Part shown: piece by piece, positions 1-64,000 of the stretch
Layout: every line of letters starts with the position of its first letter
How positions within the stretch are numbered: the stretch's first letter is position 1
Origin: Parablautia sp. Marseille-Q6255
GTDB taxonomy: Bacteria > Bacillota > Clostridia > Lachnospirales > Lachnospiraceae
Length of the DNA: 64,000 bases
Assembly (NCBI RefSeq): GCF_951230155.1
Contig: NZ_CATNVD010000002.1
Coordinates: 1 to 64,000, forward strand
Direction: 5' to 3'
The notes under the pieces: model-generated
The model's input: the letters and a program-made list of their open reading frames with translations, nothing else
What the model was told of the DNA's origin: nothing
The model's database searches: none
Translations under genes and position numbers: made by a program

Positions 1-63
1 AAAAATATTTTTCTCTAACTGCTTGAATGTTACGCCGTTTTCCTTTATCATTGAACTCATCAT
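1..63 (-). CDS. N-terminus of a probable ISLre2-family transposase (partial)
   Basis: Only the first 21 codons lie in the window; the gene runs off the left edge. It opens with two ATG codons preceded by AAGGAG at the right distance, so the start is convincing. The peptide (MMSSMIKENGVTFKQLEKN...) resembles the beginning of ISLre2/UPF0236 transposases, which carry a similar segment near their N-terminus. That family call rests on memory of the motif over 21 residues and is tentative. An insertion sequence here would fit the decayed state of the next 4 kb. Confidence 0.4.
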   Translation of the reverse strand, partial: MMSSMIKENGVTFKQLEKNIF

Positions 64-119
64 ACAGACTCCTTATGTTTTTTCTCAGCAATTAAACAAT
101 AAGATAAATCTGTATGATT

Positions 120-143
120 GGGAAGAGGTTTCGATCTCTTCCC
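120..143 (+). terminator. Terminator-like hairpin
   Basis: An 8-bp perfect stem (GGGAAGAG/CTCTTCCC) is followed on the plus strand by TTTATTTTT. No plus-strand gene ends just before it, so it may instead shield the transposase-like gene or be part of the mobile element end. Confidence 0.4.
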
Positions 144-209
144 TTTATTTTTGCCAATGATAATTATACTCTAAGGTTTCTCAATTAAATAAAATGTGAC
201 TTATTTTTG

Positions 210-252
210 GTGCGAATCTCCCGGGAAATTTCTGTTTACTCCCCATTCGCAC
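210..252. repeat. 43-bp inverted-repeat element, copy 1
   Basis: The arms GTGCGAAT and ATTCGCAC bound a 43-bp element of exactly the same length as the one at 4230-4272, with related interior sequence (a CCGGG or CCGG core on the left side). The second copy sits directly downstream of cas2, where an I-C array leader begins. This copy is therefore probably a duplicated or displaced leader segment. The arms could also be insertion-sequence related. Confidence 0.6.
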
Positions 253-253
253 C

Positions 254-1510
254 TGATATTTTCATTATACCTATCCATTCCGGGGACACCATTATATTAT
301 CTCCTATAAGTCAATTGGATAACTCCGTGTGCTAAGTGTTCCTCGTTATGAATAAATAATCAGCAATGCACGCTTTCTGCTTAGAGTTTCATAACATGAA
401 ACAATCCTATAAATACTTTTGCTGATAAAAACGCATACTTTAGTTCTGATACATATTTTTTGTACATCGTTGAGATTTGCTTATTTCATAGACTTGTTTG
501 ATTCATTGTTGATGCAACTTTCTAGCAATGTTATCTTTTGCTCTTCTTTCCAAAACTAAATACAAACATGTTTTCAAAGTGAACTGTCTTCTCAATTGCT
601 TCAAAATATCACTAGAAATAGTTACGGCATCTGACATTTTCATAGCTTGCCGTATTGCGGTTCTTATGTTCAACAATCCCCTGTTTCTACAAAGTCTGAG
701 TAATATAAAGAAAGCCTGCTCCCAATCTATTTTCCCCGTACAAGATCTATACACATGCTTTCACCATCCTGGAACTCTGACATACCTTTCTGTCGTGACT
801 CTACATTTTCTGCAAATTAATTTCTCTCCTGAAAGTCAAAACAATGATCTCAATCTGCGTATCAAATTAAAACATATCTACGTAGAATTGCAAAAATATG
901 GACAATATTCATGCTGCCTGCACATCTCTTCTCCCACAAAATGAATTCTACAAATTTTGCACCACTTCGATTCAAAATTTAATTTTCTTTTATACCTTCA
1001 ATATTTCCTCTATCTTACCAGCTTCTAATACTCGATATTCCTGATTGAATTGTCGTAATGGTTCATCTTCGCTCAGTAAATATAAAGATATTAATCTCTC
1101 TTTTTAAAATTAGAAAAGAATATAGTCTGTAAAACTAAGCCTTTATATGCTTCTTCATCCAAAAAGGCAGGACTAATCTTTATTTGTTCTCTATCTTTCG
1201 AAACCACAACTTTCTTTTTTTAACTGCAATCATTATTCCTGCATGTTACGTTAATTTTTTAATCTCTGCAATCTTCTAAATTTACAAGTACATCAAAATC
1301 ATTGCTATTTTTCTTCTTATCCCAATATTATCCATCTATATCTGTATCAAAAAATTTGTCATAGCCTACATCATTTCAAGAACTATCTATACGACTTTCA
1401 AGAGAATCCAGTAACTACTTTTTTGTCCCTGAATTCCAAGAAATGTACCCTAGTAATGCGGATTCTCTTTGTCGCCAGCTTGAAGACGGCGAAGACAGAC
1501 ACCGCATAAG
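254..1510. other. AT-rich region without an intact gene
   Basis: No reading frame here has convincing length, start site and family identity. On the minus strand several short stretches look like former coding sequence broken by stops and frameshifts, for example a stretch around 1180-1100 reading KISPAFLDEEAYKGL, and an 83-codon frame at 503-754 that I do not recognise. I read this as decayed accessory DNA between the insertion sequence and the CRISPR remnants. Confidence 0.5.
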
Positions 1511-1512
1511 AA

Positions 1513-1546
1513 ATGTTAATTCATGTCCTCCTTGTGGAGGAACGAC
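1513..1546 (-). CRISPR. Degenerate type I-C CRISPR repeat (distal remnant)
   Basis: Read on the minus strand it begins GTCGTTCC, forms a TCCTCC/GGAGGA stem around ACAA, and ends ATGAATTAACAT, a worn version of the I-C 3' end GTGGATTGAAAT. It has the same orientation and length as the repeat at 4038-4071, but no repeats lie at normal 65-70 nt spacing on either side. It is best read as the last, degenerate repeat of an array that has been lost. Confidence 0.6.
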
Positions 1547-1560
1547 CGGCGTAGTATAAT
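1532..1560 (+). promoter_or_regulatory. Promoter partly inside the CRISPR-repeat remnant
   Basis: A -35 TTGTGG lies at 1532-1537 inside the loop of the degenerate CRISPR repeat, and a perfect -10 TATAAT at 1555-1560, with a 17-nt spacer. It would drive the small membrane protein gene that starts at 1592. Confidence 0.5.
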
Positions 1561-1591
1561 AGAGGTATTAAAAGCCGAAAGGAGAAGCAGG

Positions 1592-1843
1592 ATGCATAGA
1601 TGGCTATTATACCGGATACCACTGGCAATATATATATTAGCGCTGATCGGGATGTTTTTTATGCATCCGTTCGGCGCACTGATCGTTGCAGGGATATCGC
1701 TGTTTTTTGCAGTGCCTTGGATGATAATTACAAAATGGATATGCAGGGAGAGTGATAAAAGTAATAAATTCAACCATAGAAAAAGGTACAAGAAACGTCT
1801 GAAAGAGCGTTTTAGGATTTCCATAAAAGACAATGCCAGGTGA
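1592..1843 (+). CDS. Small membrane protein of unknown function
   Basis: This 83-residue protein starts at ATG 1592, chosen because GAAAGGAG lies 8 nt upstream; an earlier in-frame start would lie inside the CRISPR-repeat remnant. About residues 5-50 are strongly hydrophobic and form one or two membrane segments (IPLAIYILALIGMFF, then ALIVAGISLFFAVPWMII). A basic tail follows (RKRYKKRLKERFR). I do not recognise the family. The 3' end lies within a 51-bp sequence repeated at 3958-4008, so a copy of the gene's tail lies 2.1 kb away. Confidence 0.65.
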   Translation: MHRWLLYRIPLAIYILALIGMFFMHPFGALIVAGISLFFAVPWMIITKWICRESDKSNKFNHRKRYKKRLKERFRISIKDNAR

Positions 1844-1857
1844 TACAGTTAGGAAAA
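1807..1857. repeat. 51-bp direct repeat, left copy
   Basis: Identical to 3958-4008 except for one base (T to C at the 18th position). It covers the last codons and stop of the small membrane protein gene plus 14 bp beyond. The two copies flank a block of three minus-strand accessory genes. A short direct repeat over the 3' end of a gene is typical of integration sites, but no recombinase lies between the copies. Confidence 0.85.
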
Positions 1858-1890
1858 TGCCAACAGCAATAAAGTGGAGTTGTATTGATT

Positions 1891-2583
1891 CTACAGATTA
1901 TCACATATCCAACTTTTTATAATCTTGTCATCCCCATTTCCCATAAAAGAATGTTCACTCTGCTTTGATATAGTCAATAACACAGAATTGGACTTTGCAA
2001 AATTTTCTATAACCTGTAAAGATTGCAAATTGTCCTTGCCTCCATAAAGTATATAGGTTGGACTATTCCATCTTGCTACGGGATTTTTCTTTACATACTG
2101 GAAGTAATCCCAAGACAAAGTATCAATCGGTGTCGGAATTTCTCTTTTAGTATAAAGCATTTCTTCCGTAACATGAAACCACTGGAACATATTTTTAATG
2201 AGATATTCCATATTCACGATTGGAGACAGAAAAAAACACTTTTCAAAGGTAACATTTTTATATGCCTGCAAACTGAAATATGCGCCCAAACTACAAGCAA
2301 ACAAAGATACCGATTTCCAATTAGCAAATATATAGGAACTTATCCTATGAAGGTCAGAAATACCATTCCAAATATCGCACCTGTAATTTTCGCTTTTTCT
2401 TTCTCCATGTTCCGGTAAGTCAAAACTGATTGTCTGATAGCCTCTATTTTCTGCTATCTGAGCAAAAGTTTCAGCAGACTCCTTATCAGACATTTTTCCG
2501 TGAACATAAATGTATACCTTGTCAGATTTCACTCCCCAGATAATGACCGGAATCTTCCCGATATAAAATTTTGTTGTTTTCAT
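1891..2583 (-). CDS. Alpha/beta hydrolase
   Basis: A 230-residue single-domain alpha/beta hydrolase, probably cytoplasmic, with no signal peptide. The oxyanion-loop HG is seen in YVHGK near residue 28. The nucleophile elbow is ACSLG, a variant of GxSxG with Ala in the first position. The acid is probably the Asp of GGKDN and the base the His of SEHSFMG near the C-terminus. The substrate cannot be told. It is the distal gene of the accessory block flanked by 51-bp repeats, whose base composition is more AT-rich than the genes after 12.8 kb, suggesting acquisition. Confidence 0.75.
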   Translation of the reverse strand: MKTTKFYIGKIPVIIWGVKSDKVYIYVHGKMSDKESAETFAQIAENRGYQTISFDLPEHGERKSENYRCDIWNGISDLHRISSYIFANWKSVSLFACSLGAYFSLQAYKNVTFEKCFFLSPIVNMEYLIKNMFQWFHVTEEMLYTKREIPTPIDTLSWDYFQYVKKNPVARWNSPTYILYGGKDNLQSLQVIENFAKSNSVLLTISKQSEHSFMGNGDDKIIKSWICDNL

Positions 2584-2665
2584 CTTTCATCACCGATTAC
2601 ATTGTATCATCAAAAAATAGCATTCTCAATATACTGTCACTTACAGAAGTGTTTTTTACCTAAAA

Positions 2666-2691
2666 GAGAGGCCGCAAAACTACGACCTCTC
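2666..2691 (-). terminator. Rho-independent terminator after the CD3324-like gene
   Basis: On the minus strand GAGAGGTCG pairs with CGGCCTCTC around a short loop and is followed by TTTT. It lies just after the stop codon at 2697. Confidence 0.6.
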
Positions 2692-2696
2692 GGAAA

Positions 2697-2960
2697 TTAT
2701 TTCTCATATATGATTTTTCTGATTGAATGAACAGAAAGATAATAAATATCAGCTAATTCATCAACACTTTTTCCTTGCTGATAATCTTTTCTTATTTTCC
2801 TGTTTCTCTGTTCAATCTCATATTTACTGCCACTCAATTCGCCCCATTTCTTTTTGCTGTCTTTTCTTGAAGGAACATAAATATATCCGCCTTGTATATA
2901 ACTTTGCAATTCTTCAATTAAAGCAATGGGGAGTACAGAATCTGCTTTGATATATTTCAT
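2697..2960 (-). CDS. CD3324-like small HTH protein
   Basis: An 87-residue protein that matches in outline the CD3324-type small proteins of clostridia: an N-terminal MKYIKADSVLP-like start, an IYVPSR motif, a WGE segment, and a C-terminal helix-turn-helix (GKSVDELADIYYLSVHSIRKII) resembling resolvase/sigma-like DNA-binding helices. It probably binds DNA; its target is unknown. It is flanked by a terminator downstream and a 12-bp-arm inverted repeat upstream (3022-3065). It lies between the hydrolase and the acetyltransferase on the same strand. Confidence 0.7.
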   Translation of the reverse strand: MKYIKADSVLPIALIEELQSYIQGGYIYVPSRKDSKKKWGELSGSKYEIEQRNRKIRKDYQQGKSVDELADIYYLSVHSIRKIIYEK

Positions 2961-3021
2961 GCAGGCTCACTCCTTTAACTTTTCATCGTCAAATAGCAAA
3001 GCCAGCATATTACGCCTTACT

Positions 3022-3065
3022 ACTCCATGCAAATAGCGTTAACATTTACTGACTTTGCATGGAGT
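3022..3065. repeat. 12-bp perfect inverted repeat
   Basis: ACTCCATGCAAA at 3022-3033 is the exact reverse complement of TTTGCATGGAGT at 3054-3065, with a 20-nt loop. It lies between the acetyltransferase stop and the CD3324-like start. It could act as a terminator for the former or an operator for the latter. On the plus strand it is followed within 15 nt by a T-rich run. Confidence 0.55.
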
Positions 3066-3122
3066 GAAACATCGTTCTTTCTTTTTTTATTTATACACAT
3101 CGTGTCACCGTCCTAATTACAT

Positions 3123-3761
3123 TTATATCGCTTGTCTTAATTGTTCAATGTTCCCGCTTTGTATAGCACCAATATTTCTTGCGATTCTTTCCTCAGACCA
3201 GTTCCACCATTGAATCTCCAATAGTGCAGAAATACTTTCTTCTGAAAATCGTCTCTTTATTGGTTTCGCCGGAACACCGCCAACAATCGTATATGGCGGA
3301 ACATCTTTTGTGACAACTGCACGAGTTCCAATAATCGCTCCATCTCCAATCGTGACACCAGCTAAAATAACAGCTTCATAACCAATCCAAACATCATTTT
3401 CAATGATAATATCGCCTTTATTATCCCATGCGTTTGTTACGTCTTTCTTTTCCAATCCCCATTCCTCAAAAAATAATGGAAACGGATAAGTAGACCATGA
3501 AGATAATGTATGATTGGCACTGTTAAAAAGGAATTTTGCACCGCAAGCAATGGAGCAGAATTTCCCAATCTGCAATTTGTCATGATTTATCGGATAGTGA
3601 TATAATACGTTGTTCTGCTCAAATAACGTCGGGTCATTTACAAAATCATTATACATTGTGAAATCTCCAACCGCTATATTGGGATTCGTGATTACATGTT
3701 TCAAATAAATTGTTTCTTTATCACCTGTACGGGGATAAATCTGTTTTACTGGAATAGTCAT
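3123..3761 (-). CDS. Vat-type xenobiotic O-acetyltransferase
   Basis: A 212-residue left-handed beta-helix acetyltransferase of the CatB/Vat (XAT) group. Visible marks are the hexapeptide repeats (IGKFCSIACGAKF, IIIENDVWIGYEAVILAGVTIGDGAIIG) and the catalytic-loop His in SANHTL followed by STYPF, as in streptogramin A acetyltransferases. The C-terminal WWNW segment is also typical. It would acetylate a hydroxyl group of a drug such as virginiamycin M or chloramphenicol using acetyl-CoA; the actual substrate is not provable here. It has a strong AGGAGG site, its own promoter (3861-3889) and a possible leader peptide. Confidence 0.8.
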   Translation of the reverse strand: MTIPVKQIYPRTGDKETIYLKHVITNPNIAVGDFTMYNDFVNDPTLFEQNNVLYHYPINHDKLQIGKFCSIACGAKFLFNSANHTLSSWSTYPFPLFFEEWGLEKKDVTNAWDNKGDIIIENDVWIGYEAVILAGVTIGDGAIIGTRAVVTKDVPPYTIVGGVPAKPIKRRFSEESISALLEIQWWNWSEERIARNIGAIQSGNIEQLRQAI

Positions 3762-3791
3762 TTAAAAACCTCCTGTCAATTTGAATAATGT

Positions 3792-3830
3792 TTATTTAAC
3801 TATTCCAGATAAAGCAATGCAGAGTTTCAC
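3792..3830 (-). other. Possible 12-residue leader peptide upstream of the acetyltransferase
   Basis: A GTG-initiated frame (MKLCIALSGIVK, then TAA) lies about 30 bp upstream of the acetyltransferase start, after AGAGGTGG at good spacing and downstream of the predicted promoter. Ribosome-targeting antibiotic resistance genes often carry such leaders for translational induction. I could not see a clear alternative hairpin covering the downstream ribosome site, so this is a candidate only. Confidence 0.35.
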
Positions 3831-3860
3831 CTAAACCACCTCTCTTTTGATTTAATGACA

Positions 3861-3889
3861 ATTATATACGCTGTTTGATTGGAGAACAA
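3861..3889 (-). promoter_or_regulatory. Promoter of the acetyltransferase gene
   Basis: On the minus strand -35 TTGTTC (3889-3884) and -10 TATAAT (3866-3861) are separated by 17 nt. The start of transcription would lie just upstream of the leader-peptide frame. Confidence 0.6.
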
Positions 3890-3957
3890 TACCATGTGAC
3901 ATTTCTTCAAAATAGGGGATGTGTTACTACTCTGGTATTTTAACAATAATTTATCAA

Positions 3958-4008
3958 GCGTTTTAGGATTTCCACAAAAGACAATGCCAGGTGATACAGT
4001 TAGGAAAA
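3958..4008. repeat. 51-bp direct repeat, right copy
   Basis: Matches 1807-1857 at 50 of 51 positions. Here it is a tail-only fragment of the small membrane protein gene, without the rest of the reading frame. It lies 30 bp from the leader-proximal CRISPR repeat. Confidence 0.85.
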
Positions 4009-4037
4009 ATGATATCGTAGCAGACGGTTGGAGGCAG

Positions 4038-4071
4038 ATCTCCAATCCACGTCCCCCTTGCGGGGAACGAC
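4038..4071 (-). CRISPR. Single leader-proximal type I-C CRISPR repeat
   Basis: On the minus strand it reads GTCGTTCCCC, GCAA, GGGGGACGTGGATTGGAGAT: the I-C plan of a GC-rich hairpin followed by GTGGATTG. The 3' end differs from the usual GAAAT. It lies about 210 bp downstream of cas2 in the transcription direction of the cas genes, the expected position of the first repeat. No second repeat follows at spacer distance; the next repeat-like sequence is at 1513-1546. The array has therefore collapsed. Confidence 0.75.
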
Positions 4072-4283
4072 CACAATTTTGCCCAGCCATAGCCAAAATA
4101 TACTATCTACATTATATATTTCGCCATATCACTATACTAGTGTCAGTGGACAAGGGGCAACACGCCTGTTCACTGACGCTACGCTTCCTTTTTATTGCAT
4201 CCTTTTTATTTTTTTATACAATTTTTCAGGTGCGAATCCTCCGGATTTTTTATGTTCCGTCCACATTCGCACATAAATTACCA
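4072..4283 (-). promoter_or_regulatory. CRISPR leader region between cas2 and the first repeat
   Basis: This 212-bp AT-rich stretch has no gene. It begins next to cas2 with the 43-bp inverted repeat (4230-4272) and ends at the first repeat. By position it is the array leader, which would hold the array promoter. A clear -10/-35 pair was not resolved. Confidence 0.5.
4230..4272. repeat. 43-bp inverted-repeat element, copy 2 (leader start)
   Basis: The arms GTGCGAAT/ATTCGCAC enclose a 27-nt interior. It lies 12 bp past the end of cas2. A diverged copy of identical length is at 210-252. Confidence 0.65.
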
Positions 4284-4574
4284 TTACATAATAAGAATTC
4301 CATCTGCGGGAGTTCCTCTGTCAACTCCCACATGTTCTACTTTTGTTTTATACTGATTTCCCAGATAGTAAAACCTTAAGCTATCCACCTCTTCATCGAT
4401 TATATCGGACAGCTTCGCCTTGAGCACCACACATTGCGCATTGTCCAATATACATTCAAAAACAGAATTTTGTACTCTTCGCCCATAGTTTACACACTGC
4501 CTGGCTACTTTTCGCAATCATCTTTTTCCCGCGTCAGTTTCTGTATTCACATCGTAGGTAATCAATACTAACAT
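4284..4574 (-). pseudogene. cas2: cas2, interrupted by an in-frame stop
   Basis: Cas2 forms the central dimer of the Cas1-Cas2 spacer integrase. From ATG 4574 the frame reads MLVLITYDVNTETDAGK, with the family's first beta strand and Asp8, and then meets TGA at codon 19 (4520-4518). The same frame continues without shift as LRKVARQCVNYGRRVQNSVFE to a normal C-terminus at 4284. A single CGA-to-TGA change would explain it. Restart at the TTG after the stop would lack the first strand and Asp8. Total coding length (97 codons) is normal for the family. Confidence 0.85.
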
Positions 4575-4587
4575 ACCTCTGTCCACC

Positions 4588-5620
4588 TCATTTCCAAAGA
4601 AATACCGGATAACTGTCTAAATCACCTCTTAAATATCTCGCCAGCAACATTGCCTGCACATAAGGAACCATTCCCCACTCTATTTTCTCATTCAGGTAAG
4701 GATGGGTTAACGTTTCTTTCTTTTTATTCTGCCATTCTGTCAACAGCTTCTTTCTCAGATCGTCATTCATCAGGACAGCGCCGTTTTCTTTTGTTATGAA
4801 GCTTTTACCAGTGACTATTTTCTTATTGATCAGGGATACAACAAACCTGGCTGCCAGCACGGCTCTTAATTCCTCAATTAAATCCAGGGATAGCGAAGCT
4901 CTCCCCGGCCGCAATGTGTGAAGATAGCCGACATACGGATCCAGTCCTGCGCTCTCCAGAGCAGAAGTAATTTGATTTGTCAATAATGTATACACAAAGG
5001 ATAACATCGCATTGACCTTATCTATTGGTGGTCTTTTATTTCTGCCCTGAAATTTGAAATCTTTTTTCTGTTGTAAGATCAGCTGATCAAATACTCCGAA
5101 GTAAACGCTGGCTGCTTCGCCCTCATATCCTCTTATCTGCTCTTTTGACTGACAGTTCTGAATGTAATGGAGAGAATTTTTCAAATATTCAGATGCAGCC
5201 TTTACCTGCTCTGCATCAATCTGAAGACTGTGATCACGGATAGCACGCTCCAGCACCCATCTTGCATTATGTACTTTTCCTAAAATGCAGTTTCTTGCAA
5301 TTTCAAGACTTTGCACCTCATTTTTTGCACTGTCATACTGCTGCTGTCTTAATACGACATTTCCCTTTATCTTTCCGCTTACTCTCGCTAAAAATTTTCC
5401 CTGCGGCGTTATATAGCACAAAGAGATGTTGCGCTCTGCACACGCCCCCATCAGTGCAGGGCTTGTCCCCCCGGTAGCCAAAGGAAACTATCCCCTCTAA
5501 ATTATGCAAAGGGAGACGCCCTGCTTCTGCTGTTCCTTCAAGAACTACTATATTTTCGCCATCTAACGCCAGATAACTGCTTTCAGAGGTCACGTATAAC
5601 GTATTTAATAATTTTTTCAT
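4588..5620 (-). pseudogene. cas1: cas1 (type I-C), frameshifted
   Basis: Cas1 is the metal-dependent integrase of spacer acquisition. The first about 50 codons (MKKLLNTLYVTSESSYLALDG...) run from ATG 5620, overlapping the cas4 stop. The frame then shifts at a run of six G (5472-5467), after which the rest of Cas1 (TSPALMGACAERN onward) continues in another frame to 4588. Removing one G restores a full-length protein of about 343 residues. Active-site candidates are intact downstream: Glu in YEGEAA, His in LHTLRPGRAS and the acid cluster in DLIEEL. A homopolymer sequencing error is possible, but cas2 is also broken. Confidence 0.85.
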
Positions 5621-6282
5621 TCGTTGTCCTCCTTCAGCGCCTGATGAATGTAGGTTTTTACTGATCCTGCTTTTCCCAGTTTAGGCAAACAGATATCCTT
5701 AAGAGAACACGCATTACAGGCCTTGCTGTATTTCACTTTCGGAGTATATTTTCTGTCAAAATACTGATGCATTTCCTGAAATATTGCTTTTACTTCTCGA
5801 CGCAAATCTTCCGAAATCTCTATGATTTCCCTTCTTCTCGTCTCTCCGTAAAACAATGCCCCTTCTGGAATATCCGCCGAAAACATCTCCTCCAGACACA
5901 GCGCCTGGGCTGCGAGCTGCAGCTGATCCTCCACAGTAACCTTTGGTTGGCCTTTTTTATACTCGATCGGGTAAACAGAAAAAGTCCCTCTGTGACCATG
6001 CAGCCTTATTCCGTCTTCACACCTGTGAAATTCAACCACATCACACTCGCCGCTGACGCCCAGTTCTCTGGAAGTGACCGGAAGAGACCGCGCAACAAGC
6101 AGATCCTTTCTTTTTTCCACCAGATAAGGATCGTGAGCTTTTTTGTGCATCAGCTCGCCTAGAGCTGTATGCACATTTTCCGCCCATTGCTGCTCAATAT
6201 GGATCAACGCCCATTGTCTTCTGCAAAATTTAAAATGTTGAATACCAGATAACATTAAATAATTATCTTCTGCATATTCCAT
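5617..6282 (-). CDS. cas4: Cas4 PD-(D/E)xK nuclease
   Basis: A 221-residue Cas4, the nuclease that trims prespacers and helps select PAM-proximal ends for Cas1-Cas2. The RecB-type core is visible as GECDVVEF followed by YPIEYKKG, and then the helix QLQLAAQALCLEE. Iron-sulfur ligands are Cys20 (FCRRQ) and the C-terminal CNACSLKDIC cluster. The start overlaps the cas7 stop as TAATG, and the stop overlaps the cas1 start, so translation is coupled. It appears intact although its partners Cas1 and Cas2 are broken. Confidence 0.93.
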   Translation of the reverse strand: MEYAEDNYLMLSGIQHFKFCRRQWALIHIEQQWAENVHTALGELMHKKAHDPYLVEKRKDLLVARSLPVTSRELGVSGECDVVEFHRCEDGIRLHGHRGTFSVYPIEYKKGQPKVTVEDQLQLAAQALCLEEMFSADIPEGALFYGETRRREIIEISEDLRREVKAIFQEMHQYFDRKYTPKVKYSKACNACSLKDICLPKLGKAGSVKTYIHQALKEDNE

Positions 6283-7193
6283 TAAATCATCCTTTTCATT
6301 TCTACAGAATCCGGTATACTTTCTTCATGTATCTCGACAATATAATCCTGATAGCTTCTCGGGAATTCTACCCCTTCTTTTTTTCTCACCTCGATAGCAT
6401 CAAACAATTTGTAAGCCGGGCAGTCTCCGAGCTCTTTGCTGTGTTTAAACACGATCAGCTCCCGCACTGCCATGTTCCCTCTTGCAGCAGAATGATCATG
6501 CTCAAACATGTTGATGATCGCCTCCCACAGCAGTTCGAGATCTTCCTCCGAAAATCCGGTTACTTTCCGGGCCAGATTCGCAGACACATACCCTTCCACA
6601 CGATATAAGCCATACGGCACAATGCTCTTTCTTCCCATCTCAGTACTTTTATTTTCGGCATCCTTTTCTGTTGTGATCGCTACTCTCGTAACTGTAATCT
6701 CCTGAGAAACGATTGGATCAATACTTCTTGCAAATCCAAGCTGCACCGGTCCTCTTACCTGACCGCAGTTCAAAGCGGCCTTTACAAATGTAGTCATGAC
6801 AGCGCCAAACGTTCTGATATCAAAAAAGTTCCGGCACATATAATCGCGGATTTTTACGTCTGCATCTGCATCACTTTTCTTCAGTTTTTTCAAAGATTCT
6901 GTAACCTTTTTTTCATCGGTTTCCTCTATTCCAAGGCTTGCACAGGCTTCTCTGTCACTTCGGTTCAGCGGAACATCCTCTTTTATGTATATCTTATATC
7001 CCTGTGCATCTTCCTTTACCGTTTCAATATAATTCCGGATTTTTCTTTTCAGACACACGTCCGTAACCAGCCCAAGTCCGCTTTCCGGGTCAATTCTCGG
7101 CATGTTTCCAGCATCCGGATCTCCGTTTGGATTTCCGTTTTCTACGTCAAATAAAACTACAAATTCATATCGGTTTTTAATTACTTCGCTCAT
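6282..7193 (-). CDS. cas7: Cas7 (Csd2), type I-C Cascade backbone
   Basis: This 303-residue Cas7c polymerises along the crRNA to form the Cascade backbone. It opens with the RAMP-type strand YEFVVLFDVENGNPNGDPD and contains the family's NFFDIRTFGAVM and GQVRGPVQLGFARSIDPI segments. It follows the cas8c stop directly with AAGGAGG placed inside the end of cas8c. Full length, with no missing motif seen. Confidence 0.95.
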   Translation of the reverse strand: MSEVIKNRYEFVVLFDVENGNPNGDPDAGNMPRIDPESGLGLVTDVCLKRKIRNYIETVKEDAQGYKIYIKEDVPLNRSDREACASLGIEETDEKKVTESLKKLKKSDADADVKIRDYMCRNFFDIRTFGAVMTTFVKAALNCGQVRGPVQLGFARSIDPIVSQEITVTRVAITTEKDAENKSTEMGRKSIVPYGLYRVEGYVSANLARKVTGFSEEDLELLWEAIINMFEHDHSAARGNMAVRELIVFKHSKELGDCPAYKLFDAIEVRKKEGVEFPRSYQDYIVEIHEESIPDSVEMKRMI

Positions 7194-8945
7194 TTATTTT
7201 TCCTCCTTTTTTTCGTACTTTTTCTGTGTCTGATGATAATATCCTATTGCAAATTTTCCCTGTTCTTCTAATGATAAGCGCTTAGGGAAGCCTTCGTTCG
7301 CATCCACTTTCCACATGATCTCCGTGAAAAGCTTTTCATAATATTTTTTTGTACCTTCTTTTTCCCGTCCGATTTTCTTCATATGGCTGTTTTTTAATTT
7401 AATTAAAGTGGGAAATACTATCCCCGGAGTTCCGCACGCCGAGTTAAAATAACGATCCCGGATTGTTGCCTGTATTGTCGGATTTGCCTCTGACTGTATC
7501 GATTCCAGTACTGAAAACAGCCTCCCCAATACGTATGAAATCTCATTGCTTTCTTCATTTAAGCCCATATAATCCTCTCCTTCCTCCCAGTTACAGTTTT
7601 TCATTAAATATGTTTTTATAATTGCGATTCTTCTCCAGGTGATCTTACTCTCATCCTGTTCTGCCCGGATACGGATCAGCGTATCGGAATACAGTCTTTC
7701 CGGGTATCTGCTCCCCGATAAAATTGCGCGAAACGTCATTGCAGCCATATTCGATACTGGTTTTTTATCCTTCGAGTTCTTATTCACAGTTTCATACAGC
7801 ATATCCCGAATGCCCAGATACTGCCTCGTCTCCCATTTCGGTTGTACCACTTCCATTCTTTTATAGTGTGCAGAAATGTTCTTTAAGATGTTTCCGAAGG
7901 AGTTCTCATAGAAAAACCGCACAGACAGTCTTGCTGCATTTGGCGCCAACCCCAGAACATAAAATTTCTGCTCCATATCCAGTTCATCGCCATTAAAAAT
8001 AACAGGATGTCCTAAGTGTATTTTTTCGAACAGCCCCCTCAGCTCCCGCTGGTTATCCACAGACGGCTCCGTACATTCCCTGAAGAAATCCTGATACCCC
8101 GCATTGCCGCTTTCCGCCCAGAAAACGACCATGGCATCCCCGACCGGAAAAGAATATTCCCGGGTAGACAGCAAATAATTCAGCGCCGTTGTATAAGAAA
8201 ACTCTGCACGTTTGCCCACCGGAGCATTATAACTTTGTTCCTTTCCATAGGATTCAAACGCAGGCGCATTAAAGGAAACCAGCGCCGCACCGCTTGATTG
8301 TGCACCCGGAACACCTCTTATTCCTCGATGGATTCTCGCGATCTCTGCCTTTTCCCCTGTCACAAGACATATACCCTGATCCCCTTGTGTTTCTGTGTTT
8401 TTTTTGCTGTCCCAGATTTCTTTTATTTCCGCATCATTTTGAGCATAGTCCATGCCTATTCCGAAAATCAGATTTCCCCCATCTGTGATTTCTTCCCAGT
8501 TCGCTCTGATCTCCTCATGATCCATTGCTTTTTCCGGATCCCATTTTTCAAAAAACAAGCGAACGGCTTTTGCCATATCCCCCTCCGCCTGCTCCAAGAA
8601 AGAAAGATGCTTTTCTTTTGCAGCAAGAAAACACTCTCTCGCTCTCTTTTTATTCTTTTCATCCTCTTCCAGACAGATACCCAGCAGATATTTCGCATTG
8701 TCACACAAAAAATTGGCAGATACGCCGGAGGATCTCGTCACCATCTCCGGCACTGAAAGCGGCTGTGCAGCCCATACCTTCTTCTTTCCCCGCTCTTCCT
8801 CACTTTTCAGACTGATGATCCCCTTCACTTTCCCTTCTTTGTTCAGATCAATCTGGTACGAGACTTTTGCACTGCACCAGCCCGGTCTTGATACCTTTCC
8901 GTCATCTGCCAGGACTTCATAATATTTTGTAAGAGCCTGTAACAT
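7194..8945 (-). CDS. cas8c: Cas8c (Csd1), type I-C large subunit
   Basis: A 583-residue large subunit that recognises the PAM and, in I-C systems, carries an internal translation product acting as small subunit. It begins MLQALTKYYEVLADDG, a characteristic Csd1 start, and contains the conserved AQPLSVPEM, FNAPAFESYGKEQSYNAPV and FYVLGLAPNAARLSVRFF segments. The start overlaps the cas5 stop (TAATG). No frameshift or stop is present. Confidence 0.95.
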   Translation of the reverse strand: MLQALTKYYEVLADDGKVSRPGWCSAKVSYQIDLNKEGKVKGIISLKSEEERGKKKVWAAQPLSVPEMVTRSSGVSANFLCDNAKYLLGICLEEDEKNKKRARECFLAAKEKHLSFLEQAEGDMAKAVRLFFEKWDPEKAMDHEEIRANWEEITDGGNLIFGIGMDYAQNDAEIKEIWDSKKNTETQGDQGICLVTGEKAEIARIHRGIRGVPGAQSSGAALVSFNAPAFESYGKEQSYNAPVGKRAEFSYTTALNYLLSTREYSFPVGDAMVVFWAESGNAGYQDFFRECTEPSVDNQRELRGLFEKIHLGHPVIFNGDELDMEQKFYVLGLAPNAARLSVRFFYENSFGNILKNISAHYKRMEVVQPKWETRQYLGIRDMLYETVNKNSKDKKPVSNMAAMTFRAILSGSRYPERLYSDTLIRIRAEQDESKITWRRIAIIKTYLMKNCNWEEGEDYMGLNEESNEISYVLGRLFSVLESIQSEANPTIQATIRDRYFNSACGTPGIVFPTLIKLKNSHMKKIGREKEGTKKYYEKLFTEIMWKVDANEGFPKRLSLEEQGKFAIGYYHQTQKKYEKKEEK

Positions 8946-9607
8946 TATCGTATCACCTCACAGTCGCGCAAATCCAGTACACCATGTCTCAACACTGCCC
9001 GAAAAAACATGGGAGTTATATTATTTTTGTCCGTATAATCCATGTCAAATAGCATCAATCCCAGATCTTTTTCTGCAACATCATCAAACGCCGTTTCAAT
9101 CTCTTCCTCTTCACACAGTGCAAAATTTACCGGAAACTCCCGGCAGCCAAAATATGGCATATGATAGCACTTTCCTTTTTGCAGACGTCTCATCATAATA
9201 TCCTTGAATTTCCCCGGATTATCTGTTTCATTTGCCCGCTCTGTCATCTCAAAATGTGCTTCGATCACATACGCCACATCCGTCAGGATCATAGAAGCTC
9301 TTTGCACGATTTCCTCTTTGCTGCTTATGTAGAGCGGCTTTTGGGCTCCATTGTATACAGGCAAAACATTATTTGCAGAAATCTTGCTTTTCACTTCATT
9401 TCTCCGCACACTGGTAAAACGGATCGGATTCTTCACATATATTTTGTCAATGACCCACTTCAGCCCTGGATGCCAGTAGATGGCTTCTAAAATCCCTCTT
9501 GCTGCCGATGGCGTCATCACATCATAAGAATATCGTTCTACCTTTAGCTCGGGGCGCGAAAATAACGCATAATCGCCCCAGACCTTTACTTTGACTCCCA
9601 TTCCCAT
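8945..9607 (-). CDS. cas5: Cas5c (Cas5d) crRNA-processing subunit
   Basis: This 220-residue protein replaces Cas6 in type I-C: it cuts pre-crRNA at the base of the repeat hairpin and stays bound to the 5' handle. Visible are the N-terminal VKVWGDYALFSRPELKVERYSY, the MTPSAARGILEAIYWHP motif with the catalytic-type Tyr44, and a Lys/His cluster in KGKCYHMPYFGCREFP. Start ATG 9607 has GAGGTGAT upstream. It sits 18 bp after the DUF3791 gene, so the two share a transcript. An intact Cas5c matters for the small-RNA candidate at 10204, which has a processable hairpin and handle. Confidence 0.95.
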   Translation of the reverse strand: MGMGVKVKVWGDYALFSRPELKVERYSYDVMTPSAARGILEAIYWHPGLKWVIDKIYVKNPIRFTSVRRNEVKSKISANNVLPVYNGAQKPLYISSKEEIVQRASMILTDVAYVIEAHFEMTERANETDNPGKFKDIMMRRLQKGKCYHMPYFGCREFPVNFALCEEEEIETAFDDVAEKDLGLMLFDMDYTDKNNITPMFFRAVLRHGVLDLRDCEVIR

Positions 9608-9625
9608 ATCATCACCTCTTTCATT

Positions 9626-9862
9626 TTATAAAATGATGTTGGAGACAAAAGTCCCCTCCGTCATCTTACTTTCTTTTATAAACTCATCTGCCACCTTTTC
9701 AATCGACTCACAATAAAATACCTCCGCGTATTCATAAATACGTTTAAGTCGTTCTTTCCCAAAAATATCTACTACTTTTCTTCTCGTTCTTTTTGCTCTT
9801 CTTCCGATATATTCAATCAGGCTGCACGTAAAAAACAAATCGTTGTCATTTTTTCTCGCCAT
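9626..9862 (-). CDS. DUF3791-like protein
   Basis: A 78-residue acidic/basic helical protein (NDNDLFFTCSLIEYIGRR, ... IYEYAEVFYCESIEKVADEF). It resembles DUF3791 proteins, small partners habitually encoded beside DUF3990 ADP-ribosyltransferase-fold proteins and suspected to form toxin-antitoxin-like pairs. Here it lies directly after a DUF3990 remnant and directly before cas5, under the promoter at 10064-10092. Family assignment is from recognised sequence features; the biochemical role is unproven. Confidence 0.6.
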   Translation of the reverse strand: MARKNDNDLFFTCSLIEYIGRRAKRTRRKVVDIFGKERLKRIYEYAEVFYCESIEKVADEFIKESKMTEGTFVSNIIL

Positions 9863-9999
9863 ATGCAGCCTCGCTTCCTATTATCATTGGGTTCATACTC
9901 ATATTTATTGATATAACCATTTTTTCCATATCGTGCAGCCCAACGTTCTGCCGGTTCCGGATATTCTACTATTTCCTTACTGCCGTGATATAAGATCAT
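9817..9999 (-). pseudogene. Eroded DUF3990 (ADP-ribosyltransferase-fold) gene
   Basis: The frame starts MILYHGSKEIVEYPE, the usual DUF3990 N-terminus, then jumps to PAERWAARYGKNGYINKYEYEPND, which matches a segment normally some 25 residues further on, so an internal deletion is likely. After EYEPND the similarity ends and the frame runs out over the start of the DUF3791 gene. The family is usually about 160 residues; only about 45 recognisable residues remain. It is the first gene after the cas5-operon promoter. A toxin-like product would be inactive in this form. Confidence 0.6.
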
Positions 10000-10063
10000 T
10001 GGTGCACTCCATTTATATTTCTTGATATTTTTCCGACTATTTTTTTGATTTACTTATATTTTC

Positions 10064-10092
10064 ACTATAACATACTCTCTCTCAAAAAGCAA
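10064..10092 (-). promoter_or_regulatory. Promoter of the DUF3990-DUF3791-cas5...cas2 operon
   Basis: On the minus strand -35 TTGCTT (10092-10087) and -10 TATAGT (10069-10064) are separated by 17 nt, with an extended TGT before the -10. It lies 65 bp upstream of the first ATG. The candidate small-RNA target begins 33 bp upstream of the -35, so a full-length Cascade footprint would reach the -35. Confidence 0.7.
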
Positions 10093-10100
10093 TACTAAAT

Positions 10101-10128
10101 TTATTTTTGTTAAGTAAATTCTATGGAA
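10101..10128 (-). promoter_or_regulatory. PAM plus partial protospacer for the divergent guide-like RNA
   Basis: On the minus strand TTC (10128-10126) is followed by CATAGAATTTA. The spacer-like segment of the RNA at 10230 reads CATAGTATTTA. Ten of the first eleven positions match, the only mismatch being position 6, which is flipped out and unpaired in type I guides. Further matches occur at positions 14, 16, 18 and 20-23. TTC is the known type I-C PAM. A Cascade bound from 10125 downward over a normal spacer length would abut the -35 at 10092-10087. Confidence 0.65.
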
Positions 10129-10168
10129 ATATATAAAATTTAAAATTAACACAAAATATCTTCTCTTG

Positions 10169-10197
10169 TTGTCGTTAAAAAAAACTTATGTTATACT
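10169..10197 (+). promoter_or_regulatory. Promoter of the guide-like small RNA
   Basis: -35 TTGTCG (10169-10174), a 17-nt spacer and -10 TATACT (10192-10197) preceded by the extended element TGT. Transcription would start near 10203-10204, exactly at the first base of the pseudo-repeat. Confidence 0.7.
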
Positions 10198-10203
10198 ACG
10201 TTC

Positions 10204-10321
10204 GTCAGAAGTACTCTGTGGATTGAAATCATAGTATTTATCTTAAAGAAATTTGTCAGAAGCGGTGTTTATGCAGTATCATGGTTCTGTGAACCTCTGC
10301 ATATCACCGCTTCTGCCCTTT
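10204..10321 (+). ncRNA. Candidate CreR/CreA-like Cas-regulating RNA
   Basis: The RNA would open with a 26-nt pseudo-repeat (10204-10229): GTC, a CAGA/TCTG hairpin with loop AGTAC, then TGGATTGAAAT, which is exactly the 11-nt 5' handle left by type I-C Cas5. A 25-nt spacer-like segment (10230-10254) follows. A second GTCAGAAG, the same eight bases that open the pseudo-repeat, then leads into a long terminator hairpin (10257-10315) and TTTTT. It is divergent from the cas5 operon and its guide segment matches DNA upstream of that operon's promoter beside a TTC PAM. Known CreA/CreR RNAs use partial, seed-only matches to steer Cascade to a promoter and repress it. Expression and function are inferred, not shown. 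Confidence 0.65.
10257..10315 (+). terminator. Terminator hairpin of the guide-like RNA
   Basis: Three nested stems: CAGAAGCGGTG/CACCGCTTCTG (11 bp), TATGCAG/CTGCATA (7 bp) and GGTTC/GAACC around TGT, followed by CCCTTTTT. On the other strand it lies just past the cas3 stop and may also help end cas3 transcripts, though the T-run there is weak. Confidence 0.8.
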
Positions 10322-10341
10322 TTATCGTTTCCCAGCACTCT

Positions 10342-12498
10342 TTAGAAAAACAGCGCCATCCCATTGTCGATCTCTAATTCCAGTCCCATCTCCTGCGTAT
10401 ATCTGCTGGTATCTGTCAGCACATAGAAATCCTTCATATCTTCGGATACCGGTTGTATCATCCCTGCTCCCTGCATTTTATTAAATGTCTGATCATATAT
10501 GGAAACACAATACTGACTTGCTTTTCGCATACCGGATCTGGTAAATCCTTTATGCTGTAGCTCCTGAAGAATTTCATCTGCTCCTTCTTCACAATTTATA
10601 AAAATTGTCTTTGTATTCTCTTCAATCAGCTTAAACTCTTTTCCCACCTTTGCAAAATTATATTTCATTTTTTTATCCGTAAACTCATCCAGAATTTTTT
10701 TCTTATCCAGGCTGTCCCCCTTGATATGGTACAGCATTTCAAAATATTTTGTGATTGTCTCCATATCAGAAAGCTCTCTGCCATCGGCAAGCAGGCTTTT
10801 TGCAACATCGATCTGCTGCCTTTGCCCCATCACTGTTTCTTTTCCTTCAAAACAGAAAATAAATACTTTACTGCTTTCCGCCTTTCGCCGTCCTTCTCTG
10901 TTGCAGCGACCCGCTGCCTGTATCATAGAATCCACACCGGCAAGTTCACGATAAACAGAATGAAAGTCAAGATCCACGCCAGCTTCTACAAGACTGGTGG
11001 AAATGAGAATACATTTCTCATTGCTTCGAAGCTTTTCCCTGACCTCATCCAGCACGCGCTTTCTGTGTACAGGATACATACTGGTAGACAAATGGTACAC
11101 TCCAGTCCCTTTTAATTGTTTATAAATACTCTGTGCCCTTTTTTTCGTATTAACTATGCAAAGTGCCTGCTGTTCCTCTTCCAGCTTCTTTATGAGCGAA
11201 TCCTCTGTCACAACTCCTGCGTTTTCAAATTGTGTTCTTTTGAAAAATTCAAATTGCTCCTGCAGTCTCGGGCACAACTGCGTAGCCGGAGCCTTGCTTT
11301 GAAAAAACGATGTGAGAGCCGGCTGCGTCGCTGTACATAAAACGACACTTGTTCCATAGTTGTTCATAAGCTCCTCTATCATCGCAATGCATGGCTTTAA
11401 ATAATCATTTGGCAGCATCTGGGCTTCATCAAAAATAATCACACTGTTCGCAATATTATGCAATTTTCTGCATTTAGAAGACTTGTTCGCAAACAATGAT
11501 TCAAAAAACTGCACATTCGTTGTGACAACAACCGGCTTGTCCCAATTTTCCGATGCGAGCTGCATTGCCCGAAGTTCTTCTGTACTTTTCTCTGTGCTTT
11601 CATAGTCGACATTGCAATGATTTTCCAGCACATTCCTGTCTCCCAAAATATCTCGAAATACCCTGGCATTCTGCTCAATAATACTGGTATATGGAATGAC
11701 ATAAATCACTCTGTCCATTTGATGTTCCACTGCATGACGCAATGCAAATGCCAAAGAAGCGATCGTCTTTCCTCCGCCTGTCGGAACAGTCAGATGAAAG
11801 AGGCCTTTTTCGGATTTTCCTTTTTCGAGGCAATATCTTAATATTTCTGACCGCCGCCCGTTGACGGTATCCGTATCCTGGTTATTTAACCATCCGGAAA
11901 TATGTTTTTCCAGCTTTTCAAAAAGGATTTCTATGCTTTCTCCAGGATTTCTCTCTTCTTTCCCGTCATTCATAAAAGCTTCTGTATCCAGAAAATCTGC
12001 ATCTACCAGACAGGAATAAATCATCCGGATGAAAACACTAAGCGAAAAATCCGGATTCGTTGTTTTTTTCCAATCAAACGGGTCTGAACTGATTTCCGGA
12101 ATTTCGATCTCTGTACGGTATGCCGTATAATCGCTGATTCTCTTCTGCATTCTGCCCATCAAAGTTGCATTTCCACCATTATCAAAATTGTCTCCGTGGT
12201 CTGCCAGTCCCGCATGATGCCCGGCAATGCAATACTCCAAAAAACGATACTTCCCGCCTTTCTCCCTGCAGGCTCTGGCTCCCGCCGTAGCATGATCTAC
12301 CTGACGCTTACTATCCCATTTTATTTTTTCCTGAAAATCCACAGAATACTTTCCTATGTCGTGGAGCATCCCGCAGCAATATCCCCAATCCTGTTTTCCG
12401 AACTTTTCTGCAAATTCTCCAGCCAGCTTTGCCGTCCCGTTCAAATGTTCTTTTATCGTCTGTATCCCCTGACTGTTCTTATGTGCAATATATTCCAT
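10342..12498 (-). CDS. cas3: Cas3 HD nuclease-helicase (type I-C)
   Basis: A 718-residue Cas3, the single-strand nuclease and translocase recruited by Cascade to degrade target DNA. The HD domain shows His20, His48-Asp49 (MLHDIGKYS), His71 (DHATAG) and GHHAG. The helicase shows Walker A VPTGGGKT, motif II DEAQ, motif III TATQPAL, and motif V-VI VEAGVDLDF ... QAAGRCNREG. I prefer ATG 12498 over the GTG two codons earlier, because GGGAGAA is then correctly spaced. It has its own promoter (12590-12618) and is separated from cas5 by the guide-like RNA region, so it is probably regulated separately from Cascade. Confidence 0.95.
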   Translation of the reverse strand: MEYIAHKNSQGIQTIKEHLNGTAKLAGEFAEKFGKQDWGYCCGMLHDIGKYSVDFQEKIKWDSKRQVDHATAGARACREKGGKYRFLEYCIAGHHAGLADHGDNFDNGGNATLMGRMQKRISDYTAYRTEIEIPEISSDPFDWKKTTNPDFSLSVFIRMIYSCLVDADFLDTEAFMNDGKEERNPGESIEILFEKLEKHISGWLNNQDTDTVNGRRSEILRYCLEKGKSEKGLFHLTVPTGGGKTIASLAFALRHAVEHQMDRVIYVIPYTSIIEQNARVFRDILGDRNVLENHCNVDYESTEKSTEELRAMQLASENWDKPVVVTTNVQFFESLFANKSSKCRKLHNIANSVIIFDEAQMLPNDYLKPCIAMIEELMNNYGTSVVLCTATQPALTSFFQSKAPATQLCPRLQEQFEFFKRTQFENAGVVTEDSLIKKLEEEQQALCIVNTKKRAQSIYKQLKGTGVYHLSTSMYPVHRKRVLDEVREKLRSNEKCILISTSLVEAGVDLDFHSVYRELAGVDSMIQAAGRCNREGRRKAESSKVFIFCFEGKETVMGQRQQIDVAKSLLADGRELSDMETITKYFEMLYHIKGDSLDKKKILDEFTDKKMKYNFAKVGKEFKLIEENTKTIFINCEEGADEILQELQHKGFTRSGMRKASQYCVSIYDQTFNKMQGAGMIQPVSEDMKDFYVLTDTSRYTQEMGLELEIDNGMALFF

Positions 12499-12589
12499 TT
12501 TCACTTCTCCCTTCGTTTTTCTTTCTGACTCAAAAACTGTTTTTCACAGATATAGCATTTTCCTGCACCGGACATTTTTGTATACTTGT

Positions 12590-12618
12590 ATTTTATAACA
12601 GTTTCTTTTCTGTGCCAA
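12590..12618 (-). promoter_or_regulatory. cas3 promoter
   Basis: On the minus strand -35 TTGGCA (12618-12613) and -10 TAAAAT (12595-12590) are 17 nt apart, about 90 bp upstream of the cas3 start. I saw no copy of the TTC-CATAG target here. Confidence 0.5.
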
Positions 12619-12682
12619 TCCGATTATCTCCTCCGCTGCACTTATATAAATCTGTAACTTCTTTGTGGAGCCTTACAAAAAA

Positions 12683-12716
12683 AGAACCAGAAAGAGTTTT
12701 TCTCTTATCTGATTCT
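12683..12716 (-). terminator. Terminator after yaaA
   Basis: On the minus strand an imperfect stem (AGAA-CAGA-AAGAG with CTCTT-CTG-TTCT) is followed by a run of seven T. It closes the hydroxylase-bcp-yaaA operon. Confidence 0.65.
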
Positions 12717-12811
12717 TATTATAACGGCCAGGATCTCCCTTAAACATACCTCGCAACTTGAATTTCTGTTCTGTTATCCTTCAGATGCTTCCACATATCT
12801 TCTTTTACCGT

Positions 12812-13558
12812 CTACTCCACCCGCTCAAATATATACTCTTTTTCTGAGGACAATTCTCCCCGAAATACGTAGCCCAGACGATCAAATTTCTGTATCTCCT
12901 CTATCTTCTCCACTGCATGCTCCGCCATATAGCGCACCATCTCGCCGCGTGCCATTTTCGCATACGTCCCCTTTGTGGCAAGCTTTCCCCCGACGTTCTC
13001 ACAAAATATGACAGTCACAAATCTGTCTTCAGCGGTCAGGTACTTTTCGATACATTTTGCATACTCCTTTGATGCAAGGTTTACGATAATACCACTCTCA
13101 TCCCTGACTGCATCGTACAGATCCCTTCCCCAGAGATCATACAGATTTTTCGTCCCTGCGATCTGCGCTTTTGCCTGCATTTCGAGCCGGTAAGGAGTCA
13201 CACCGTCCATAGGAGAGAGTACGCCGTAAAAAGCAGACAGAATGCGCAGGTGCTGCTGGATATATCCCAGCTGCTCCGCCTCAAATACGGATGGCGCCAT
13301 ATACTGATAGGCAATCCCCTCATAAGAGAGGATTGCCGGAGTCAGATTTTTTTGCAATTCCATATATGCCAGCCGTCTGATATTTTCCTGAGCGATTTTA
13401 TCGTTGCATTTCCAGAGCGTCTGCAGCTCTTGATGCGTACGCTCCCTCAGCCAGCGCAGGATCACTTCTGTTTTTGGCAAAAAACACGGAAGCCCGGCCA
13501 CCGGCAGGCTGTCTGTGTCTGTCTTCATCTTTTTTGCCGGAGAGAGAATAATTCTCAT
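12812..13558 (-). CDS. yaaA: YaaA-family peroxide stress protein
   Basis: A 248-residue DUF328/YaaA protein. The family start MRIILSPAKKM, the SYEGIAYQYM segment and the LYDLWGRDL and VNLASKEYAK motifs are all present. In E. coli YaaA lowers free intracellular iron during hydrogen peroxide stress and so limits Fenton damage to DNA and proteins; the fold binds DNA with a helix-hairpin-helix-like motif. Its ATG overlaps the bcp stop (ATGA). Together with bcp it forms the tail of the molybdenum hydroxylase operon. Confidence 0.92.
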   Translation of the reverse strand: MRIILSPAKKMKTDTDSLPVAGLPCFLPKTEVILRWLRERTHQELQTLWKCNDKIAQENIRRLAYMELQKNLTPAILSYEGIAYQYMAPSVFEAEQLGYIQQHLRILSAFYGVLSPMDGVTPYRLEMQAKAQIAGTKNLYDLWGRDLYDAVRDESGIIVNLASKEYAKCIEKYLTAEDRFVTVIFCENVGGKLATKGTYAKMARGEMVRYMAEHAVEKIEEIQKFDRLGYVFRGELSSEKEYIFERVE

Positions 13559-14010
13559 GACAGCTCACCCAGCATTTTCTCCGGATCCTCCGCTGCCTTT
13601 ACTTTATCATTCGCCTTAATAATGATTCCTTCCTCATCAATGAGGTACGTCGTGCGGACAACGCCCATGGAGACCTTTCCATAGTTTTTCTTTTCCTTCC
13701 AGACGTCATACGCTTCGATCGCTGTACGCTCCGGATCTGCCAGAAGCGTGATCGTCAGATCCTGCTTCTCTTCAAAACGCTTATGCGAAGCAACGGAATC
13801 TTTGCTGATGCCAAGGATCACCACTCCTTTTTCCTGAAACTGCGGCAGCCGTTCGGAATATCCGCATGCCTGCTTTGTGCAGCCCGGTGTATTATCCTTC
13901 GGATAGAAGTATAAAAGGACCTTCTTTCCTCTGTATTCTGCCAGGGTGTGCATCTCTCCGTTTTGATCCGGCAATGTAAATTCCGGCGCCTTTGTTCCAA
14001 CCTCTAACAT
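13555..14010 (-). CDS. bcp: Thioredoxin-dependent thiol peroxidase (Bcp/PrxQ)
   Basis: A 151-residue atypical 2-Cys peroxiredoxin that reduces hydrogen peroxide and organic hydroperoxides using thioredoxin. The peroxidatic Cys is in NTPGCTKQACGY, with the resolving Cys five residues later, the PrxQ/Bcp spacing. The conserved FYPKD precedes it and VVRTTYLIDEEG follows. It begins 19 bp after the hydroxylase large-subunit gene with AAAGGAGG, so it is probably transcribed with it. Confidence 0.95.
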   Translation of the reverse strand: MLEVGTKAPEFTLPDQNGEMHTLAEYRGKKVLLYFYPKDNTPGCTKQACGYSERLPQFQEKGVVILGISKDSVASHKRFEEKQDLTITLLADPERTAIEAYDVWKEKKNYGKVSMGVVRTTYLIDEEGIIIKANDKVKAAEDPEKMLGELS

Positions 14011-14029
14011 ACTGTTTCCTCCTTTGTGC

Positions 14030-16315
14030 TTATTCCTGCTGATGCAGCCGCCCGAGTACGATTTTCTCCGGTGTGATCGGCAGCTCCCGGAACCACAGTC
14101 CTGTCGCGTTGTGTACGGCTGCTGTGACTGCCGGAAGCGGCGTATTGATCACGACTTCTCCGATCGACTTTGCTCCAAATGGACCAAGGTCTTCGTAGCT
14201 GCTCTCAAATTCCACCTGGATGTGGCCGATGTCCTGACGTGTCGGGATCTTGTACTGCATCAGTGAATTCTCCAGAACACGCCCGTTTTTGTAAGTAATA
14301 TCCTCTGTAAGCGTCATGCCGATCCCCTGAAGGATCCCTCCCTCTGCCTGCACCCGCGCCAGATTCGGATTGACCGGTGTGCCGCAGTCCACTGCCGCCG
14401 CATACTGGATCACCTCAACTGCTCCTGTCTCCAGATCAACCTCCACCTCTGCTGCTCCTGCCATAAACGGAGGCGGGGAGGTTTTTGAGGAGTGGGTCCG
14501 GGTCGCCTCAAGAGCGATCGTGTTTCCGCACTGGGAAGCCGTCGCGATCTCTTTTCGGCTGATACTCTGACCCGTTTTCTCACAGATCACGGAGGTTCCG
14601 TCAAATATGACGCTGTCTGCATCACAGCCAAGAAGCCGGGCGCCAAGCGTGCAGATCTTGTCGCGCAGCTCAAGCGCCGCCTGTTCCACCGCCTTTCCGG
14701 TCACGTATGTGGTACTGGACGCATAAGAGCCGGAATCATACGGTGAAGCATCCGTATCTGCCCCGAATACCGTCACGTCATCCATCTCGCATTCCAGTAC
14801 TTCTGCGGCGATCTGGGCAAGTATCGTATCACACCCGGTCCCCATATCCGCAGCGCCGATCCTCAGCGTATAAAACCCTTCGTCATTTACTTTCAGCGCA
14901 GCGGAACCAACATCCACTCCTGAAATACCGGAACCCTGCATAGCCAGCCCGATGCCGACGCCCCGCACCTTTCCATTGCCCATATCGCGGCATGGATATT
15001 TGTCATCCCAGCCGATCATCTCTTTTACACGCGCAATACAGCGGTCAAGGGCGCAGCTCGTATTTACTTCCCCGTAATACGCCGGCATGACATCGCCCTC
15101 ATGTATAATATTTTGTTCCCGCAGCACGATCGGATCCATATCAAGCAGCTGGGCAAGCTCATTGACTGTTGTCTCTACTGCAAACAGACCCTGTGTCGCA
15201 CCGTAGCCGCGGTATGCTCCTGCAGACATTTCATTCGTATAGACTACATCGCTGATAAAGCGGAATGCCTCTGTCTTACCATACAGAGGGATCGATTTAT
15301 GTCCGGTAAGACCGACTGTTGTCGGGCCATGCTCTCCATAAGCGCCCGTATTGGAGAGGGTATACAGATCAATTGCCCGGATGCGGCCATCCTTCATTGC
15401 ACCCAGACGTACATGCAGCTCCATCTCATGGCGCGGAGAAGAGGCGGTCTGCGTCTCCTTCCGGCTGTAGATCAGCTTGCACGGCTTCTTTGTCTTCCAA
15501 GTCACAAAGGCAGGGTAGATCTCGATCACGGCTGTCTGCTTTGCGCCAAAGCCGCCGCCGATCCGTGTCTTTTCCACGCGTACCTTTGACTTCGGGATGC
15601 CCAGTGCCTTCGCCACGATACGGCGGCAGTGGAATACGATCTGCGTCGAGCTTACGATATGCAGTCTGCCGTATGTGTCTATAGAGCAAAAGGTACGAAA
15701 GGTCTCCATCATCGCCTGCTGGTTTGCCTTTGTATGGAAGGTACGGTCCAGCACAACGTCACAATCTGCCAGAACAGCTTCCACATCCCCCTCGCCGCAT
15801 TCGTCATGCGCGCACAGATTTCTTTTATTGTCTGCTCCCACCGGGCAGAGTGCTTCCCAGTTATCCTCCGGGTGCACCAGGATCGGATTATCCTTCGCTG
15901 TACGGAAGTCCAGCACTGCGTCCAGTACCTGATATTTTACTTTGATCATCCGCAGTGCACGGTCTACACATTTCTCATCCCTGCCTGCCACGATCGCAAC
16001 CGGATCACCGACAAAACGCACATGGCGGTCCAGCACAAGGCGATCCTGCGGACTTGGCTCCGGATAGGTCTGTCCCGCCAGAGTAAAGCGCGGTCCATCC
16101 TGCGGCACATCCTGCCAGGTAAAAACAGCCTCAATGCCCGGTACCTTTTTTGCTGCATCCGTCCGGATCTCCTCGACCCAGGCATTCGGGTGCGGAGAAC
16201 GCAGCAGCTTTACGATCAGACAATTATCAGGTGCCACATCATTCACATACACCGGCTGTCCGGTCAAAAGCTGCATGGCATCTTTTTTTCGAATTGGCTG
16301 ATTCACTGTCCTCAT
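14030..16315 (-). CDS. xdhA: Xanthine dehydrogenase-type molybdenum-binding subunit
   Basis: A 761-residue large subunit of a molybdenum hydroxylase, which oxidises a purine such as hypoxanthine or xanthine at the Mo-cytosine-dinucleotide or molybdopterin site. The domain order is standard: a/b hammerhead at the N-terminus (VYVNDVAPDNCLIVKLLRSP), then the Mo-binding domains with RIGGGFGAKQ, GAYRGYGATQ and the C-terminal GPFGAKSIGEVVINTP, whose Glu is the catalytic base. ATG 16315 overlaps the iron-sulfur subunit stop and has GGGGGGAG upstream, so I prefer it to an earlier start 24 bp upstream. The substrate is inferred from the nearby purine permease. Confidence 0.9.
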   Translation of the reverse strand: MRTVNQPIRKKDAMQLLTGQPVYVNDVAPDNCLIVKLLRSPHPNAWVEEIRTDAAKKVPGIEAVFTWQDVPQDGPRFTLAGQTYPEPSPQDRLVLDRHVRFVGDPVAIVAGRDEKCVDRALRMIKVKYQVLDAVLDFRTAKDNPILVHPEDNWEALCPVGADNKRNLCAHDECGEGDVEAVLADCDVVLDRTFHTKANQQAMMETFRTFCSIDTYGRLHIVSSTQIVFHCRRIVAKALGIPKSKVRVEKTRIGGGFGAKQTAVIEIYPAFVTWKTKKPCKLIYSRKETQTASSPRHEMELHVRLGAMKDGRIRAIDLYTLSNTGAYGEHGPTTVGLTGHKSIPLYGKTEAFRFISDVVYTNEMSAGAYRGYGATQGLFAVETTVNELAQLLDMDPIVLREQNIIHEGDVMPAYYGEVNTSCALDRCIARVKEMIGWDDKYPCRDMGNGKVRGVGIGLAMQGSGISGVDVGSAALKVNDEGFYTLRIGAADMGTGCDTILAQIAAEVLECEMDDVTVFGADTDASPYDSGSYASSTTYVTGKAVEQAALELRDKICTLGARLLGCDADSVIFDGTSVICEKTGQSISRKEIATASQCGNTIALEATRTHSSKTSPPPFMAGAAEVEVDLETGAVEVIQYAAAVDCGTPVNPNLARVQAEGGILQGIGMTLTEDITYKNGRVLENSLMQYKIPTRQDIGHIQVEFESSYEDLGPFGAKSIGEVVINTPLPAVTAAVHNATGLWFRELPITPEKIVLGRLHQQE

Positions 16316-16779
16316 GATGCTCCCCCCTTCTTTTTCCACTCCAGAAATTTCTGTATCCCGCGAAGCTGCCCCTCATATCCGGAGCAGCGGCAGAGATTTC
16401 CTGCCAGATATTCCCGGATCTCTTCCTCGTCCGGATCTGGATTTTCACGGAAAAGTGCAAGTGCATTCATGACAAAGCCAGGATTACAGAATCCACACTG
16501 CTCTGCTCCCTGATCTGCAATAAATGCTCCAAACTCCTTTGCCTCCTCCTGCAGTCCCTCCAGCGTTGTCACACAATGTCCGTCTGCGCGGGCGGCAGGT
16601 ACTGAGCAGGAAAGCACCGGCTTTCCGTCCAGAAATACCGTACAGAGCCCGCAATTGGATGTCTCGCACCCCCGCTTTACGCTGAGGCAGCCCTGCGACC
16701 GGACAAAATCGATCAACAGCATATCCGGCGCGATCTCCGCCTGTACTTTTTTTTCATTTAATGTAAGTGAAAGAAGCAT
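16312..16779 (-). CDS. xdhC: Xanthine dehydrogenase-type [2Fe-2S] subunit
   Basis: A 155-residue electron-transfer subunit with two [2Fe-2S] clusters. The N-terminal plant-ferredoxin-like cluster is GCETSNCGLC ... LSC, and the C-terminal helical cluster is CGFC ... CRC (NLCRCSGYEGQ). It passes electrons from the Mo site to FAD. AGGAGG lies upstream of the ATG, and translation is coupled to the large-subunit gene by an ATGA overlap. Confidence 0.95.
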   Translation of the reverse strand: MLLSLTLNEKKVQAEIAPDMLLIDFVRSQGCLSVKRGCETSNCGLCTVFLDGKPVLSCSVPAARADGHCVTTLEGLQEEAKEFGAFIADQGAEQCGFCNPGFVMNALALFRENPDPDEEEIREYLAGNLCRCSGYEGQLRGIQKFLEWKKKGGAS

Positions 16780-16848
16780 AATATCCTCCTGTATTTTTCT
16801 ATTTATCTATATTGCATCCGTGCGCATTTTGATCTGGCAATCCAGTCA

Positions 16849-17673
16849 TTACAGCGCAAGACATGCACGCTTTACCAGCACCCGGATAAGCTCCTGCCGG
16901 TATTCCGCACTTGCGCGCAGATTGGTTCCAACCGCCACCGCGCCTGCCGCATACTCGCCAAGCGCCTTTGCCTGCTCCGGGGTAATTTTCCCTCCCTCGC
17001 TGATCGTCTCCAGGACTCCGTCCGGAAGTCCTGCATCCGCCGCATTCTTCGCATCTGTCACCAGCTGTACCGCGCGCATCGGTCTTGCGCCTATGCTGAT
17101 AAAAAGCCGCCCATCTATACGGCCTGCTGCCACGGCAAGCACCGGAAAATCAGTCTTTGTATTTCTCATCGACTGGTAAGCAAAGCTGCCCGGCCTTTTT
17201 CGGATGATGATACGGACCAGGATATCACGGTCCCGTTTCCGGCTGACAAACTCAGACATCGGTATCACGCCGCCTTTATAAAGCTCCACATAACTGTCCA
17301 GCGCAAGCATCATGGTAAGCACATCAGAAAATCCGAACCGCCCGAATATGCTTCCTCCCACGGTAGCCGTATTTCTAAACTGAACTCCGACAATATGACG
17401 CACAGATTCACAGATCGCCCCGTTGGTGTATGCGTTCAGACCTTCGTGTTTTTCGAGCTGCCGTAAAGTTACCATACATCCGATACGAAATTCTTCCTCT
17501 GTTTCTTCTATTGTATCAAGACCGAGGTCCGACAGATCAATGACTGTTCCGACACTGCGGTGTCCCATCTTAACCCACAGCATCCCGCCGATCAGCAGAT
17601 TGCTGCGCTTCTGATTGAGCTGCCACGCTTCCTCGAGCGTCGCTGCTTTTTTGTATTCTTTACAGGTGAACAT
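16849..17673 (-). CDS. xdhB: Xanthine dehydrogenase-type FAD-binding subunit
   Basis: A 274-residue FAD subunit of the hydroxylase. The FAD loops LIGGMLWVKMG and NTATVGGSIFGRF are typical of the CoxM/XdhB family, and a C-terminal CO-dehydrogenase flavoprotein domain follows. The start is taken at ATG 17673, preceded by GGGAGGGAAAG; a longer upstream frame has no such site and overlaps the promoter. It is the first gene of the operon xdhB-xdhC-xdhA-bcp-yaaA. Confidence 0.9.
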   Translation of the reverse strand: MFTCKEYKKAATLEEAWQLNQKRSNLLIGGMLWVKMGHRSVGTVIDLSDLGLDTIEETEEEFRIGCMVTLRQLEKHEGLNAYTNGAICESVRHIVGVQFRNTATVGGSIFGRFGFSDVLTMMLALDSYVELYKGGVIPMSEFVSRKRDRDILVRIIIRKRPGSFAYQSMRNTKTDFPVLAVAAGRIDGRLFISIGARPMRAVQLVTDAKNAADAGLPDGVLETISEGGKITPEQAKALGEYAAGAVAVGTNLRASAEYRQELIRVLVKRACLAL

Positions 17674-17752
17674 ACTTTCCCTCCCTGGTTCCCTCGACTG
17701 ACATCCGCCACGGGCAGATACCATTTTTCTTTTATTTTCTACTGTCGTTTTC

Positions 17753-17781
17753 AGTATATCAAAAGATTGCAAAAAGTCCAA
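17753..17781 (-). promoter_or_regulatory. Promoter of the molybdenum hydroxylase operon
   Basis: On the minus strand -35 TTGGAC (17781-17776) and -10 TATACT (17758-17753) with a 17-nt spacer. The ModE-box-like palindrome begins 17 bp upstream of the -35. Confidence 0.6.
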
Positions 17782-17798
17782 TCATCTGATAAAATATG

Positions 17799-17822
17799 CG
17801 TTGTAGTTTTAAAAATATAACG
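17799..17822. promoter_or_regulatory. ModE-box-like palindrome between divergent operons
   Basis: CGTTGTAGT, six bases, AATATAACG. The E. coli ModE box is two such 9-bp half sites (CGxTATATA and TATATAACG) 6-7 bases apart. The right half matches at 8 of 9 positions and the left at about 6 of 9. It lies upstream of the hydroxylase promoter and within the promoter region of the divergent transporter operon, which also encodes a ModE-like regulator. Confidence 0.5.
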
Positions 17823-17874
17823 GAATTATACAAGTGCGCAGGAAGATCTCCTGCCTGAAAAGGAGTACAAGTTT

Positions 17875-18888
17875 ATGAATCATTTATTTTCAGTTGTTTC
17901 TGCAGCGCTTCTTTGCACATCACTCGGGCTTTCTCCGCTGAGCGCCTGTGCCAAAGAAGTCGCCTATCCGCTCACGGTCACTGATCAGCTCGGCAGAGAG
18001 GTGACGATTGAACAGGAGCCGGAGACACTTGTCAGCGGATATTATATTTCTACCAGCCTGCTCGTCGCGCTTGGCCTGGAGGATCAGCTTGTCGGCATTG
18101 AAGCAAAGGCTGACACACGCCCGATTTATTCACTCGCCGCACCGCAGCTTCTGGAGCTCCCAAATGTCGGCACTGCAAAGGAATTTGATCTGGAGGGCTG
18201 CGCTGCGCTTGCGCCTGACCTCGTGATCATTCCCGCAAAATTAAAAGAACAGATCCCCGCAATGGAGGAACTCGGTCTCACAGTACTGGCTGTAAATCCC
18301 GAGGATGATGCGCTGCTTACACAGTCTTTGCAGCTGCTTGGTGAAGTGACAAATACACAGGAGCGGGCTGCTTCTCTGGAAGCATATTATGATCAGAAAA
18401 AAGAAGAACTGACAAAAGCACTTGCCGGTACAGATACACCGTCTGTCTATCTGGCGGGTACGGGATCTGTCCTCACCGCTGCCGGGAGCGGCATGTACCA
18501 GAACAGTGTGATCGAGCAGGCAGGCGGAGTAAATGCCGCTGCAAAGATCGAAGACGCCTCATGGACGGATATTTCCTACGAGCAGCTTCTCGCCTGGGAC
18601 CCTGAAGTGATCCTGATCGCGGCAGAAGCCGATTATACGGCAGAAGATGTGAAAAAGGATGAAACGCTCGCTTCTGTCACTGCTGTGGCAAACGGCGCCG
18701 TCTACCAGTTCCTGGATACATTTGAGCCATGGGATTCTCCTGTACCCGGCTGTATTCTCGGTTCTCTGTGGGCAGCTTCTACGCTCCACCCGCAGCAGTA
18801 TGCGCCGGAGACATTCCAGAAAGATGTGACTGACTTTTATGAAACCTTTTATGATTTTACACCAGATCTGTCTGCACTTGGCAAATAA
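17875..18888 (+). CDS. ABC transporter substrate-binding lipoprotein (molybdate/tungstate-type, FecB fold)
   Basis: A 337-residue periplasmic-binding-type protein with an N-terminal signal ending in LSAC, a plausible lipobox. The mature part begins with the cluster A-2/TroA-like motif YPLTVTDQLGREVTIEQEPETLVSGYY, as in iron-siderophore, B12 and MolA-type binders. It is the first gene of a transporter operon that also carries a ModE-like regulator and a MocA fusion, opposite a molybdenum hydroxylase. I therefore infer a molybdate or tungstate oxyanion substrate rather than iron. RBS AAAAGGAG precedes ATG 17875. Confidence 0.8.
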   Translation: MNHLFSVVSAALLCTSLGLSPLSACAKEVAYPLTVTDQLGREVTIEQEPETLVSGYYISTSLLVALGLEDQLVGIEAKADTRPIYSLAAPQLLELPNVGTAKEFDLEGCAALAPDLVIIPAKLKEQIPAMEELGLTVLAVNPEDDALLTQSLQLLGEVTNTQERAASLEAYYDQKKEELTKALAGTDTPSVYLAGTGSVLTAAGSGMYQNSVIEQAGGVNAAAKIEDASWTDISYEQLLAWDPEVILIAAEADYTAEDVKKDETLASVTAVANGAVYQFLDTFEPWDSPVPGCILGSLWAASTLHPQQYAPETFQKDVTDFYETFYDFTPDLSALGK

Positions 18889-18918
18889 AAGATCTGCTTC
18901 GTATAAAGAGGGATAATT

Positions 18919-19923
18919 TTGCACGTACAACCTATATTACCAACGAGAAAGTCAAACGGCAGGCTCCTGCTCCTGGCAGCTCTCCTCTTTACAGGAGCTG
19001 CCTTTTTCCTCTCTTTATGTACCGGACACTACCCGCTGACGCTCCAGGCTCTGCTTGACAGGGAAGCGTCCGCAGTCCATGTATTCCTGACCCTGCGCCT
19101 TCCCAGGACCGTCATGGCGCTCATCACCGGATGCGGACTCGGTGCAGCAGGAATGATCTATCAGATGGTCTTTAAAAATCCTCTGGCGGCCCCTGATATT
19201 ATCGGTGTCTCCTCCGGGGCAAGTACCGGAGCAGCTGCAGCTATTTTGTTTTTGCATGCCTCCTCTGCCGGTATTACCACTTTTGCATTTGTCGGCGGGC
19301 TGACTGCGGTGTGCTTATCGCTGCTGCTGTCCCGTCTGTCCGCCGAGAGAAACCTTTCTTCTCTTATCCTTTCGGGGATCGCTGTCAATGCGCTGGCTCA
19401 GGCGGCTTTGATGGCACTGAAATTTACTGCCGACCCGGAAAAGGAGCTGGCGTCGATCGAATACTGGATCATGGGCAGTCTCGGAAGCGTCACGGCCTCC
19501 CGCCTCCCGCTTCCTCTTGTCCTTGTTTTTTCCGGTATTGCCGTACTTGCCGTTTTTTATCGGCAGTTTCTGTTCCTTACCCTTGATGAGGAGGAAGCCC
19601 GGATGCTCGGAACACCGGTCACTTTGCTGCGGCTTCTCGCTTTAGCCGTAGCCACACTGATCGTTGCTGCCATCGTCAGCATCACAGGGATCATCAGCTT
19701 TGTCGGACTGCTTGCGCCACACACAGCCAGGCTTCTTACAAAAAATTACCGGCTTTCGACCTTTTTGCTCTCCGGGATCCTTGGCGGTGCGCTTCTGCTC
19801 ACCGCAGATATCGTTGCGCGCAGCGCCGCCGCAGGAGAGATCCCTGTCAGTATTTTAACCTCTCTTCTGGGAGCTCCGTTTTTACTGTGGCTCGTATGGA
19901 AAGGAGAAAAAACGTGGACTTAA
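18919..19923 (+). CDS. FecCD-family ABC permease
   Basis: A 334-residue polytopic permease of the BtuC/FecCD family (about ten membrane helices). Characteristic segments are LRLPRTVMALITGCGLGAAG near the start, NPLAAPDIIGVSSGAS, and SITGIISFVGLLAPHTARL, the coupling region to the ATPase. It starts with TTG at 18919 after AGAGGG, 30 bp after the binding protein. The ATPase gene starts inside its last codons. FecCD-type permeases with molybdate specificity are known (MolB of Haemophilus). Confidence 0.88.
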   Translation: MHVQPILPTRKSNGRLLLLAALLFTGAAFFLSLCTGHYPLTLQALLDREASAVHVFLTLRLPRTVMALITGCGLGAAGMIYQMVFKNPLAAPDIIGVSSGASTGAAAAILFLHASSAGITTFAFVGGLTAVCLSLLLSRLSAERNLSSLILSGIAVNALAQAALMALKFTADPEKELASIEYWIMGSLGSVTASRLPLPLVLVFSGIAVLAVFYRQFLFLTLDEEEARMLGTPVTLLRLLALAVATLIVAAIVSITGIISFVGLLAPHTARLLTKNYRLSTFLLSGILGGALLLTADIVARSAAAGEIPVSILTSLLGAPFLLWLVWKGEKTWT

Positions 19924-20717
19924 AAGTAACTGATTTTTCTGCCGGATACAACTATAATATGGTAGTAAATAATATTTCTTTTTTTCTTCCATCCGGCACA
20001 CTCACGGCTCTGGTCGGTCCAAACGGCTGCGGAAAAACAACACTCCTGAAGGGGCTCTGTCATCTGATCCCTCACACCGGGACAGCGATCCTGCATCCCG
20101 GTCAAAAACAGCTGCCTGAAGTTGATCTTTCCCGGTATCCGTCCCGAAAGCTCGCGCGTTATATCAGCTATATCCCGCAAAGAAGCGGCATCCATATCCC
20201 GCTGCGCGCTCTGGACGTTGTACTGATGGGGTTCCAGCCGTTTCTTCCGCTGCTTTCCTCCCCCGGCAAAACACATATCCGCAAGGCCCTGACCGCCCTG
20301 GCCTGTGTGGGGATGGAGGACTGTACCTTCGCTGATTTTCAGACCCTGAGTGAGGGACAAAAGCAGCTGTGCGTTCTGGCGCGCGCGCTGGTACAAAATA
20401 CACAGCTTCTTTTATTTGATGAGCCGGACAGTGCGCTGGACTTTCCCAACCGTCACAAAATCCTTCACACCATCCGCCAAACTCTCTGTCATAAACAAAA
20501 GACCGGATTACTGGTCCTTCATGATCTCAGTATAGCGCTTGATTACTGCGACCAGCTGATCCTGATGAAGGACGGGGGACTTGCAGCGCTCCTGTACCCG
20601 CAGACAGAGCCGCCAGAAGAGCTTTCCCGGAAGCTTTCCGGCGTATACGGTCCGGTCAGAGTATTCCGGCGTGACGGGCACTGCTTTCTTCTGCCCTGCC
20701 CGGTCACTGATATTTGA
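19914..20717 (+). CDS. ABC transporter ATPase (FecE/MolC type)
   Basis: A 267-residue nucleotide-binding subunit: Walker A GPNGCGKTT, Q-loop in YIPQRS, signature LSEGQKQL, Walker B LLLFDEPDSALD and switch His in VLHDLS. GTG 19914 is preferred because AAAGGAG lies 9 nt upstream; a longer frame would overlap the permease further. It energises uptake by the preceding permease. Confidence 0.92.
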   Translation: MDLKVTDFSAGYNYNMVVNNISFFLPSGTLTALVGPNGCGKTTLLKGLCHLIPHTGTAILHPGQKQLPEVDLSRYPSRKLARYISYIPQRSGIHIPLRALDVVLMGFQPFLPLLSSPGKTHIRKALTALACVGMEDCTFADFQTLSEGQKQLCVLARALVQNTQLLLFDEPDSALDFPNRHKILHTIRQTLCHKQKTGLLVLHDLSIALDYCDQLILMKDGGLAALLYPQTEPPEELSRKLSGVYGPVRVFRRDGHCFLLPCPVTDI

Positions 20718-20751
20718 TTCTTTTACAGAAAAAGCAAAGATTGGAGAACGT

Positions 20752-21117
20752 ATGCAGCCAATGATCCATACCTTCCTCTGTGATGACAACGGCAGTCGTT
20801 TTTTTGGCGAGGGACCATACCGTCTCCTGACAGGAATCGAGGAGCACGGCTCCCTCCGTCAGGCTGCCGTCCATATGGGAATGGCATATACTAAAGCATT
20901 AAAAATCATTCAACATGCCGAGGACGTCCTCGGCTATACGCTGATCGAACGAAAAACAGGCGGCCGGGGCGGCGGTGGAAGCCGTCTGACCGCCCAGGCA
21001 AAGGAGCTGATACACCAATATGAACAGTACAAAGCAGCCTGCCATGCGGCTGGACGCAAACTCTTTGATGAATATTTTCCGCAGCAGCGGCAAACGCCAT
21101 CTGATCCTGACCGGTGA
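20752..21117 (+). CDS. ModE-like winged-helix regulator
   Basis: A 121-residue protein corresponding to the N-terminal DNA-binding domain of ModE: LLTGIEEHGSLRQAAVHMGMAYTKA (helix-turn-helix), then IERKTGGRGGGGSRLTAQAKEL, the Gly-rich wing typical of ModE. The molybdate-sensing TOBE domains are absent, so either it senses through another protein or it is a minimal form as in other clostridia. GGAG lies 6 nt upstream of ATG 20752. Its likely operator is the palindrome at 17799-17822. Confidence 0.85.
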   Translation: MQPMIHTFLCDDNGSRFFGEGPYRLLTGIEEHGSLRQAAVHMGMAYTKALKIIQHAEDVLGYTLIERKTGGRGGGGSRLTAQAKELIHQYEQYKAACHAAGRKLFDEYFPQQRQTPSDPDR

Positions 21118-22222
21118 GCGCGGAAGCGGCAAAACCACAGCATTAAAGGAACTGCTTTCTCTGAGCGATCCTTCCTTTTTTACAAATACCGCCTCATCCG
21201 TTACAGCATCTCCTGCCAGGGTTCTTCCGGGCTTTACCACGTATGCTGTGCGGCCGGAGGCAGCCGCTTTGGACCGTCCTTTCCGGCCTGTCCCGTCCTG
21301 CATCCGTCTCAGAGACAACACAACCGGTCAGGAGACAGTGATCGGAATACCACGCAATCACAGAATGGGTCCGGTTCCGGAAGGATTTCTGACGATCGGC
21401 ATGGAAGCCCTCTCGCATGCCCTGCATGCCCCGGATGATTTTGTCTGTCTGGATGAGATCGGTTTCCTGGAAGAGAGCTGTCCGCGATTTTGCGCCGCCA
21501 TCGAAGAACTCTTTGAAAAAAAGCGGGTTCTGGCAGTGCTGCGCGCTCAGCCGCTCCCGTTTTTAGAAAAGCTGAAAAACCGCCCGGATGTATTTGTTGT
21601 TTCATGCAATTATCCAATACCTTCCTCCGCCGGGATCGGCGCCGTCCTGATGGCATCCGGCGAAAGCCGCCGCTTTGGGACAAATAAGCTTCTCTCTGAT
21701 TTTCATTGCAGACCGCTGATACAGTATGCACTTGATGCCATTGCTGATCTCAAAAAAAACGGGCTTCTTTGCGCTTCAGTTACTGTCACGCGTTCACCCG
21801 ACACGGCAGCCCTTTGCAGCACGCAGCATGTCCCTTGCGTCCTCCACACAGAACCGCTTTTAAGCGATACGGTACGGATCGGTCTGGACGCCTTGCCCGC
21901 CTTATCTGCCTGTCTGTTTTTGACTGGCGATCAGCCGCTTCTTACTGTACAAAGTATAAAAGCGCTGATCTTCGCATTCTGCAAAGATCAACGCTTTATT
22001 TACCGCCTGTCTTACCGGGGAAAACCAGGGAGCCCTGTGCTGTTTCCCGCCGCCTTTTTTCAGGAGCTTTCTCAGCTTCCCCCCGGAACCGGTGGAAGCG
22101 CTGTCATGCAGCGTCATCCAGACCGCGTGCGCCATGTGGAATGTGCACATCCTGGGGAGCTCCTTGATGCCGATACCCCGGAAGCTCTTGATCAGCTAAA
22201 GACTCTCGCCTCTTTCTTCTAG
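21020..22222 (+). CDS. NTPase fused to MocA-like molybdopterin cytidylyltransferase
   Basis: A two-domain protein of up to 400 residues. Residues about 25-200 form a THEP1-like nucleoside-triphosphatase domain (Walker A TGERGSGKTT, Walker B VCLDEIGFLE). From about 205 a MobA/MocA nucleotidyltransferase follows (IGAVLMASGESRRFGTNKLL, LFLTGDQPLL, GKPGSPVLFPAAFF). MocA attaches CMP to Mo-molybdopterin, the cofactor form used by xanthine dehydrogenase-type enzymes. ATG 21020 follows AAAGGAG at 13 nt and overlaps the ModE-like gene; ATG 21068 is an alternative that better matches usual NTPase starts. Confidence 0.8.
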   Translation: MNSTKQPAMRLDANSLMNIFRSSGKRHLILTGERGSGKTTALKELLSLSDPSFFTNTASSVTASPARVLPGFTTYAVRPEAAALDRPFRPVPSCIRLRDNTTGQETVIGIPRNHRMGPVPEGFLTIGMEALSHALHAPDDFVCLDEIGFLEESCPRFCAAIEELFEKKRVLAVLRAQPLPFLEKLKNRPDVFVVSCNYPIPSSAGIGAVLMASGESRRFGTNKLLSDFHCRPLIQYALDAIADLKKNGLLCASVTVTRSPDTAALCSTQHVPCVLHTEPLLSDTVRIGLDALPALSACLFLTGDQPLLTVQSIKALIFAFCKDQRFIYRLSYRGKPGSPVLFPAAFFQELSQLPPGTGGSAVMQRHPDRVRHVECAHPGELLDADTPEALDQLKTLASFF

Positions 22223-22239
22223 GATACAGCCTCCTGCTG

Positions 22240-23637
22240 TCACGCCTTTTCTTTTGGAAGGACGATATTAAGCAGGATCGACACGAAAGCTGCCGGCACG
22301 ATACCTGAACCGCCAAAGATCAACTGGATCCACTGCGGCGTTGCATTGAGGATCGTGCTGTTCGCACCCATTCCATATCCAATACCAAGCGCTACAGATA
22401 CGATCGTCAGGCTTCTCGGCGTAAGCTTTTCACGGGTGATCAGCTGGATACCGCTCAGTACAATAGAGGAAAACATCATAACTGCAGCTCCTCCAAGTAC
22501 AGACTGCGGCATAATAGACACCAGTGCTCCAAGCTTTGGAACCAGACCGCACAGAACGAGGAAAATCGCTCCCGACGCGAGCGCTATCCGGTTTACTACC
22601 TTTGTCATGGACACAAGACCTACATTCTGGCTGAAGGACGTATTCGCGAGTACACCGAAAAATGCTGCAAACGTAGATCCCAGACCATCACAGATCACGC
22701 CTCCGGAAAGCTCCTCGTCTGTCGCCTCCCGATCCATACCGCCTTCGATCACACCGGAAATATCACCTACCGTCTCTACCGCAGTCACGATAAACATGAT
22801 CATAACCGGGACAATCGCTCTCCAGTCAAACACAATTTTTACCGGCATCAGCTTCGGTACCGCAAACCAGGACGCCTCTGCGACCTTGTCCCAGTTGAGC
22901 ACCCACGCCTTCGTATACTCCACGCCGTCCGCAGTCACGCCAGTGTGCGGCAGGACAAGTCCCATGATAAAAGCTGCCGCATATCCGACCAGAATACCAA
23001 TCAGGATAGACGATGAACTCGTCATTCCCGTTGTTCCATGCTTCAGTGCGATGATCACTACAAGCACCAGCAGGCCGAGCAGCAGGTTTTCTATAGAGCC
23101 ATAGTCATTTGCCGTATTTCCGCCTCCAAAGGAGCTGATCCCGACCGAGATCAGGGACAGACCGATTGAAAGTACGATCGTACCTGTCACAACAGGCGGG
23201 AAAAACCTGCGCAGCGGCTTCAACAAAAATCCAAGCACCGTCTCAAACAGACCGCCGATCACAGATGCTCCCATGATCGCTCCATAGGTCAGCACACCGC
23301 CTCCCATTGTCGCAACAACACTGTTAAAGACACCGATAAATCCGGAGCTTGTTCCCATAATGATCGGCACCTTTCCACCGACCGGACCGATCGCATACAG
23401 CTGGACGAGTGTTACCACACCTGCAACAAACATCGCATTCTGTAAAAGAGCGACCTGAAGATCAGCAAACTCACCGCCGCTTCCCATTCCACATGCTCCT
23501 GTGATGATCAGCAGCGGCGTCAGATTCCCCACAAACATCGCAAGCACATGCTGCAGCCCAAGTGGGATCGCCTGTCTCAGCGGAAGCTTACCTTCAAACA
23601 CATAAGCTTCTTTTGACAATTCATTTGTGTTTTTCAT
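22240..23637 (-). CDS. Xanthine/uracil permease (NCS2 family)
   Basis: A 465-residue membrane protein of the nucleobase:cation symporter-2 family, with about 14 helices. Visible are the N-terminal LGLQHVLAMFVGNLTPLLI, the signature ETVGDISGVIEGG and the downstream NTSFSQNVGLVSMTKVVNR motif found in bacterial xanthine permeases. ATG 23637 has GAGGGAG upstream. Next to a molybdenum hydroxylase cluster it probably brings in xanthine or another purine, although uracil cannot be excluded by sequence. Confidence 0.9.
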   Translation of the reverse strand: MKNTNELSKEAYVFEGKLPLRQAIPLGLQHVLAMFVGNLTPLLIITGACGMGSGGEFADLQVALLQNAMFVAGVVTLVQLYAIGPVGGKVPIIMGTSSGFIGVFNSVVATMGGGVLTYGAIMGASVIGGLFETVLGFLLKPLRRFFPPVVTGTIVLSIGLSLISVGISSFGGGNTANDYGSIENLLLGLLVLVVIIALKHGTTGMTSSSSILIGILVGYAAAFIMGLVLPHTGVTADGVEYTKAWVLNWDKVAEASWFAVPKLMPVKIVFDWRAIVPVMIMFIVTAVETVGDISGVIEGGMDREATDEELSGGVICDGLGSTFAAFFGVLANTSFSQNVGLVSMTKVVNRIALASGAIFLVLCGLVPKLGALVSIMPQSVLGGAAVMMFSSIVLSGIQLITREKLTPRSLTIVSVALGIGYGMGANSTILNATPQWIQLIFGGSGIVPAAFVSILLNIVLPKEKA

Positions 23638-23684
23638 ACGTTTCTCCCTCTCTTCAAAATTGTACATTAAGCTTCGCGCGTCAA

Positions 23685-23714
23685 AGTATACCATAATCTC
23701 TCTTTTTTTTGCAA
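23685..23714 (-). promoter_or_regulatory. Promoter of the purine permease gene
   Basis: On the minus strand -35 TTGCAA (23714-23709), an 18-nt spacer and -10 TATACT (23690-23685) with an extended TGG before it. The leader to the ATG is only about 40 nt, too short for a purine riboswitch. Confidence 0.65.
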
Positions 23715-23791
23715 CGTTTTCTCCGTGCTTTTTTTCTGTTTTTGAAGTATACTTTAATTAATGTTATTAAATTAGAAAGAAGGAATATCTC

Positions 23792-24502
23792 TTGAAAATC
23801 CTCGGTCTGCAAAAATTGACGCTGCTGGATTATCCCGGCTATGTTGCTGCCATTATATTTCTTGGCGGATGTAATCTTCGCTGTCCATTCTGTCAGAACA
23901 GCTCTCTTGTCCTTACTCCCGACAGCCTCCCCGAGATCAGCCATGACGAATTTATGAGTTTTCTGAAAAAACGTTCCGGCATCCTGGAAGGAGTCTGCAT
24001 TACAGGTGGCGAGCCAACACTGCATGCTCAGCTTCCTGATCTGATCCGGGACATTCGCAATGCCGGATATCTGGTAAAGCTCGATACGAATGGCTCAAAC
24101 CCTGAAATGCTTCAGTTTCTGCTCAAAGAAGGTATGATCGACTACGCCGCAATGGATATAAAAGCAGGTCCCGCGCATTATGCAAAGGTCTGCGGCCTTT
24201 CCGAAGAAAAAACTGCAGACCTTCTTGAAAAAGTAGATCAGTCCATTAAACTTTTAAAAAACAGTGCGATCCCTTACGAATTTCGCACAACTGCAGTCAG
24301 GGGACTGCACGATGACTCCGATTTTTTGGAAATCCGCGAATGGATCAGCGGCTGCAAATATTATTATCTGCAAAATTTCCGCGACTGTCCGGAGGTGCTC
24401 CTGCCAGATCATTCCTTTTCTGCATTTTCGCAAAAGGAAATGGAACATTTTCTCGAGCTTGTGCAGCTTCGCATACCGGAGGCGGCTCTGCGCGGAATCT
24501 GA
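23792..24502 (+). CDS. nrdG: Anaerobic ribonucleotide reductase-activating radical SAM protein (NrdG type)
   Basis: A 236-residue radical SAM protein of the NrdG2 type, which installs the glycyl radical on class III ribonucleotide reductase. The cluster motif is CNLRCPFC near residue 28, followed by CITGGEPTL and KLDTNGSNPEML, conserved in activases. It starts with TTG 23792 after AAGAAGGA. No nrdD is nearby in the window, so the partner must lie elsewhere. Another glycyl-radical enzyme as partner is possible. Confidence 0.85.
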   Translation: MKILGLQKLTLLDYPGYVAAIIFLGGCNLRCPFCQNSSLVLTPDSLPEISHDEFMSFLKKRSGILEGVCITGGEPTLHAQLPDLIRDIRNAGYLVKLDTNGSNPEMLQFLLKEGMIDYAAMDIKAGPAHYAKVCGLSEEKTADLLEKVDQSIKLLKNSAIPYEFRTTAVRGLHDDSDFLEIREWISGCKYYYLQNFRDCPEVLLPDHSFSAFSQKEMEHFLELVQLRIPEAALRGI

Positions 24503-24543
24503 CCTGCCAGACGGCCGGCTGTTTTTCTCAAACGCTGCTGTTT

Positions 24544-25659
24544 TTACTCATTATCCTCCGTATCTCTGCAAAGCGGCTTGCACCAGTAGCCAAAGATCCT
24601 GCCACAGCCGCAGACGCCGGGCAGCTTAAAGTCCTGAAAACCAAACAGCTGTGCCATATACTGTTCCTGCGGATTCTGCATTCCGGGGACACCAAGCACA
24701 TACCCGCCTGAGTCTGTCATTGCCAGCAGCAAATGCCGGTACTGATGGAACGCATGCTGCAAAAAGCTGCTGCGCCCGACCTTCCATCCCTCCTGCTGCA
24801 GCCGTACAATATCGCATGGCCTGATCATTACACAGCAGGTAAATTCCGTATTTCCTCTCTGTTCTAATGGCTGACGTTTCTGAAAAAGCTCCTTGATGAC
24901 GCGATCCGCACTCTTTGGAAATGCGGTCCGGATCTCCTGCACTGCGTTGCTTCCGGCTTCCAAAGCTTCGCGCATATCAGCTTCTCCTGTTTCTTGCGCC
25001 ATTTCCGGCAACTGCGCCCCTTCTGTTATCTGAGGCTGCTCGGCTGCCCGGATCGCATCCTGCTCTTCTGGATTGTCTGTGACATCTATTTCCCGCGGTT
25101 GCTCCGGCTGCTCGTTTTCCATAGGATCAGCTTCTAATGGCTCTTGCTCTGGCTGCCGTTTTTTTGGATGCTCCGGCCTGGGCTGCTCATCATTCGGCTG
25201 TCTTTCTTCTGGCTGTCTTACTTCCGGTTGTCTTTCTTCTGGTTGTCTTTCTTCCGGCTGTTTTTCTTCCGGAAGCTCCAGCACCAAACGCTCGATTTCT
25301 ACCGGCTCATCATCCCAGACCGTCAGAAAACACCGTTCCTCTCCACTTCGTATCCAGATCCCTGCCAGATCCTTCAGCCTGTAGTTTCTGGCGACCGGCG
25401 TATCTACACGATAGGCCCATTCCTCTGCCTTCTCCTGTCCGGGACGCATTGTTCCCATCGGCAGCCCCAGCAGATAACCTCTCTCCCGCACAAATCCATA
25501 GACCTGGACCGGCGGCTCAGGCGGTACCTCAGTCATCAGCCGAAACAGGATCCGCCACATCCCGCTGCGCAGCTCTACCTTTGCAAATCCTGCATTTTTC
25601 TGTTTTTTCCCATTTATGTACTCATAGAAATAAGCAATAAACCGTTTATACTCCGGCAT
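24544..25659 (-). CDS. DUF6128-like protein with a Pro/Gln/Glu repeat linker
   Basis: A 371-residue protein with two globular ends and a low-complexity middle. The N-terminal part (MPEYKRFIAYFYEYINGKKQ ... GFVRERGYLLGLPMG) and C-terminal part (GRSSFLQHAFHQYRHLLLA ... GVCGCGRIFGYWC) match proteins annotated DUF6128 in Lachnospiraceae, function unknown. The linker carries a five-residue RQPEE-type repeat at about residues 130-160, then further acidic Pro-rich sequence. No signal peptide. Repeat number may vary between strains. Confidence 0.65.
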   Translation of the reverse strand: MPEYKRFIAYFYEYINGKKQKNAGFAKVELRSGMWRILFRLMTEVPPEPPVQVYGFVRERGYLLGLPMGTMRPGQEKAEEWAYRVDTPVARNYRLKDLAGIWIRSGEERCFLTVWDDEPVEIERLVLELPEEKQPEERQPEERQPEVRQPEERQPNDEQPRPEHPKKRQPEQEPLEADPMENEQPEQPREIDVTDNPEEQDAIRAAEQPQITEGAQLPEMAQETGEADMREALEAGSNAVQEIRTAFPKSADRVIKELFQKRQPLEQRGNTEFTCCVMIRPCDIVRLQQEGWKVGRSSFLQHAFHQYRHLLLAMTDSGGYVLGVPGMQNPQEQYMAQLFGFQDFKLPGVCGCGRIFGYWCKPLCRDTEDNE

Positions 25660-25751
25660 AATTTCCCCACATCCTTTTCTGTTCAGAACATTATATGCCG
25701 GAGGTTATCCGATTATCACTCCTGCTCCATCTTTTATAACGGACAGTCCTC

Positions 25752-28547
25752 CTATTTCACAACCATCAGGCTGCTCCCTGTTATTTCTTTTTTGACAATG
25801 ATCTTCCTGTCAATACGTTCTTTGAGTTCCTCTACATGTGAAATGATACCGGCAAGGCGATGACTTCCTGCCAGTTCGTTTAAGATCCGTATCGCCTGAT
25901 TGAGCGAATCCCGGTCAAGAGAACCAAATCCTTCATCAATGAATACCGCATCAAGCTGGATCCCGCCTGCATGCTGCTGCACTACATCAGCCAGTCCGAG
26001 CGCCATGGACAAGGACGCCTTAAAGGATTCTCCTCCTGATAAGCTCTGCACGCTGCGCAGACGCCCCGTGTAATAATCAAATACATCCAGTTCCAGTCCT
26101 GTCTGACTGCGCAGGTTTCCTGACCGCTCTCTGCGCTGCAGCAAATACCTGCCGTCTGTCATAGAGGAAAATCTTTTATTTGCCTCCTGGATGATCTCTT
26201 TAAAAAATACTGTCTGAATATACTGTTCAAAAGCAAGCTTCTGCCGCCCTTTCAGCTCTCCGTTCGCGGTCTCAGAAAGCGCAGCAAGAAGCTCGTACGC
26301 TTTTTCGCTCTGTGCAAGTCGCTTTCCTCCATCCTGCAAAAAAGCATAGATGTTCCGGTTCGTCTGCAGCCGGACATGCCGTTCCTTTCTGACCTGCTCC
26401 AGCTCACTGCGGCGCTCTTCCAGCCTTTTTCGGGTTTCCGTCAGCTGTGCTGCATCTGCCGGTCTTGCCTGCGCAATCTGCTGCTGCAGCGCTTCCAGAG
26501 CCTTTTGTTCCGAGGCTCTCTCTGTTTTTCCTCTCTCCAGCTGCTCGCCCGCCTGTCGCAGCGCGCGCTCCAGCTCCTCTTTGTTCCTGCGCAGCTGTTC
26601 CATCCGGTCAGCTGCCTGCGTACGATCTGCATACGGCAGTTCTTTGCGCAGCTCCTCTTTTTGCTGTTCAAATGCCTCTGCCTGCGTCAGATACGTGATC
26701 CTGCGCTGTTCCAGCAGCGTTTTGTTCTCCGTAAATGCAGCAAGACGCTGCTCCATGGCCGGAAGCTTTTTCTCCAGTTCGCCCTTCTCCCGCCACAGCC
26801 CCATAAGCTGTCGGCGCCGTTCCTGATTCATCCTCTCCTGCTGCGCAAGCTCTTTTTTGCAGACTGCAAAATACTCTTCCGCCGGATACTCCCGGCGCGC
26901 CCCAGGCTGCTCTCTGTCATACCACGCATCAAATTGTTTCCTGCTCTGCTCATAGGTGCCGCGCAGCTGTGCCGTACACTGTGCCGCATCTGCCGCCTCC
27001 ATCCGCGCAGTATCCTTTATCTGCTCCAGACTGCGCAGCTCCTGCTCTGACGGACTGTGGATACCTGGCACAGCAGGCGACGGATGCTCCTTCGAACCGC
27101 ACACCGGACATGCTCTGCCTTCCTCCAGCCGCTTCGCAAGTATACCCGCCTGATTTTTCAAAAACTCCGCTTCCATATCTATATACTGTCTGCCCAGCTG
27201 CACGCTGCGCTGCTGAAGCTCCAGATATCTCTTTTCTTCCTGTTCCAGCTGTCTTTTCTGACGTCTGACGCTTCCATACAGTGCTTCAAACTGATCCAGC
27301 TCTTCCCGTCTCTGCTTTAAGGTCGCCTGTGTATGCTCCAGAAACTGCAGTTCCTGCTCCGGCACACCGATTTCATTGTATCGTTTTCTGCCTGCCTCAA
27401 GCTGACTCTTCACCTGTGCGCCGCCGCTCCCGGCTTCCTTCGCTTCCCGATCTGCCCCGGCAGCTGCAGCGTTCAGCTTTCTGATTTTCTGCTCTAAAAG
27501 GTCCAAAGCTTCGTATCGCTTCATCTGGCCTTCCAGCACTGCGATCTGCCCCCCGGCAGCTTCAGCCTCCGGCTGCCGTCTGCGCGCCTCTTCATACTGA
27601 CACTGCCATTTCTCACACCACTTTGCCAGCTGCAAAAGCCTTTGCTCTTTCTTCTCTATCTCTGCTTTTGCCTGGTCTACCATGCGCTGCCTTCCAAGCA
27701 GCTCCTGAAGTCCTGAGATCCTCTGCGTAAGCTTTTCCTGTGCCTGCGCGTCCAGACGATCCTGATCCTCCTCTTTGCGCAGCAGCTTTTCCAGATCCTC
27801 TGTCAGCTCCGAAATATGGTACGATGCCTGTCCTGCATCAAGCTCTCCAAGCCGTCTCAAAGCCTCATCCATATCCTCATCGGGATCATCCGGCTGCGGC
27901 GGAAGAAGAATCCCCTGCACATACTGGCTGATACTGCGCCGTTCCTCCTCATACTCCCGCTGTGTCGCAAGTAATTGCTTTTTTAATTCTCTCTGAAAAT
28001 CCACGTAAAGTCCCGTATTAAAAATCTTTCGGAATATCTTACCGCGTTCCTCTGTCCCCACAAGCAGCAGCTTTAAAAAATCTCCCTGCGCGATCATCGC
28101 GATCTGGACAAACTGATTCCGGTCCAGTCCCAGCAGCTCTTCGATCGCCTTTGTCGTCTGCCTGCTTCCTGTAACTACCCTGCCGTCAGGATACAAAAGT
28201 GACGCGCCTGCCGCTTCCGTTGTCATACCCTCTCCACGCGCTTTCGGCCGCAGATACTCTGGATTGCGCGTAACCGTATAAGACTGTCCCCGGCATAAAA
28301 ATGTAAGCTCTACATACGTTTTCTGTGTCGGAGCCGCAAAATCTGAGCGGAGCATATCTGCCTTTCGCACATCTCCGCTCGCCTCGCCGTAAAGAGCAAA
28401 AACAATGCCATCAAATATGGTAGTTTTTCCGGCTCCGGTGTCTCCCGTGATCAGGTAGATCCCATGATCGCCAAATTCAGAAAACGGCACTGTCACACAT
28501 CCGGCATACGGCCCAAACGCACACATTGTCAGTTTTTCCGGTCTCAT
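25752..28547 (-). CDS. sbcC: SbcC exonuclease ATPase subunit
   Basis: A 931-residue SMC/Rad50-type ATPase, partner of SbcD in cleaving hairpins and DNA ends. Walker A is GDTGAGKTT in the N-terminal head. Two long coiled coils (Gln/Glu/Arg-rich) flank the zinc hook CPVC (ACPVCGSKEHPSP) near the middle. The C-terminal head has the signature LSGGESFKASLSMALGLAD and Walker B VFIDEGFGSLD. It follows sbcD closely on the same strand. Confidence 0.95.
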   Translation of the reverse strand: MRPEKLTMCAFGPYAGCVTVPFSEFGDHGIYLITGDTGAGKTTIFDGIVFALYGEASGDVRKADMLRSDFAAPTQKTYVELTFLCRGQSYTVTRNPEYLRPKARGEGMTTEAAGASLLYPDGRVVTGSRQTTKAIEELLGLDRNQFVQIAMIAQGDFLKLLLVGTEERGKIFRKIFNTGLYVDFQRELKKQLLATQREYEEERRSISQYVQGILLPPQPDDPDEDMDEALRRLGELDAGQASYHISELTEDLEKLLRKEEDQDRLDAQAQEKLTQRISGLQELLGRQRMVDQAKAEIEKKEQRLLQLAKWCEKWQCQYEEARRRQPEAEAAGGQIAVLEGQMKRYEALDLLEQKIRKLNAAAAGADREAKEAGSGGAQVKSQLEAGRKRYNEIGVPEQELQFLEHTQATLKQRREELDQFEALYGSVRRQKRQLEQEEKRYLELQQRSVQLGRQYIDMEAEFLKNQAGILAKRLEEGRACPVCGSKEHPSPAVPGIHSPSEQELRSLEQIKDTARMEAADAAQCTAQLRGTYEQSRKQFDAWYDREQPGARREYPAEEYFAVCKKELAQQERMNQERRRQLMGLWREKGELEKKLPAMEQRLAAFTENKTLLEQRRITYLTQAEAFEQQKEELRKELPYADRTQAADRMEQLRRNKEELERALRQAGEQLERGKTERASEQKALEALQQQIAQARPADAAQLTETRKRLEERRSELEQVRKERHVRLQTNRNIYAFLQDGGKRLAQSEKAYELLAALSETANGELKGRQKLAFEQYIQTVFFKEIIQEANKRFSSMTDGRYLLQRRERSGNLRSQTGLELDVFDYYTGRLRSVQSLSGGESFKASLSMALGLADVVQQHAGGIQLDAVFIDEGFGSLDRDSLNQAIRILNELAGSHRLAGIISHVEELKERIDRKIIVKKEITGSSLMVVK

Positions 28548-28576
28548 AATCCTTCTTCCCCTTTCACAGTCTGTTT

Positions 28577-29794
28577 TCAGTGCTCCCGTGCAAGCGCCCG
28601 CAGGATAGAATCCACCCGCTCCCTTTGCTCACTGCTCATTTTCCTCCCATTTTGCTGCTTAAAGAATTCCTCAAACAGCTCCTGCGGCGTTTTTTCTTCC
28701 ACCAGTATTTCCGTTTCTTCTATTTTATTGTGTCCGCCTGTCAGAGTTCTCTCAAAATCAAGCTTCATAATGTTCGGATACACTTCGCGAAGCTTCCCGA
28801 GCGCATCCAGGATCCCATCCTGATCAGTCAGGGTAATATGCAGATAGTCCTCTCTGTTCGCCAGACTATATACTTCCTTTGTTAAAAGCGTCTCAAAAGG
28901 TCCCCGGATCTCCCGGAGGTCAAGCCTCGGGATCAGCGGCAGTGCAGATACAGATATCTGACAGGATCCCTGTGCAGGTTCTGTGTCAATCTCCACCACA
29001 GTCACAGATTTCTGGTGTCCTGCCTCTGAGAAAGAATATTTAAGCGGCGAGCCGCAATAACGCACCGTCTCCGATCCCACATTCTGCGGACGATGAAGAT
29101 GGCCCAGCGCCACATAGTCGAACGCCCTCACTGCAGAAGCATCGACCTGATCCAGGCCTCCGACAGACAGCTCCTCCGAGTCGCATACCGCTGCTCCGGT
29201 AAGGAACTGATGCATCAGCAAAATATTAGGACCGTCATGTGGAAGTGTCGCAGAATGAAGAACTGCTTCTACTGCCTGCTGAGTCGTATCTATCTCCTGC
29301 TCCGGAAAGAAGCGACGCACCTGTACCGGGCGCAGATACGGCAAAAGCCAGATATACACGCGGTTCCCTGATCTCTGCTCTGCTTCTGTCACCGATGTGA
29401 TGTGCAGGCTCCCATCTGGCTGCTTCTGTGCACAATATCCCTGGAGTGTGCCGTCAAACAGCCGCGACACATACACGCCGGAACGCTCCAGCATCCTTGC
29501 CGCATACGCTACACGCTCGGCCGAGTCGTGATTTCCACTGATCACCCATACCGGGACTTTCCTGAGCGCCAACTGGGATAAAAACCAGTCCGCCAGCTCG
29601 ACTGCCTCCGCGGACGGCATAGATCTGTCATACAGATCTCCTGCGATCCATACACCGTCTGGCTGCTCCTGCTCTGCGAGCTCCAGCATCTGCTGCAAAA
29701 TATACCGCTGATCCTCCAGCATAGAAAATCCATTTACACGTTTTCCTATATGAAGATCTGAAATATGAAAAAATTTCATCCTCCTGTACCTCAT
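28577..29794 (-). CDS. sbcD: SbcD nuclease subunit
   Basis: A 405-residue Mre11-type metallophosphoesterase. Metal-site motifs are visible in order: SDLHIGK, GDLYDR, GNHDSAERV, and LGHLHRPQ. ATG 29794 overlaps the stop of the upstream hydrolase gene (ATGA); a second ATG at 29779 is the usual family start (MKFFHISDLHIGK) but lies immediately after AGGAGG, too close for normal initiation. Both remain possible. Confidence 0.95.
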   Translation of the reverse strand: MRYRRMKFFHISDLHIGKRVNGFSMLEDQRYILQQMLELAEQEQPDGVWIAGDLYDRSMPSAEAVELADWFLSQLALRKVPVWVISGNHDSAERVAYAARMLERSGVYVSRLFDGTLQGYCAQKQPDGSLHITSVTEAEQRSGNRVYIWLLPYLRPVQVRRFFPEQEIDTTQQAVEAVLHSATLPHDGPNILLMHQFLTGAAVCDSEELSVGGLDQVDASAVRAFDYVALGHLHRPQNVGSETVRYCGSPLKYSFSEAGHQKSVTVVEIDTEPAQGSCQISVSALPLIPRLDLREIRGPFETLLTKEVYSLANREDYLHITLTDQDGILDALGKLREVYPNIMKLDFERTLTGGHNKIEETEILVEEKTPQELFEEFFKQQNGRKMSSEQRERVDSILRALAREH

Positions 29795-31125
29795 TCATTA
29801 AGATAATCATATACTATTTTTGATATGTTCCGTATACCGGATACAGCAGAGGCGCCTCCTCCGGTTGAAAAAACACAGATCACATAATCTGTTTTTTCTC
29901 CATAAACGATCGCCATATCATGCTGCGTAGTCGACGTCTCTCCCGTCTTATTTGCCGCCTTCACACCAGCCGGCAGTCCTGCCGGGATTTTCCCCCTGCG
30001 TTTTTGCTGCAGCAGGAGACTTTGCATTTTCTGCGAATATTTTCTGGAAACACATTTTCCCCGATAAATGCGTTCCAGCAAAACTCCGCAGTCCTTTGCC
30101 GACGTCATATTGCGGCCTCCGTCTCCCGTACTCGCACAGGAGGCAGGATGCAGCGTATGATGGCAGCCCGTCTGATCGTATCCCTGCTTCTTCAGATAAC
30201 GGTTTACCACTGCGGCTCCCGATACAAACGAATTCCCCTGCGCACACACAAGCGTATTATAGGCATCATTGCTGCTCACTGTGATCATCGAGTGCAGCAG
30301 GCTGCGCACCGTACTGCTCTCCTCCATCCTGCCATGAGCAATCTCATTATATACAGACGCCATAACAAAAGCCTTGATCGTACTGGCTGAATACATGGAG
30401 CGGTCATTTATGTTTACTACATCTCCTGTCTCCAGGTTTTTCACGTAAACAGACCAGGAGCCCCTGTACCGTCTTACTGTATCAACCAGTTTTTTCTTCA
30501 GCTTTCCAAGAGCCACCTCATTTTCAGGACATTTTTTCCCGTCATAGCCGACCCATGTTCCATCCGGCGTCTGTTTATTCTTTGCCATCACCCCGTTCGA
30601 CTGCAGATAATAACCAGATTTCCACCGATCCGTCACGCACTTTCCCGCACTGGTCAGATAATACCGTTTCCTGCCGACTGCAATCCATCCCTTTTTCGTG
30701 TAGAGTTTTCCATCTTTTCCTCCAAAGTAATACATCCCCTGAAATTTCTTTTTCCCGGCAGTCTGCGCCAGCACATGGAAATCCCTCCTGGTACACAGCC
30801 GCCCGTCCTCTTCAAAAAAGTAATAGCCCTTTTCAAAAACACTGCGTCCCTTCCTTTCGGGTACGACCCTGTGCACTCCGCCGGACACTGTCCCGTCTCT
30901 GTCCCTTAAGTACCAGCCCTTCCCTTCTTTTTTGAGGTATCTGCCAGAACCGTCTGCCATTTTTATATACCGTTCCTTTTGCTCCGGCCTTTGGCTGCGC
31001 GCTTCAGCCACCGATACATGCAGCGAAACAATAAGTACCGCAAACACACCGATTATCCACAGCTTCCTCCAAAAACACTGCCCTTTTCCACACTGCTTTA
31101 CACGTTTTCCTCTTATCCTGTTCAT
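29791..31125 (-). CDS. Secreted serine hydrolase (class A beta-lactamase fold) with cell-wall-binding-like repeats
   Basis: A 444-residue exported protein: signal/anchor near residues 22-40 (LWIIGVFAVLIVSLHVSVAEA), then a series of aromatic repeats (GRYLKKEGKGWYLRD, KGYYFFEEDGRLCT, GMYYFGGKDGKLYTKKGWI) like choline/cell-wall-binding repeats. A penicillin-recognising domain follows with SxxK in SASTIKAF, SDN-type SSNDAY and KTGET. It could be a peptidoglycan hydrolase or carboxypeptidase-like enzyme; true beta-lactamase activity is uncertain because the Glu166 region is not clear. ATG 31125 follows GAGGAGGGG. Confidence 0.8.
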   Translation of the reverse strand: MNRIRGKRVKQCGKGQCFWRKLWIIGVFAVLIVSLHVSVAEARSQRPEQKERYIKMADGSGRYLKKEGKGWYLRDRDGTVSGGVHRVVPERKGRSVFEKGYYFFEEDGRLCTRRDFHVLAQTAGKKKFQGMYYFGGKDGKLYTKKGWIAVGRKRYYLTSAGKCVTDRWKSGYYLQSNGVMAKNKQTPDGTWVGYDGKKCPENEVALGKLKKKLVDTVRRYRGSWSVYVKNLETGDVVNINDRSMYSASTIKAFVMASVYNEIAHGRMEESSTVRSLLHSMITVSSNDAYNTLVCAQGNSFVSGAAVVNRYLKKQGYDQTGCHHTLHPASCASTGDGGRNMTSAKDCGVLLERIYRGKCVSRKYSQKMQSLLLQQKRRGKIPAGLPAGVKAANKTGETSTTQHDMAIVYGEKTDYVICVFSTGGGASAVSGIRNISKIVYDYLNE

Positions 31126-31248
31126 AAACACCCCTCCTCTTGCTTCACCTGTAAATAACATATTACCTGCTTTTTTCAGTTCTTGCAAGAAAGCATCTCT
31201 GTTCGCCCCCCAAATATGCTATACTGTCCACGAAAGCAATGAGCAGTG

Positions 31249-31343
31249 TGAATCCTCTAATGGCACACCGGATGCTTGCAGACGAGTAATCCTCTAATGG
31301 CACACCGGATGCTTGCAGACGGGTGTGACAGATAGAGGATTCA
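31249..31343. repeat. Palindromic element with a 34-bp tandem duplication
   Basis: The arms TGAATCCTCTA (31249-31259) and TAGAGGATTCA (31333-31343) are perfect inverted repeats. Inside, a 34-bp unit occurs twice, at 31251-31284 and 31288-31321, without mismatch. An inner CACACC/GGTGTG pair strengthens the fold. A further hairpin (GAAAAAGC/GCTTTTTC) lies at 31366-31384. The element fills the gap between the hydrolase and the response regulator and looks like a small repeated palindromic element of the genome. Confidence 0.7.
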
Positions 31344-31454
31344 TAGGGCGAATGCCCGTGAACGAGAAAAAGCTGCGCTTTTTCGAGTGCCACTGCGAAT
31401 AACTTCATTATCAGTGTGAATGGAAATTGAATTTTTTGTATCAGGGAGATTTTT

Positions 31455-32123
31455 ATGGCTCGTATTTTGATCGTGGAGGACGACTCCACCATAAACAACT
31501 TAATTTTTGAATTTTTGACAGATAACGGCTACATCTGCCGTCAGTCATTTTCCGGTACGGAGGCGCTCCTGCTTTTTTCTATGGAGGCCTTTGATCTGAT
31601 CATCCTGGATCTGATGCTGCCCGGCATGACTGGTCTGGAAGTGACTTCCCATATCCGCGAATCCTCTTCGGTTCCTGTCATAATTCTTTCTGCAAAGACT
31701 GCACTGCAGGATAAGGTCGATTTGCTTGGCAGCGGTGCTGATGATTATATGACAAAACCTTTTGAGCTGGAGGAGCTGCTGGCGCGCATCCAGGTACAGC
31801 TTCGGCGGCAGGCAGCCCTTTCCCGTCCGCTTACCTATTATGAATGGGCGCTTGATCCGGTATGCCGCACCTTTACGGCGGCCGGAGTGCCTGTTGAGCT
31901 GACTGCGCACGAATTTGGGATCATTGAACTTTTTATGAGACAGCCAAGGAAGGTCTTTACCAAGCAGGAAATTTTTGAAGCTGTCTGGCAGCAGGATTAT
32001 TTCGTAGAAGACAAAACAATCAATGTGCATATCAGCAATATCCGCGCAAAGTTAAAAGAAACCGGTACCCAACAGTATATCCGTACCGTATGGGGGATCG
32101 GTTTTCAGCTCTTTCAGAAATAG
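31455..32123 (+). CDS. OmpR-family response regulator
   Basis: A 222-residue two-domain regulator. The receiver domain has the acidic pocket VEDDS, phosphoacceptor Asp in LIILDLMLPG, and Lys in DYMTKPFE. The C-terminal winged helix is OmpR/PhoB type (LTAHEFGIIELFMRQPRKVFTKQEIFEAVW ... IRTVWGIGFQL). ATG 31455 follows AGGGAG. It pairs with the kinase at 34079, with an ABC transporter encoded between. Confidence 0.93.
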   Translation: MARILIVEDDSTINNLIFEFLTDNGYICRQSFSGTEALLLFSMEAFDLIILDLMLPGMTGLEVTSHIRESSSVPVIILSAKTALQDKVDLLGSGADDYMTKPFELEELLARIQVQLRRQAALSRPLTYYEWALDPVCRTFTAAGVPVELTAHEFGIIELFMRQPRKVFTKQEIFEAVWQQDYFVEDKTINVHISNIRAKLKETGTQQYIRTVWGIGFQLFQK

Positions 32124-32228
32124 CAGCCCCATCATCTTTACTCTTTCTTTACCTTTTCTTTGCGCTTTTTGAAACTCTGCATGAGATACTTGATGTAACA
32201 GATAACTACTACAGCAGGGAGGATAAGG

Positions 32229-33176
32229 ATGAACGTAATAGAAACTCGCAACCTATGTAAGCAATACGGAAAAAAGACAGCTGTTACCGGAATGAATATG
32301 CACGTACAGCAGGGCGATATTTACGGATTTATCGGACGCAACGGCTCAGGAAAATCAACAACACTGAAAATGCTGTGCGGGCTCGCTCACCCGACCGCCG
32401 GGAGCATCCGGCTGTTTGGCCAGCCGGCAGAAGATATCTCCGTCCGAAGGCGTGTAGGAGCGCTGATCGAGACAACCGGATTTGATCCGACTGCTTCGGC
32501 ATACGAAAATATGATGCGCAAAGCAATTCTCATGGGGATCTCTGATCCGAAGCCTGAGATTGAAAAGCTTCTTGTGCTGTGCGGACTCAATGCGGCTGAC
32601 CGAAAAAAGACAAAACAGTTTTCGATGGGGATGAAGCAGCGTCTTGGCATCGCAATGGCGCTTCTTGGCGGACCCGATCTGCTGATCCTTGATGAACCGA
32701 TCAATGGACTGGATCCCGAAGGTATGGCAGAAATACGCCGTCTCTTTGTGACGCTGAATGAAGAAAGAGGCATTACTATCCTCATCAGCTCTCATATTCT
32801 GGGAGAGCTCTCCAAAATAGCCACGCGATACGGTATTTTAAAAGATGGCGTACTGATCAGGGAGATCACCTCCGAGCAGCTGTACAGCGCATGCCGCGAC
32901 TATCTATATGTAAAGGTAACGGATGCACAAAAAGCCGCTGCTGCTTTAGAAGAATTTCTTGATATCCATGATTATGAAATACAGCCGGAAGGAGAAGTCC
33001 GGATTTTTGAACCCGCAGATTCTGCTGCCGTCACACAGGCGCTCTTGGAACATCACATAGGCGTTGTGGCGATCTACCCGCACCGTCAGAACCTTGAAGA
33101 ATATTTTCTGGAACTCATGGAAGAAAAAACACCGTCTGATCCTGCCACAAAGAAAGGAGGCCGACACAATGCTTAA
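32229..33176 (+). CDS. ABC transporter ATPase (BcrA-like)
   Basis: A 315-residue nucleotide-binding protein: Walker A GRNGSGKST, signature FSMGMKQRLGIAMALLG, Walker B LLILDEPINGLDP, and switch His in ISSHILGEL. The sequence resembles the bacitracin/lantibiotic-immunity type ATPases. GGGAGGATAAGG precedes ATG 32229. The last codons overlap the permease start by 8 nt. With the flanking regulator and kinase it forms a sense-and-export cassette, probably for peptide antibiotics. Confidence 0.9.
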   Translation: MNVIETRNLCKQYGKKTAVTGMNMHVQQGDIYGFIGRNGSGKSTTLKMLCGLAHPTAGSIRLFGQPAEDISVRRRVGALIETTGFDPTASAYENMMRKAILMGISDPKPEIEKLLVLCGLNAADRKKTKQFSMGMKQRLGIAMALLGGPDLLILDEPINGLDPEGMAEIRRLFVTLNEERGITILISSHILGELSKIATRYGILKDGVLIREITSEQLYSACRDYLYVKVTDAQKAAAALEEFLDIHDYEIQPEGEVRIFEPADSAAVTQALLEHHIGVVAIYPHRQNLEEYFLELMEEKTPSDPATKKGGRHNA

Positions 33177-34032
33177 TCTGCTGCGTATGGAGCTTCGCAC
33201 TATGTTTCGAAGCAAAGGAATTTATATTACATTTACTGCACTGCTTGGCGTCCTTCTCATTGCGCTGGGGACAATGAAGCTGGTCACTACCCCTTCTATG
33301 AAGCAGGAAGCTGCAAAACATGGAATGGAATTTGATGCAGATGACGAATCCGATGCCCAGGAGTTTCTTGCAGACACACAGACTGATTTTGTCAGCAATC
33401 TGCTTTTTAATGGCGGACTGATGACCGTACTGATGGCTATTATCGGATGCATCGCTGTCTGTGAGGACTTTGACAATGGATTTGTTAAAAATATTTTTTC
33501 CTGCTGCACAGACAAAAAAGCCTATGTGTTCTCCAAGCTCATTCTGCTTGCAGTCGTGAGCGCCGCTTTCCTTGTGCTGCTTTCGCTTTGTACCTTTGTA
33601 CTGTTTCGGATCTTTGGCTTTCCTAACCCGATCGGGGACCTGCCCCGCCTCCTGCTGATGTTCGTAATCGGCTGGCTCGGCCTGATCAGTCTGTCGGCAC
33701 AAAGTATCTTTTTCTGCATGCTGACGCGAAATACCATCTTAAGCATCCTGCTTTCCATTGCCTGCGGACTTGGCGCATTCGACGGCATGCTTGACCTCCT
33801 GACCGGGCAGGCGGGTATTCACATTGCAGAATTTTTCCCGTCCTACAATGTACTGATGGCACCGTATATCAGCGGAGGCTCGGATACCGCAAATAATTCT
33901 CTGCTTGCCCTTATGCTCGGCGGCAGTATGACCGTATCTGCGCCCGCCCTTTCTGTCCTCGTGTCGCTGGCATGGACTGCCATTTATACATTTCTTGCAG
34001 CAGCCATACTAAAGAGAAAAGATATTTGCTGA
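33169..34032 (+). CDS. ABC transporter permease (BcrB/ABC-2 type)
   Basis: A 287-residue permease with six predicted membrane segments, for example ITFTALLGVLLIALG, LMTVLMAIIGCIAVC and ILLAVVSAAFLVLLSLCTFVLF. The extracellular loop after helix 1 is about 60 residues and acidic (DADDESDAQEF). ATG 33169 follows AAAGGAGG inside the end of the ATPase gene. It is the membrane partner of that ATPase. Confidence 0.85.
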   Translation: MLNLLRMELRTMFRSKGIYITFTALLGVLLIALGTMKLVTTPSMKQEAAKHGMEFDADDESDAQEFLADTQTDFVSNLLFNGGLMTVLMAIIGCIAVCEDFDNGFVKNIFSCCTDKKAYVFSKLILLAVVSAAFLVLLSLCTFVLFRIFGFPNPIGDLPRLLLMFVIGWLGLISLSAQSIFFCMLTRNTILSILLSIACGLGAFDGMLDLLTGQAGIHIAEFFPSYNVLMAPYISGGSDTANNSLLALMLGGSMTVSAPALSVLVSLAWTAIYTFLAAAILKRKDIC

Positions 34033-34078
34033 TATCAGCCCGCCTGATCACATTTGTTACCATCTGGAGGAAGGAAAC

Positions 34079-34972
34079 ATGACTGCATTTGCCATTTTTA
34101 TGATGCTTCTCACCATATACCTGACGATCCGCCTCTGGCTGAGCCAGCAGCAGATGACGGATCTCGCACAGCAGCTCAAAGAGCGTCCGCCCAAAAGCAA
34201 CCAGAGACTGACGGTTTTCCTGCGCGACCGCTCTGTCGTCGAGCTGTGCAACGAGATCAACCGCTGCATTGATGCCGGACAAAACGCTGTACTCCAGTCA
34301 GAAGAGGCACAAAGACAGCTCAAATACACCATTTCCTGTGTCTCTCATGACATCCGCACACCGCTCGCCGGGGCTGACGGATATATGCAGCTTCTTGAAA
34401 AAACGTCAGATCCTGCAAAGCAGCTAAACTACTGCCGGATCATACGTCAGAAGCTGAAAGATCTGGAACATTTGCTGGACGAATTGTTTTTGTATACGCA
34501 GCTGACTGGAGGCACACTGCAGTTAAGCTGCTCCCAGGTGCAGCTCTTTCCTGTCGTATGTGATACACTCGCAGGCTTTTATGAAGCCTTTGTAAAACAG
34601 GGTTTTGAGCCCTGTGTCTCCTTTTCCGATGAAGCAGTCCGCGTCTTTGCCGATGCCGGACAGCTTCGCCGGGTTCTCGGAAACCTGATCTCCAACGCAC
34701 TTTCTTATGGCGATGGAGCGCCTGTCATCCGACAGGAAAAAAACCGTTTAAGCGTTTCAAATAAAGTAAAAGATCCGCAGTCGATCCGTCCGGGGCAGAT
34801 GTTTGAACGGTTTTACCGTGACGACACCTCCCGCCGCGGACCTCATGCGGGTCTGGGGCTTTCTATCGCAAGAGAGCTGATCGAACAGATGGGCGGAAAT
34901 ATCCGCGCGCAGCTTACCGGAGATATGCTGGAGATCACCATAGAATTTTCCAGGGCAGAGGCCCACAGTTGA
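34079..34972 (+). CDS. Sensor histidine kinase
   Basis: A 297-residue kinase with a single N-terminal membrane helix (FAIFMMLLTIYLTIRLWL) and almost no extracellular part, so it may sense through the membrane or through the adjacent transporter. The H box is SHDIRTPL, the N box NLISNALSYG, and the G box HAGLGLSIARELIEQMGG. It is 46 bp after the permease and is the likely partner of the response regulator at 31455. Confidence 0.92.
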   Translation: MTAFAIFMMLLTIYLTIRLWLSQQQMTDLAQQLKERPPKSNQRLTVFLRDRSVVELCNEINRCIDAGQNAVLQSEEAQRQLKYTISCVSHDIRTPLAGADGYMQLLEKTSDPAKQLNYCRIIRQKLKDLEHLLDELFLYTQLTGGTLQLSCSQVQLFPVVCDTLAGFYEAFVKQGFEPCVSFSDEAVRVFADAGQLRRVLGNLISNALSYGDGAPVIRQEKNRLSVSNKVKDPQSIRPGQMFERFYRDDTSRRGPHAGLGLSIARELIEQMGGNIRAQLTGDMLEITIEFSRAEAHS

Positions 34973-34995
34973 TCTACAGCTGCGCTTTTGCAGAC

Positions 34996-35301
34996 TCAGA
35001 TCACAAGCTCCAGCAAAAAGACTACCGTACATGCGGCAAGAGACACCTGGAACAGGCTCTTTCCCCGGTAGGCAAAGAATACTGCCGCCGCCAGCGCAAC
35101 CGCACCCGACCACACAGAATCTGTTGCGTACAGGATGGCCGGAAATGTCATGACAGAGAGCGTCACGTACGGCACATAGTATAAAAACGACCGGATATAC
35201 GTATTTTTAATCTCTTTGCGGATCAGCGTCAGCGGCAGGAGACGAATCAGATACGTCACTCCTGCCATAACAAGAATATACAGATAAACATTATGATTCA
35301 T
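34996..35301 (-). CDS. azlD: AzlD-like branched-chain amino acid exporter subunit
   Basis: A 101-residue protein with four hydrophobic helices, typical AzlD length and sequence (TYLIRLLPLTLIRK, YYVPYVTLSVMTFPAILYAT). It works with AzlC to export branched-chain amino acids or analogues. Its start overlaps the azlC end by 11 nt. Confidence 0.9.
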   Translation of the reverse strand: MNHNVYLYILVMAGVTYLIRLLPLTLIRKEIKNTYIRSFLYYVPYVTLSVMTFPAILYATDSVWSGAVALAAAVFFAYRGKSLFQVSLAACTVVFLLELVI

Positions 35302-36010
35302 ACGTTTCCTCCTTGATCGGGAATAAAAATGCAGCTATTCCTGCGATCACGACCGTCAAAATGATGATCTTAAATCCAGATGAGATCCCGTTAAGCACAG
35401 GGATAAGTGTAAATCCAAAGCTTGCCGCCATCGAGACAAGGATCACACCCATAAGGATCCGGTTTCCCTTTGCCGGCGGTATCACCGAGGCAAGGAACAT
35501 ACCGTACAGTGCCACACTGAGCGCACTGAGCAGATTTCCCGGCATCAGATTCCCGGAAACGGCTCCCAGCACCGTGCCAAGCGTCCAGCCCGGCACTGCC
35601 GCTGCGATCAGCCCATAGCTGTAACACGGATGAAGCTCTCCCGGACGGCAGACCGACACGCCAAAGATCTCATCTGTGACGCCATAAGCCATCAAAAACC
35701 GATGAAGGACGGGGATATCCGGCCCAATCTTTTGTGAGAGTGCGCACGACATCAGGCAGTACCGCAGATTAACGATCAGCTGTGTAATTGCCATCTCCAT
35801 AAGCGGCGCTCCGTTTTGTATAATCGCCAGCGCAGCAAACTGTCCCGCGCTCGTCACATTGGTAAGCGACATCACCGCCGCCTGCAAGATCCCCAGCCCG
35901 GAGCCTCTTGCCATGATCCCGAATGAAAATGAAACCGCCAGATAACCAAGCGCGATCGGGATCCCGTGCTTTACTCCCATCTGAAACTGCTTCCAGTTAT
36001 TTTTCATCAT
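35291..36010 (-). CDS. azlC: AzlC-like branched-chain amino acid exporter subunit
   Basis: A 239-residue membrane protein of the AzlC family: GIPIALGYLAVSFSFGIMAR at the N-terminus, then the conserved TNVTSAGQFAALAII and QLIVNLRYCLMSCALSQ segments and MAYGVTDEIFGV. GAGGAGAG precedes the double ATG. Forms an operon with azlD. Confidence 0.93.
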   Translation of the reverse strand: MMKNNWKQFQMGVKHGIPIALGYLAVSFSFGIMARGSGLGILQAAVMSLTNVTSAGQFAALAIIQNGAPLMEMAITQLIVNLRYCLMSCALSQKIGPDIPVLHRFLMAYGVTDEIFGVSVCRPGELHPCYSYGLIAAAVPGWTLGTVLGAVSGNLMPGNLLSALSVALYGMFLASVIPPAKGNRILMGVILVSMAASFGFTLIPVLNGISSGFKIIILTVVIAGIAAFLFPIKEETYES

Positions 36011-36098
36011 CTCTCCTCTTTCCCCGCAGATAGTTCGCTCTGCTTTTATACCTTTTTATGTATAATTATACCATACCACATAATCTGCAAAAAACAAG

Positions 36099-36143
36099 AG
36101 GGCTGCCGTAAAATGCTTCTCCGGGTGCATATTACGGTGCCCT
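36099..36143 (-). terminator. Terminator after the ABC permease
   Basis: On the minus strand AGGGCaCCGTAA pairs with TTACGGcaGCCCT and is followed by CTTGTTTTTT. It separates the sigma/ABC operon from azlC. Confidence 0.75.
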
Positions 36144-36155
36144 GCGTTCTGTGTC

Positions 36156-37364
36156 TTACCTCAGCTGTGCCCTGCGATAGATCTGGTACAGTACTGGTAT
36201 CATCACAAGAGTAAGTACTGTATACAAAATTGGAAGAATCGGTGCTGCTCCCAGCACTTTTTCTCCGAGCTCATACAGATTAAACTGCCTGATAACCATA
36301 TTCATCTGGAGCAGCTGGTCCGGTAAGAGACCAGCGATCCTGTCCGTGCTTAAAAACGATGGAAGAAAGATCATGATAAAAGGAACCGTCACTGCCACCA
36401 CTGCCAGGCGTACCTTTGCAGAGATAAGCATGGTAAGGAACATCAAAAACAGACTTCCTATATAGCCTCCTGCCAGTACCAGCAGATACTGCTGTAAATT
36501 CGTCACAGAATAAAAGCTCTTCCAGCCTCCTGGCACGGCCTGTATCGGACAGCTGGCTCCGTCCGTTCCGAGTATCCCCAGCACAACCGCGCTATACAGC
36601 AGCATAACGATCCAGTAAATCCCGGTCGTAATCCAGAAGCCTGCCTTTATTTTTGCTGTTATTGCCTTTTTTCTTCCATGATAGGAGCTGAAAAAGACGG
36701 CATCCGCTTTCGTCTGGAATTCTCCCGAAAAAATATTTGCCGTCAGAAATCCCAGCAAAAGTACCGTGATCATAATGACAGTCGGAGCATACTGCGATGC
36801 CTGAAGCCACCCTTCCATGTAGTCATACACAAGCGGAGTCTCCAGCCCCTTATATTTTTCGATCAGAAACTGCTTTTCCCGTTCTGTAAAGAGGTCCTTC
36901 GCATCCCCCCGCAGCCACTCCTCCAGATGCAGGATCCGGTTTGGATAGAACATCCCTGCGTCATCCGGAGAAAGCCTGTCTGGAAGATAATAATCATAAT
37001 TATTGAAATCCCCATACGAATACACGAGCAGGCGGCGTATATCATCAAATCCCTGTTTTTTGCTGTACGCGATATCATTTTCCTGAAAATCTTCTGACTT
37101 TGCCTGTGCAGTAGCATTGATCCTGGCATTTTCAGAGATCACCTCTGCGATGCGTTCTTCTGTCAGCAGTCCTGCCCATTCCTTTTTCTGCTCGCGCAGC
37201 TTATGAATCGCCGTGATCCCCTTCTCCTCATCTCCATTTTCATTTACATAATATACTCCCATAACTGCAAACCAGCAGGTCACTGCCAGTGTCACCAAAA
37301 GAAGCGTCAGCGCGATCCTGCTGCTCATCCTGGAAAAAACTTTTTTTATTTCATAATAGACCAT
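36156..37364 (-). CDS. ABC transporter permease
   Basis: A 402-residue membrane protein: one N-terminal helix (IALTLLLVTLAVTCWFAVMGVYYV), a long extracytoplasmic region of about 170 residues, then five more helices (TVIMITVLLLGFLTANIF and on). This is the ABC-2 layout. ATG 37364 follows GGAGGAGAG within the end of the ATPase gene; an upstream extension of 26 codons lacks a site. It is the last gene of the operon sigma factor, membrane protein, ATPase, permease. Confidence 0.8.
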   Translation of the reverse strand: MVYYEIKKVFSRMSSRIALTLLLVTLAVTCWFAVMGVYYVNENGDEEKGITAIHKLREQKKEWAGLLTEERIAEVISENARINATAQAKSEDFQENDIAYSKKQGFDDIRRLLVYSYGDFNNYDYYLPDRLSPDDAGMFYPNRILHLEEWLRGDAKDLFTEREKQFLIEKYKGLETPLVYDYMEGWLQASQYAPTVIMITVLLLGFLTANIFSGEFQTKADAVFFSSYHGRKKAITAKIKAGFWITTGIYWIVMLLYSAVVLGILGTDGASCPIQAVPGGWKSFYSVTNLQQYLLVLAGGYIGSLFLMFLTMLISAKVRLAVVAVTVPFIMIFLPSFLSTDRIAGLLPDQLLQMNMVIRQFNLYELGEKVLGAAPILPILYTVLTLVMIPVLYQIYRRAQLR

Positions 37365-38256
37365 GATGCTCTCCTCCTTTTGCAAATTCCTGTGCCGGAC
37401 TTCCAAAATAATACAGAAACGCATCCTCCAGCGTCGGCTCAAGCTCTACCGCGTCTGCCATCGGCTTTTCGGCAGAGAGGACCCGCAGCATAAGCTGCTC
37501 CTGTGCGGGCTTTACGTTCGCCACCTTATAACGGCGCATACACTCTGAAGCCTCCTTATGAGACACCACACAGTTCCACACCCGTTCCTCCATCGCTGCT
37601 ACGATCTCCTCCGAAGTCCCACTGTGCATCAGCCTTCCATCCTTCATCAGTAAAATCTGATCTGCTATATATTCCACATCCGAGACAATATGCGTAGAAA
37701 GCAGCACAAGCCGTTCGTGCGCCAGCTCACTGATCAGGTTGCGGAACCGGATCCGCTCATTTGGATCCAGGCCGACAGTCGGTTCATCCAGGATCAGTAT
37801 CTCCGGATCATTCAGTATTGCCTGCGCGATACCCACCCGGCGTTTCATTCCTCCTGAGAGCTTTTTCATCTTTTTCTTTCGTACCTCAGACAGACCCATC
37901 TGACGCAGCAGTTCACGGGTCCGTTTGCCTGCCACTGCCGGCCGCAGCCCCTTGATCGCAGAAATATACGAAAGATACTCCTCCACAGTAAAATCAGGAT
38001 AAAACCCAAATTCCTGCGGTAAATATCCCAGGAGATTGCGGTATTGCGCATCCATTTCAAAAATATCTCTTCCATTATAAGTAATCTCACCGGCAGTCGG
38101 ATGGACCAGCGTACAAAGCATCCGCATCAGCGTTGTCTTGCCTGCCCCATTTACTCCTAGCAGCCCGTACACGCCTTGATGCATCGTACAAGAGACGTCA
38201 TCTACCGCCGCAGCCGCACCAAACCTTTTTTTCAAATGTTTTATCTCTAATTCCAT
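37351..38256 (-). CDS. ABC transporter ATPase
   Basis: A 301-residue ATPase: Walker A GVNGAGKTT, signature LSGGMKRRVGIAQAILND, Walker B ILILDEPTVGLDP, switch His in LSTHIVSDVE. A C-terminal extension of about 80 residues follows the ATPase core. It overlaps the genes on both sides by a few codons (10 bp with the upstream membrane protein gene, 14 bp with the permease gene), so translation is coupled. Confidence 0.9.
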   Translation of the reverse strand: MELEIKHLKKRFGAAAAVDDVSCTMHQGVYGLLGVNGAGKTTLMRMLCTLVHPTAGEITYNGRDIFEMDAQYRNLLGYLPQEFGFYPDFTVEEYLSYISAIKGLRPAVAGKRTRELLRQMGLSEVRKKKMKKLSGGMKRRVGIAQAILNDPEILILDEPTVGLDPNERIRFRNLISELAHERLVLLSTHIVSDVEYIADQILLMKDGRLMHSGTSEEIVAAMEERVWNCVVSHKEASECMRRYKVANVKPAQEQLMLRVLSAEKPMADAVELEPTLEDAFLYYFGSPAQEFAKGGEHHGLL

Positions 38257-39014
38257 CCCGCATTTACCTCCCAGCAGTTTTCACAATTTTTCAGTGTTCT
38301 GTATACGCTGTAGCACACATACAGAGCGGACAGCAAAATAGTGCACAGCAGTACGGGAGCCGACAGCTTCTTATACAGCCCCTCGTCCAGAATGATCCTC
38401 ACCCAGATCACCGTCCAGAGCAGGCAAAGCCCCACAGCAAGATATTCCGATCCCCATCTCCTGCTGCAAAGCGTTCCAAAACAGATACAGCAGGTGATGC
38501 TAAATGGGAGCAGAAAATGTACCGACATTTCCCATGCCGTGATGCGCAGAGTAAAGGACGATGCCAGGAAAAACGTGCTGATCAGCAGGATATCTGCCAG
38601 CGCAAAAAGCATCATACGCGCCGCATATATCTGGCGCAGAGAGTAATACGCCGCACCCTCTATCTCCACTGCACCGCTCGTCCTGTTTTTCCACAGCTCG
38701 GGCAGCAGTAAAACAGCAAACAGAGGCGCCATTACCCCCATACTTTTCTGCACATAAAAGCTGTTCCCCGCGGTATACATGATCCACCATAATGCTGCGA
38801 GCACCGCTGCCTGCAGCAGCCACCAGTACTTTTTCATATATCTCATCTGCCCGTACAGAAACTCCAGCTGCGTAAGAGTTTTCTCTTTTTCACTTCTGTA
38901 CAGCGCTTCCTTTGATCCCTGGATCGCCAGAAGTATTTTTTCTTCTCTTGGTTGTATCCCTGTCTCCCAAGATACCCGCTTTTCGTCCTTCTTCCTCTGA
39001 TGGGTGTCTATCAT
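38247..39014 (-). CDS. Membrane protein of the sigma/ABC operon
   Basis: A 255-residue protein of no family I recognise. An N-terminal charged cytoplasmic part (about 60 residues, with GIQPREEKILLAIQGSKEALYRSEKEKTLTQLEFLYGQMR) precedes six hydrophobic segments from about residue 65. Lying just after an ECF sigma factor gene and before an ABC transporter, it could be an anti-sigma-like regulator or an accessory permease part. The motif LTQLEFLYGQMRYMKKYWW is seen in similar clostridial proteins next to sigma factors. GGAAGGGGG precedes ATG 39014. Confidence 0.6.
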   Translation of the reverse strand: MIDTHQRKKDEKRVSWETGIQPREEKILLAIQGSKEALYRSEKEKTLTQLEFLYGQMRYMKKYWWLLQAAVLAALWWIMYTAGNSFYVQKSMGVMAPLFAVLLLPELWKNRTSGAVEIEGAAYYSLRQIYAARMMLFALADILLISTFFLASSFTLRITAWEMSVHFLLPFSITCCICFGTLCSRRWGSEYLAVGLCLLWTVIWVRIILDEGLYKKLSAPVLLCTILLSALYVCYSVYRTLKNCENCWEVNAGWN

Positions 39015-39091
39015 TTTGGTGCCCCCTTCCCTGCTTTTCCATCTGCGGCCATGCCCGTATACCCTTTCTTCTCACGGCAGGCGCCAGACGG

Positions 39092-39673
39092 TCATACATA
39101 TTCCTGTCCTAATATATCCTTTAGCTGCTCCCTTGCTTTTTTTATTCTGTATTTCACAAGCGGCAGTCCGATCCCGAGGATTTCTGCAATCTCCCTTTGT
39201 TTAAGCTCCTGAAAATAATGCAGGAGCACTACCTCCCGAAGCTCCTCCGGCAATTGGGCAACCGCCCGCTCCAGATCCATGCGCAGCACCCCCTGTGCGC
39301 CGGAAGTATCCCCCTGTTTGTGCCACATCTCCCTGCCTTCCTGCACGAAGACAGCCTCCTCTGACCTGCCCGACGCCGTACTGCCTGCAATCTGTGAAAA
39401 TACGATTTCCTTCTTTTTGCGGCAATAATTTTTACACAGATTTCCTGCCACCACATACAGATAGTTCAGAGCTTTTCCGTAGTGCCGGTAACGATCGAGC
39501 GAGCCAAAAAAATGTTCAAAGGTCTCCTGCGTCAGATCCTCCGCCGCGTCCACATCAAATACATGACGGTAGCAATACTTCAAAATGGAAGGATAATACG
39601 CCCGCACAAATGCTTCCAATGCCCGCTCATCTCCATTTTTCATTTTACGCACAGACCAGAAATCACCGGGCAT
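39092..39673 (-). CDS. ECF-type RNA polymerase sigma factor
   Basis: A 193-residue sigma-70 family factor with region 2 (FVRAYYPSILKYCYRHVFDVDAAEDLTQETF) and region 4 (LPEELREVVLLHYFQELKQREIAEILGIGLPLVKYRIKKAREQLKDIL). The start is set at ATG 39673 after GGGAGGG; an upstream extension of 26 codons has no site. It probably controls its own operon with the membrane protein and ABC transporter. The inducing signal is unknown. Confidence 0.9.
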   Translation of the reverse strand: MPGDFWSVRKMKNGDERALEAFVRAYYPSILKYCYRHVFDVDAAEDLTQETFEHFFGSLDRYRHYGKALNYLYVVAGNLCKNYCRKKKEIVFSQIAGSTASGRSEEAVFVQEGREMWHKQGDTSGAQGVLRMDLERAVAQLPEELREVVLLHYFQELKQREIAEILGIGLPLVKYRIKKAREQLKDILGQEYV

Positions 39674-39848
39674 CCGCTTCCCTCCCTTCGCACATAAAAT
39701 CTGCGTCCTTTCCATCTCAAACCTGAAAAAGCTTCCAAAGTCCTGCATCAAACAGCTGTGCTGTGCAGGTCTTCCTACATATTAACACCGCAAAAAAACA
39801 AAAAGATAGCGTCCGCTGCTTTTTATTTTCAATTTTGCATACAAATAT

Positions 39849-39882
39849 CCCCGGTAAGCAGGCGCAGCGTTTCTTACCGGGG
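39849..39882. terminator. Strong 10-bp hairpin downstream of the flavodoxin gene
   Basis: CCCCGGTAAG pairs perfectly with CTTACCGGGG. The better T-run follows on the plus strand (ACAATTTTTC). It lies 37 bp past the minus-strand flavodoxin stop, so it probably ends that gene despite the weaker tail there. Confidence 0.6.
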
Positions 39883-39918
39883 ACAATTTTTCTTTCTGTC
39901 TTGTTTTACAACATTTTT

Positions 39919-40536
39919 CTATCGAATAAAATTCGTAAATTCTTTTTTGTTTTCCGGCGCATGGATTCCCTGTTCTTTTCCAAGCGCGATACATTTGAGC
40001 AGCCATGCCATATTCTTTCCGATATTGTGCATGGTGGACAGGCCTTCCTTATCTGACAGCACCTCTTCCGGAAGAGAGCCGTGCGTATCATTCCAGTAGG
40101 TCGAAGAAACAACCGGCATAGAATTGATCGTAAAGTACTTATTTACCACATCCATAGAAGCCGTTGTACCTGCACGGCGTGCATTCAGCACTGCTGCCGC
40201 CGGCTTATGCTTCATATGTTTTCCTCCTGAATAAAACGCTCTGTCCATAAATGCCAGAAGCCTTGCGCTCGGATGTGCATAATAGACCGGTGATCCAAAC
40301 ACAAAGCCGTCCGCACAAGCCGCCTTTTCAACAAATTCATTGACCAGATCGTCAAAAACACATTTTCCCGTCTCGCGGCACTTACCGCATCCCATACAGT
40401 CCGGCAAAGCTTCATTTCCGACAAACAATGTCTCTGTCTCAATCCCTTCTTCGCGCAGAGTCCGCGCTACCTCTTCCAATGCCGCCGCTGTACAGCCGTT
40501 CTTCTTTGCACTTCCATTTATTAAAATAACCTTCAT
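39919..40536 (-). CDS. Flavodoxin-family NADPH-dependent FMN reductase / iron-sulfur flavoprotein
   Basis: A 205-residue flavodoxin-fold protein: the phosphate loop NGSAKKNGCTAAAL binds FMN, and DCMGCGKCRETGKCVFDD is the Cys-rich segment of iron-sulfur flavoproteins. FGSPVYYAHPSARLLAFMDR is the family's next FMN contact. The exact electron donor and acceptor cannot be told. Confidence 0.88.
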   Translation of the reverse strand: MKVILINGSAKKNGCTAAALEEVARTLREEGIETETLFVGNEALPDCMGCGKCRETGKCVFDDLVNEFVEKAACADGFVFGSPVYYAHPSARLLAFMDRAFYSGGKHMKHKPAAAVLNARRAGTTASMDVVNKYFTINSMPVVSSTYWNDTHGSLPEEVLSDKEGLSTMHNIGKNMAWLLKCIALGKEQGIHAPENKKEFTNFIR

Positions 40537-40653
40537 CGCCGTCTCCTCCTCTTATTTCTTTCACCTTCACTCTTTTCTGACCGCATCTTTTTAATATACA
40601 GCCACTCCTATTATAAAACAAAATCAGGAAAAGAAAAGTCCAATGTCTCATTC

Positions 40654-40682
40654 TTTACAAACCTTTCCGTCACTGCTATAGT
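40654..40682 (+). promoter_or_regulatory. pepT promoter
   Basis: -35 TTTACA (40654-40659), 17-nt spacer, -10 TATAGT (40677-40682) with extended TGC. It lies about 40 bp upstream of the pepT start. Confidence 0.65.
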
Positions 40683-40724
40683 AATATCATAGATTTAAAA
40701 TATATCAGATAGGAGAATTGTAAA

Positions 40725-41942
40725 TTGCGGGCATATGAAAGACTTTTAAACTATGTAAAAATCCACACAACAAGCGATGAAAACAGTACGACAGTACCTA
40801 CAACTGCGCGTCAGTTTGACCTCGCGCGGGTACTTGTAGAAGAAATGAAAGCACTTGGGATCGCAGACGCACGCGTAGGAGAGAACTGCTACGTCTACGG
40901 AACTATTCCTGCCACACCGGGATACGAGGATAAGACAGCCATCGGGTTTATTTCGCACCTTGACACCGCGCCGGATTTCTGCGGAGCGCATGTCAATCCG
41001 CAGATCCACGAAAATTATGACGGCGGTGAAGTAGCGCTTGGCACAAGCGGCAAAACACTCTCTCCGGAAAAATTTCCACATCTGTCCGGCTTAAAAGGCC
41101 GCACACTGATCACAACAGACGGCACGACTCTGCTCGGAGCAGATGACAAGGCCGGGATCGCGGAGATCATGACTCTTGCGCAAGAGCTGATAGACAGCAA
41201 CGAACCACACGGAAAAGTATGTATCGGCTTTACTCCTGATGAAGAGGTCGGAAGCGGGGCAGCTGATTTTGATATTCCCGGCTTTGGCGCTCAGTTTGCT
41301 TACACGGCAGACGGCGGCTGCGAAAATGAGATTGTTTACGAAAACTTCAACGCCTGCGGCGCAGAGTTCGAGATCAATGGCTTCAATATCCATCCGGGAG
41401 AATCCAAAAATACTATGATCAATGCCTCACTTGTCGCGATGGAGATCAACAGCATGCTTCCCTCTGCCGAGACTCCGGCTCACACGGAACTGTATGAAGG
41501 CTTTTTCCACCTGACCGATATGGAAGGAACCGTAGAGCATGCAAAGCTCCAGTACATCGTGCGCGACCACAGCAGCGCGCATTTTGAAAGCCGTCAGGAA
41601 ACACTCCGGCACATCGAAAAGATCATCAATGAAAAATATGGAGAAGGCACTGCCAGACTGACGATCCATCAGCAGTATCGCAACATGGCGGAGGTCATCG
41701 CTCCCTGCATGCACCTGATCGACAATGCCAAAGATGCGATCCGCGAGCTTGGCATGGAGCCTGATGTAGCTCCGATCCGCGGCGGCACAGACGGTGCCCG
41801 TCTGAGCTTTTGCGGTCTGCCCTGCCCGAACCTCGGTACAGGAGGCTATGCATATCACGGCCCCTACGAGCACATCACAGCAGAGGGTATGGACTTCGCA
41901 GTAAAGGTAATGCGCGGGATTGTAAGACGTTACGCACAGTAA
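40725..41942 (+). CDS. pepT: Peptidase T (tripeptide aminopeptidase)
   Basis: A 405-residue M20B metallopeptidase that removes the N-terminal residue of tripeptides in the cytoplasm. Zinc-site motifs are present in order: FISHLDTAPD, LLGADDKAGIAEI, FTPDEEVGSGA, TADGG, and the C-terminal GGTDGARLS and GGYAYHGPYEH. Length is normal. It starts with TTG 40725 after AGGAG. Monocistronic, with a terminator at 41999-42060. Confidence 0.95.
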   Translation: MRAYERLLNYVKIHTTSDENSTTVPTTARQFDLARVLVEEMKALGIADARVGENCYVYGTIPATPGYEDKTAIGFISHLDTAPDFCGAHVNPQIHENYDGGEVALGTSGKTLSPEKFPHLSGLKGRTLITTDGTTLLGADDKAGIAEIMTLAQELIDSNEPHGKVCIGFTPDEEVGSGAADFDIPGFGAQFAYTADGGCENEIVYENFNACGAEFEINGFNIHPGESKNTMINASLVAMEINSMLPSAETPAHTELYEGFFHLTDMEGTVEHAKLQYIVRDHSSAHFESRQETLRHIEKIINEKYGEGTARLTIHQQYRNMAEVIAPCMHLIDNAKDAIRELGMEPDVAPIRGGTDGARLSFCGLPCPNLGTGGYAYHGPYEHITAEGMDFAVKVMRGIVRRYAQ

Positions 41943-41998
41943 TACACTCGCAGGCAGCCGCTACGTTCTGCACTCTTTTATAACGAATATACAAAAAC

Positions 41999-42060
41999 AA
42001 AGCATATCCTTCCCGCCCTTCCACCTATGATAGATTGTGGGGCTTTGTAGGATATGCTTT
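41999..42060 (+). terminator. Terminator shared by pepT and the patatin gene
   Basis: AAAGCATATCCT pairs perfectly with AGGATATGCTTT over a loop of 38 nt with further pairing, followed by TTTTTGTTTT. The A-run on its left side would also serve the convergent minus-strand patatin gene. Confidence 0.8.
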
Positions 42061-42089
42061 TTGTTTTGCCTGTTAAATATCTATTTTGA

Positions 42090-42986
42090 TTACCGATGCA
42101 GAAGTATCCGCTTCCTGCTCACACATTCCTCCCGCTGCGCCAGCCAGTCCTTCAGCGCCGGATACAGCTTCTCTGCCATCTCATAGCCATGCCAGTAAAA
42201 ATCCTCCAGCTTCTCCAGGTCACGCTCTGTCCTGCTCACACACGGCAGCTCCGGACGGATCACAAAAACTCTGCCTGCTTTTTCCAGTCGGTCGATCAGA
42301 TCCATCTCTCTGTTATAGATATGACTGCGCCGCATCAGTGCGCGTGCCAGCATCGGATATTTCCGATAATGGATCCTTGCCAGCTTTGCCACCGTGGAAG
42401 CGCCCTCTTTTTTATAATAGCCGCGCCCTCTGGTCAGGATCACGATATTATAGTCGAAGCCATCTGCGATCGCTTTCTGGACCGGCACAGAATCTGCAAT
42501 CCCTCCGTCGAGCATCGGTATCCCGTCTACTTCCACTATGGGAGAGACAAACGGCAGACTCGAGGATGCCCGGCAGGCAGCCATCATACGCTTCTGATCA
42601 TGATATTCCTCAATAAATTCCGCCCGGCCGGTCAGACAGTTTGTCGTTGTCAGCAGGCATCTGGTCGGAGACTTCACGTAGGATTTAAAATCAAACGGAT
42701 AATCGTGATTTGGAAACTGGTCAAAAATCAGATCCATGTTCATAAAGTATCTGGTCTTCATCATGGTGCGCATACCGTACAGCTCATAGTCGAGCTGTGC
42801 GTCAAGCATGCATTCTTTTGTACGCAGTATCTGCCCCGACACATAATCCACTGCATTACAGGCTCCTGCCGAAACGCCGATCACATATGGGACCATCACT
42901 TTTTTCTTCATCAGGCTGTCAAGCACTCCGCTCGTAAAGATACCGCGCTGTCCTCCGCCCTCTAAAATCATCCCTGTTTTTTTCAT
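42090..42986 (-). CDS. Patatin-like phospholipase
   Basis: A 298-residue patatin-family lipid acyl hydrolase with a Ser-Asp dyad. The oxyanion loop is LEGGGQRGIFTSG, the nucleophile is in GVSAGACNA, and the Asp is in MLDGGIADSVPV. It has no signal peptide, so it acts on internal phospholipid or acyl substrates. GGGGGAGAG precedes ATG 42986. It resembles the YjjU/RssA-type small patatins of bacteria. Confidence 0.9.
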   Translation of the reverse strand: MKKTGMILEGGGQRGIFTSGVLDSLMKKKVMVPYVIGVSAGACNAVDYVSGQILRTKECMLDAQLDYELYGMRTMMKTRYFMNMDLIFDQFPNHDYPFDFKSYVKSPTRCLLTTTNCLTGRAEFIEEYHDQKRMMAACRASSSLPFVSPIVEVDGIPMLDGGIADSVPVQKAIADGFDYNIVILTRGRGYYKKEGASTVAKLARIHYRKYPMLARALMRRSHIYNREMDLIDRLEKAGRVFVIRPELPCVSRTERDLEKLEDFYWHGYEMAEKLYPALKDWLAQREECVSRKRILLHR

Positions 42987-43006
42987 GAACTCTCCCCCGC
43001 TGCATA

Positions 43007-44353
43007 TTACTCTGCCGCAGTCTGCTCCTCTGTCGCTGCCTCTGTCACTGCTTCCGTCTGCACCTCGCTGTCTGCTTCTTCCGGCTCATCTGCAGGAGCC
43101 TCTGTCTGTGCTTCTGCAGCCTCTGTTTCACCCTCTTCGCCTTCTGTATCGGCCTGTGCCTCTTCGATCACTGCGTTATCAAGGAGGAAGTCTAATGTCT
43201 TATCCTGCAGAACGCTGATGCGCACTACGTCCTCGCCGTACGCTGCGATAAATTCCTCTGCTGTCTCAAATCCAAAATCCTGCGCTGCCGCCGCGAGGTC
43301 TTCATCTGTCACCTCGATGCCCTCGGTCTCAGCGATCGCTTTGAGGTACAGTTCCTGCTGGAGATTCTGCTGTGCAGCCATCACGAGCTGCTCAGAGAAA
43401 TCCTCTTCCGTCAGCCCCATAAAAGAGCTCAGAAATTCTTCAAAATCCATGGAATACTGCTCTGCCATGCTGCGATAGTAGGAATCCATATTTGCCACAC
43501 CGTAGTCCACCATCTCCTGCGGGTACTCGTTGATCTTGGAATTGCCTGCTACCTGTGTGAGCAGATCTGATTTGAGCATCGTATCTCTTTGCTCCTGCGC
43601 CTGTGCTTCAAGATCTGTGCGGACACTGTCCCGATATCCTGCCACATCCGTATATTCTCCGTCAGAAATCGTAGAAGCCAGCTCATCTGTCAGCTCCGGC
43701 ATACGCTTGATCTCATTTACAGTAACTGTAAATACAACCTCTTTTCCTGCAAGGTCTGCATTGCCATAGTTCTCCGGGAATGTCAGCGGAAGGTCGATCG
43801 TCTCTCCGACTGCCACTCCGATCAGTCCATCCTCAAATCCGTCGATAAAAGAATCTGAGCCGATCACCAGATCGTATCCTTTTGCTGTGCCTCCGTCAAA
43901 GGCCTCGCCATTGAGCTTTCCTTCGTAGTCGATATTCGCGGTGTCTCCGTCCTCGACCGCACCTTCTGTCACTGTCTCCATCGCGTCTGAAAGCTGAATA
44001 TTCTGACGTACGACCTCATCGATCTGATCCTCGGTCACCTCGATCGGCTGATCTGCAACCGTCAGCCCCTTATACTCACCGAGTGTCACATAGTCGAGCG
44101 CCTGATAATCCGGACGCTCCGGCAGTGCCTCTGTCTCCCCGTCTGCCTCTGTATCTGTCTGCGCCTCGCCGTCTGCATCTTCCTGCGTATCCTCTGTCTG
44201 TGCTTCCTCGCTCTGTGTCTCCTCTTCTGCCGAAGTCTCTGCGGCCTCCGTCACAGTTTCTGTCTCCTCAGCCATAACCGCCATTGGCGCGATCGAAGCT
44301 GCTGTCATCGCAAAAGTACAAAGCAAAGCTGCCATTAAATTCTTTCTTCTCAT
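43007..44353 (-). CDS. Secreted FKBP/trigger factor-type peptidyl-prolyl isomerase
   Basis: A 448-residue exported protein. ATG 44353 gives a clear signal peptide (MRRKNLMAALLCTFAMTAASIAPMAVMA). A Thr/Glu-rich linker is followed by an FKBP domain (VEDGDTANIDYEGKLNGEAFDGG ... GSDSFIDGFEDGLIGVAVGE, about residues 135-220), then a helical region like the trigger factor C-terminus, then another Ala/Glu/Thr-rich tail. It would fold secreted proteins outside the membrane, like PrsA but with an FKBP core. The ribosome-binding domain of true trigger factor is absent. Confidence 0.85.
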   Translation of the reverse strand: MRRKNLMAALLCTFAMTAASIAPMAVMAEETETVTEAAETSAEEETQSEEAQTEDTQEDADGEAQTDTEADGETEALPERPDYQALDYVTLGEYKGLTVADQPIEVTEDQIDEVVRQNIQLSDAMETVTEGAVEDGDTANIDYEGKLNGEAFDGGTAKGYDLVIGSDSFIDGFEDGLIGVAVGETIDLPLTFPENYGNADLAGKEVVFTVTVNEIKRMPELTDELASTISDGEYTDVAGYRDSVRTDLEAQAQEQRDTMLKSDLLTQVAGNSKINEYPQEMVDYGVANMDSYYRSMAEQYSMDFEEFLSSFMGLTEEDFSEQLVMAAQQNLQQELYLKAIAETEGIEVTDEDLAAAAQDFGFETAEEFIAAYGEDVVRISVLQDKTLDFLLDNAVIEEAQADTEGEEGETEAAEAQTEAPADEPEEADSEVQTEAVTEAATEEQTAAE

Positions 44354-44518
44354 ATCGTCGATCCTTTCTGAAATAAAATTTGTCCTTGCACGATTATAGC
44401 ACAGTCCATTCTGTATTTGGTGAACAAAGTGTGTTTTTAAGAAAAAATAAAGAATGATTGCACTTTTTTCCAAAGAATGATAGAATATATTTCGGATTAT
44501 AAACACACGGAGGTACAT

Positions 44519-44980
44519 ATGTCTGCTTTAAATGTTTTACTTATCATACTACTGATCCTTGTCATAGGTCTTGTTGTCCTTTATTTTGTCGGACGGAAAA
44601 TGCAGAAAAAACAGGCGGTGCAGCAGGAGCAGATGGAGGCTGCGAAGCAGACCGTCTCGATGCTGGTCATTGACAAAAAAAGACTGCCGCTCAAACAGTC
44701 GGGGCTGCCGCAGATGGTGATCGACCAGACGCCAAAGCTTATGCGCCGCTCCAAGCTGCCGATCGTAAAAGCCAAGATCGGTCCGAGGATCATGACACTC
44801 GTCAGCGATGCCGCGATCTTTGATACCATTCCTGTAAAGAAAGAGGTAAAGGCCGTTGTCAGCGGTATCTATATTATGGAAGTGAAGGGTGTCCGCGGTC
44901 CGCTTGAGACGGTACAGAAGAAGAAAGGCTTCTGGGCAAGGACAAAAGATAAATTCCGCAGAAAGAAAAACAAAGAATAA
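44519..44980 (+). CDS. Conserved small membrane-anchored protein, function unknown
   Basis: A 153-residue protein with an N-terminal membrane helix (ALNVLLIILLILVIGLVVLYFVG), a Gln/Glu-rich stretch and a basic cytoplasmic domain (LLVIDKKRLPL-like segment, KIGPRIMTLVSDAAIFDTIPVKKEVKAVVSGIYIMEVKG). It ends in a Lys/Arg-rich tail. I recognise it only as a type of conserved clostridial hypothetical. ATG 44519 follows CGGAGG. The group II intron begins 7 bp after its stop. Confidence 0.7.
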   Translation: MSALNVLLIILLILVIGLVVLYFVGRKMQKKQAVQQEQMEAAKQTVSMLVIDKKRLPLKQSGLPQMVIDQTPKLMRRSKLPIVKAKIGPRIMTLVSDAAIFDTIPVKKEVKAVVSGIYIMEVKGVRGPLETVQKKKGFWARTKDKFRRKKNKE

Positions 44981-44986
44981 AAAATA

Positions 44987-46896
44987 ATCGAGTAGGAGGC
45001 GGTGATTAGCCGCCGTCCTCTCACACCACCGTGCGTACCGTTCGGTACACGGCGGTTTCAATAGTTGATGTGCAGAGACTGATAGGCTGTGGCTAAATCA
45101 TAGAAGCCCCAGTTTATCAGTCTTTCTTTTGTTAATGCTCTTTTGACCACACCCGTGTTAGACATCCTCCAGTAGGATTTTCTGCTGTATGCTCCTTCGC
45201 ATGCTGCCCACTCTGATAACCCCAGTCCTATCAGCTTTCTCCTCCTGGTCTTTGGCAGTTTCCACTGTTTCCAGATACACATCCGTATCCGGCGGTACAG
45301 CCATCCGTTCACGCTTTCGATATTGTTCTTCATATCCGCTATCCCATAATAGTTTAGCCATCCTCTCATGTAGACTTTTACCTTTTCCATAGTTCGGACG
45401 ACACTTCCGCACTTGCTCCGGGAAGTGAGCCTGCGCAGTTCATCCTTGGCTTTCTCCCATGACTTTCCATGGACTCGGATATAGATTCCTTTTCCGTTCT
45501 TCCCAAAACAGAAGCCAAGGAACTTAAAATTTCGGATTGCGAATACACTGACTGTCCGGCTCTTTTCCCGGTTCACTCTCAGTTTCAACGTTTCCTCCAG
45601 ATATTTCGTGCTGGATTCCAGCAGTCGCTCTGCGGCCCGTTCGCTTTTCGCCAGCAGTACGATATCGTCTGCGTAGCGGATGCATGGCACACCCCGCCTG
45701 TGAAACTCCCAGTCGAATTCATTCAGATACACGTTTGCTAAGAGTGGAGATAGATTTCCTCCTTGCGGGGAGCCTTCCTCCGTCTCTGTTACAACACCGT
45801 TTTCCATCACTCCGCTCTTCAGATATCGCTTTACCATCTGTACCACTCTTTCATCTTTTACCTGTTTCCTCAACTGGTTCAGCAGTATCGTATGGTTCAG
45901 CGTATCAAAGTATCTCGACAGGTCGAGGACGACTGCCCTCGTATATCCCTGCTCGATGTACTCTTTTATCCTCCTGACAGCGTCTTTTGCCCCTCGACCC
46001 GGACGATAGCCATAACTGTCCTTCGAGAACAGAGGTTCATAGATTGGCATCAGCTGCTGTGCCATGGCCTGTTGGATGATGCGGTCTATGACAGTAGGGA
46101 TTCCTAGCTTTCTTGTCCCTCCATCCGGCTTCGGGATCTCCACTCTCCTGACTGGGGAAGGGCTATATTTCCCCTTCCTGATTCTTTCTACCAGTTCGTG
46201 ATTATTCTCCCTCAACCATGGTAACGCCGCTTCAATAGTCATCCCATCAACTCCTGGCGCTCCCTTGTTCGCCTTCACTCTTTTGTAAGCTCTGTTCAGG
46301 TTATCCTTATTCAGTATCTTACTTAGGATATCTGGCTCTGCACTGTCCCTTTCCTTCCATATCCGGTTGAATGAGCGGTGCGCTCTCACATACCCTTTGC
46401 GTTCCGCGCTATCTCTTTGTGAGCAGCTTTCTCTGTTTTCTGTACCCATTCTGCCCATTCCTCCTTTCCCAGTCGTACGAAAGACTCCTATTGATTCAGC
46501 CCTTCGCTGAAAAAAAATCAACTACTATGGCCTCTGCTGACTTCTGTACGTTCAGCGTTACCTTCCGATAACGGTTACTCTTTTCAGAGCGTTCCGTACA
46601 GACCTCCCTGGGTACCACACGTTTCTTTCCCTCCATCCATCTGCCGCATTTACTGCACATGATTCCGTGTAGTTATCGGGCTTCATCTTGTCTTGCAGAC
46701 TTACCCTCATGTACAGCCTTATATGCGATTTCTGTCCGTCAGACCAGAGGTTTGCCCGTGGGTTAGTAAGTTTCCCACATCTGGCTTCCTTCAGATTCCA
46801 TCTCACGATGGACACCCTTGCCTTCGGCTATATCCTTCCCACTACCGGGCGAATTCGGGACTTGCACCCGTTAGAAACGTGCGCCGCCAGGCGCAC
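44987..46896 (-). mobile_element. Class C group II intron
   Basis: The intron spans about 1.9 kb on the minus strand. The 5' end is GTGCGCC (from 46896), and a structured non-coding region of about 450 nt precedes the maturase gene. The 3' part after the maturase (45057-44987) contains a domain V-like hairpin (GAACGGTACG region) and ends near CCTACTCGAT. It sits a few bases after the hairpin and T-run of a rho-independent terminator, the insertion habit of bacterial class C introns. Exact ends are inferred from these motifs and could be off by a few bases. Confidence 0.8.
45058..46449 (-). CDS. ltrA: Group II intron reverse transcriptase/maturase
   Basis: A 463-residue LtrA-type protein encoded within the intron. 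The RT domain shows the blocks GAPGVDGMTIE, IPKPDGGTRKLGIPTVIDRIIQQA, GYRPGRGAKDAV, EGSPQGGNLSPLLANVYL and the catalytic RYADDIVLLA. A group II maturase domain follows (GWLNYYGIADM). There is no C-terminal HNH endonuclease, as in class C introns. ATG 46449 follows AAAGGAGG at 10 nt. The frame is intact, so the intron may still be mobile and splice. Confidence 0.93.
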   Translation of the reverse strand: MGTENRESCSQRDSAERKGYVRAHRSFNRIWKERDSAEPDILSKILNKDNLNRAYKRVKANKGAPGVDGMTIEAALPWLRENNHELVERIRKGKYSPSPVRRVEIPKPDGGTRKLGIPTVIDRIIQQAMAQQLMPIYEPLFSKDSYGYRPGRGAKDAVRRIKEYIEQGYTRAVVLDLSRYFDTLNHTILLNQLRKQVKDERVVQMVKRYLKSGVMENGVVTETEEGSPQGGNLSPLLANVYLNEFDWEFHRRGVPCIRYADDIVLLAKSERAAERLLESSTKYLEETLKLRVNREKSRTVSVFAIRNFKFLGFCFGKNGKGIYIRVHGKSWEKAKDELRRLTSRSKCGSVVRTMEKVKVYMRGWLNYYGIADMKNNIESVNGWLYRRIRMCIWKQWKLPKTRRRKLIGLGLSEWAACEGAYSRKSYWRMSNTGVVKRALTKERLINWGFYDLATAYQSLHINY

Positions 46897-46911
46897 AAGA
46901 GTAAAAAAATT

Positions 46912-46959
46912 ATCCCTCTTCGGGACGGACGCCTGATGGCTTCCAGTCCAAAGAGGGAT
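46912..46959. terminator. Bidirectional terminator beside the intron
   Basis: ATCCCTCTT pairs with AAGAGGGAT, with seven T on each side depending on strand. It ends the minus-strand DUF1934 gene and, before intron insertion, would also have ended the plus-strand gene at 44980. The intron begins 16 bp past the stem on the minus strand. Confidence 0.85.
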
Positions 46960-46963
46960 TTTT

Positions 46964-47416
46964 TTACCTTAAATGAAAGAGGCCGCTGTCCTTCTCCATC
47001 ACCTTTATCTCAATACGGCAGTCGGCAATGCGCTGATAATTGACTTCCAGATCATACTCCACGCAGATATCAAGCTCCTGCTCCTGCTCCTTTACCTGCA
47101 TATCTGTGACCGTGACACCTGCCAGCAGATTTCCAAACGGTGTATTGTACCAGCTTTCACTCTTTTTGTCCCGCTCAAAAACCATTTTGGTACTCATCGC
47201 TCCGTTTTTCTGCACCTCCAGAAAGCCGTCCTTTAACGATATCCGGTTTCGGATGCGCTGTGTTCCATCCTGCGGCTGTTCTTCATAAAAAATATAATGC
47301 TTCCCGTCTTTAAAATAATATTTCCCGGGAGAGATCACCTCGATCTCTTCCTGTTCTCCATCCTTATCCAGCGTATGAAGACCCTTTACACTGACCAAAA
47401 TATCTTCCTTTATCAT
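46964..47416 (-). CDS. DUF1934 family protein
   Basis: A 150-residue cytoplasmic beta-barrel protein of the DUF1934/YwiB family, lipocalin-like, function unknown. Typical features are the DILVSVKGLHTLD start, the YYFKDGKHYIFYEEQ segment, and TPFGNLLAGVTVTDM near the middle. It begins 1 bp after the murI stop, so it is in the same operon. Confidence 0.85.
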   Translation of the reverse strand: MIKEDILVSVKGLHTLDKDGEQEEIEVISPGKYYFKDGKHYIFYEEQPQDGTQRIRNRISLKDGFLEVQKNGAMSTKMVFERDKKSESWYNTPFGNLLAGVTVTDMQVKEQEQELDICVEYDLEVNYQRIADCRIEIKVMEKDSGLFHLR

Positions 47417-47417
47417 C

Positions 47418-48260
47418 TTAGTATTCCTCTATATTGATCTTCCGGATCGTTTCCACGTCATACGGTAAGATCGAATTTGCGAAATTTTTAAACTTATCAG
47501 CCGCGTCACTCACAAAAAAGCGGTACGGCTCCTGTCCCGGCTCCTTTTCGCCCGGGTTTGCGATCCCCCGCTGCAAAAGCAGACGCTCCAGCTCCTTGGC
47601 TGTCTCATATGCCGGGTTTACAAGTGTTACTGCATCACCGGCTATCCTTCCTACAAGAGACCGCAGCAGCGGATAGTGCGTACAGCCCAGGATCAGCGTA
47701 TCAATATCCTTGCGCAGCAGCTCATCCAGATATCTCTTTGCCACCTCTTCTGTGACAGGATCCTTTAGCCATCCCTCCTCCACAAGCGGCACAAACAGAG
47801 GACATGCCTTTCCATACACCGTGATCGTCGGATCAATCTGCCGGATCATCTGGCGATACATGTGGCTGTTGATCGTGCTCTCTGTACCGATCACACCGAT
47901 GCGCCCGTTTTCTGTCACACCGGAGGCTACTCTTGCACCCGGTTTTACTACTCCGATGATCGGAATATCCAGTTCCTTCTCTACCTCCTCAAGCGCCAGC
48001 GCACTCGCTGTATTGCAGGCGATCACGATCGCCTTTACGTTTTGTGTGCGCAAAAAACGGATGATCTGGCGGGAAAACCGGATAATCGTCTCTTTTGATT
48101 TGCTTCCGTACGGCAGCCGCGCAGTATCTCCGAAATACACAATGCGCTCATTCGGCAGATTTCTCATGATCTCCCGCGCTACTGTCAGTCCTCCTACACC
48201 TGAATCAAACACACCGACTGCTGCACGGCAGTCTGTATTTTCTATTTTACAATCCTTCAT
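47418..48260 (-). CDS. murI: Glutamate racemase
   Basis: A 280-residue racemase that makes D-glutamate for peptidoglycan. Both catalytic Cys are visible: VIACNTASA in the first half and ILGCTHYPLL in the second. The family start GVFDSGVGGLTVAREI and RIVYFGDTARLPYG are also intact. Confidence 0.95.
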   Translation of the reverse strand: MKDCKIENTDCRAAVGVFDSGVGGLTVAREIMRNLPNERIVYFGDTARLPYGSKSKETIIRFSRQIIRFLRTQNVKAIVIACNTASALALEEVEKELDIPIIGVVKPGARVASGVTENGRIGVIGTESTINSHMYRQMIRQIDPTITVYGKACPLFVPLVEEGWLKDPVTEEVAKRYLDELLRKDIDTLILGCTHYPLLRSLVGRIAGDAVTLVNPAYETAKELERLLLQRGIANPGEKEPGQEPYRFFVSDAADKFKNFANSILPYDVETIRKINIEEY

Positions 48261-48364
48261 GATCTGATACCGTCAGATGCTGCGCCCGATAAGTGCGCAC
48301 CTGTCTGCCTGTTTCCTTTCTGATGCATATTTTCCATACTCCGCCTGGAAATATCTCATTATTT

Positions 48365-49009
48365 TTACGCAAAGATCAGCGGCTCTCCGTCAAGAAAGGC
48401 AAAGCTCACCGGTTTCTGCTCTGGAAATCCGGCGCGGCCGTTTGTCCCCTCTGTCACTGCCTCACGCAGCTCTTCGATCTGTTCCCCCGGCACGAGTGTC
48501 TCTACTGTCACAATATCCGTATACTCAGAATTGGTGACTGTCAGACCTCGCTGTCCCAACAGGTACTGGATCTTTCCTATTCCATTGTAGTCCGTCCTGA
48601 TCTGAAGCAGTACTCCGTCCTTTTTTTCTATCACAACACTGCCGCGCAGCCCTTCCTGCACACTGCGGGAATAAGCGCGCACGAGTCCGCCTGTCCCAAG
48701 CAGTGTGCCTCCAAAATACCGTGTCACCACGACTGCTGCATTGTGGATCTCCTCCCCGAGAAGAACATCCAGCATCGGCCGCCCCGCCGTCCCCTGCGGC
48801 TCACCGTCGTCGCTGCAGCGCTGGATCTCATAATTCTCGCCGATCACATAGGCAAAACAGTTATGTGTTGCATTCCAGTACTTCTTTTTCATAGCGGCAA
48901 TAAAATCCAACGCCTCCTGCTCACTCTCTGCCGGGATCACAGTCGCGATAAAACGTGATTTTTTCTCGATCAGTTCTCCCTCTCCGCCTTTATAAACAAT
49001 CTTCATCAT
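48365..49009 (-). CDS. YigZ/IMPACT family protein
   Basis: A 214-residue member of the YigZ/UPF0029 (IMPACT) family. The N-terminal domain has KKSRFIATVIPAESEQEALDFI, then CFAYVIGENYEIQRCSDDGEPQGTAGRPML and VVVTRYFGGTLLGTGGLVRAY, the family's hallmark. A small C-terminal DUF1949 domain follows. The start is placed at the double ATG 49009, after AAAGGAAG. Function in bacteria is not settled; a translation-related role is suggested for relatives. Confidence 0.92.
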   Translation of the reverse strand: MMKIVYKGGEGELIEKKSRFIATVIPAESEQEALDFIAAMKKKYWNATHNCFAYVIGENYEIQRCSDDGEPQGTAGRPMLDVLLGEEIHNAAVVVTRYFGGTLLGTGGLVRAYSRSVQEGLRGSVVIEKKDGVLLQIRTDYNGIGKIQYLLGQRGLTVTNSEYTDIVTVETLVPGEQIEELREAVTEGTNGRAGFPEQKPVSFAFLDGEPLIFA

Positions 49010-49191
49010 ACGATATCTTCCTTTATATGACGCTGCCATCCGGATACGGTATCTCCATTTTGCATGATCAGACAGCAGCTTTTTCCTTTTCCTATAGTAC
49101 CAAAAAAGCCCCTGCTTTACAAGTGTGGAATAAGGTTCCAGAAAACAGAGATACTGTTAACAAACGGATGTAAGCAAAGGAGGACCTGTTT

Positions 49192-51858
49192 ATGAACAAA
49201 AAGACGCAGCCAAAAAAGGAGAGCGCCCATACGGGCAGCGTGCCAGATATCCCAAAAATCCCCAAAACACACCGCTCCCGGAAAATTCAGCTTCGCAGCC
49301 TTCCCTGGAAACGGATCCTTGTGCTGACTGCCGCAGCCCTTTTCGCCATTTTTTTTATTTTTTCTGCTGCGATATGGCGTCTGATCGCTGCCGCGCCTGA
49401 TATTGATGATATCACCGTCTCTCCGACGCAATCCGCCACCTATATCTGCGATCAGGAGGGAAATCCGCTGCGCCGTCTGACACTGTCCTCCTCCAACCGC
49501 GACATCATTCCACTTAACGAAATACCAGAAGCGATGCAGCATGCGATCATTGCCATTGAAGATGAGCGATTTTACTCCCACGGAGGTATTGATATCCGGG
49601 GGATTGCCCGCGCCTTCTGGTCCGGTATCACAAACGGTTCTTTTTCAGAAGGGGCAAGTACGATCACGCAGCAGCTGATTAAAAATAACGTATTTACGGA
49701 ATGGACTCTGGAAACCTCCTTTCAGGACCGTTTTTCCCGGAAGGTGCAGGAACAGTATCTCGCAATTAAGCTTGAAGACCGCATTTCTAAGGAACAGATC
49801 CTGGAGGATTATCTCAACACGATCAATCTCGGCTCGGGATGCTACGGCGTGCAGGCGGCGGCCAGACGCTATTACGGTAAAAACGCCTCGGAGCTGACGC
49901 TTTCAGAATGTGCCGTGCTCGCTGCGATCCCCCAGAATCCCAGCCGCTACAATCCGGTCACAAACCCGGATGCAAACAAAAAACGCCAGCAGACTGTGCT
50001 GAACTATATGCAGGAACAGGGCTATATTTCACAATCTGAAAAAGAAAGCGCATGTCTGGACGACGTCTACGCGCGCATCCATGCCTTTAATGAAACTTAC
50101 AACGAAGAATCTGTGTATACGTATTACGAGGATGCGCTGATCGATCAGGTCACAGAGGCGCTCCAAAAGGAAGCCGGTTATTCTTCTGACCAGGCGTACC
50201 GCGCCGTATACAGCGGTGGTCTGCGCATTTTCTCTGCTCAGGATCCGTCCATTCAGAAAATCTGTGACGAAGAATTCCAAAATCCTGAAAATTTTCCGGA
50301 TGGAACACAGTATGGCATTGATTATGCCCTAAGTGTCTCTGACGAAACGGGGCTGGTGACACACTATGGCTCAGAAGCACTGCGCAGCTATATTCGTCAG
50401 ACGAAGGATCCTGCTTTTGATCTGATGTGCGAGACAAAAGAAGAAGCGCAGACCTGTGCAGATCTGTTCCGGTCACATATTTTAGGAGATGCTCCTTCTC
50501 CTTTGCAGGTGGTCGGCGAACGCCTCACTCTGTCTCCGCAGCCTCAGGCGTCTCTTGTTATTATGGATCAGAAAACCGGGTACGTGCGCGCTATTATCGG
50601 AGGCCGCGGCGAAAAAACTGCCAGTCTTACACTGAACCGTGCGACTGAGACAACCAGACAGCCCGGATCGACCTTCAAAATCCTTACCGCATATGCCCCG
50701 GCGCTTGACGCATTCCATCAGACGCTCGCCACATCCTACAAAAACGAGCCCAGTAAATACAGTGACGGTACCCCCATCAGCAACTGGGACATTACCGATT
50801 ACTCCGGTAGCGCCACGATCCGGGAGGCGATCGCACGCTCGATCAATGTGATCGCAGTAAAATGCATCACCGAGATCTCTCCGCAGACCGGCTTCGAATA
50901 CGCCAGACGTTTCGGCATATCCACGCTCCACGAATCCTATGAAACCGCACAGGGAACCTCCTCCGATATCATCCAGCCGCTTGCACTCGGCGGCATTACA
51001 CAAGGTGTAACCAATCTGGAACTGTGCGGCGCATATGCCGCCATTGCAAACAGCGGGACCTATATAGAGCCAAAATTTTTCACAAAGGTCATGGACCGGC
51101 ACGGCAATGTCCTTCTGGATCACACACAGCAGGAGACACATTCTGTTCTGTCCGAAGAGACGGCTTTTTTGCTGACAGACGCTATGGAAGACGTTGTCTC
51201 CTCTCCATCCGGCACTGCCTACGGCTCGGTCTTTGCGGGAGGACACCGTGTTGCCGGAAAAACCGGCACTACCTCAGACTACAAGGATATCTGGTTTGTC
51301 GGCTATACCCCTTACTATACCTGCAGTGTCTGGGGCGGCTATGACAACAATCAGGCGCTGCCCTCCGGCTCCTCCTTTCACTCCTACAATAAGGCGCTGT
51401 GGTCCGCCGTCATGGAACGGCTCCATGCCGGTCTCCCTCAAAAAGACTTCTCCCGACCGGACTCCATCGTCTCTGTAACCCTTTGCAGTGACTCACATAA
51501 GCCTGCCGTCCCGGGAGCCTGTCCCAGAACGTACGAGGAAGTTTTTGCCGCAGGGACACAGCCCCGAAGAGAATGTGCCCTCCACGAGCCCGCTCCACAG
51601 ACAGAGATACAGACAGACTCTGTGATTATCTATCCGGATATCTTTGAAGAGCTCATCCCGGAGACGGAAACCCAGACAGAAACACAGACCGAAACAATTA
51701 CGGAAACAGAATCAGAGACAATGATAGAAACAGATATAGAAACGGATATGGAAATAAATACAGAATCAGAGATGGAAACAGAGTCAAACCAGCCGTCCAC
51801 TCCCGATACCAGTCCTCTTGATGAGCTTCTGGAACAGCTCAATACAATCGCCGGCTGA
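49192..51858 (+). CDS. Class A penicillin-binding protein (transglycosylase/transpeptidase)
   Basis: An 888-residue bifunctional peptidoglycan synthase. A cytoplasmic basic N-terminus and one membrane helix (RILVLTAAALFAIFFIFSAAIW) precede the GT51 domain (IIAIEDERFYSHGGIDIRGIARA, ASTITQQLIKNN). The transpeptidase domain has SxxK in QPGSTFKIL, SxN in RSINVIA and KTGTTSD. The last about 90 residues form a Thr/Glu/Gln-rich tail (ETETQTETQTET...), probably an extended wall-spanning linker. AAAGGAGG precedes ATG 49192. It ends at the shared terminator 51883-51918. Confidence 0.95.
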   Translation: MNKKTQPKKESAHTGSVPDIPKIPKTHRSRKIQLRSLPWKRILVLTAAALFAIFFIFSAAIWRLIAAAPDIDDITVSPTQSATYICDQEGNPLRRLTLSSSNRDIIPLNEIPEAMQHAIIAIEDERFYSHGGIDIRGIARAFWSGITNGSFSEGASTITQQLIKNNVFTEWTLETSFQDRFSRKVQEQYLAIKLEDRISKEQILEDYLNTINLGSGCYGVQAAARRYYGKNASELTLSECAVLAAIPQNPSRYNPVTNPDANKKRQQTVLNYMQEQGYISQSEKESACLDDVYARIHAFNETYNEESVYTYYEDALIDQVTEALQKEAGYSSDQAYRAVYSGGLRIFSAQDPSIQKICDEEFQNPENFPDGTQYGIDYALSVSDETGLVTHYGSEALRSYIRQTKDPAFDLMCETKEEAQTCADLFRSHILGDAPSPLQVVGERLTLSPQPQASLVIMDQKTGYVRAIIGGRGEKTASLTLNRATETTRQPGSTFKILTAYAPALDAFHQTLATSYKNEPSKYSDGTPISNWDITDYSGSATIREAIARSINVIAVKCITEISPQTGFEYARRFGISTLHESYETAQGTSSDIIQPLALGGITQGVTNLELCGAYAAIANSGTYIEPKFFTKVMDRHGNVLLDHTQQETHSVLSEETAFLLTDAMEDVVSSPSGTAYGSVFAGGHRVAGKTGTTSDYKDIWFVGYTPYYTCSVWGGYDNNQALPSGSSFHSYNKALWSAVMERLHAGLPQKDFSRPDSIVSVTLCSDSHKPAVPGACPRTYEEVFAAGTQPRRECALHEPAPQTEIQTDSVIIYPDIFEELIPETETQTETQTETITETESETMIETDIETDMEINTESEMETESNQPSTPDTSPLDELLEQLNTIAG

Positions 51859-51882
51859 GACGCCGGGTCCTTCAAAAAAGAA

Positions 51883-51918
51883 GGGGTGCAAAATACTGCC
51901 AAATGTATTTTGCACCCC
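51883..51918. terminator. 14-bp perfect terminator hairpin between convergent genes
   Basis: GGGGTGCAAAATAC pairs with GTATTTTGCACCCC around an 8-nt loop, then TGTATTTTATGTTTTT. It serves the PBP gene and, in reverse, the secreted repeat-protein gene. Confidence 0.85.
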
Positions 51919-51948
51919 TGTATTTTATGTTTTTGTGTCTGTCTCTGC

Positions 51949-53808
51949 TTATTCTTCAGCCGCACTGTCCAAAGCGCTTTCCGTCTCCGTTTCGAATTCT
52001 CCTGCATCTGTTATCATCTGATCTTCCAGTGCAGCTTCCACCGCATCCGTTGCGCTATCCTGTGGGACAAACTGTCCCGCCCAGACATTGACATTTGTCA
52101 GCACCTCATTCACGAGATCCACGAGCTCACCTTCCGTCATTTCCAGAACAACCCGTTCCTCCTCCGGTGCTGCCAGCTCACCCGGATCTGCTGTGACGGA
52201 TACCTCTCCGCTCACACCAAGCGTCTCTCCCATAGAAGACATTGAAAGCTCATCCACCGTCCAGATAAATCCGCTGCCTTCCTCCGGCTGCCGGAATGTA
52301 CTGTCAAGCTTCATCTGTATGGAGTCTGCCCCATCCGTAAATTCTACGTCTGCATTCAGATCACCCGTCTGCGCATCAAAGGTCGCTGTGAACGGAATGA
52401 TCATCAGGCTGTTCATATCCTCGCTCCACATGTACACATCATATGTGCCGGAATAGGTCTGCACCGTTCCATTGATCACAGAATCAATATTGCAGAGGAT
52501 CGTTGCCGTATCATAGCCTGTACTCATAGTAAACTTATATCTGAGACCTTTTCCCGGGTCTGACGGATCAGCATACGTAAAATCGCAGGTCATATAGCCC
52601 ATCTCGGTCTCTTCCATCACAACCGCATCGGTCACAGCCTCCGGCTCTTCTGCCACAGCTGTATCGGTCACAGCCTCTGACTCTTCTGCCACAGCCGCAT
52701 CGGTCACAGCCTCTGACTCTTCTGCCACAGCCGCATCGGTCACAGTCTCCGGTTCTTCTGCTACAGCCGCATCGGTCGCAGCCTCTGACTCTTCTGTCAC
52801 AGCTGTATCGGTCGTGCCTGCGGTCTCCCCGGTAAGCATTTCCTCATACTCCGGCTCTGTATTCCCGGTATTGTCAAGCGCTATCATGCTTTCAAAGTGG
52901 TAGCCCTGGATCAGGCCATCCTTCACAGTAATATCTACAGACAGCTCCTCGCCCATTGCCTGCTCCAGGGAAGCAAGCGACTCCTGCCAGGAGGCACTCA
53001 GCTCCTCTTCCATCTCTGATTCGAGCGTCTCCGTGCCTGCTATGCCAAGCTCGGAAAGTGCAGACACATACGCTGCCATGTAGGATTCATAAAACTTCAG
53101 GATATCCTCTGTCGATACAGTTACGGTATAAACAGAAGTATCGCCCTTTTCCTCTTTTTCTACGGACGCCTGCTCTACCGTCTCGATCGCGCGGGAGAAA
53201 ACCTCATCCTTCAGCTGATCAAACGCTCCTGCCACAGGGGTAGTCAGACTGCCGGAGGGATAAAAACTCATCTGTATATCCGGGAAATCTTCCGGTATTT
53301 CTCCCAGGATCTGAGCAAGCGCCGCCTGTCCATACTGCTCCTTCAGGCTTCCTGCGTGCAGTGACAGCGCCCCTGCAAAAAACTGCGGCAGCGAAAGTGC
53401 CAGACAGTTTTCATCTCCATACAGACTCATATCAAGCAAGGATTCCTCTGTCAGTCCTGCTCCTGCGTCAAACTGCCACCTGTGCTGGTTCGGATCATTG
53501 CGGAAACCGAAAGAAATATGACTGTCCTCGCTCAGGATTCCTTCCACACCGGCCATGCCGATCGTCTCCGGCAAAAGCCCTGCCTTTACCTGCACGGAAA
53601 AGCCATTTTCCTTCATCGCCTCCCCCAGTTTGGAAGCCCCCAGAAACTCACTGAGCAGCGACTCCGGCTGTGTCTGTGCCTCGCTCTGCGCCCGGAAAAT
53701 CTCTCCAAGCTCCTCTGCAGGCGCTGCAAATGCTGTTGTCTGAAAAATCATAGATGCTGCAAGAGCCGCAGCTCCTGTCTTTGCCATAAATGTTCTGAAT
53801 CTGTGCAT
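51949..53808 (-). CDS. Large secreted protein with a 12-residue tandem repeat, unknown function
   Basis: A 619-residue exported protein with signal peptide (MHRFRTFMAKTGAAALAASMIFQTTAFA). The body has two soluble regions (about residues 40-325 and 410-590) rich in beta-prone, acidic sequence, separated by five tandem 12-residue repeats of the type AVAEESEAVTDA. I recognise no catalytic motif. The start is at ATG 53808 after AGGAGGAGGGG. The content (LEMTEGELVDLVNEVLTNVNV) suggests a lipoprotein-like surface protein without a lipobox. Confidence 0.7.
   Translation of the reverse strand: MHRFRTFMAKTGAAALAASMIFQTTAFAAPAEELGEIFRAQSEAQTQPESLLSEFLGASKLGEAMKENGFSVQVKAGLLPETIGMAGVEGILSEDSHISFGFRNDPNQHRWQFDAGAGLTEESLLDMSLYGDENCLALSLPQFFAGALSLHAGSLKEQYGQAALAQILGEIPEDFPDIQMSFYPSGSLTTPVAGAFDQLKDEVFSRAIETVEQASVEKEEKGDTSVYTVTVSTEDILKFYESYMAAYVSALSELGIAGTETLESEMEEELSASWQESLASLEQAMGEELSVDITVKDGLIQGYHFESMIALDNTGNTEPEYEEMLTGETAGTTDTAVTEESEAATDAAVAEEPETVTDAAVAEESEAVTDAAVAEESEAVTDTAVAEEPEAVTDAVVMEETEMGYMTCDFTYADPSDPGKGLRYKFTMSTGYDTATILCNIDSVINGTVQTYSGTYDVYMWSEDMNSLMIIPFTATFDAQTGDLNADVEFTDGADSIQMKLDSTFRQPEEGSGFIWTVDELSMSSMGETLGVSGEVSVTADPGELAAPEEERVVLEMTEGELVDLVNEVLTNVNVWAGQFVPQDSATDAVEAALEDQMITDAGEFETETESALDSAAEE
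52625..52804. repeat. Five 36-bp tandem repeats in the secreted-protein gene
   Basis: Units start at 52625, 52661, 52697, 52733 and 52769, differ at a few positions, and keep the reading frame. They encode the 12-residue AVAEE(P/S)E(A/T)VTDA-type linker. Strain-to-strain copy-number change is expected. Confidence 0.85.
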
Positions 53809-53909
53809 ATTACCCCTCCTCCTAAAAGATACGCTCATCATAGCATACCGCTCCTAGCATTTCAATCAATCTAAGATTATCTTAAGAAAAAGGGGCTTCT
53901 GCTCTTTTA

Positions 53910-54515
53910 TCATATGCCCTGCGCAGTTCTCCTGATGATCTCCGAGCACTGTCCAAGACCGAGTGTAGAGCTGTCAAGCACGAGGTGATACCCGTTCTTG
54001 TCATCCCAGCTCATGCTTGTATTTGCGTGGTAAAAGTTCGCACGCCTTCTGTCAAAACGCTTTAACACGTTTTCTACATTATTCGCAGGAACTCCATAAG
54101 CCTCCACTGCACGCTTTTTTCGGAACTCGCGGTCCGCATGTATGAACACGCGCAGCACATCCCTGCGATCGCGCAGGATCCACCCGGCGCATCTGCCAAC
54201 GATCACGCACGGTCCGCTCACTGCCATCTCTTTTATGACACGCTCCTCTGTGACGTACAGCGCTCCTTCCTCAGAAAGTCCGTCCCGCTCGCCCTTCATG
54301 ACCTTAGCTGCCATTCCGATCGAATAGAGAAGGCTGTTTGACGTTGTCTCCTCAAGATGCAAAAGCTGCTCCGGAGCAGTGTGCATCAGGGCCGCGGCGC
54401 GGTTTAACACCTCCTGCCCGTAACACGGGATGTCAAGCTTTCCTGCCACCCGCTCTCCGATCTCATTTCCTCCTGATGCATACTCTCTCTCAATCGCAAT
54501 AATATTGTACTTCAT
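53910..54515 (-). CDS. Cytidylate kinase-like family protein
   Basis: A 201-residue P-loop kinase-fold protein of the cytidylate kinase-like family common in clostridia. It begins NIIAIEREYASGGNEIGERVAGKLDIPCYG, in which the GGNEIG loop replaces a standard Walker A, and has VIVGRCAGWILRDRRDVLRVFIHAD and FDRRRANFYHANTSMSWDDKNGYHLVLDSS. It is not the housekeeping Cmk. Substrate unknown. ATG 54515 lies 1 bp after the ABC gene stop. Confidence 0.85.
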   Translation of the reverse strand: MKYNIIAIEREYASGGNEIGERVAGKLDIPCYGQEVLNRAAALMHTAPEQLLHLEETTSNSLLYSIGMAAKVMKGERDGLSEEGALYVTEERVIKEMAVSGPCVIVGRCAGWILRDRRDVLRVFIHADREFRKKRAVEAYGVPANNVENVLKRFDRRRANFYHANTSMSWDDKNGYHLVLDSSTLGLGQCSEIIRRTAQGI

Positions 54516-54516
54516 C

Positions 54517-56367
54517 CTAAATCGCCTCTGCCCTTTCAAACTGGCTATTGTACAGTCCCGCATAGAAACCGCCCTTAGCCATCAGCTCTTCATGGTTCCC
54601 CTGCTCTATAATGTCGCCGTCCTTCATGACAAGGATCAGATCTGCGTCACGGATCGTGGAAAGTCTGTGTGCGATAACAAAGCTCGTTCTGCCCTCCATC
54701 AGCGCGTCCATCGCCTTTTGGATCTGAGTCTCTGTCCTCGTATCCACGGAAGACGTTGCCTCATCCAGGATCAGGATCCGGTTATCTGCAAGGATCGCAC
54801 GCGCGATTGTTAAAAGCTGCTTCTGTCCCTGCGATACATTGCTCGTCTCCTCATTGAGCTCCATCTGATATCCGCCCGGCTGCTGCATGATAAATTTATG
54901 CACATGCGCCGCCTTCGCTGCCGCGATCACTTCCTCATCCGTCGCATCCAGACGTCCATACCGGATATTTTCCATGATGGTACCGGAGAACAGCCACGTA
55001 TCCTGCAGCACCATTCCGAACATCTCCCGCAGATCGCTGCGGTCAAAGTCACGCACATCATGTCCGTCTATCTGGATACTTCCTGCGTTTACATCGTAGA
55101 AACGCATCAGCAGCTTGACCATCGTAGTCTTTCCTGCTCCTGTCGGTCCCACGATCGCAATTTTCTGTCCATCTGTGATCCTGGCAGAAAAATCCTTGAT
55201 GATCGTCTGCTCGGGATCGTATCCGAATTTCACATGGTCAAAAGTCACATTTCCTTTCAGATCTGCGATATCCGCCGGATCCGGCACCGTCTGATCCTCC
55301 TCGTCCTCATCAAGGAACTCGAAAATACGCTCAGACGCTGCTGCGGTAGACTGCAGCAGATTCGTAACCTGTGCGATCTGCTGGATCGGCTGTGTAAAAT
55401 TGCGGATGTACTGGAAAAAGGACTGGATATCTCCGACCTCGATCGCGTCCCGGATCACCATAAAGCCTCCGAGGATCGCTACCATCACGTAGCCCAGATT
55501 TCCGATAAACTGCATGATCGGCATCATAATGCCTGAGAAAAACTGTGATTTCCAAGCAGTATTATACAACTTCCGGTTGATTTTTTCAAACTCCTCCACC
55601 ACATCTTTTTCTTTATTAAATGCACGCACGACCTGATGACCGCCGTAGATCTCCTCAATCTGACCGTTCACCTCACCAAGATACTGCTGCTGCCCGCGGA
55701 AGAATTTCTGTGAATGTGACATCACAAATCCGATCACGCCCATGGAAATAGGGAGGATCACAAGCGCTGCCAGAGTCATCCATACATTAATACTGATCAT
55801 CATGATAAATACACCGACCAGCGTAGTCGCGGATGTGATAAGCTGTGTAATACTCTGGTTGAGACTCGTCTGTATAGTGTCCACATCATTTGTCACACGG
55901 GAAAGCACCTCTCCTGTCGTCCTGCTCTCAAAATATTTCAGCGGAAGTCTGTTGATCTTCTGAGAAATATCTTTTCTGAGACTGTACGTGACGTCATTGG
56001 AAATCCCGCTCATAATAAATCCCTGTATAAATGTAAACGCCGAGCTGCACACATACAGCGCCATTACAAACAGGAGGATCTGTCCGATCTTTCCGAAATC
56101 AATGCCACCTGTACCCCCGATTTTTGCAACGATCCCATTAAACAGCTCTGTTGTCGCTTTTCCTAAAATCTTCGGCCCCACGATATTGAAGATCGTACCT
56201 GCCATTGCGGCGATCGCCACAAGGATCAGCCGGAGCTTATATTTACTCATATACCGGAGTATTTTCTTCATACTGCCGGAAAAATCTTTTGCTTTTTCGC
56301 CGCCCATTCTCATTGCCCCGTGTCCATGCGGTCCTCTCGGAAGGGCTGTTCTCTTTGTCTCACTCAT
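54517..56367 (-). CDS. Heterodimeric ABC exporter, subunit 2
   Basis: A 616-residue fused permease-ATPase of the multidrug-exporter type. Six membrane helices precede the ATPase with Walker A GPTGAGKTT, signature VSQGQKQLLTIARAIL, Walker B ILILDEATSSVD, and switch His in VIAHRLSTI. The start overlaps the stop of subunit 1. The catalytic Glu after Walker B is present, unlike in subunit 1. Confidence 0.93.
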   Translation of the reverse strand: MSETKRTALPRGPHGHGAMRMGGEKAKDFSGSMKKILRYMSKYKLRLILVAIAAMAGTIFNIVGPKILGKATTELFNGIVAKIGGTGGIDFGKIGQILLFVMALYVCSSAFTFIQGFIMSGISNDVTYSLRKDISQKINRLPLKYFESRTTGEVLSRVTNDVDTIQTSLNQSITQLITSATTLVGVFIMMISINVWMTLAALVILPISMGVIGFVMSHSQKFFRGQQQYLGEVNGQIEEIYGGHQVVRAFNKEKDVVEEFEKINRKLYNTAWKSQFFSGIMMPIMQFIGNLGYVMVAILGGFMVIRDAIEVGDIQSFFQYIRNFTQPIQQIAQVTNLLQSTAAASERIFEFLDEDEEDQTVPDPADIADLKGNVTFDHVKFGYDPEQTIIKDFSARITDGQKIAIVGPTGAGKTTMVKLLMRFYDVNAGSIQIDGHDVRDFDRSDLREMFGMVLQDTWLFSGTIMENIRYGRLDATDEEVIAAAKAAHVHKFIMQQPGGYQMELNEETSNVSQGQKQLLTIARAILADNRILILDEATSSVDTRTETQIQKAMDALMEGRTSFVIAHRLSTIRDADLILVMKDGDIIEQGNHEELMAKGGFYAGLYNSQFERAEAI

Positions 56368-58559
56368 CCTGCCAACTCCTCCTCTGACAACTGTGATGTG
56401 GCGATCTGGCGGTAAACCTCACAATTCTTCATCAGCTCCTCGTGAGTGCCCTTTCCAGCCATTTTGCCTTCATCCAGAACAATGATCTGATCTGCATGAA
56501 GGATCGTACTGATCCTCTGCGCAACGATCAGCGTCGTGATATCCTTTGTACTCTCCTTCAGCGCCCGCCGCAGCGCGACATCTGTCTTATAATCAAGCGC
56601 AGAAAAGCTGTCGTCAAAAATCAGGATCTCCGGTTTTTTGGCGATCGCACGCGCAATCGAAAGCCGCTGCTTCTGTCCGCCTGATACATTCGTACCTCCC
56701 TGTGCGATCGGCGAATCATACTGTTCTTCCTTTTCCTCAATAAAGTCAGAGGCCTGTGCGATCTCTGCGGCTGCCCTTACCTCTTCTTCACTCGCCTGCG
56801 TCCGTCCATACCGGATATTTGAGTCAATCGTACCAGAAAACAGAATGCTCTTTTGCGGCACATAGCCAAGACGCGCGCACAGGTCTTCCTTTGTCATATC
56901 GCGTACATCGACCCCGTCAACGCGTACCGCACCCTGCGTTACATCGAAGAAACGCGGGATCAGATTGATCAGCGTACTCTTTCCGCTTCCTGTACTTCCG
57001 ATAAACGCGACCGTCTGGCCCCGCTCCGCCTTAAAGGAGATATCCTCAAGCACCTTTTCATCTGCATCCGGATACGAAAACGATACATGATCAAATTCTA
57101 CGACGCCCCTGACATCTGCATCCGGCGTCTGCGGCGTCTGCGGGTCGCAGATGGTTGACTGTGTATTCAGCACCTCATAAATACGCTTTCCGGCAACATT
57201 CGCACGCGGGATCAGAATAGACATCATCGTGATCATTAAAAATGACATGATGATCTGCATCGCATACTGGATAAATGCCATCATATCACCGACCTGCAGC
57301 GTGCCTGCGTCAATCGCATGTGCGCCGCTGTAAATGATCAGTACGGATACGCCGTTCATAATAAGCATCATGATCGGCATCATAAACGTCATGCAGCGGT
57401 TGACAAAGAGGTTCGTTTTCATCAGATTACGGTTTGCCTCTTCAAAACGCTCCTCCTCGTGCTTCTCTGCGCTGAACGCCCGTGTGACCATAATACCGCT
57501 GAGGATCTCTCTTGTCACAAGGTTGACGCGGTCAATAAGTGTCTGCAGCTTTGTAAAGCGCGGCATCGCTACCTTAAACAGCACCGCGATCACAAGCATG
57601 ATCAAAACAACCGCCAGTCCGATGATCCAGCTCATAGATACATCCGAGTGCAGCACCCTCAGCACGCCGCCCAGACCAAGGATCGGGGAGTAGAGGATCA
57701 GACGAAAGCCCATAGCCAGAAACATCTGGATCTGCTGGATATCATTGGTGCTCCTCGTGATCAGTGAGGCTGTCGAGAAATGATTGAACTCCTCGCTTGT
57801 AAAGCCGATCACCTTGCGGTATACATCATTTCTCAGATCATGCGCGACCGCTGCCGCTACACGCGCAGAGCAGAAGGTAACTGCTACAGACGCAAGCATT
57901 GCGATCATCGCAAGCAGGAGCATTGCTCCTCCGGTCTTCATGATATAGCGGATCTGCAGATCTCCGAGATCCTCACCGAGCGCCTCATACTCCTGCTTTA
58001 CAAACTGGACAGCATACTGCGCTGTCATCGTATCCGGCATATCCTCAAACTGCCCGCTGATCGCCTCTGCGACCTGAGCACGCTGCTCCTTCGGCATCGC
58101 CTTTACCATATCAAGCGCAGACATGTCCTGCATATCCGCCGCCGGCATATTTCCCATGTCCGGCGCATTTGCACCCTGCATCATGGCAGCTGCTTCCTGT
58201 CCATCCATCTGCATCAGAACGCCTGTCACCAGCTCTGCTTTCTCAAGCACGGTTCCCAGCTCTTTCCGTTCTTTATCAGACAGATCTTTGAGGACATATC
58301 TGCCATCCTCCTGTGCATAGCTTTTCTCCAGAAGCTGCCGTGCATCCTCATCCAGAAACAGCTCCAGACTCTGCGCGGTCTGCTCCCGCATCTTCTCGGG
58401 CACTCCATCCTCGATGCCGCTTTGCTGAATCCCTTCATTTACGATCCGCGACGTATAATCCGGCAGCTCCAGATCACAGTACGCCTGAAGGAACAGCAGA
58501 CCAACGATTAACGCTACAAATCCTGCCGAGCTCTTCAGATATTTTGCCAGTTTTACCAT
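56364..58559 (-). CDS. Heterodimeric ABC exporter, subunit 1
   Basis: A 731-residue exporter subunit, longer than usual because of an insert of about 130 residues after helix 1, rich in Met/Asp/Ala (MMQGANAPDMGNMPAADMQDMSALDM). The ATPase has Walker A GSTGSGKST, signature VSGGQKQRLSIARAIA and Walker B ILIFDDSFSALD, where Asp replaces the catalytic Glu. A degenerate site in one subunit is characteristic of heterodimeric exporters. Operon: MarR regulator, then this gene, then subunit 2. Confidence 0.93.
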   Translation of the reverse strand: MVKLAKYLKSSAGFVALIVGLLFLQAYCDLELPDYTSRIVNEGIQQSGIEDGVPEKMREQTAQSLELFLDEDARQLLEKSYAQEDGRYVLKDLSDKERKELGTVLEKAELVTGVLMQMDGQEAAAMMQGANAPDMGNMPAADMQDMSALDMVKAMPKEQRAQVAEAISGQFEDMPDTMTAQYAVQFVKQEYEALGEDLGDLQIRYIMKTGGAMLLLAMIAMLASVAVTFCSARVAAAVAHDLRNDVYRKVIGFTSEEFNHFSTASLITRSTNDIQQIQMFLAMGFRLILYSPILGLGGVLRVLHSDVSMSWIIGLAVVLIMLVIAVLFKVAMPRFTKLQTLIDRVNLVTREILSGIMVTRAFSAEKHEEERFEEANRNLMKTNLFVNRCMTFMMPIMMLIMNGVSVLIIYSGAHAIDAGTLQVGDMMAFIQYAMQIIMSFLMITMMSILIPRANVAGKRIYEVLNTQSTICDPQTPQTPDADVRGVVEFDHVSFSYPDADEKVLEDISFKAERGQTVAFIGSTGSGKSTLINLIPRFFDVTQGAVRVDGVDVRDMTKEDLCARLGYVPQKSILFSGTIDSNIRYGRTQASEEEVRAAAEIAQASDFIEEKEEQYDSPIAQGGTNVSGGQKQRLSIARAIAKKPEILIFDDSFSALDYKTDVALRRALKESTKDITTLIVAQRISTILHADQIIVLDEGKMAGKGTHEELMKNCEVYRQIATSQLSEEELAG

Positions 58560-58568
58560 AATAACCTC

Positions 58569-59027
58569 CTATTCCCGTTTCTCCTGTCTCATATTTTCTG
58601 TCATCCGCTTCAAAAATCCGCGCAAAAGCTCCTGCTCCTGCGCAGAAAATCCCTTCGTCAGTATCCTCTCATTCTCATTAAAAAGAAGATCAAGCTCTAT
58701 CTGGATATTTTTCCCTTTTTCTGTCAGATATATCCTGCTGATCCTCTGGTCAGAGGCATCTGCCTTCTTGTATACAAGCCCTGCTTTCTCAAGCCGCTGT
58801 ACGGTGACGGTGACAGTCGGAGGTTTGATATGGATCGTGTCCGCAAGCTCCCGCAGGCTGATTCCCTCCTGTCTGGAAATATTGATCAAAACAGGAAGCT
58901 GCCCCGGATGAATTTCCAGCTCTTTAAATTTGTTAAAGTTCATTGACGAATAATTGTGTATCAGCCGCACGACGCAGGCAGTCATACTGTCATTCTGGTC
59001 GTCCATCATACATTGCATCGTCTCCAC
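58569..59027 (-). CDS. MarR-family regulator of the ABC exporter
   Basis: A 152-residue winged-helix repressor: GISLRELADTIHIKPPTVTVTVQRLEKAGLVYKKADASDQRISRIYLTEKG is the MarR wHTH and wing. It probably represses its own operon by binding the repeats at 59044-59069. The frame opens with GTG 59027 after AAGGAAGGCGAG; ATG 59018 after GAGGTG is equally good. Confidence 0.93.
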   Translation of the reverse strand: METMQCMMDDQNDSMTACVVRLIHNYSSMNFNKFKELEIHPGQLPVLINISRQEGISLRELADTIHIKPPTVTVTVQRLEKAGLVYKKADASDQRISRIYLTEKGKNIQIELDLLFNENERILTKGFSAQEQELLRGFLKRMTENMRQEKRE

Positions 59028-59043
59028 CTCGCCTTCCTTTTAA

Positions 59044-59069
59044 TTAGTTGACTAATAATTAGTTGACTA
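59044..59069. promoter_or_regulatory. Candidate MarR operator, two copies of TTAGTTGACTA
   Basis: TTAGTTGACTA occurs at 59044-59054 and 59059-59069, period 15. Each copy holds a near-palindrome TAGT-TG-ACTA. They lie between the promoter and the ribosome site of the MarR gene, where binding would block transcription. Confidence 0.65.
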
Positions 59070-59074
59070 CGTGT

Positions 59075-59102
59075 ATTATAAACTTTTTCACAAAAATTAC
59101 AA
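59075..59102 (-). promoter_or_regulatory. Promoter of the MarR-ABC operon
   Basis: On the minus strand -35 TTGTAA (59102-59097), a 16-nt spacer and -10 TATAAT (59080-59075). The operator repeats begin right after it. Confidence 0.6.
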
Positions 59103-59134
59103 GCTGTTTTTGTGCACTTTATAAAATTTTTAGC

Positions 59135-59166
59135 AACCGCCCGGCCCTCAGGCCGAATAAGCGGTT
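59135..59166 (-). terminator. Terminator after the Na/Pi cotransporter
   Basis: On the minus strand AACCGC...GGCC pairs with GGCC...GCGGTT, followed by GCTAAAAATTTT. It lies 8 bp past the stop at 59174. Confidence 0.55.
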
Positions 59167-59173
59167 ACTGATC

Positions 59174-60817
59174 TTATATCCGTTCTACCATGTTCAGCAC
59201 CTCATCCGCGATATTCAGCGAATGATCTCCGATCCGTTCAAAGTCTGTGAGCATCTCTGAGAATAACACGCTGCCTTCATCTGAGCATGCTCCGTCCTGG
59301 ATCCTTGCGTACATATGATTGCGGAACTGGACTGTCATATCATCCATCTGCTGTTCCATGCAGGCAACGGTGCTGTGCCACTCTCTGTAATTTGCAGGCG
59401 TTTCCTGCAGCAGTACAAAAAGTCTCTGACAGATTTCTTTCATTTCTGTCAGCTCATTCTGTGCCTGCCTGGAAAACGTAATATGCTTTTCTGAGAGCAT
59501 CTTTGCATACCCCGCAATATTCACAGCATGGTCGCTGATCCGCTCGACATTGCCTGCAATAGAAAATAAAGCATTAAATATCCGGCTTCCTGATGTTGTC
59601 GTCTCAAAGGACACAGCTGAGGTAATATATTTAGAAATTTCTTTATTCAGAAAATCTACATACTCTTCCCTGCAAAGCACCTGGTCCAGCATCTCCCTGC
59701 TTCTCTTCTCGACCGTGTCAAATGCATCCTGTACATTCTCGCCGGCCATATCCATCATCCGGAAAAGCTCTTTTTTGATCCCTTCCACACAGACCATTGA
59801 CGCGCCGAGCTTCTCTGTACGGATGTGCTTCAGATCCAGCAGATACTGCACCCGCATACCGTCCCCGGTCTGTCCGCCTTTTTGATCCTTCAGGATCATC
59901 ATTGCTATTTTGCCAAGCCATGTGCCCACCGGAAGTAAAAGCAGAGTTGTGACAACATTGAACATTGTATGCAGATTGGCGATCTGAGCCGGTGCATTTC
60001 CGGGCGTCCAGCTCTCTACCACCGGTATGATCGGGCTGGCAAGACACAGGACCGTAAATACTGCCGTACCAAAAACATTAAACATAATGTGGATCAGTGT
60101 TGTTCTTCTCGCGTTTACATTTGTTCCGATAGATGCCAGCAGCGCCGTAATACACGTACCAATATTCTGACCGAATAATACAAACGCAGCGCTTCCCAGT
60201 CCGATCGCCCCGCTGTCTGCCAGTGTCTGCAGGATACCGACAGACGCAGAGGAGGACTGGATCAGTGCGGTAAATATCGTTCCTGCCGCGATACCCAGAA
60301 GAGGATTTTCAAAATTCGTCAGGATACTTACAAAATCTTCCGATGCAGCCAGCGGCTTCATTGCCTCCCCCATCATATCCATGCCGATAAACAGGATCCC
60401 GAGTCCTGCCAGGATCTCCCCCGTATGCTTGATCCGCTCATTCTTTAAAAATACAATTGCCGCCACTCCGAGAAAAGCCAGAAGCGGAGCGATCGCTCCG
60501 ACATCGAGTGCGATCAGCTGTCCTGTGATCGTCGTACCGATATTTGCACCCATAATGATCCAGATCGCCTGGTTCAGCGTCATCATTCCTGAGTTTACAA
60601 ATCCCACAACCATAACTGTAGTAGCAGAAGAAGACTGGATGATCGCCGTGATCAGCGCGCCTGCCAGTACGCCGGTAAATCTGTTTGCGGTCAGTTTTTC
60701 CAGTATACTCTTCATCCTGTTGCCGGCTGCCGATTCCAGTCCGGCGCTCATCATCTGCATTCCATATAAAAACAGCGCCAGTCCTCCGAGTAATCCCATC
60801 ATATATGTAACATTCAT
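59174..60817 (-). CDS. Na/Pi cotransporter family protein with PhoU-like domain
   Basis: A 547-residue NptA/PNaS-type transporter. Two inverted transport repeats carry the signature QSSSATTVMVVGFVNSG and later QSSSASVGILQTLADSG, with about eight helices. From about residue 335 a cytoplasmic PhoU-like helical domain follows (three-helix bundle, MKEICQRLFVLLQE, RIGDHSLNIADEVL). It imports phosphate with sodium. The small gene at 60830 begins the operon. Confidence 0.93.
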   Translation of the reverse strand: MNVTYMMGLLGGLALFLYGMQMMSAGLESAAGNRMKSILEKLTANRFTGVLAGALITAIIQSSSATTVMVVGFVNSGMMTLNQAIWIIMGANIGTTITGQLIALDVGAIAPLLAFLGVAAIVFLKNERIKHTGEILAGLGILFIGMDMMGEAMKPLAASEDFVSILTNFENPLLGIAAGTIFTALIQSSSASVGILQTLADSGAIGLGSAAFVLFGQNIGTCITALLASIGTNVNARRTTLIHIMFNVFGTAVFTVLCLASPIIPVVESWTPGNAPAQIANLHTMFNVVTTLLLLPVGTWLGKIAMMILKDQKGGQTGDGMRVQYLLDLKHIRTEKLGASMVCVEGIKKELFRMMDMAGENVQDAFDTVEKRSREMLDQVLCREEYVDFLNKEISKYITSAVSFETTTSGSRIFNALFSIAGNVERISDHAVNIAGYAKMLSEKHITFSRQAQNELTEMKEICQRLFVLLQETPANYREWHSTVACMEQQMDDMTVQFRNHMYARIQDGACSDEGSVLFSEMLTDFERIGDHSLNIADEVLNMVERI

Positions 60818-60829
60818 AATCTATATTCC

Positions 60830-60985
60830 TCACTTCTCTTTTTTCTTCTCGTTTTCTGTCTCTTTTAAGCCGGCATCCGCTCTGTCATCCTTTTTGAAAG
60901 AGCCTCCGTTGTCAAACCACCAGCCCCAGATTCCTACTCCCAGTACAACAGCGCATAATACGCCCATCAAAATATTCTGTCCCAT
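60830..60985 (-). CDS. 51-residue single-helix membrane protein upstream of the Na/Pi cotransporter
   Basis: ATG 60985 follows AGGAGG at ideal spacing. The peptide has one membrane helix (ILMGVLCAVVLGVGIWGWWF) and a charged Lys/Glu/Asp tail, ending at TGA 60830, 12 bp before the cotransporter start. The position and tight spacing suggest a small partner or regulator of the transporter. I recognise no family. Confidence 0.7.
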   Translation of the reverse strand: MGQNILMGVLCAVVLGVGIWGWWFDNGGSFKKDDRADAGLKETENEKKKEK

Positions 60986-61135
60986 AAGTTCCTCCTGTCA
61001 GGAGCATACAGAAATAAGCATACCCGTATCTGTATGCTCTAAAAAAATATGCAATTATTCCATACTCACACAATGGTATTGTGTTTACGCAAAATAAGCC
61101 TGCTTTTCATCAGACCAGCTAATTGGGAATTTAGA

Positions 61136-61549
61136 TCAGATTCGTTTTTTTCCATCAGATTTGTGTATATATTCTGTGACAAGCTCATACGGGCATCCCG
61201 ATACGACACAGGCATCCTCCAGCCCCACATGAGAGTTCCGGCATTTCAGAAAAAAGGAATCCTGGCATAAAAATCCAAATGACACTCCGGATCCTCTTCT
61301 TTGATTTGCATGGCGTAAAATTACAGCCCCAAAATCCGCATTTCTGCGGATCCCCATCATCTCTGAGGTACAGCTCCTTGCTCCGGTAAGCACTGCGCAG
61401 GAGGTCCGCAGACAGGATTCAGATTCCTGACTGTGTTCCGATGTGCACATAAATGCCGCGTCCACTTTCAGATCTTCCCCAAAAATCCCGGAAAGCATCA
61501 TGACAAGTGCCAGGATCAGACCTGCCAGTTTATGAAATTTTGTGCGCAT
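61136..61549 (-). CDS. Small secreted Cys-rich protein, unknown function
   Basis: A 137-residue protein with a signal peptide (KLAGLILALVMMLSGIFG), then an exported part with nine Cys (for example MCTSEHSQESESCLRTSCAV and KCRNSHVGLEDACVVSGC) and a basic end (YIHKSDGKKRI). GGAGGGG precedes ATG 61549. I recognise no domain. The Cys pattern could bind metal or form disulfides in the envelope. Confidence 0.6.
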   Translation of the reverse strand: MRTKFHKLAGLILALVMMLSGIFGEDLKVDAAFMCTSEHSQESESCLRTSCAVLTGARSCTSEMMGIRRNADFGAVILRHANQRRGSGVSFGFLCQDSFFLKCRNSHVGLEDACVVSGCPYELVTEYIHKSDGKKRI

Positions 61550-61648
61550 ACTGACCCCTCCTTTCACGCTCCGGGAATGCAATCCAATTAAACATAATAT
61601 TTTCTGTCCGCTCCGTCAAGTCTTTTTTCTCATGATGGCGGGAAAGTG

Positions 61649-61677
61649 TTGACAACACCCAAAAAAAACTGTATAGT
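61649..61677 (+). promoter_or_regulatory. Promoter of the SRP RNA gene
   Basis: A consensus -35 TTGACA (61649-61654), 17-nt spacer and -10 TATAGT (61672-61677). Transcription would start near 61684. Confidence 0.85.
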
Positions 61678-61683
61678 TAGGGG

Positions 61684-61953
61684 GTCCGTGCAACTGGGGA
61701 GTTAGCGGTGCCCTGTACCTGCAATCCGCTACAGCAGGAGTGATGCCGAACGGAGGGCACTTTGTTGTAAAGCTGCCCCTGATAAGTGATGTTGACATTT
61801 GGGTCTTGCGCAACAGAAATCCGTGAACCGTGTCAGGTCGGGAACGGAGCAGCACTAAGCGGAACCTTCTGTGTGCCGCAAGGCAGCCTGGATCGAGTTA
61901 ACTGTCAGGGTAACGTTTATGGCGGGTGTTCGAAGGGAGGTGCACGGATTTTT
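61684..61953 (+). ncRNA. ffs: Signal recognition particle RNA (large, Bacillus type)
   Basis: About 270 nt. The conserved apical domain is present at about 61830-61860 (GTGTCAGGTCGGGAACGGA followed by GCAGCACTAAG), the Ffh-binding loops of SRP RNA. The 5' and 3' ends pair (CCGTGCA with TGCACGG), as in the long Alu-domain-containing RNAs of Firmicutes. It lies upstream of tadA on the same strand. Ends are estimated from this pairing. Confidence 0.9.
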
Positions 61954-62015
61954 ATTGTGCTGCGGATACTTCGCAGCCGTATTTTGTTTTAGCTTTTACA
62001 GGGAGAAGAGATTCG

Positions 62016-62600
62016 GTGATCACGATACCAGACGTTTCTTTAGAGACAGATGAAAAATTTATGCGTGAAGCGATGCGGCAGGCAAAAAAAGCGTACGCAC
62101 TTTGCGAGGTACCGATCGGCTGCGTGATCGTCTATGAAGGCAGGATCATTGCCCGCGGCTACAATCGCCGCAACACAGATAAAAACACAACCTCTCATGC
62201 AGAGATCAATGCGATCCGCCGCGCCAGCAAAAAGCTCGGCGACTGGAGACTGGAGGGCTGTACGATCTATATCACCCTCGAGCCATGTCAGATGTGTGCC
62301 GGCGCAATCGTCCAGTCGCGTATCACACGCGCTGTCATTGCCAGCATGAATCCAAAGGCAGGCTGTGCAGGCTCCGTTCTGAATCTGCTTGAAATGGATG
62401 GCTTTAACCATAAAGTGTCCGTCACCCGCGGTGTGCTGCAGGAGCAGTGCAGTACCATGCTCTCTGCTTTTTTCCGTGAGCTGCGTCAGCAGAAGAAGCT
62501 GCTGCGCGAACAGGCAGCCGCAGCGCAGCCATCCGGCGAAACCCCGGAAGAAATTGCGGAAACTGCGGAAGAAACTGCAAAAGAAATTGTTGACTGCTGA
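62016..62600 (+). CDS. tadA: tRNA adenosine(34) deaminase
   Basis: A 194-residue zinc deaminase that converts A34 to inosine in tRNA-Arg(ACG). The zinc site is HAEINAI with PCQMC (LEPCQMCAGA), and the family motif NPKAGCAGSVLNLL follows. GTG 62016 after GGGAGAAGAG is chosen because a longer frame runs into the SRP RNA. The C-terminal tail after about residue 155 is Ala/Glu-rich and longer than usual. Confidence 0.93.
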   Translation: MITIPDVSLETDEKFMREAMRQAKKAYALCEVPIGCVIVYEGRIIARGYNRRNTDKNTTSHAEINAIRRASKKLGDWRLEGCTIYITLEPCQMCAGAIVQSRITRAVIASMNPKAGCAGSVLNLLEMDGFNHKVSVTRGVLQEQCSTMLSAFFRELRQQKKLLREQAAAAQPSGETPEEIAETAEETAKEIVDC

Positions 62601-62618
62601 CCCGCTCTGTTTTATAAT
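62590..62618 (+). promoter_or_regulatory. tRNA-Ser promoter
   Basis: -35 TTGACT (62590-62595, inside the last tadA codons), 17-nt spacer, -10 TATAAT (62613-62618), 13 bp before the tRNA. Confidence 0.8.
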
Positions 62619-62630
62619 ATAAAGACGCGT

Positions 62631-62718
62631 GGAGATGTACCCAAGTGGCTGAAGGGTCCGCACTCGAAATGCGGTAGGTCGGGCAACCGGCGCGAGAGTT
62701 CAAATCTCTCCATCTCCG
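62631..62718 (+). tRNA. tRNA-Ser (anticodon CGA)
   Basis: An 88-nt class II tRNA. The acceptor stem is GGAGATG/CATCTCC, and the anticodon stem CCGCA/TGCGG encloses the loop CTCGAAA with anticodon CGA (reads UCG). A long variable arm (GGTCGGGCAACCGGC region) and the T arm GAGAGTTCAAATCTCTC are present. CCA is not encoded. Confidence 0.95.
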
Positions 62719-62721
62719 TCA

Positions 62722-62757
62722 GACAGGGGATATTGCACAGATGCAATATCCCCTGTC
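62722..62757 (+). terminator. tRNA-Ser terminator
   Basis: A 16-bp perfect stem (GACAGGGGATATTGCA with its complement) around CAGA, followed by TTTTATTT. Confidence 0.9.
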
Positions 62758-62839
62758 TTTTATTTCAGAAAATGAAACTATCACTTTATGAACCGCGCGC
62801 GGCGATTGTGCTGTTGCACACTCTTTTTTATAGTCCGGA

Positions 62840-63784
62840 TCAATTAAAGTATACCAGATCCTCCTGCGGCGCTCCGGTCAGCTCATATGATTCTGCGTAC
62901 AGTACAGGTCCTTCCTCTCCGTACTCGCTGGAATATTCGTACTTTATCGTCGCAGTCAGCCAGATCCACTGGCGTGATTTCAGCAGATCTGCAAATTCAC
63001 TCTTGCACAGGTAGCCGACAAACCGGATGTCATCCTCACAGCAGGTCATCGCATTGCGCCCCGGCACAAACACACCGTCCGGAAAACGCCTGGACTTCAT
63101 GACCTTTGCACGGAAGCGGACCTTTTTCCCATTATACCGATCCTTCGCCTCAAACGCATCGAGATACCACAGACCATAATCAATATCCTCGATCTGGATC
63201 ACATCTGCGTTCAGGTCATACGGAGGAACATCCATTCCAGGATCGATCGGGTCGCCCTTCGCATCCTCAAAATAAACCATTGCCCGCGGATTCAGGCCGC
63301 GTACAGTCCGGCGAAACGACTGAAGATCCATCTCCGGCGTACAGCGGTTAAAAATCACCATCTCCGTATTCAGAAACAGATTACTCAGAATACTGCGCAT
63401 ATTATTCAGATAAACCGGGAACGTGCTCCCGTCCACGATCGTGATCACCTGCACGATCTCCATACTGAACGGAAGCTCATTGGTAAACAGCCACTCACTG
63501 TTCCACATCCCGTTAAGCTCAATAAAAATCCGTTTTGGACGGTAATGCTTCTCGCACATTTTTAAAAATCCGCCGCTAAACTCGCTTTCCTCATCAACCG
63601 TGATCATAGAAATATTCATATCAGACAGCGCTTTTTCATCGTATTCCTCCTCACCCTCTTCACAGAGGATCAGCAGGCCCGGCTGTCCGTCATCAAAATC
63701 ACCGCCCATGAGCACATCCTGTAAAAACAGAGTCTTTCCACTTTCCAGAAAACCATTGATCAAATAAACAGGTATTTGCTGCAT
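62840..63784 (-). CDS. CobW-like P-loop GTPase with OB-fold-like C-terminus
   Basis: A 314-residue protein. The N-terminal half is a COG0523/CobW-type GTPase: P-loop NGFLESGKT, then ILCEEGEEEYDEKAL, IFIELNGMWN and the base-recognition region VIFNRCTPEMD. The C-terminal part (LWYLDAFEAKDRYNGKKVRFRAKVMKSRRFPDGVFVPGRNAMTCCEDDIRFVGYLC) resembles the TIGR03943/DUF1980 domain found with such GTPases and permeases. It may act as a metal chaperone. ATG 63784 after AAAGGGTGAG; an earlier GTG is possible. Confidence 0.8.
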   Translation of the reverse strand: MQQIPVYLINGFLESGKTLFLQDVLMGGDFDDGQPGLLILCEEGEEEYDEKALSDMNISMITVDEESEFSGGFLKMCEKHYRPKRIFIELNGMWNSEWLFTNELPFSMEIVQVITIVDGSTFPVYLNNMRSILSNLFLNTEMVIFNRCTPEMDLQSFRRTVRGLNPRAMVYFEDAKGDPIDPGMDVPPYDLNADVIQIEDIDYGLWYLDAFEAKDRYNGKKVRFRAKVMKSRRFPDGVFVPGRNAMTCCEDDIRFVGYLCKSEFADLLKSRQWIWLTATIKYEYSSEYGEEGPVLYAESYELTGAPQEDLVYFN

Positions 63785-63808
63785 GACACTCACCCTTTCC
63801 GCTTTCTT

Positions 63809-64000
63809 TTAAAGCTGGAACAGCTTTTCAAGCTCTGCCTCACAAAGTCCGGAGCCGATCACGCAAAGCCTTCCCGTATAGTCCGCTGCTCCTGTCCTTA
63901 CCTCATACTCTCCTGGCACCAGATCAAAATGAAGCCATGTGCCGTCTGTGCATGGAACCATTCCCTTTGCGCGCAACACAATACCAAACTCCTCTGATCC
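63809..64000 (-). CDS. CobW/P47K family GTPase, C-terminus (partial)
   Basis: The last 63 codons are present; the gene begins beyond the right edge. The visible part (EEFGIVLRAKGMVPC, WLHFDLVPGEYEVRTGAADYTGRLCVIGSGL) matches the CobW C-terminal domain of COG0523 metallochaperones. It ends at TAA 63809, 24 bp before the next GTPase gene, so the two related GTPases form an operon. Confidence 0.8.
   Translation of the reverse strand, partial: GSEEFGIVLRAKGMVPCTDGTWLHFDLVPGEYEVRTGAADYTGRLCVIGSGLCEAELEKLFQL

Follow-up and report, generated by a model that had tools for sequence, protein, structure and literature searches.

The window analysed here, that is, the whole stretch of 64,000 nucleotides, carries on its minus strand a type I-C CRISPR-Cas locus in which cas3 is followed by a gap of around 735 bp, by cas5c, cas8c, cas7 and cas4, and finally by broken cas1 and cas2 genes (Table 1). 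The cas5c, cas8c, cas7 and cas3 frames are open, and in a profile search they matched near-whole profiles or core domains. In the region of the adaptation genes (4290-5620, minus strand) cas1 shows a frame shift near position 5480 and cas2 an early stop, so that both genes are broken in this locus. Beside cas2 one repeat is left (4071-4038, minus strand), together with one decayed copy recognised by eye (about 1552-1521, minus strand). Between the two, a 52-nt duplication of 98% identity (1806-1857 and 3957-4008) flanks a hydrolase-like ORF, a CD3324-family gene and a Vat-like acetyltransferase gene, the last of them scoring below the family cut-off. Elsewhere in the window, pieces of a group II intron (46499-46812, minus strand) and a large bacterial SRP RNA (61686-61947, plus strand) were detected.

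The repeat beside cas2 occurs once, from which came the idea that the I-C array had been lost from the genome. This was ruled out by contigs C24 and C16 (L128 and L129), with arrays of 18 and 5 repeats that have a different stem, GTCGCTCCCTACGCGGGAGCG, and the same handle as the element described below. A second Cas8c was sought in this genome and none was found, so that the arrays of C24 and C16 may be served by the Cascade encoded in the window.

Table 1. Features of the type I-C locus and of the putative guide RNA gene in the window.
Feature	Position	Strand	Details
cas4	5617..6282	-	TIGR00372, E 1.5e-35
cas7/csd2	6282..7193	-	TIGR02589, E 4.6e-105
cas8c/csd1	7194..8945	-	TIGR01863, E 1.1e-135; sole Cas8c match in the genome
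cas5c	8945..9607	-	TIGR01876, E 8.2e-53
Truncated PDC-M10B partner gene	9629..9862	-	positions 1-72 of 147
DUF3990 / PDC-M10A predicted ADP-ribosyltransferase remnant	9820..9999	-	internal deletion: profile positions 1-15, then 38-63
Predicted operon promoter	10064..10092	-	-35 TTGCTT 10092-10087, -10 TATAGT 10069-10064; reads towards cas5
Target at operon promoter	10092..10128	-	TTC PAM 10128-10126, protospacer 10125-10092, seed 10125-10115
Predicted guide-RNA promoter	10169..10197	+	TTGTCG 10169-10174, 17 nt, TATACT 10192-10197, TG before the -10
Pseudo-repeat	10204..10229	+	GT, arms CAGA 10206-10209 and TCTG 10215-10218, handle TGGATTGAAAT 10219-10229; predicted transcription start about 10204
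Guide	10230..10256	+	seed 10230-10240; positions 1-5 and 7-11 pair with the target
Long hairpin, predicted guide-RNA terminator	10257..10315	+	faces the cas3 end
cas3	10342..12504	-	TIGR01587, E 1.2e-45; upstream of the controlled promoter, gene end facing the guide RNA

A sequence-only reading of the gap between cas3 and cas5c had described a divergent promoter-like site followed by a pseudo-repeat with a hairpin and an 11-nt I-C handle, and these components are indeed present (10169-10197 and 10204-10229). Taken alone, the consensus match of the guide-RNA promoter is weak, because the stretch contains six promoter-like sites and shuffled sequences hold nearly as many (4.0 +/- 1.8). In many relatives a TATA-type hexamer lies shortly 5' of the hairpin, at a variable distance. 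The handle TGGATTGAAAT has a single exact copy within the window, and it is the one used by the C24 and C16 arrays; as expected of a CreR gene, a handle of the same subtype is thus found outside an array and beside cas genes. The 4-bp CAGA/TCTG hairpin is missing from the minimum-energy fold of the RNA 10204-10325, in which the repeat pairs with the guide. This RNA folds better than 200 of 200 shuffled sequences (z -4.25), presumably because of the terminator-like hairpin at 10257-10315, which was not among the predictions of a terminator scan. In Rfam, no family reached its gathering score over the element. Type I-C crRNAs are described as processed by Cas5c alone and as lacking a 3' stem-loop (PMC7684278), with which an element made of a single pseudo-repeat fits.

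The putative target consists of TTC followed by CATAGAATTTA on the minus strand, and 10 of the first 11 guide bases pair with it, the lone mismatch being that at position 6. The match had been claimed for a site around 100 bp away, and it was recovered as such (10128-10115, minus strand), at a guide-to-target distance of 104 bp. It had also been proposed that a full-length Cascade footprint would abut the -35; a protospacer of 34 nt indeed extends to 10092, where the -35 TTGCTT begins, and it is the best promoter-like site on which the footprint falls. The guide therefore has a partial, PAM-flanked match to the predicted promoter of its own effector operon, and the matching effector genes (cas5c, cas8c and cas7) are open, both as in CreR systems. 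Past position 11 the ungapped match of the window guide is poor, and by eye the target appears one base shorter near position 12. An offset of one base between guide and target near position 11-12, after which pairing resumes, was seen by eye in seven cases (window 10114-10125, L033, L043, L057, L068, L075 and L083), as if the base that Cascade skips tolerated an insertion or deletion.

Among 20,000 random guides with the composition of the gap, 6 gave 10/10 and 83 gave at least 9 at a TTC site within the 735 bp, and the 23 real spacers from the arrays of this genome reached a maximum of 8. TTC plus the seed occurs once in the 3.79-Mb genome; the reversed pattern is equally rare (also one occurrence), so that this uniqueness speaks for specificity and not for significance. 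Since the match at a single locus was suggestive, the test was moved to relatives.

Type I-C loci of relatives, with cas5 products 27-88% identical to that of the window, were obtained from a search of 144 related genomes and from a scan with one genome per species, in which 80 of 480 confirmed stretches were kept. In the cas3-cas5 gaps every solitary GG[AG]TTGAAA opposite to the cas strand was taken, whether or not a target existed, and the whole gap was then searched PAM-blind for the site that best matched the seed. Cas-strand handles, handles that deviate from GG[AG]TTGAAA and loci whose fetched DNA lacked cas3 were left out. In the first set the best seed site carried TTC for 44 of 44 handles, with 10/10 in 32 and 9/10 in 12; L001 is the window itself, and L002 and L037, identical in sequence, are both counted. 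In the second set (L135-L184, 45 loci with cas5 and cas3) a TTC site with at least 9 matches was found for 6 of 7 handles, three of these six repeating the first set. The exception, L158 (= L283, genome G358), has the hairpin, the handle and an intact gene pair of the kind described below, with best sites of 8/10, and by eye its guide fits the expected site at positions 1-8 alone. The sequence-only reading had named loci that keep the handle and lose the seed match and TTC as evidence against itself; when they were sought, L158 was the lone case in the two sets.

As a control, 172 other handle-like motifs, CRISPR repeats included, scored no higher than 8 at TTC sites up to 400 nt away; they come from 163 scanned loci, some sharing a genome, and two of them are the distant-target element of L080 and that of L158. 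The element itself is carried by 54 of the 163 scanned loci. When the guides of the 36 exact-handle elements were swapped, at least 9 matches were reached in 68 of 1260 cases, and shuffled guides did so in 33 of 7200. L031, which has its own repeat and no cas5, was excluded from the scans, and in L005, with an incomplete cas3 match, the gap start was placed manually. Among 51 distinct elements, 44 have a stem of 4 bp or more with precisely 1 nt between it and GG[AG]T; the hairpin arms vary (CAGG/CCTG, CAGAA/TTCTG, CTGG/CCAG and others) and their place is constant. The cas3-cas5 gap of L047 holds a CRISPR array, of which the cas strand carries five exact handles.

The element is also found in genome G042 (L026/L132), whose cas5 product is 29% identical and which has its own array, in a contig from a viral collection (L112) and, within the phylum, in further families (L213, L222, L264 and L265). 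In the GenBank scaffold MT836695.1 (L286), of human faecal origin and labelled 'Bacteriophage sp.', it accompanies cas3, the gene pair, cas5c and cas8c of type I-C. By contrast, a universal occurrence in type I-C was ruled out by a phylum sample of 79 further loci, some of them from genomes already scanned, and by four plasmid loci (N. vulgaris DP4, Zymomonas, Brevibacillus and Leptolinea) in which the element was not found. Of the 80 loci L032-L111, 37 lack it (five of the 37 with no cas3 in the fetched DNA), and 32 lack both element and gene pair (two of the 32 with no cas3 in the fetched DNA). The loci without it indicate that the element is dispensable.

The phylum sample yielded 24 solitary handle-like motifs, 12 of which reach at least 9 matches at the best PAM-blind site within 600 nt. 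Six of these sites carry TTC: those of L213, L222, L264 and L265 are new, and L281 and L284 correspond to L033 and L160. The other six, preceded by other triplets (L237, L248, L252, L256, L266 and L269), were treated as chance, and with 9/10 they imply that a single PAM-blind hit means little; the sites of L237 and L269 follow TTT, which is described as another I-C PAM (PMC10865793). With 10/10 attained by so few of the random guides and the same pattern repeated in all 44 handles of the first set, mostly with different seeds, the comparative result makes a chance likeness between an AT-rich guide and an AT-rich promoter very unlikely. In its favour are the base composition itself, the frequency with which consensus promoters arise by chance and the six sites that reach 9/10 without TTC; we give this explanation practically no credence.

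The pattern of pairing was analysed over the 51 distinct elements, counting once those with the same repeat and guide (L037 and L164 = L002, L166 = L033, L170 = L108). Cascade reads DNA in a 5+1 rhythm, with every sixth base unpaired. Matches were found in 51 elements at each of positions 1-5, in 10 at position 6, in 50, 48, 50, 51 and 44 at positions 7-11, in 9 at position 12, in 34, 42, 39, 43 and 31 at positions 13-17, and in 8-21 at positions 18-34. At positions 13-17, 189 of 255 bases are matched, against a background of 26%, and the difference between position 12 and positions 13-17 gives a Fisher p of 4e-14, of guide value only as the elements are related. Sites had been chosen on positions up to 11 except 6, with positions 6 and 12-17 used as tie-breakers only, so that, ties aside, neither the collapse at 6 and 12 nor the pairing at 13-17 was made by the selection. 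Read from these sequences, the pattern of the 51 elements is the 5+1 rhythm of Cascade, and a pairing that has faded by about position 17 would be too short for cutting.

Guides and targets also change together. The 51 elements contain 44 distinct seeds, and between the window and L032 both guide and target have changed at seed positions 1, 2, 5, 7, 10 and 11, each guide scoring 10/10 on its own target and 4/10 on that of the other. A search for covariation in the cas3-cas5 gaps of relatives had been suggested by the sequence-only reading, and joint change was found there: in 6 of 11 hand-picked pairs of elements the sets of changed positions are identical in guide and target (window/L032, L005/L006, L045/L054, L052/L061, L105/L107 and L065/L068), in three they are not identical (L032/L033, L043/L050 and L034/L043), and two further pairs have no differences. 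This joint change bears on the view that the element is a relic, namely a degenerate mini-array or self-derived spacer that is functionless in this genome and owes its match to a working ancestor. With cas1, cas2, the gene pair next to cas5 and the adjacent array all broken, the locus in the window is in decay and may be a relic of recent date; nevertheless, the six seed positions changed with respect to L032 all still pair, the Cascade genes and cas3 are open, and other arrays with the I-C handle persist in the genome, which leaves the relic view very improbable. Even less room is left for a decoy of the Racr type, a solitary repeat that would tie up Cas5c and Cas7 and lower immunity whatever its guide. 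Racrs, which are described as solitary repeat units, include a reported type I-C case (PMC10651486), yet such a decoy would not explain the TTC target, the 5+1 rhythm or the covariation of guide and target, and the present element adjoins the cas genes; we consider its probability negligible.

The position of the targets is also consistent with repression. With promoters taken as the best-scoring consensus matches near the target and no shuffled control, the -35 starts 20-35 nt into the protospacer in 35 of 38 elements with the target on the operon strand (33 in the window), so that a bound Cascade would cover or abut it, and in 12 of 13 elements with the target on the opposite strand the 34-nt footprint lies over the -10. 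In L092 and L095 the element is upstream of cas3. In L264 (1528-1577) the guide matches, at 10/10 and with TTC, the region of the -10 of the RNA itself, upstream of cas3, as if the RNA repressed its own promoter or a shared leader.

The sequence-only reading overlooked a pair of genes between the controlled promoter and cas5, which is broken in the window and intact in relatives such as L002, L032 and L034. In these relatives the first protein matches PF13151 (DUF3990) with E 9.5e-51, ART-PolyVal being the sole other Pfam match up to E 1; an ADP-ribosyltransferase (ART) fold is predicted for it, with weak support. Both proteins have models (PDC-M10A/B) in PADLOC, which collects known and candidate defence systems. 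The partner protein gives an all-helical model (pLDDT 84.7), for which no convincing PDB match was found (best E 3.8 in one search and 0.61 in another), and no Pfam or NCBIfam family matched it up to E 1. From gene order and overlap, one may guess that the partner is an antitoxin.

Within L032-L111, the element is present in 20 of 25 loci with a toxin hit, and in 20 of 21 with cas3 and a full-length toxin, the exception being L053; another 23 elements have no toxin and keep seed and PAM. That the toxin occurs solely beside CRISPR was ruled out by homologous pairs away from I-C cas5 (e.g., in G354, G266 and G291), and the five top-scoring toxin hits among 392 genomes comprise four next to I-C cas5 and one, that of G354, elsewhere. 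PDC-M10A/B pairs away from cas5 were also observed in L187, L192 and L193, near rimP/nusA-like genes in L187 and in a restriction-like locus in L192 (labels assigned from sight), so that the pair appears to form an independent module. L270 (3045-3848) carries a distant DUF3990-like gene (37%) and, upstream of cas3, a mini-array of two repeats whose guide repeats the stretch directly 5' of the first repeat.

These data raise the alternative of an antitoxin RNA of the CrePA type, selected to silence the DUF3990/PDC-M10 pair while Cascade works, either as an addiction module or for suicide in response to an anti-CRISPR, with the control of the cas genes being incidental and the window element a leftover. 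The pair does sit between the controlled promoter and cas5, the element accompanies it in most of the toxin loci counted above, and the predicted ADP-ribosyltransferase fold, weakly supported as it is, and the PADLOC models of both proteins would suit such a role. Against this, the 23 toxin-less elements have kept seed and PAM; in the window, L033 and L057 an intact element adjoins remnants of the pair, showing that the RNA can outlive the pair; and homologous pairs away from I-C cas5 show that the pair does not need the RNA. This explanation is thus improbable, although less so than a relic.

On comparative sequence grounds, we consider it highly probable that 10169-10315 encodes a crRNA-like type I-C CreR that guides its own Cascade to repress the promoter of its own operon without cutting. 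The CreR-like reading proposed from the window is now supported beyond one locus by the handles of both sets (44/44 and 6/7), by the covariation and by the footprint on the best promoter-like site. The guide RNA would be transcribed from its own promoter, cleaved by Cas5c at the handle and loaded into the Cascade made from the neighbouring cas5c-cas8c-cas7 genes, which would then bind the TTC-flanked, seed-only match at the operon promoter. Cas3 would not be recruited, and the operon would be held down by a block of transcription without cutting. In line with this, I-C Cascade without Cas3 has been described to repress promoters at TTC sites with 35-nt spacers (PMC10865793). A scarcity of Cascade, competing crRNAs or an anti-CRISPR would lift the repression.

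Where the pair is intact, the RNA would hold down the toxin-like genes together with Cascade, and the predicted toxin would also rise if Cascade stayed blocked; the best reading of these loci is that the I-C CreR would double there as a CrePA-like guard. As the pair is broken in the window, only the control of the cas genes would remain in it. A fuller scheme, which we offer tentatively and rate well below even, is that of a rescue-or-die switch of gut Lachnospiraceae: Cascade carrying the guide RNA would repress an operon that encodes both an ADP-ribosylating toxin pair and Cascade, a shortage of Cascade would open the operon and thereby replenish the complex, and a lasting anti-CRISPR block would release a toxin that stops the infected cell, the window being a toxin-less case of pure self-regulation.

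If the self-repression by a type I-C CreR is true, RNA-guided self-regulation of Cascade is extended to type I-C, and 51 distinct natural pairs of guide and target display the pairing rules of Cascade as left by evolution (five bases paired and one skipped, TTC, a seed of 10, and fading after 17). The control would also be linked, in one predicted operon, to the two-gene defence candidate PADLOC PDC-M10, for which no described function was found; the pair would gain a testable role, and the response of these gut bacteria to anti-CRISPR phages would become predictable. In practice, a native I-C Cascade used for gene repression may be occupied by its own guide.

In the titles and opening lines of abstracts searched, we found no I-C CreR, none controlling DUF3990/PDC-M10 together with Cascade and no mention of PDC-M10, and five papers mention DUF3990 or DUF3791; the primary CreR and CrePA papers and a 2023 survey may already describe part of these findings. 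That survey, by Shmakov et al., reportedly dealt with isolated repeats and mini-arrays that match promoters of cas or cargo genes. The present element is like its crRNA-like elements in being a solitary repeat element that matches a cas promoter, and the I-C element may already be included there.

CreTA and CrePA are presented as known CRISPR-controlled toxin systems (PMC12737573). In the type I-B CreA of H. hubeiense, seed nucleotides 1-5 and 7-11 and TTC were reported, from mutation, to be required (PMC8501985), so that our element shares with CreTA, which guards type I-B, the seed rule and the PAM. On the other hand, CreT is described as a toxic RNA (PMC12737573), whereas our locus has a protein as its predicted toxin and the cas operon's promoter as the one controlled. 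A CreT gene would be expected to yield a small RNA with rare codons from a promoter of its own; the frames behind the controlled promoter are instead those of DUF3990, its partner and cas5. The likeness to CrePA lies in a predicted toxin gene directly behind a promoter targeted by a crRNA-like RNA, as in relatives L002, L032 and L034. In the window there is no intact protein toxin behind the targeted promoter, the middle of DUF3990 being missing and the partner truncated. CreP is described as being typically a KilA-N domain protein (PMC12737573), whereas the protein of the relatives is a DUF3990 (PF13151) of the ART clan, encoded with a partner and in one predicted operon with Cascade. As for CreR, it is named in one review for types I-B, I-E and V-A (PMC13131331), and our locus differs from it in belonging to type I-C, in its single pseudo-repeat with a terminator-like hairpin behind it, and in that the controlled operon of many relatives starts with a toxin-like pair. 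It resembles CreR in its gene for an RNA with a repeat-like and a spacer-like part beside the cas genes, in the partial match, next to a PAM, with its own effector operon's promoter and in the open effector genes.
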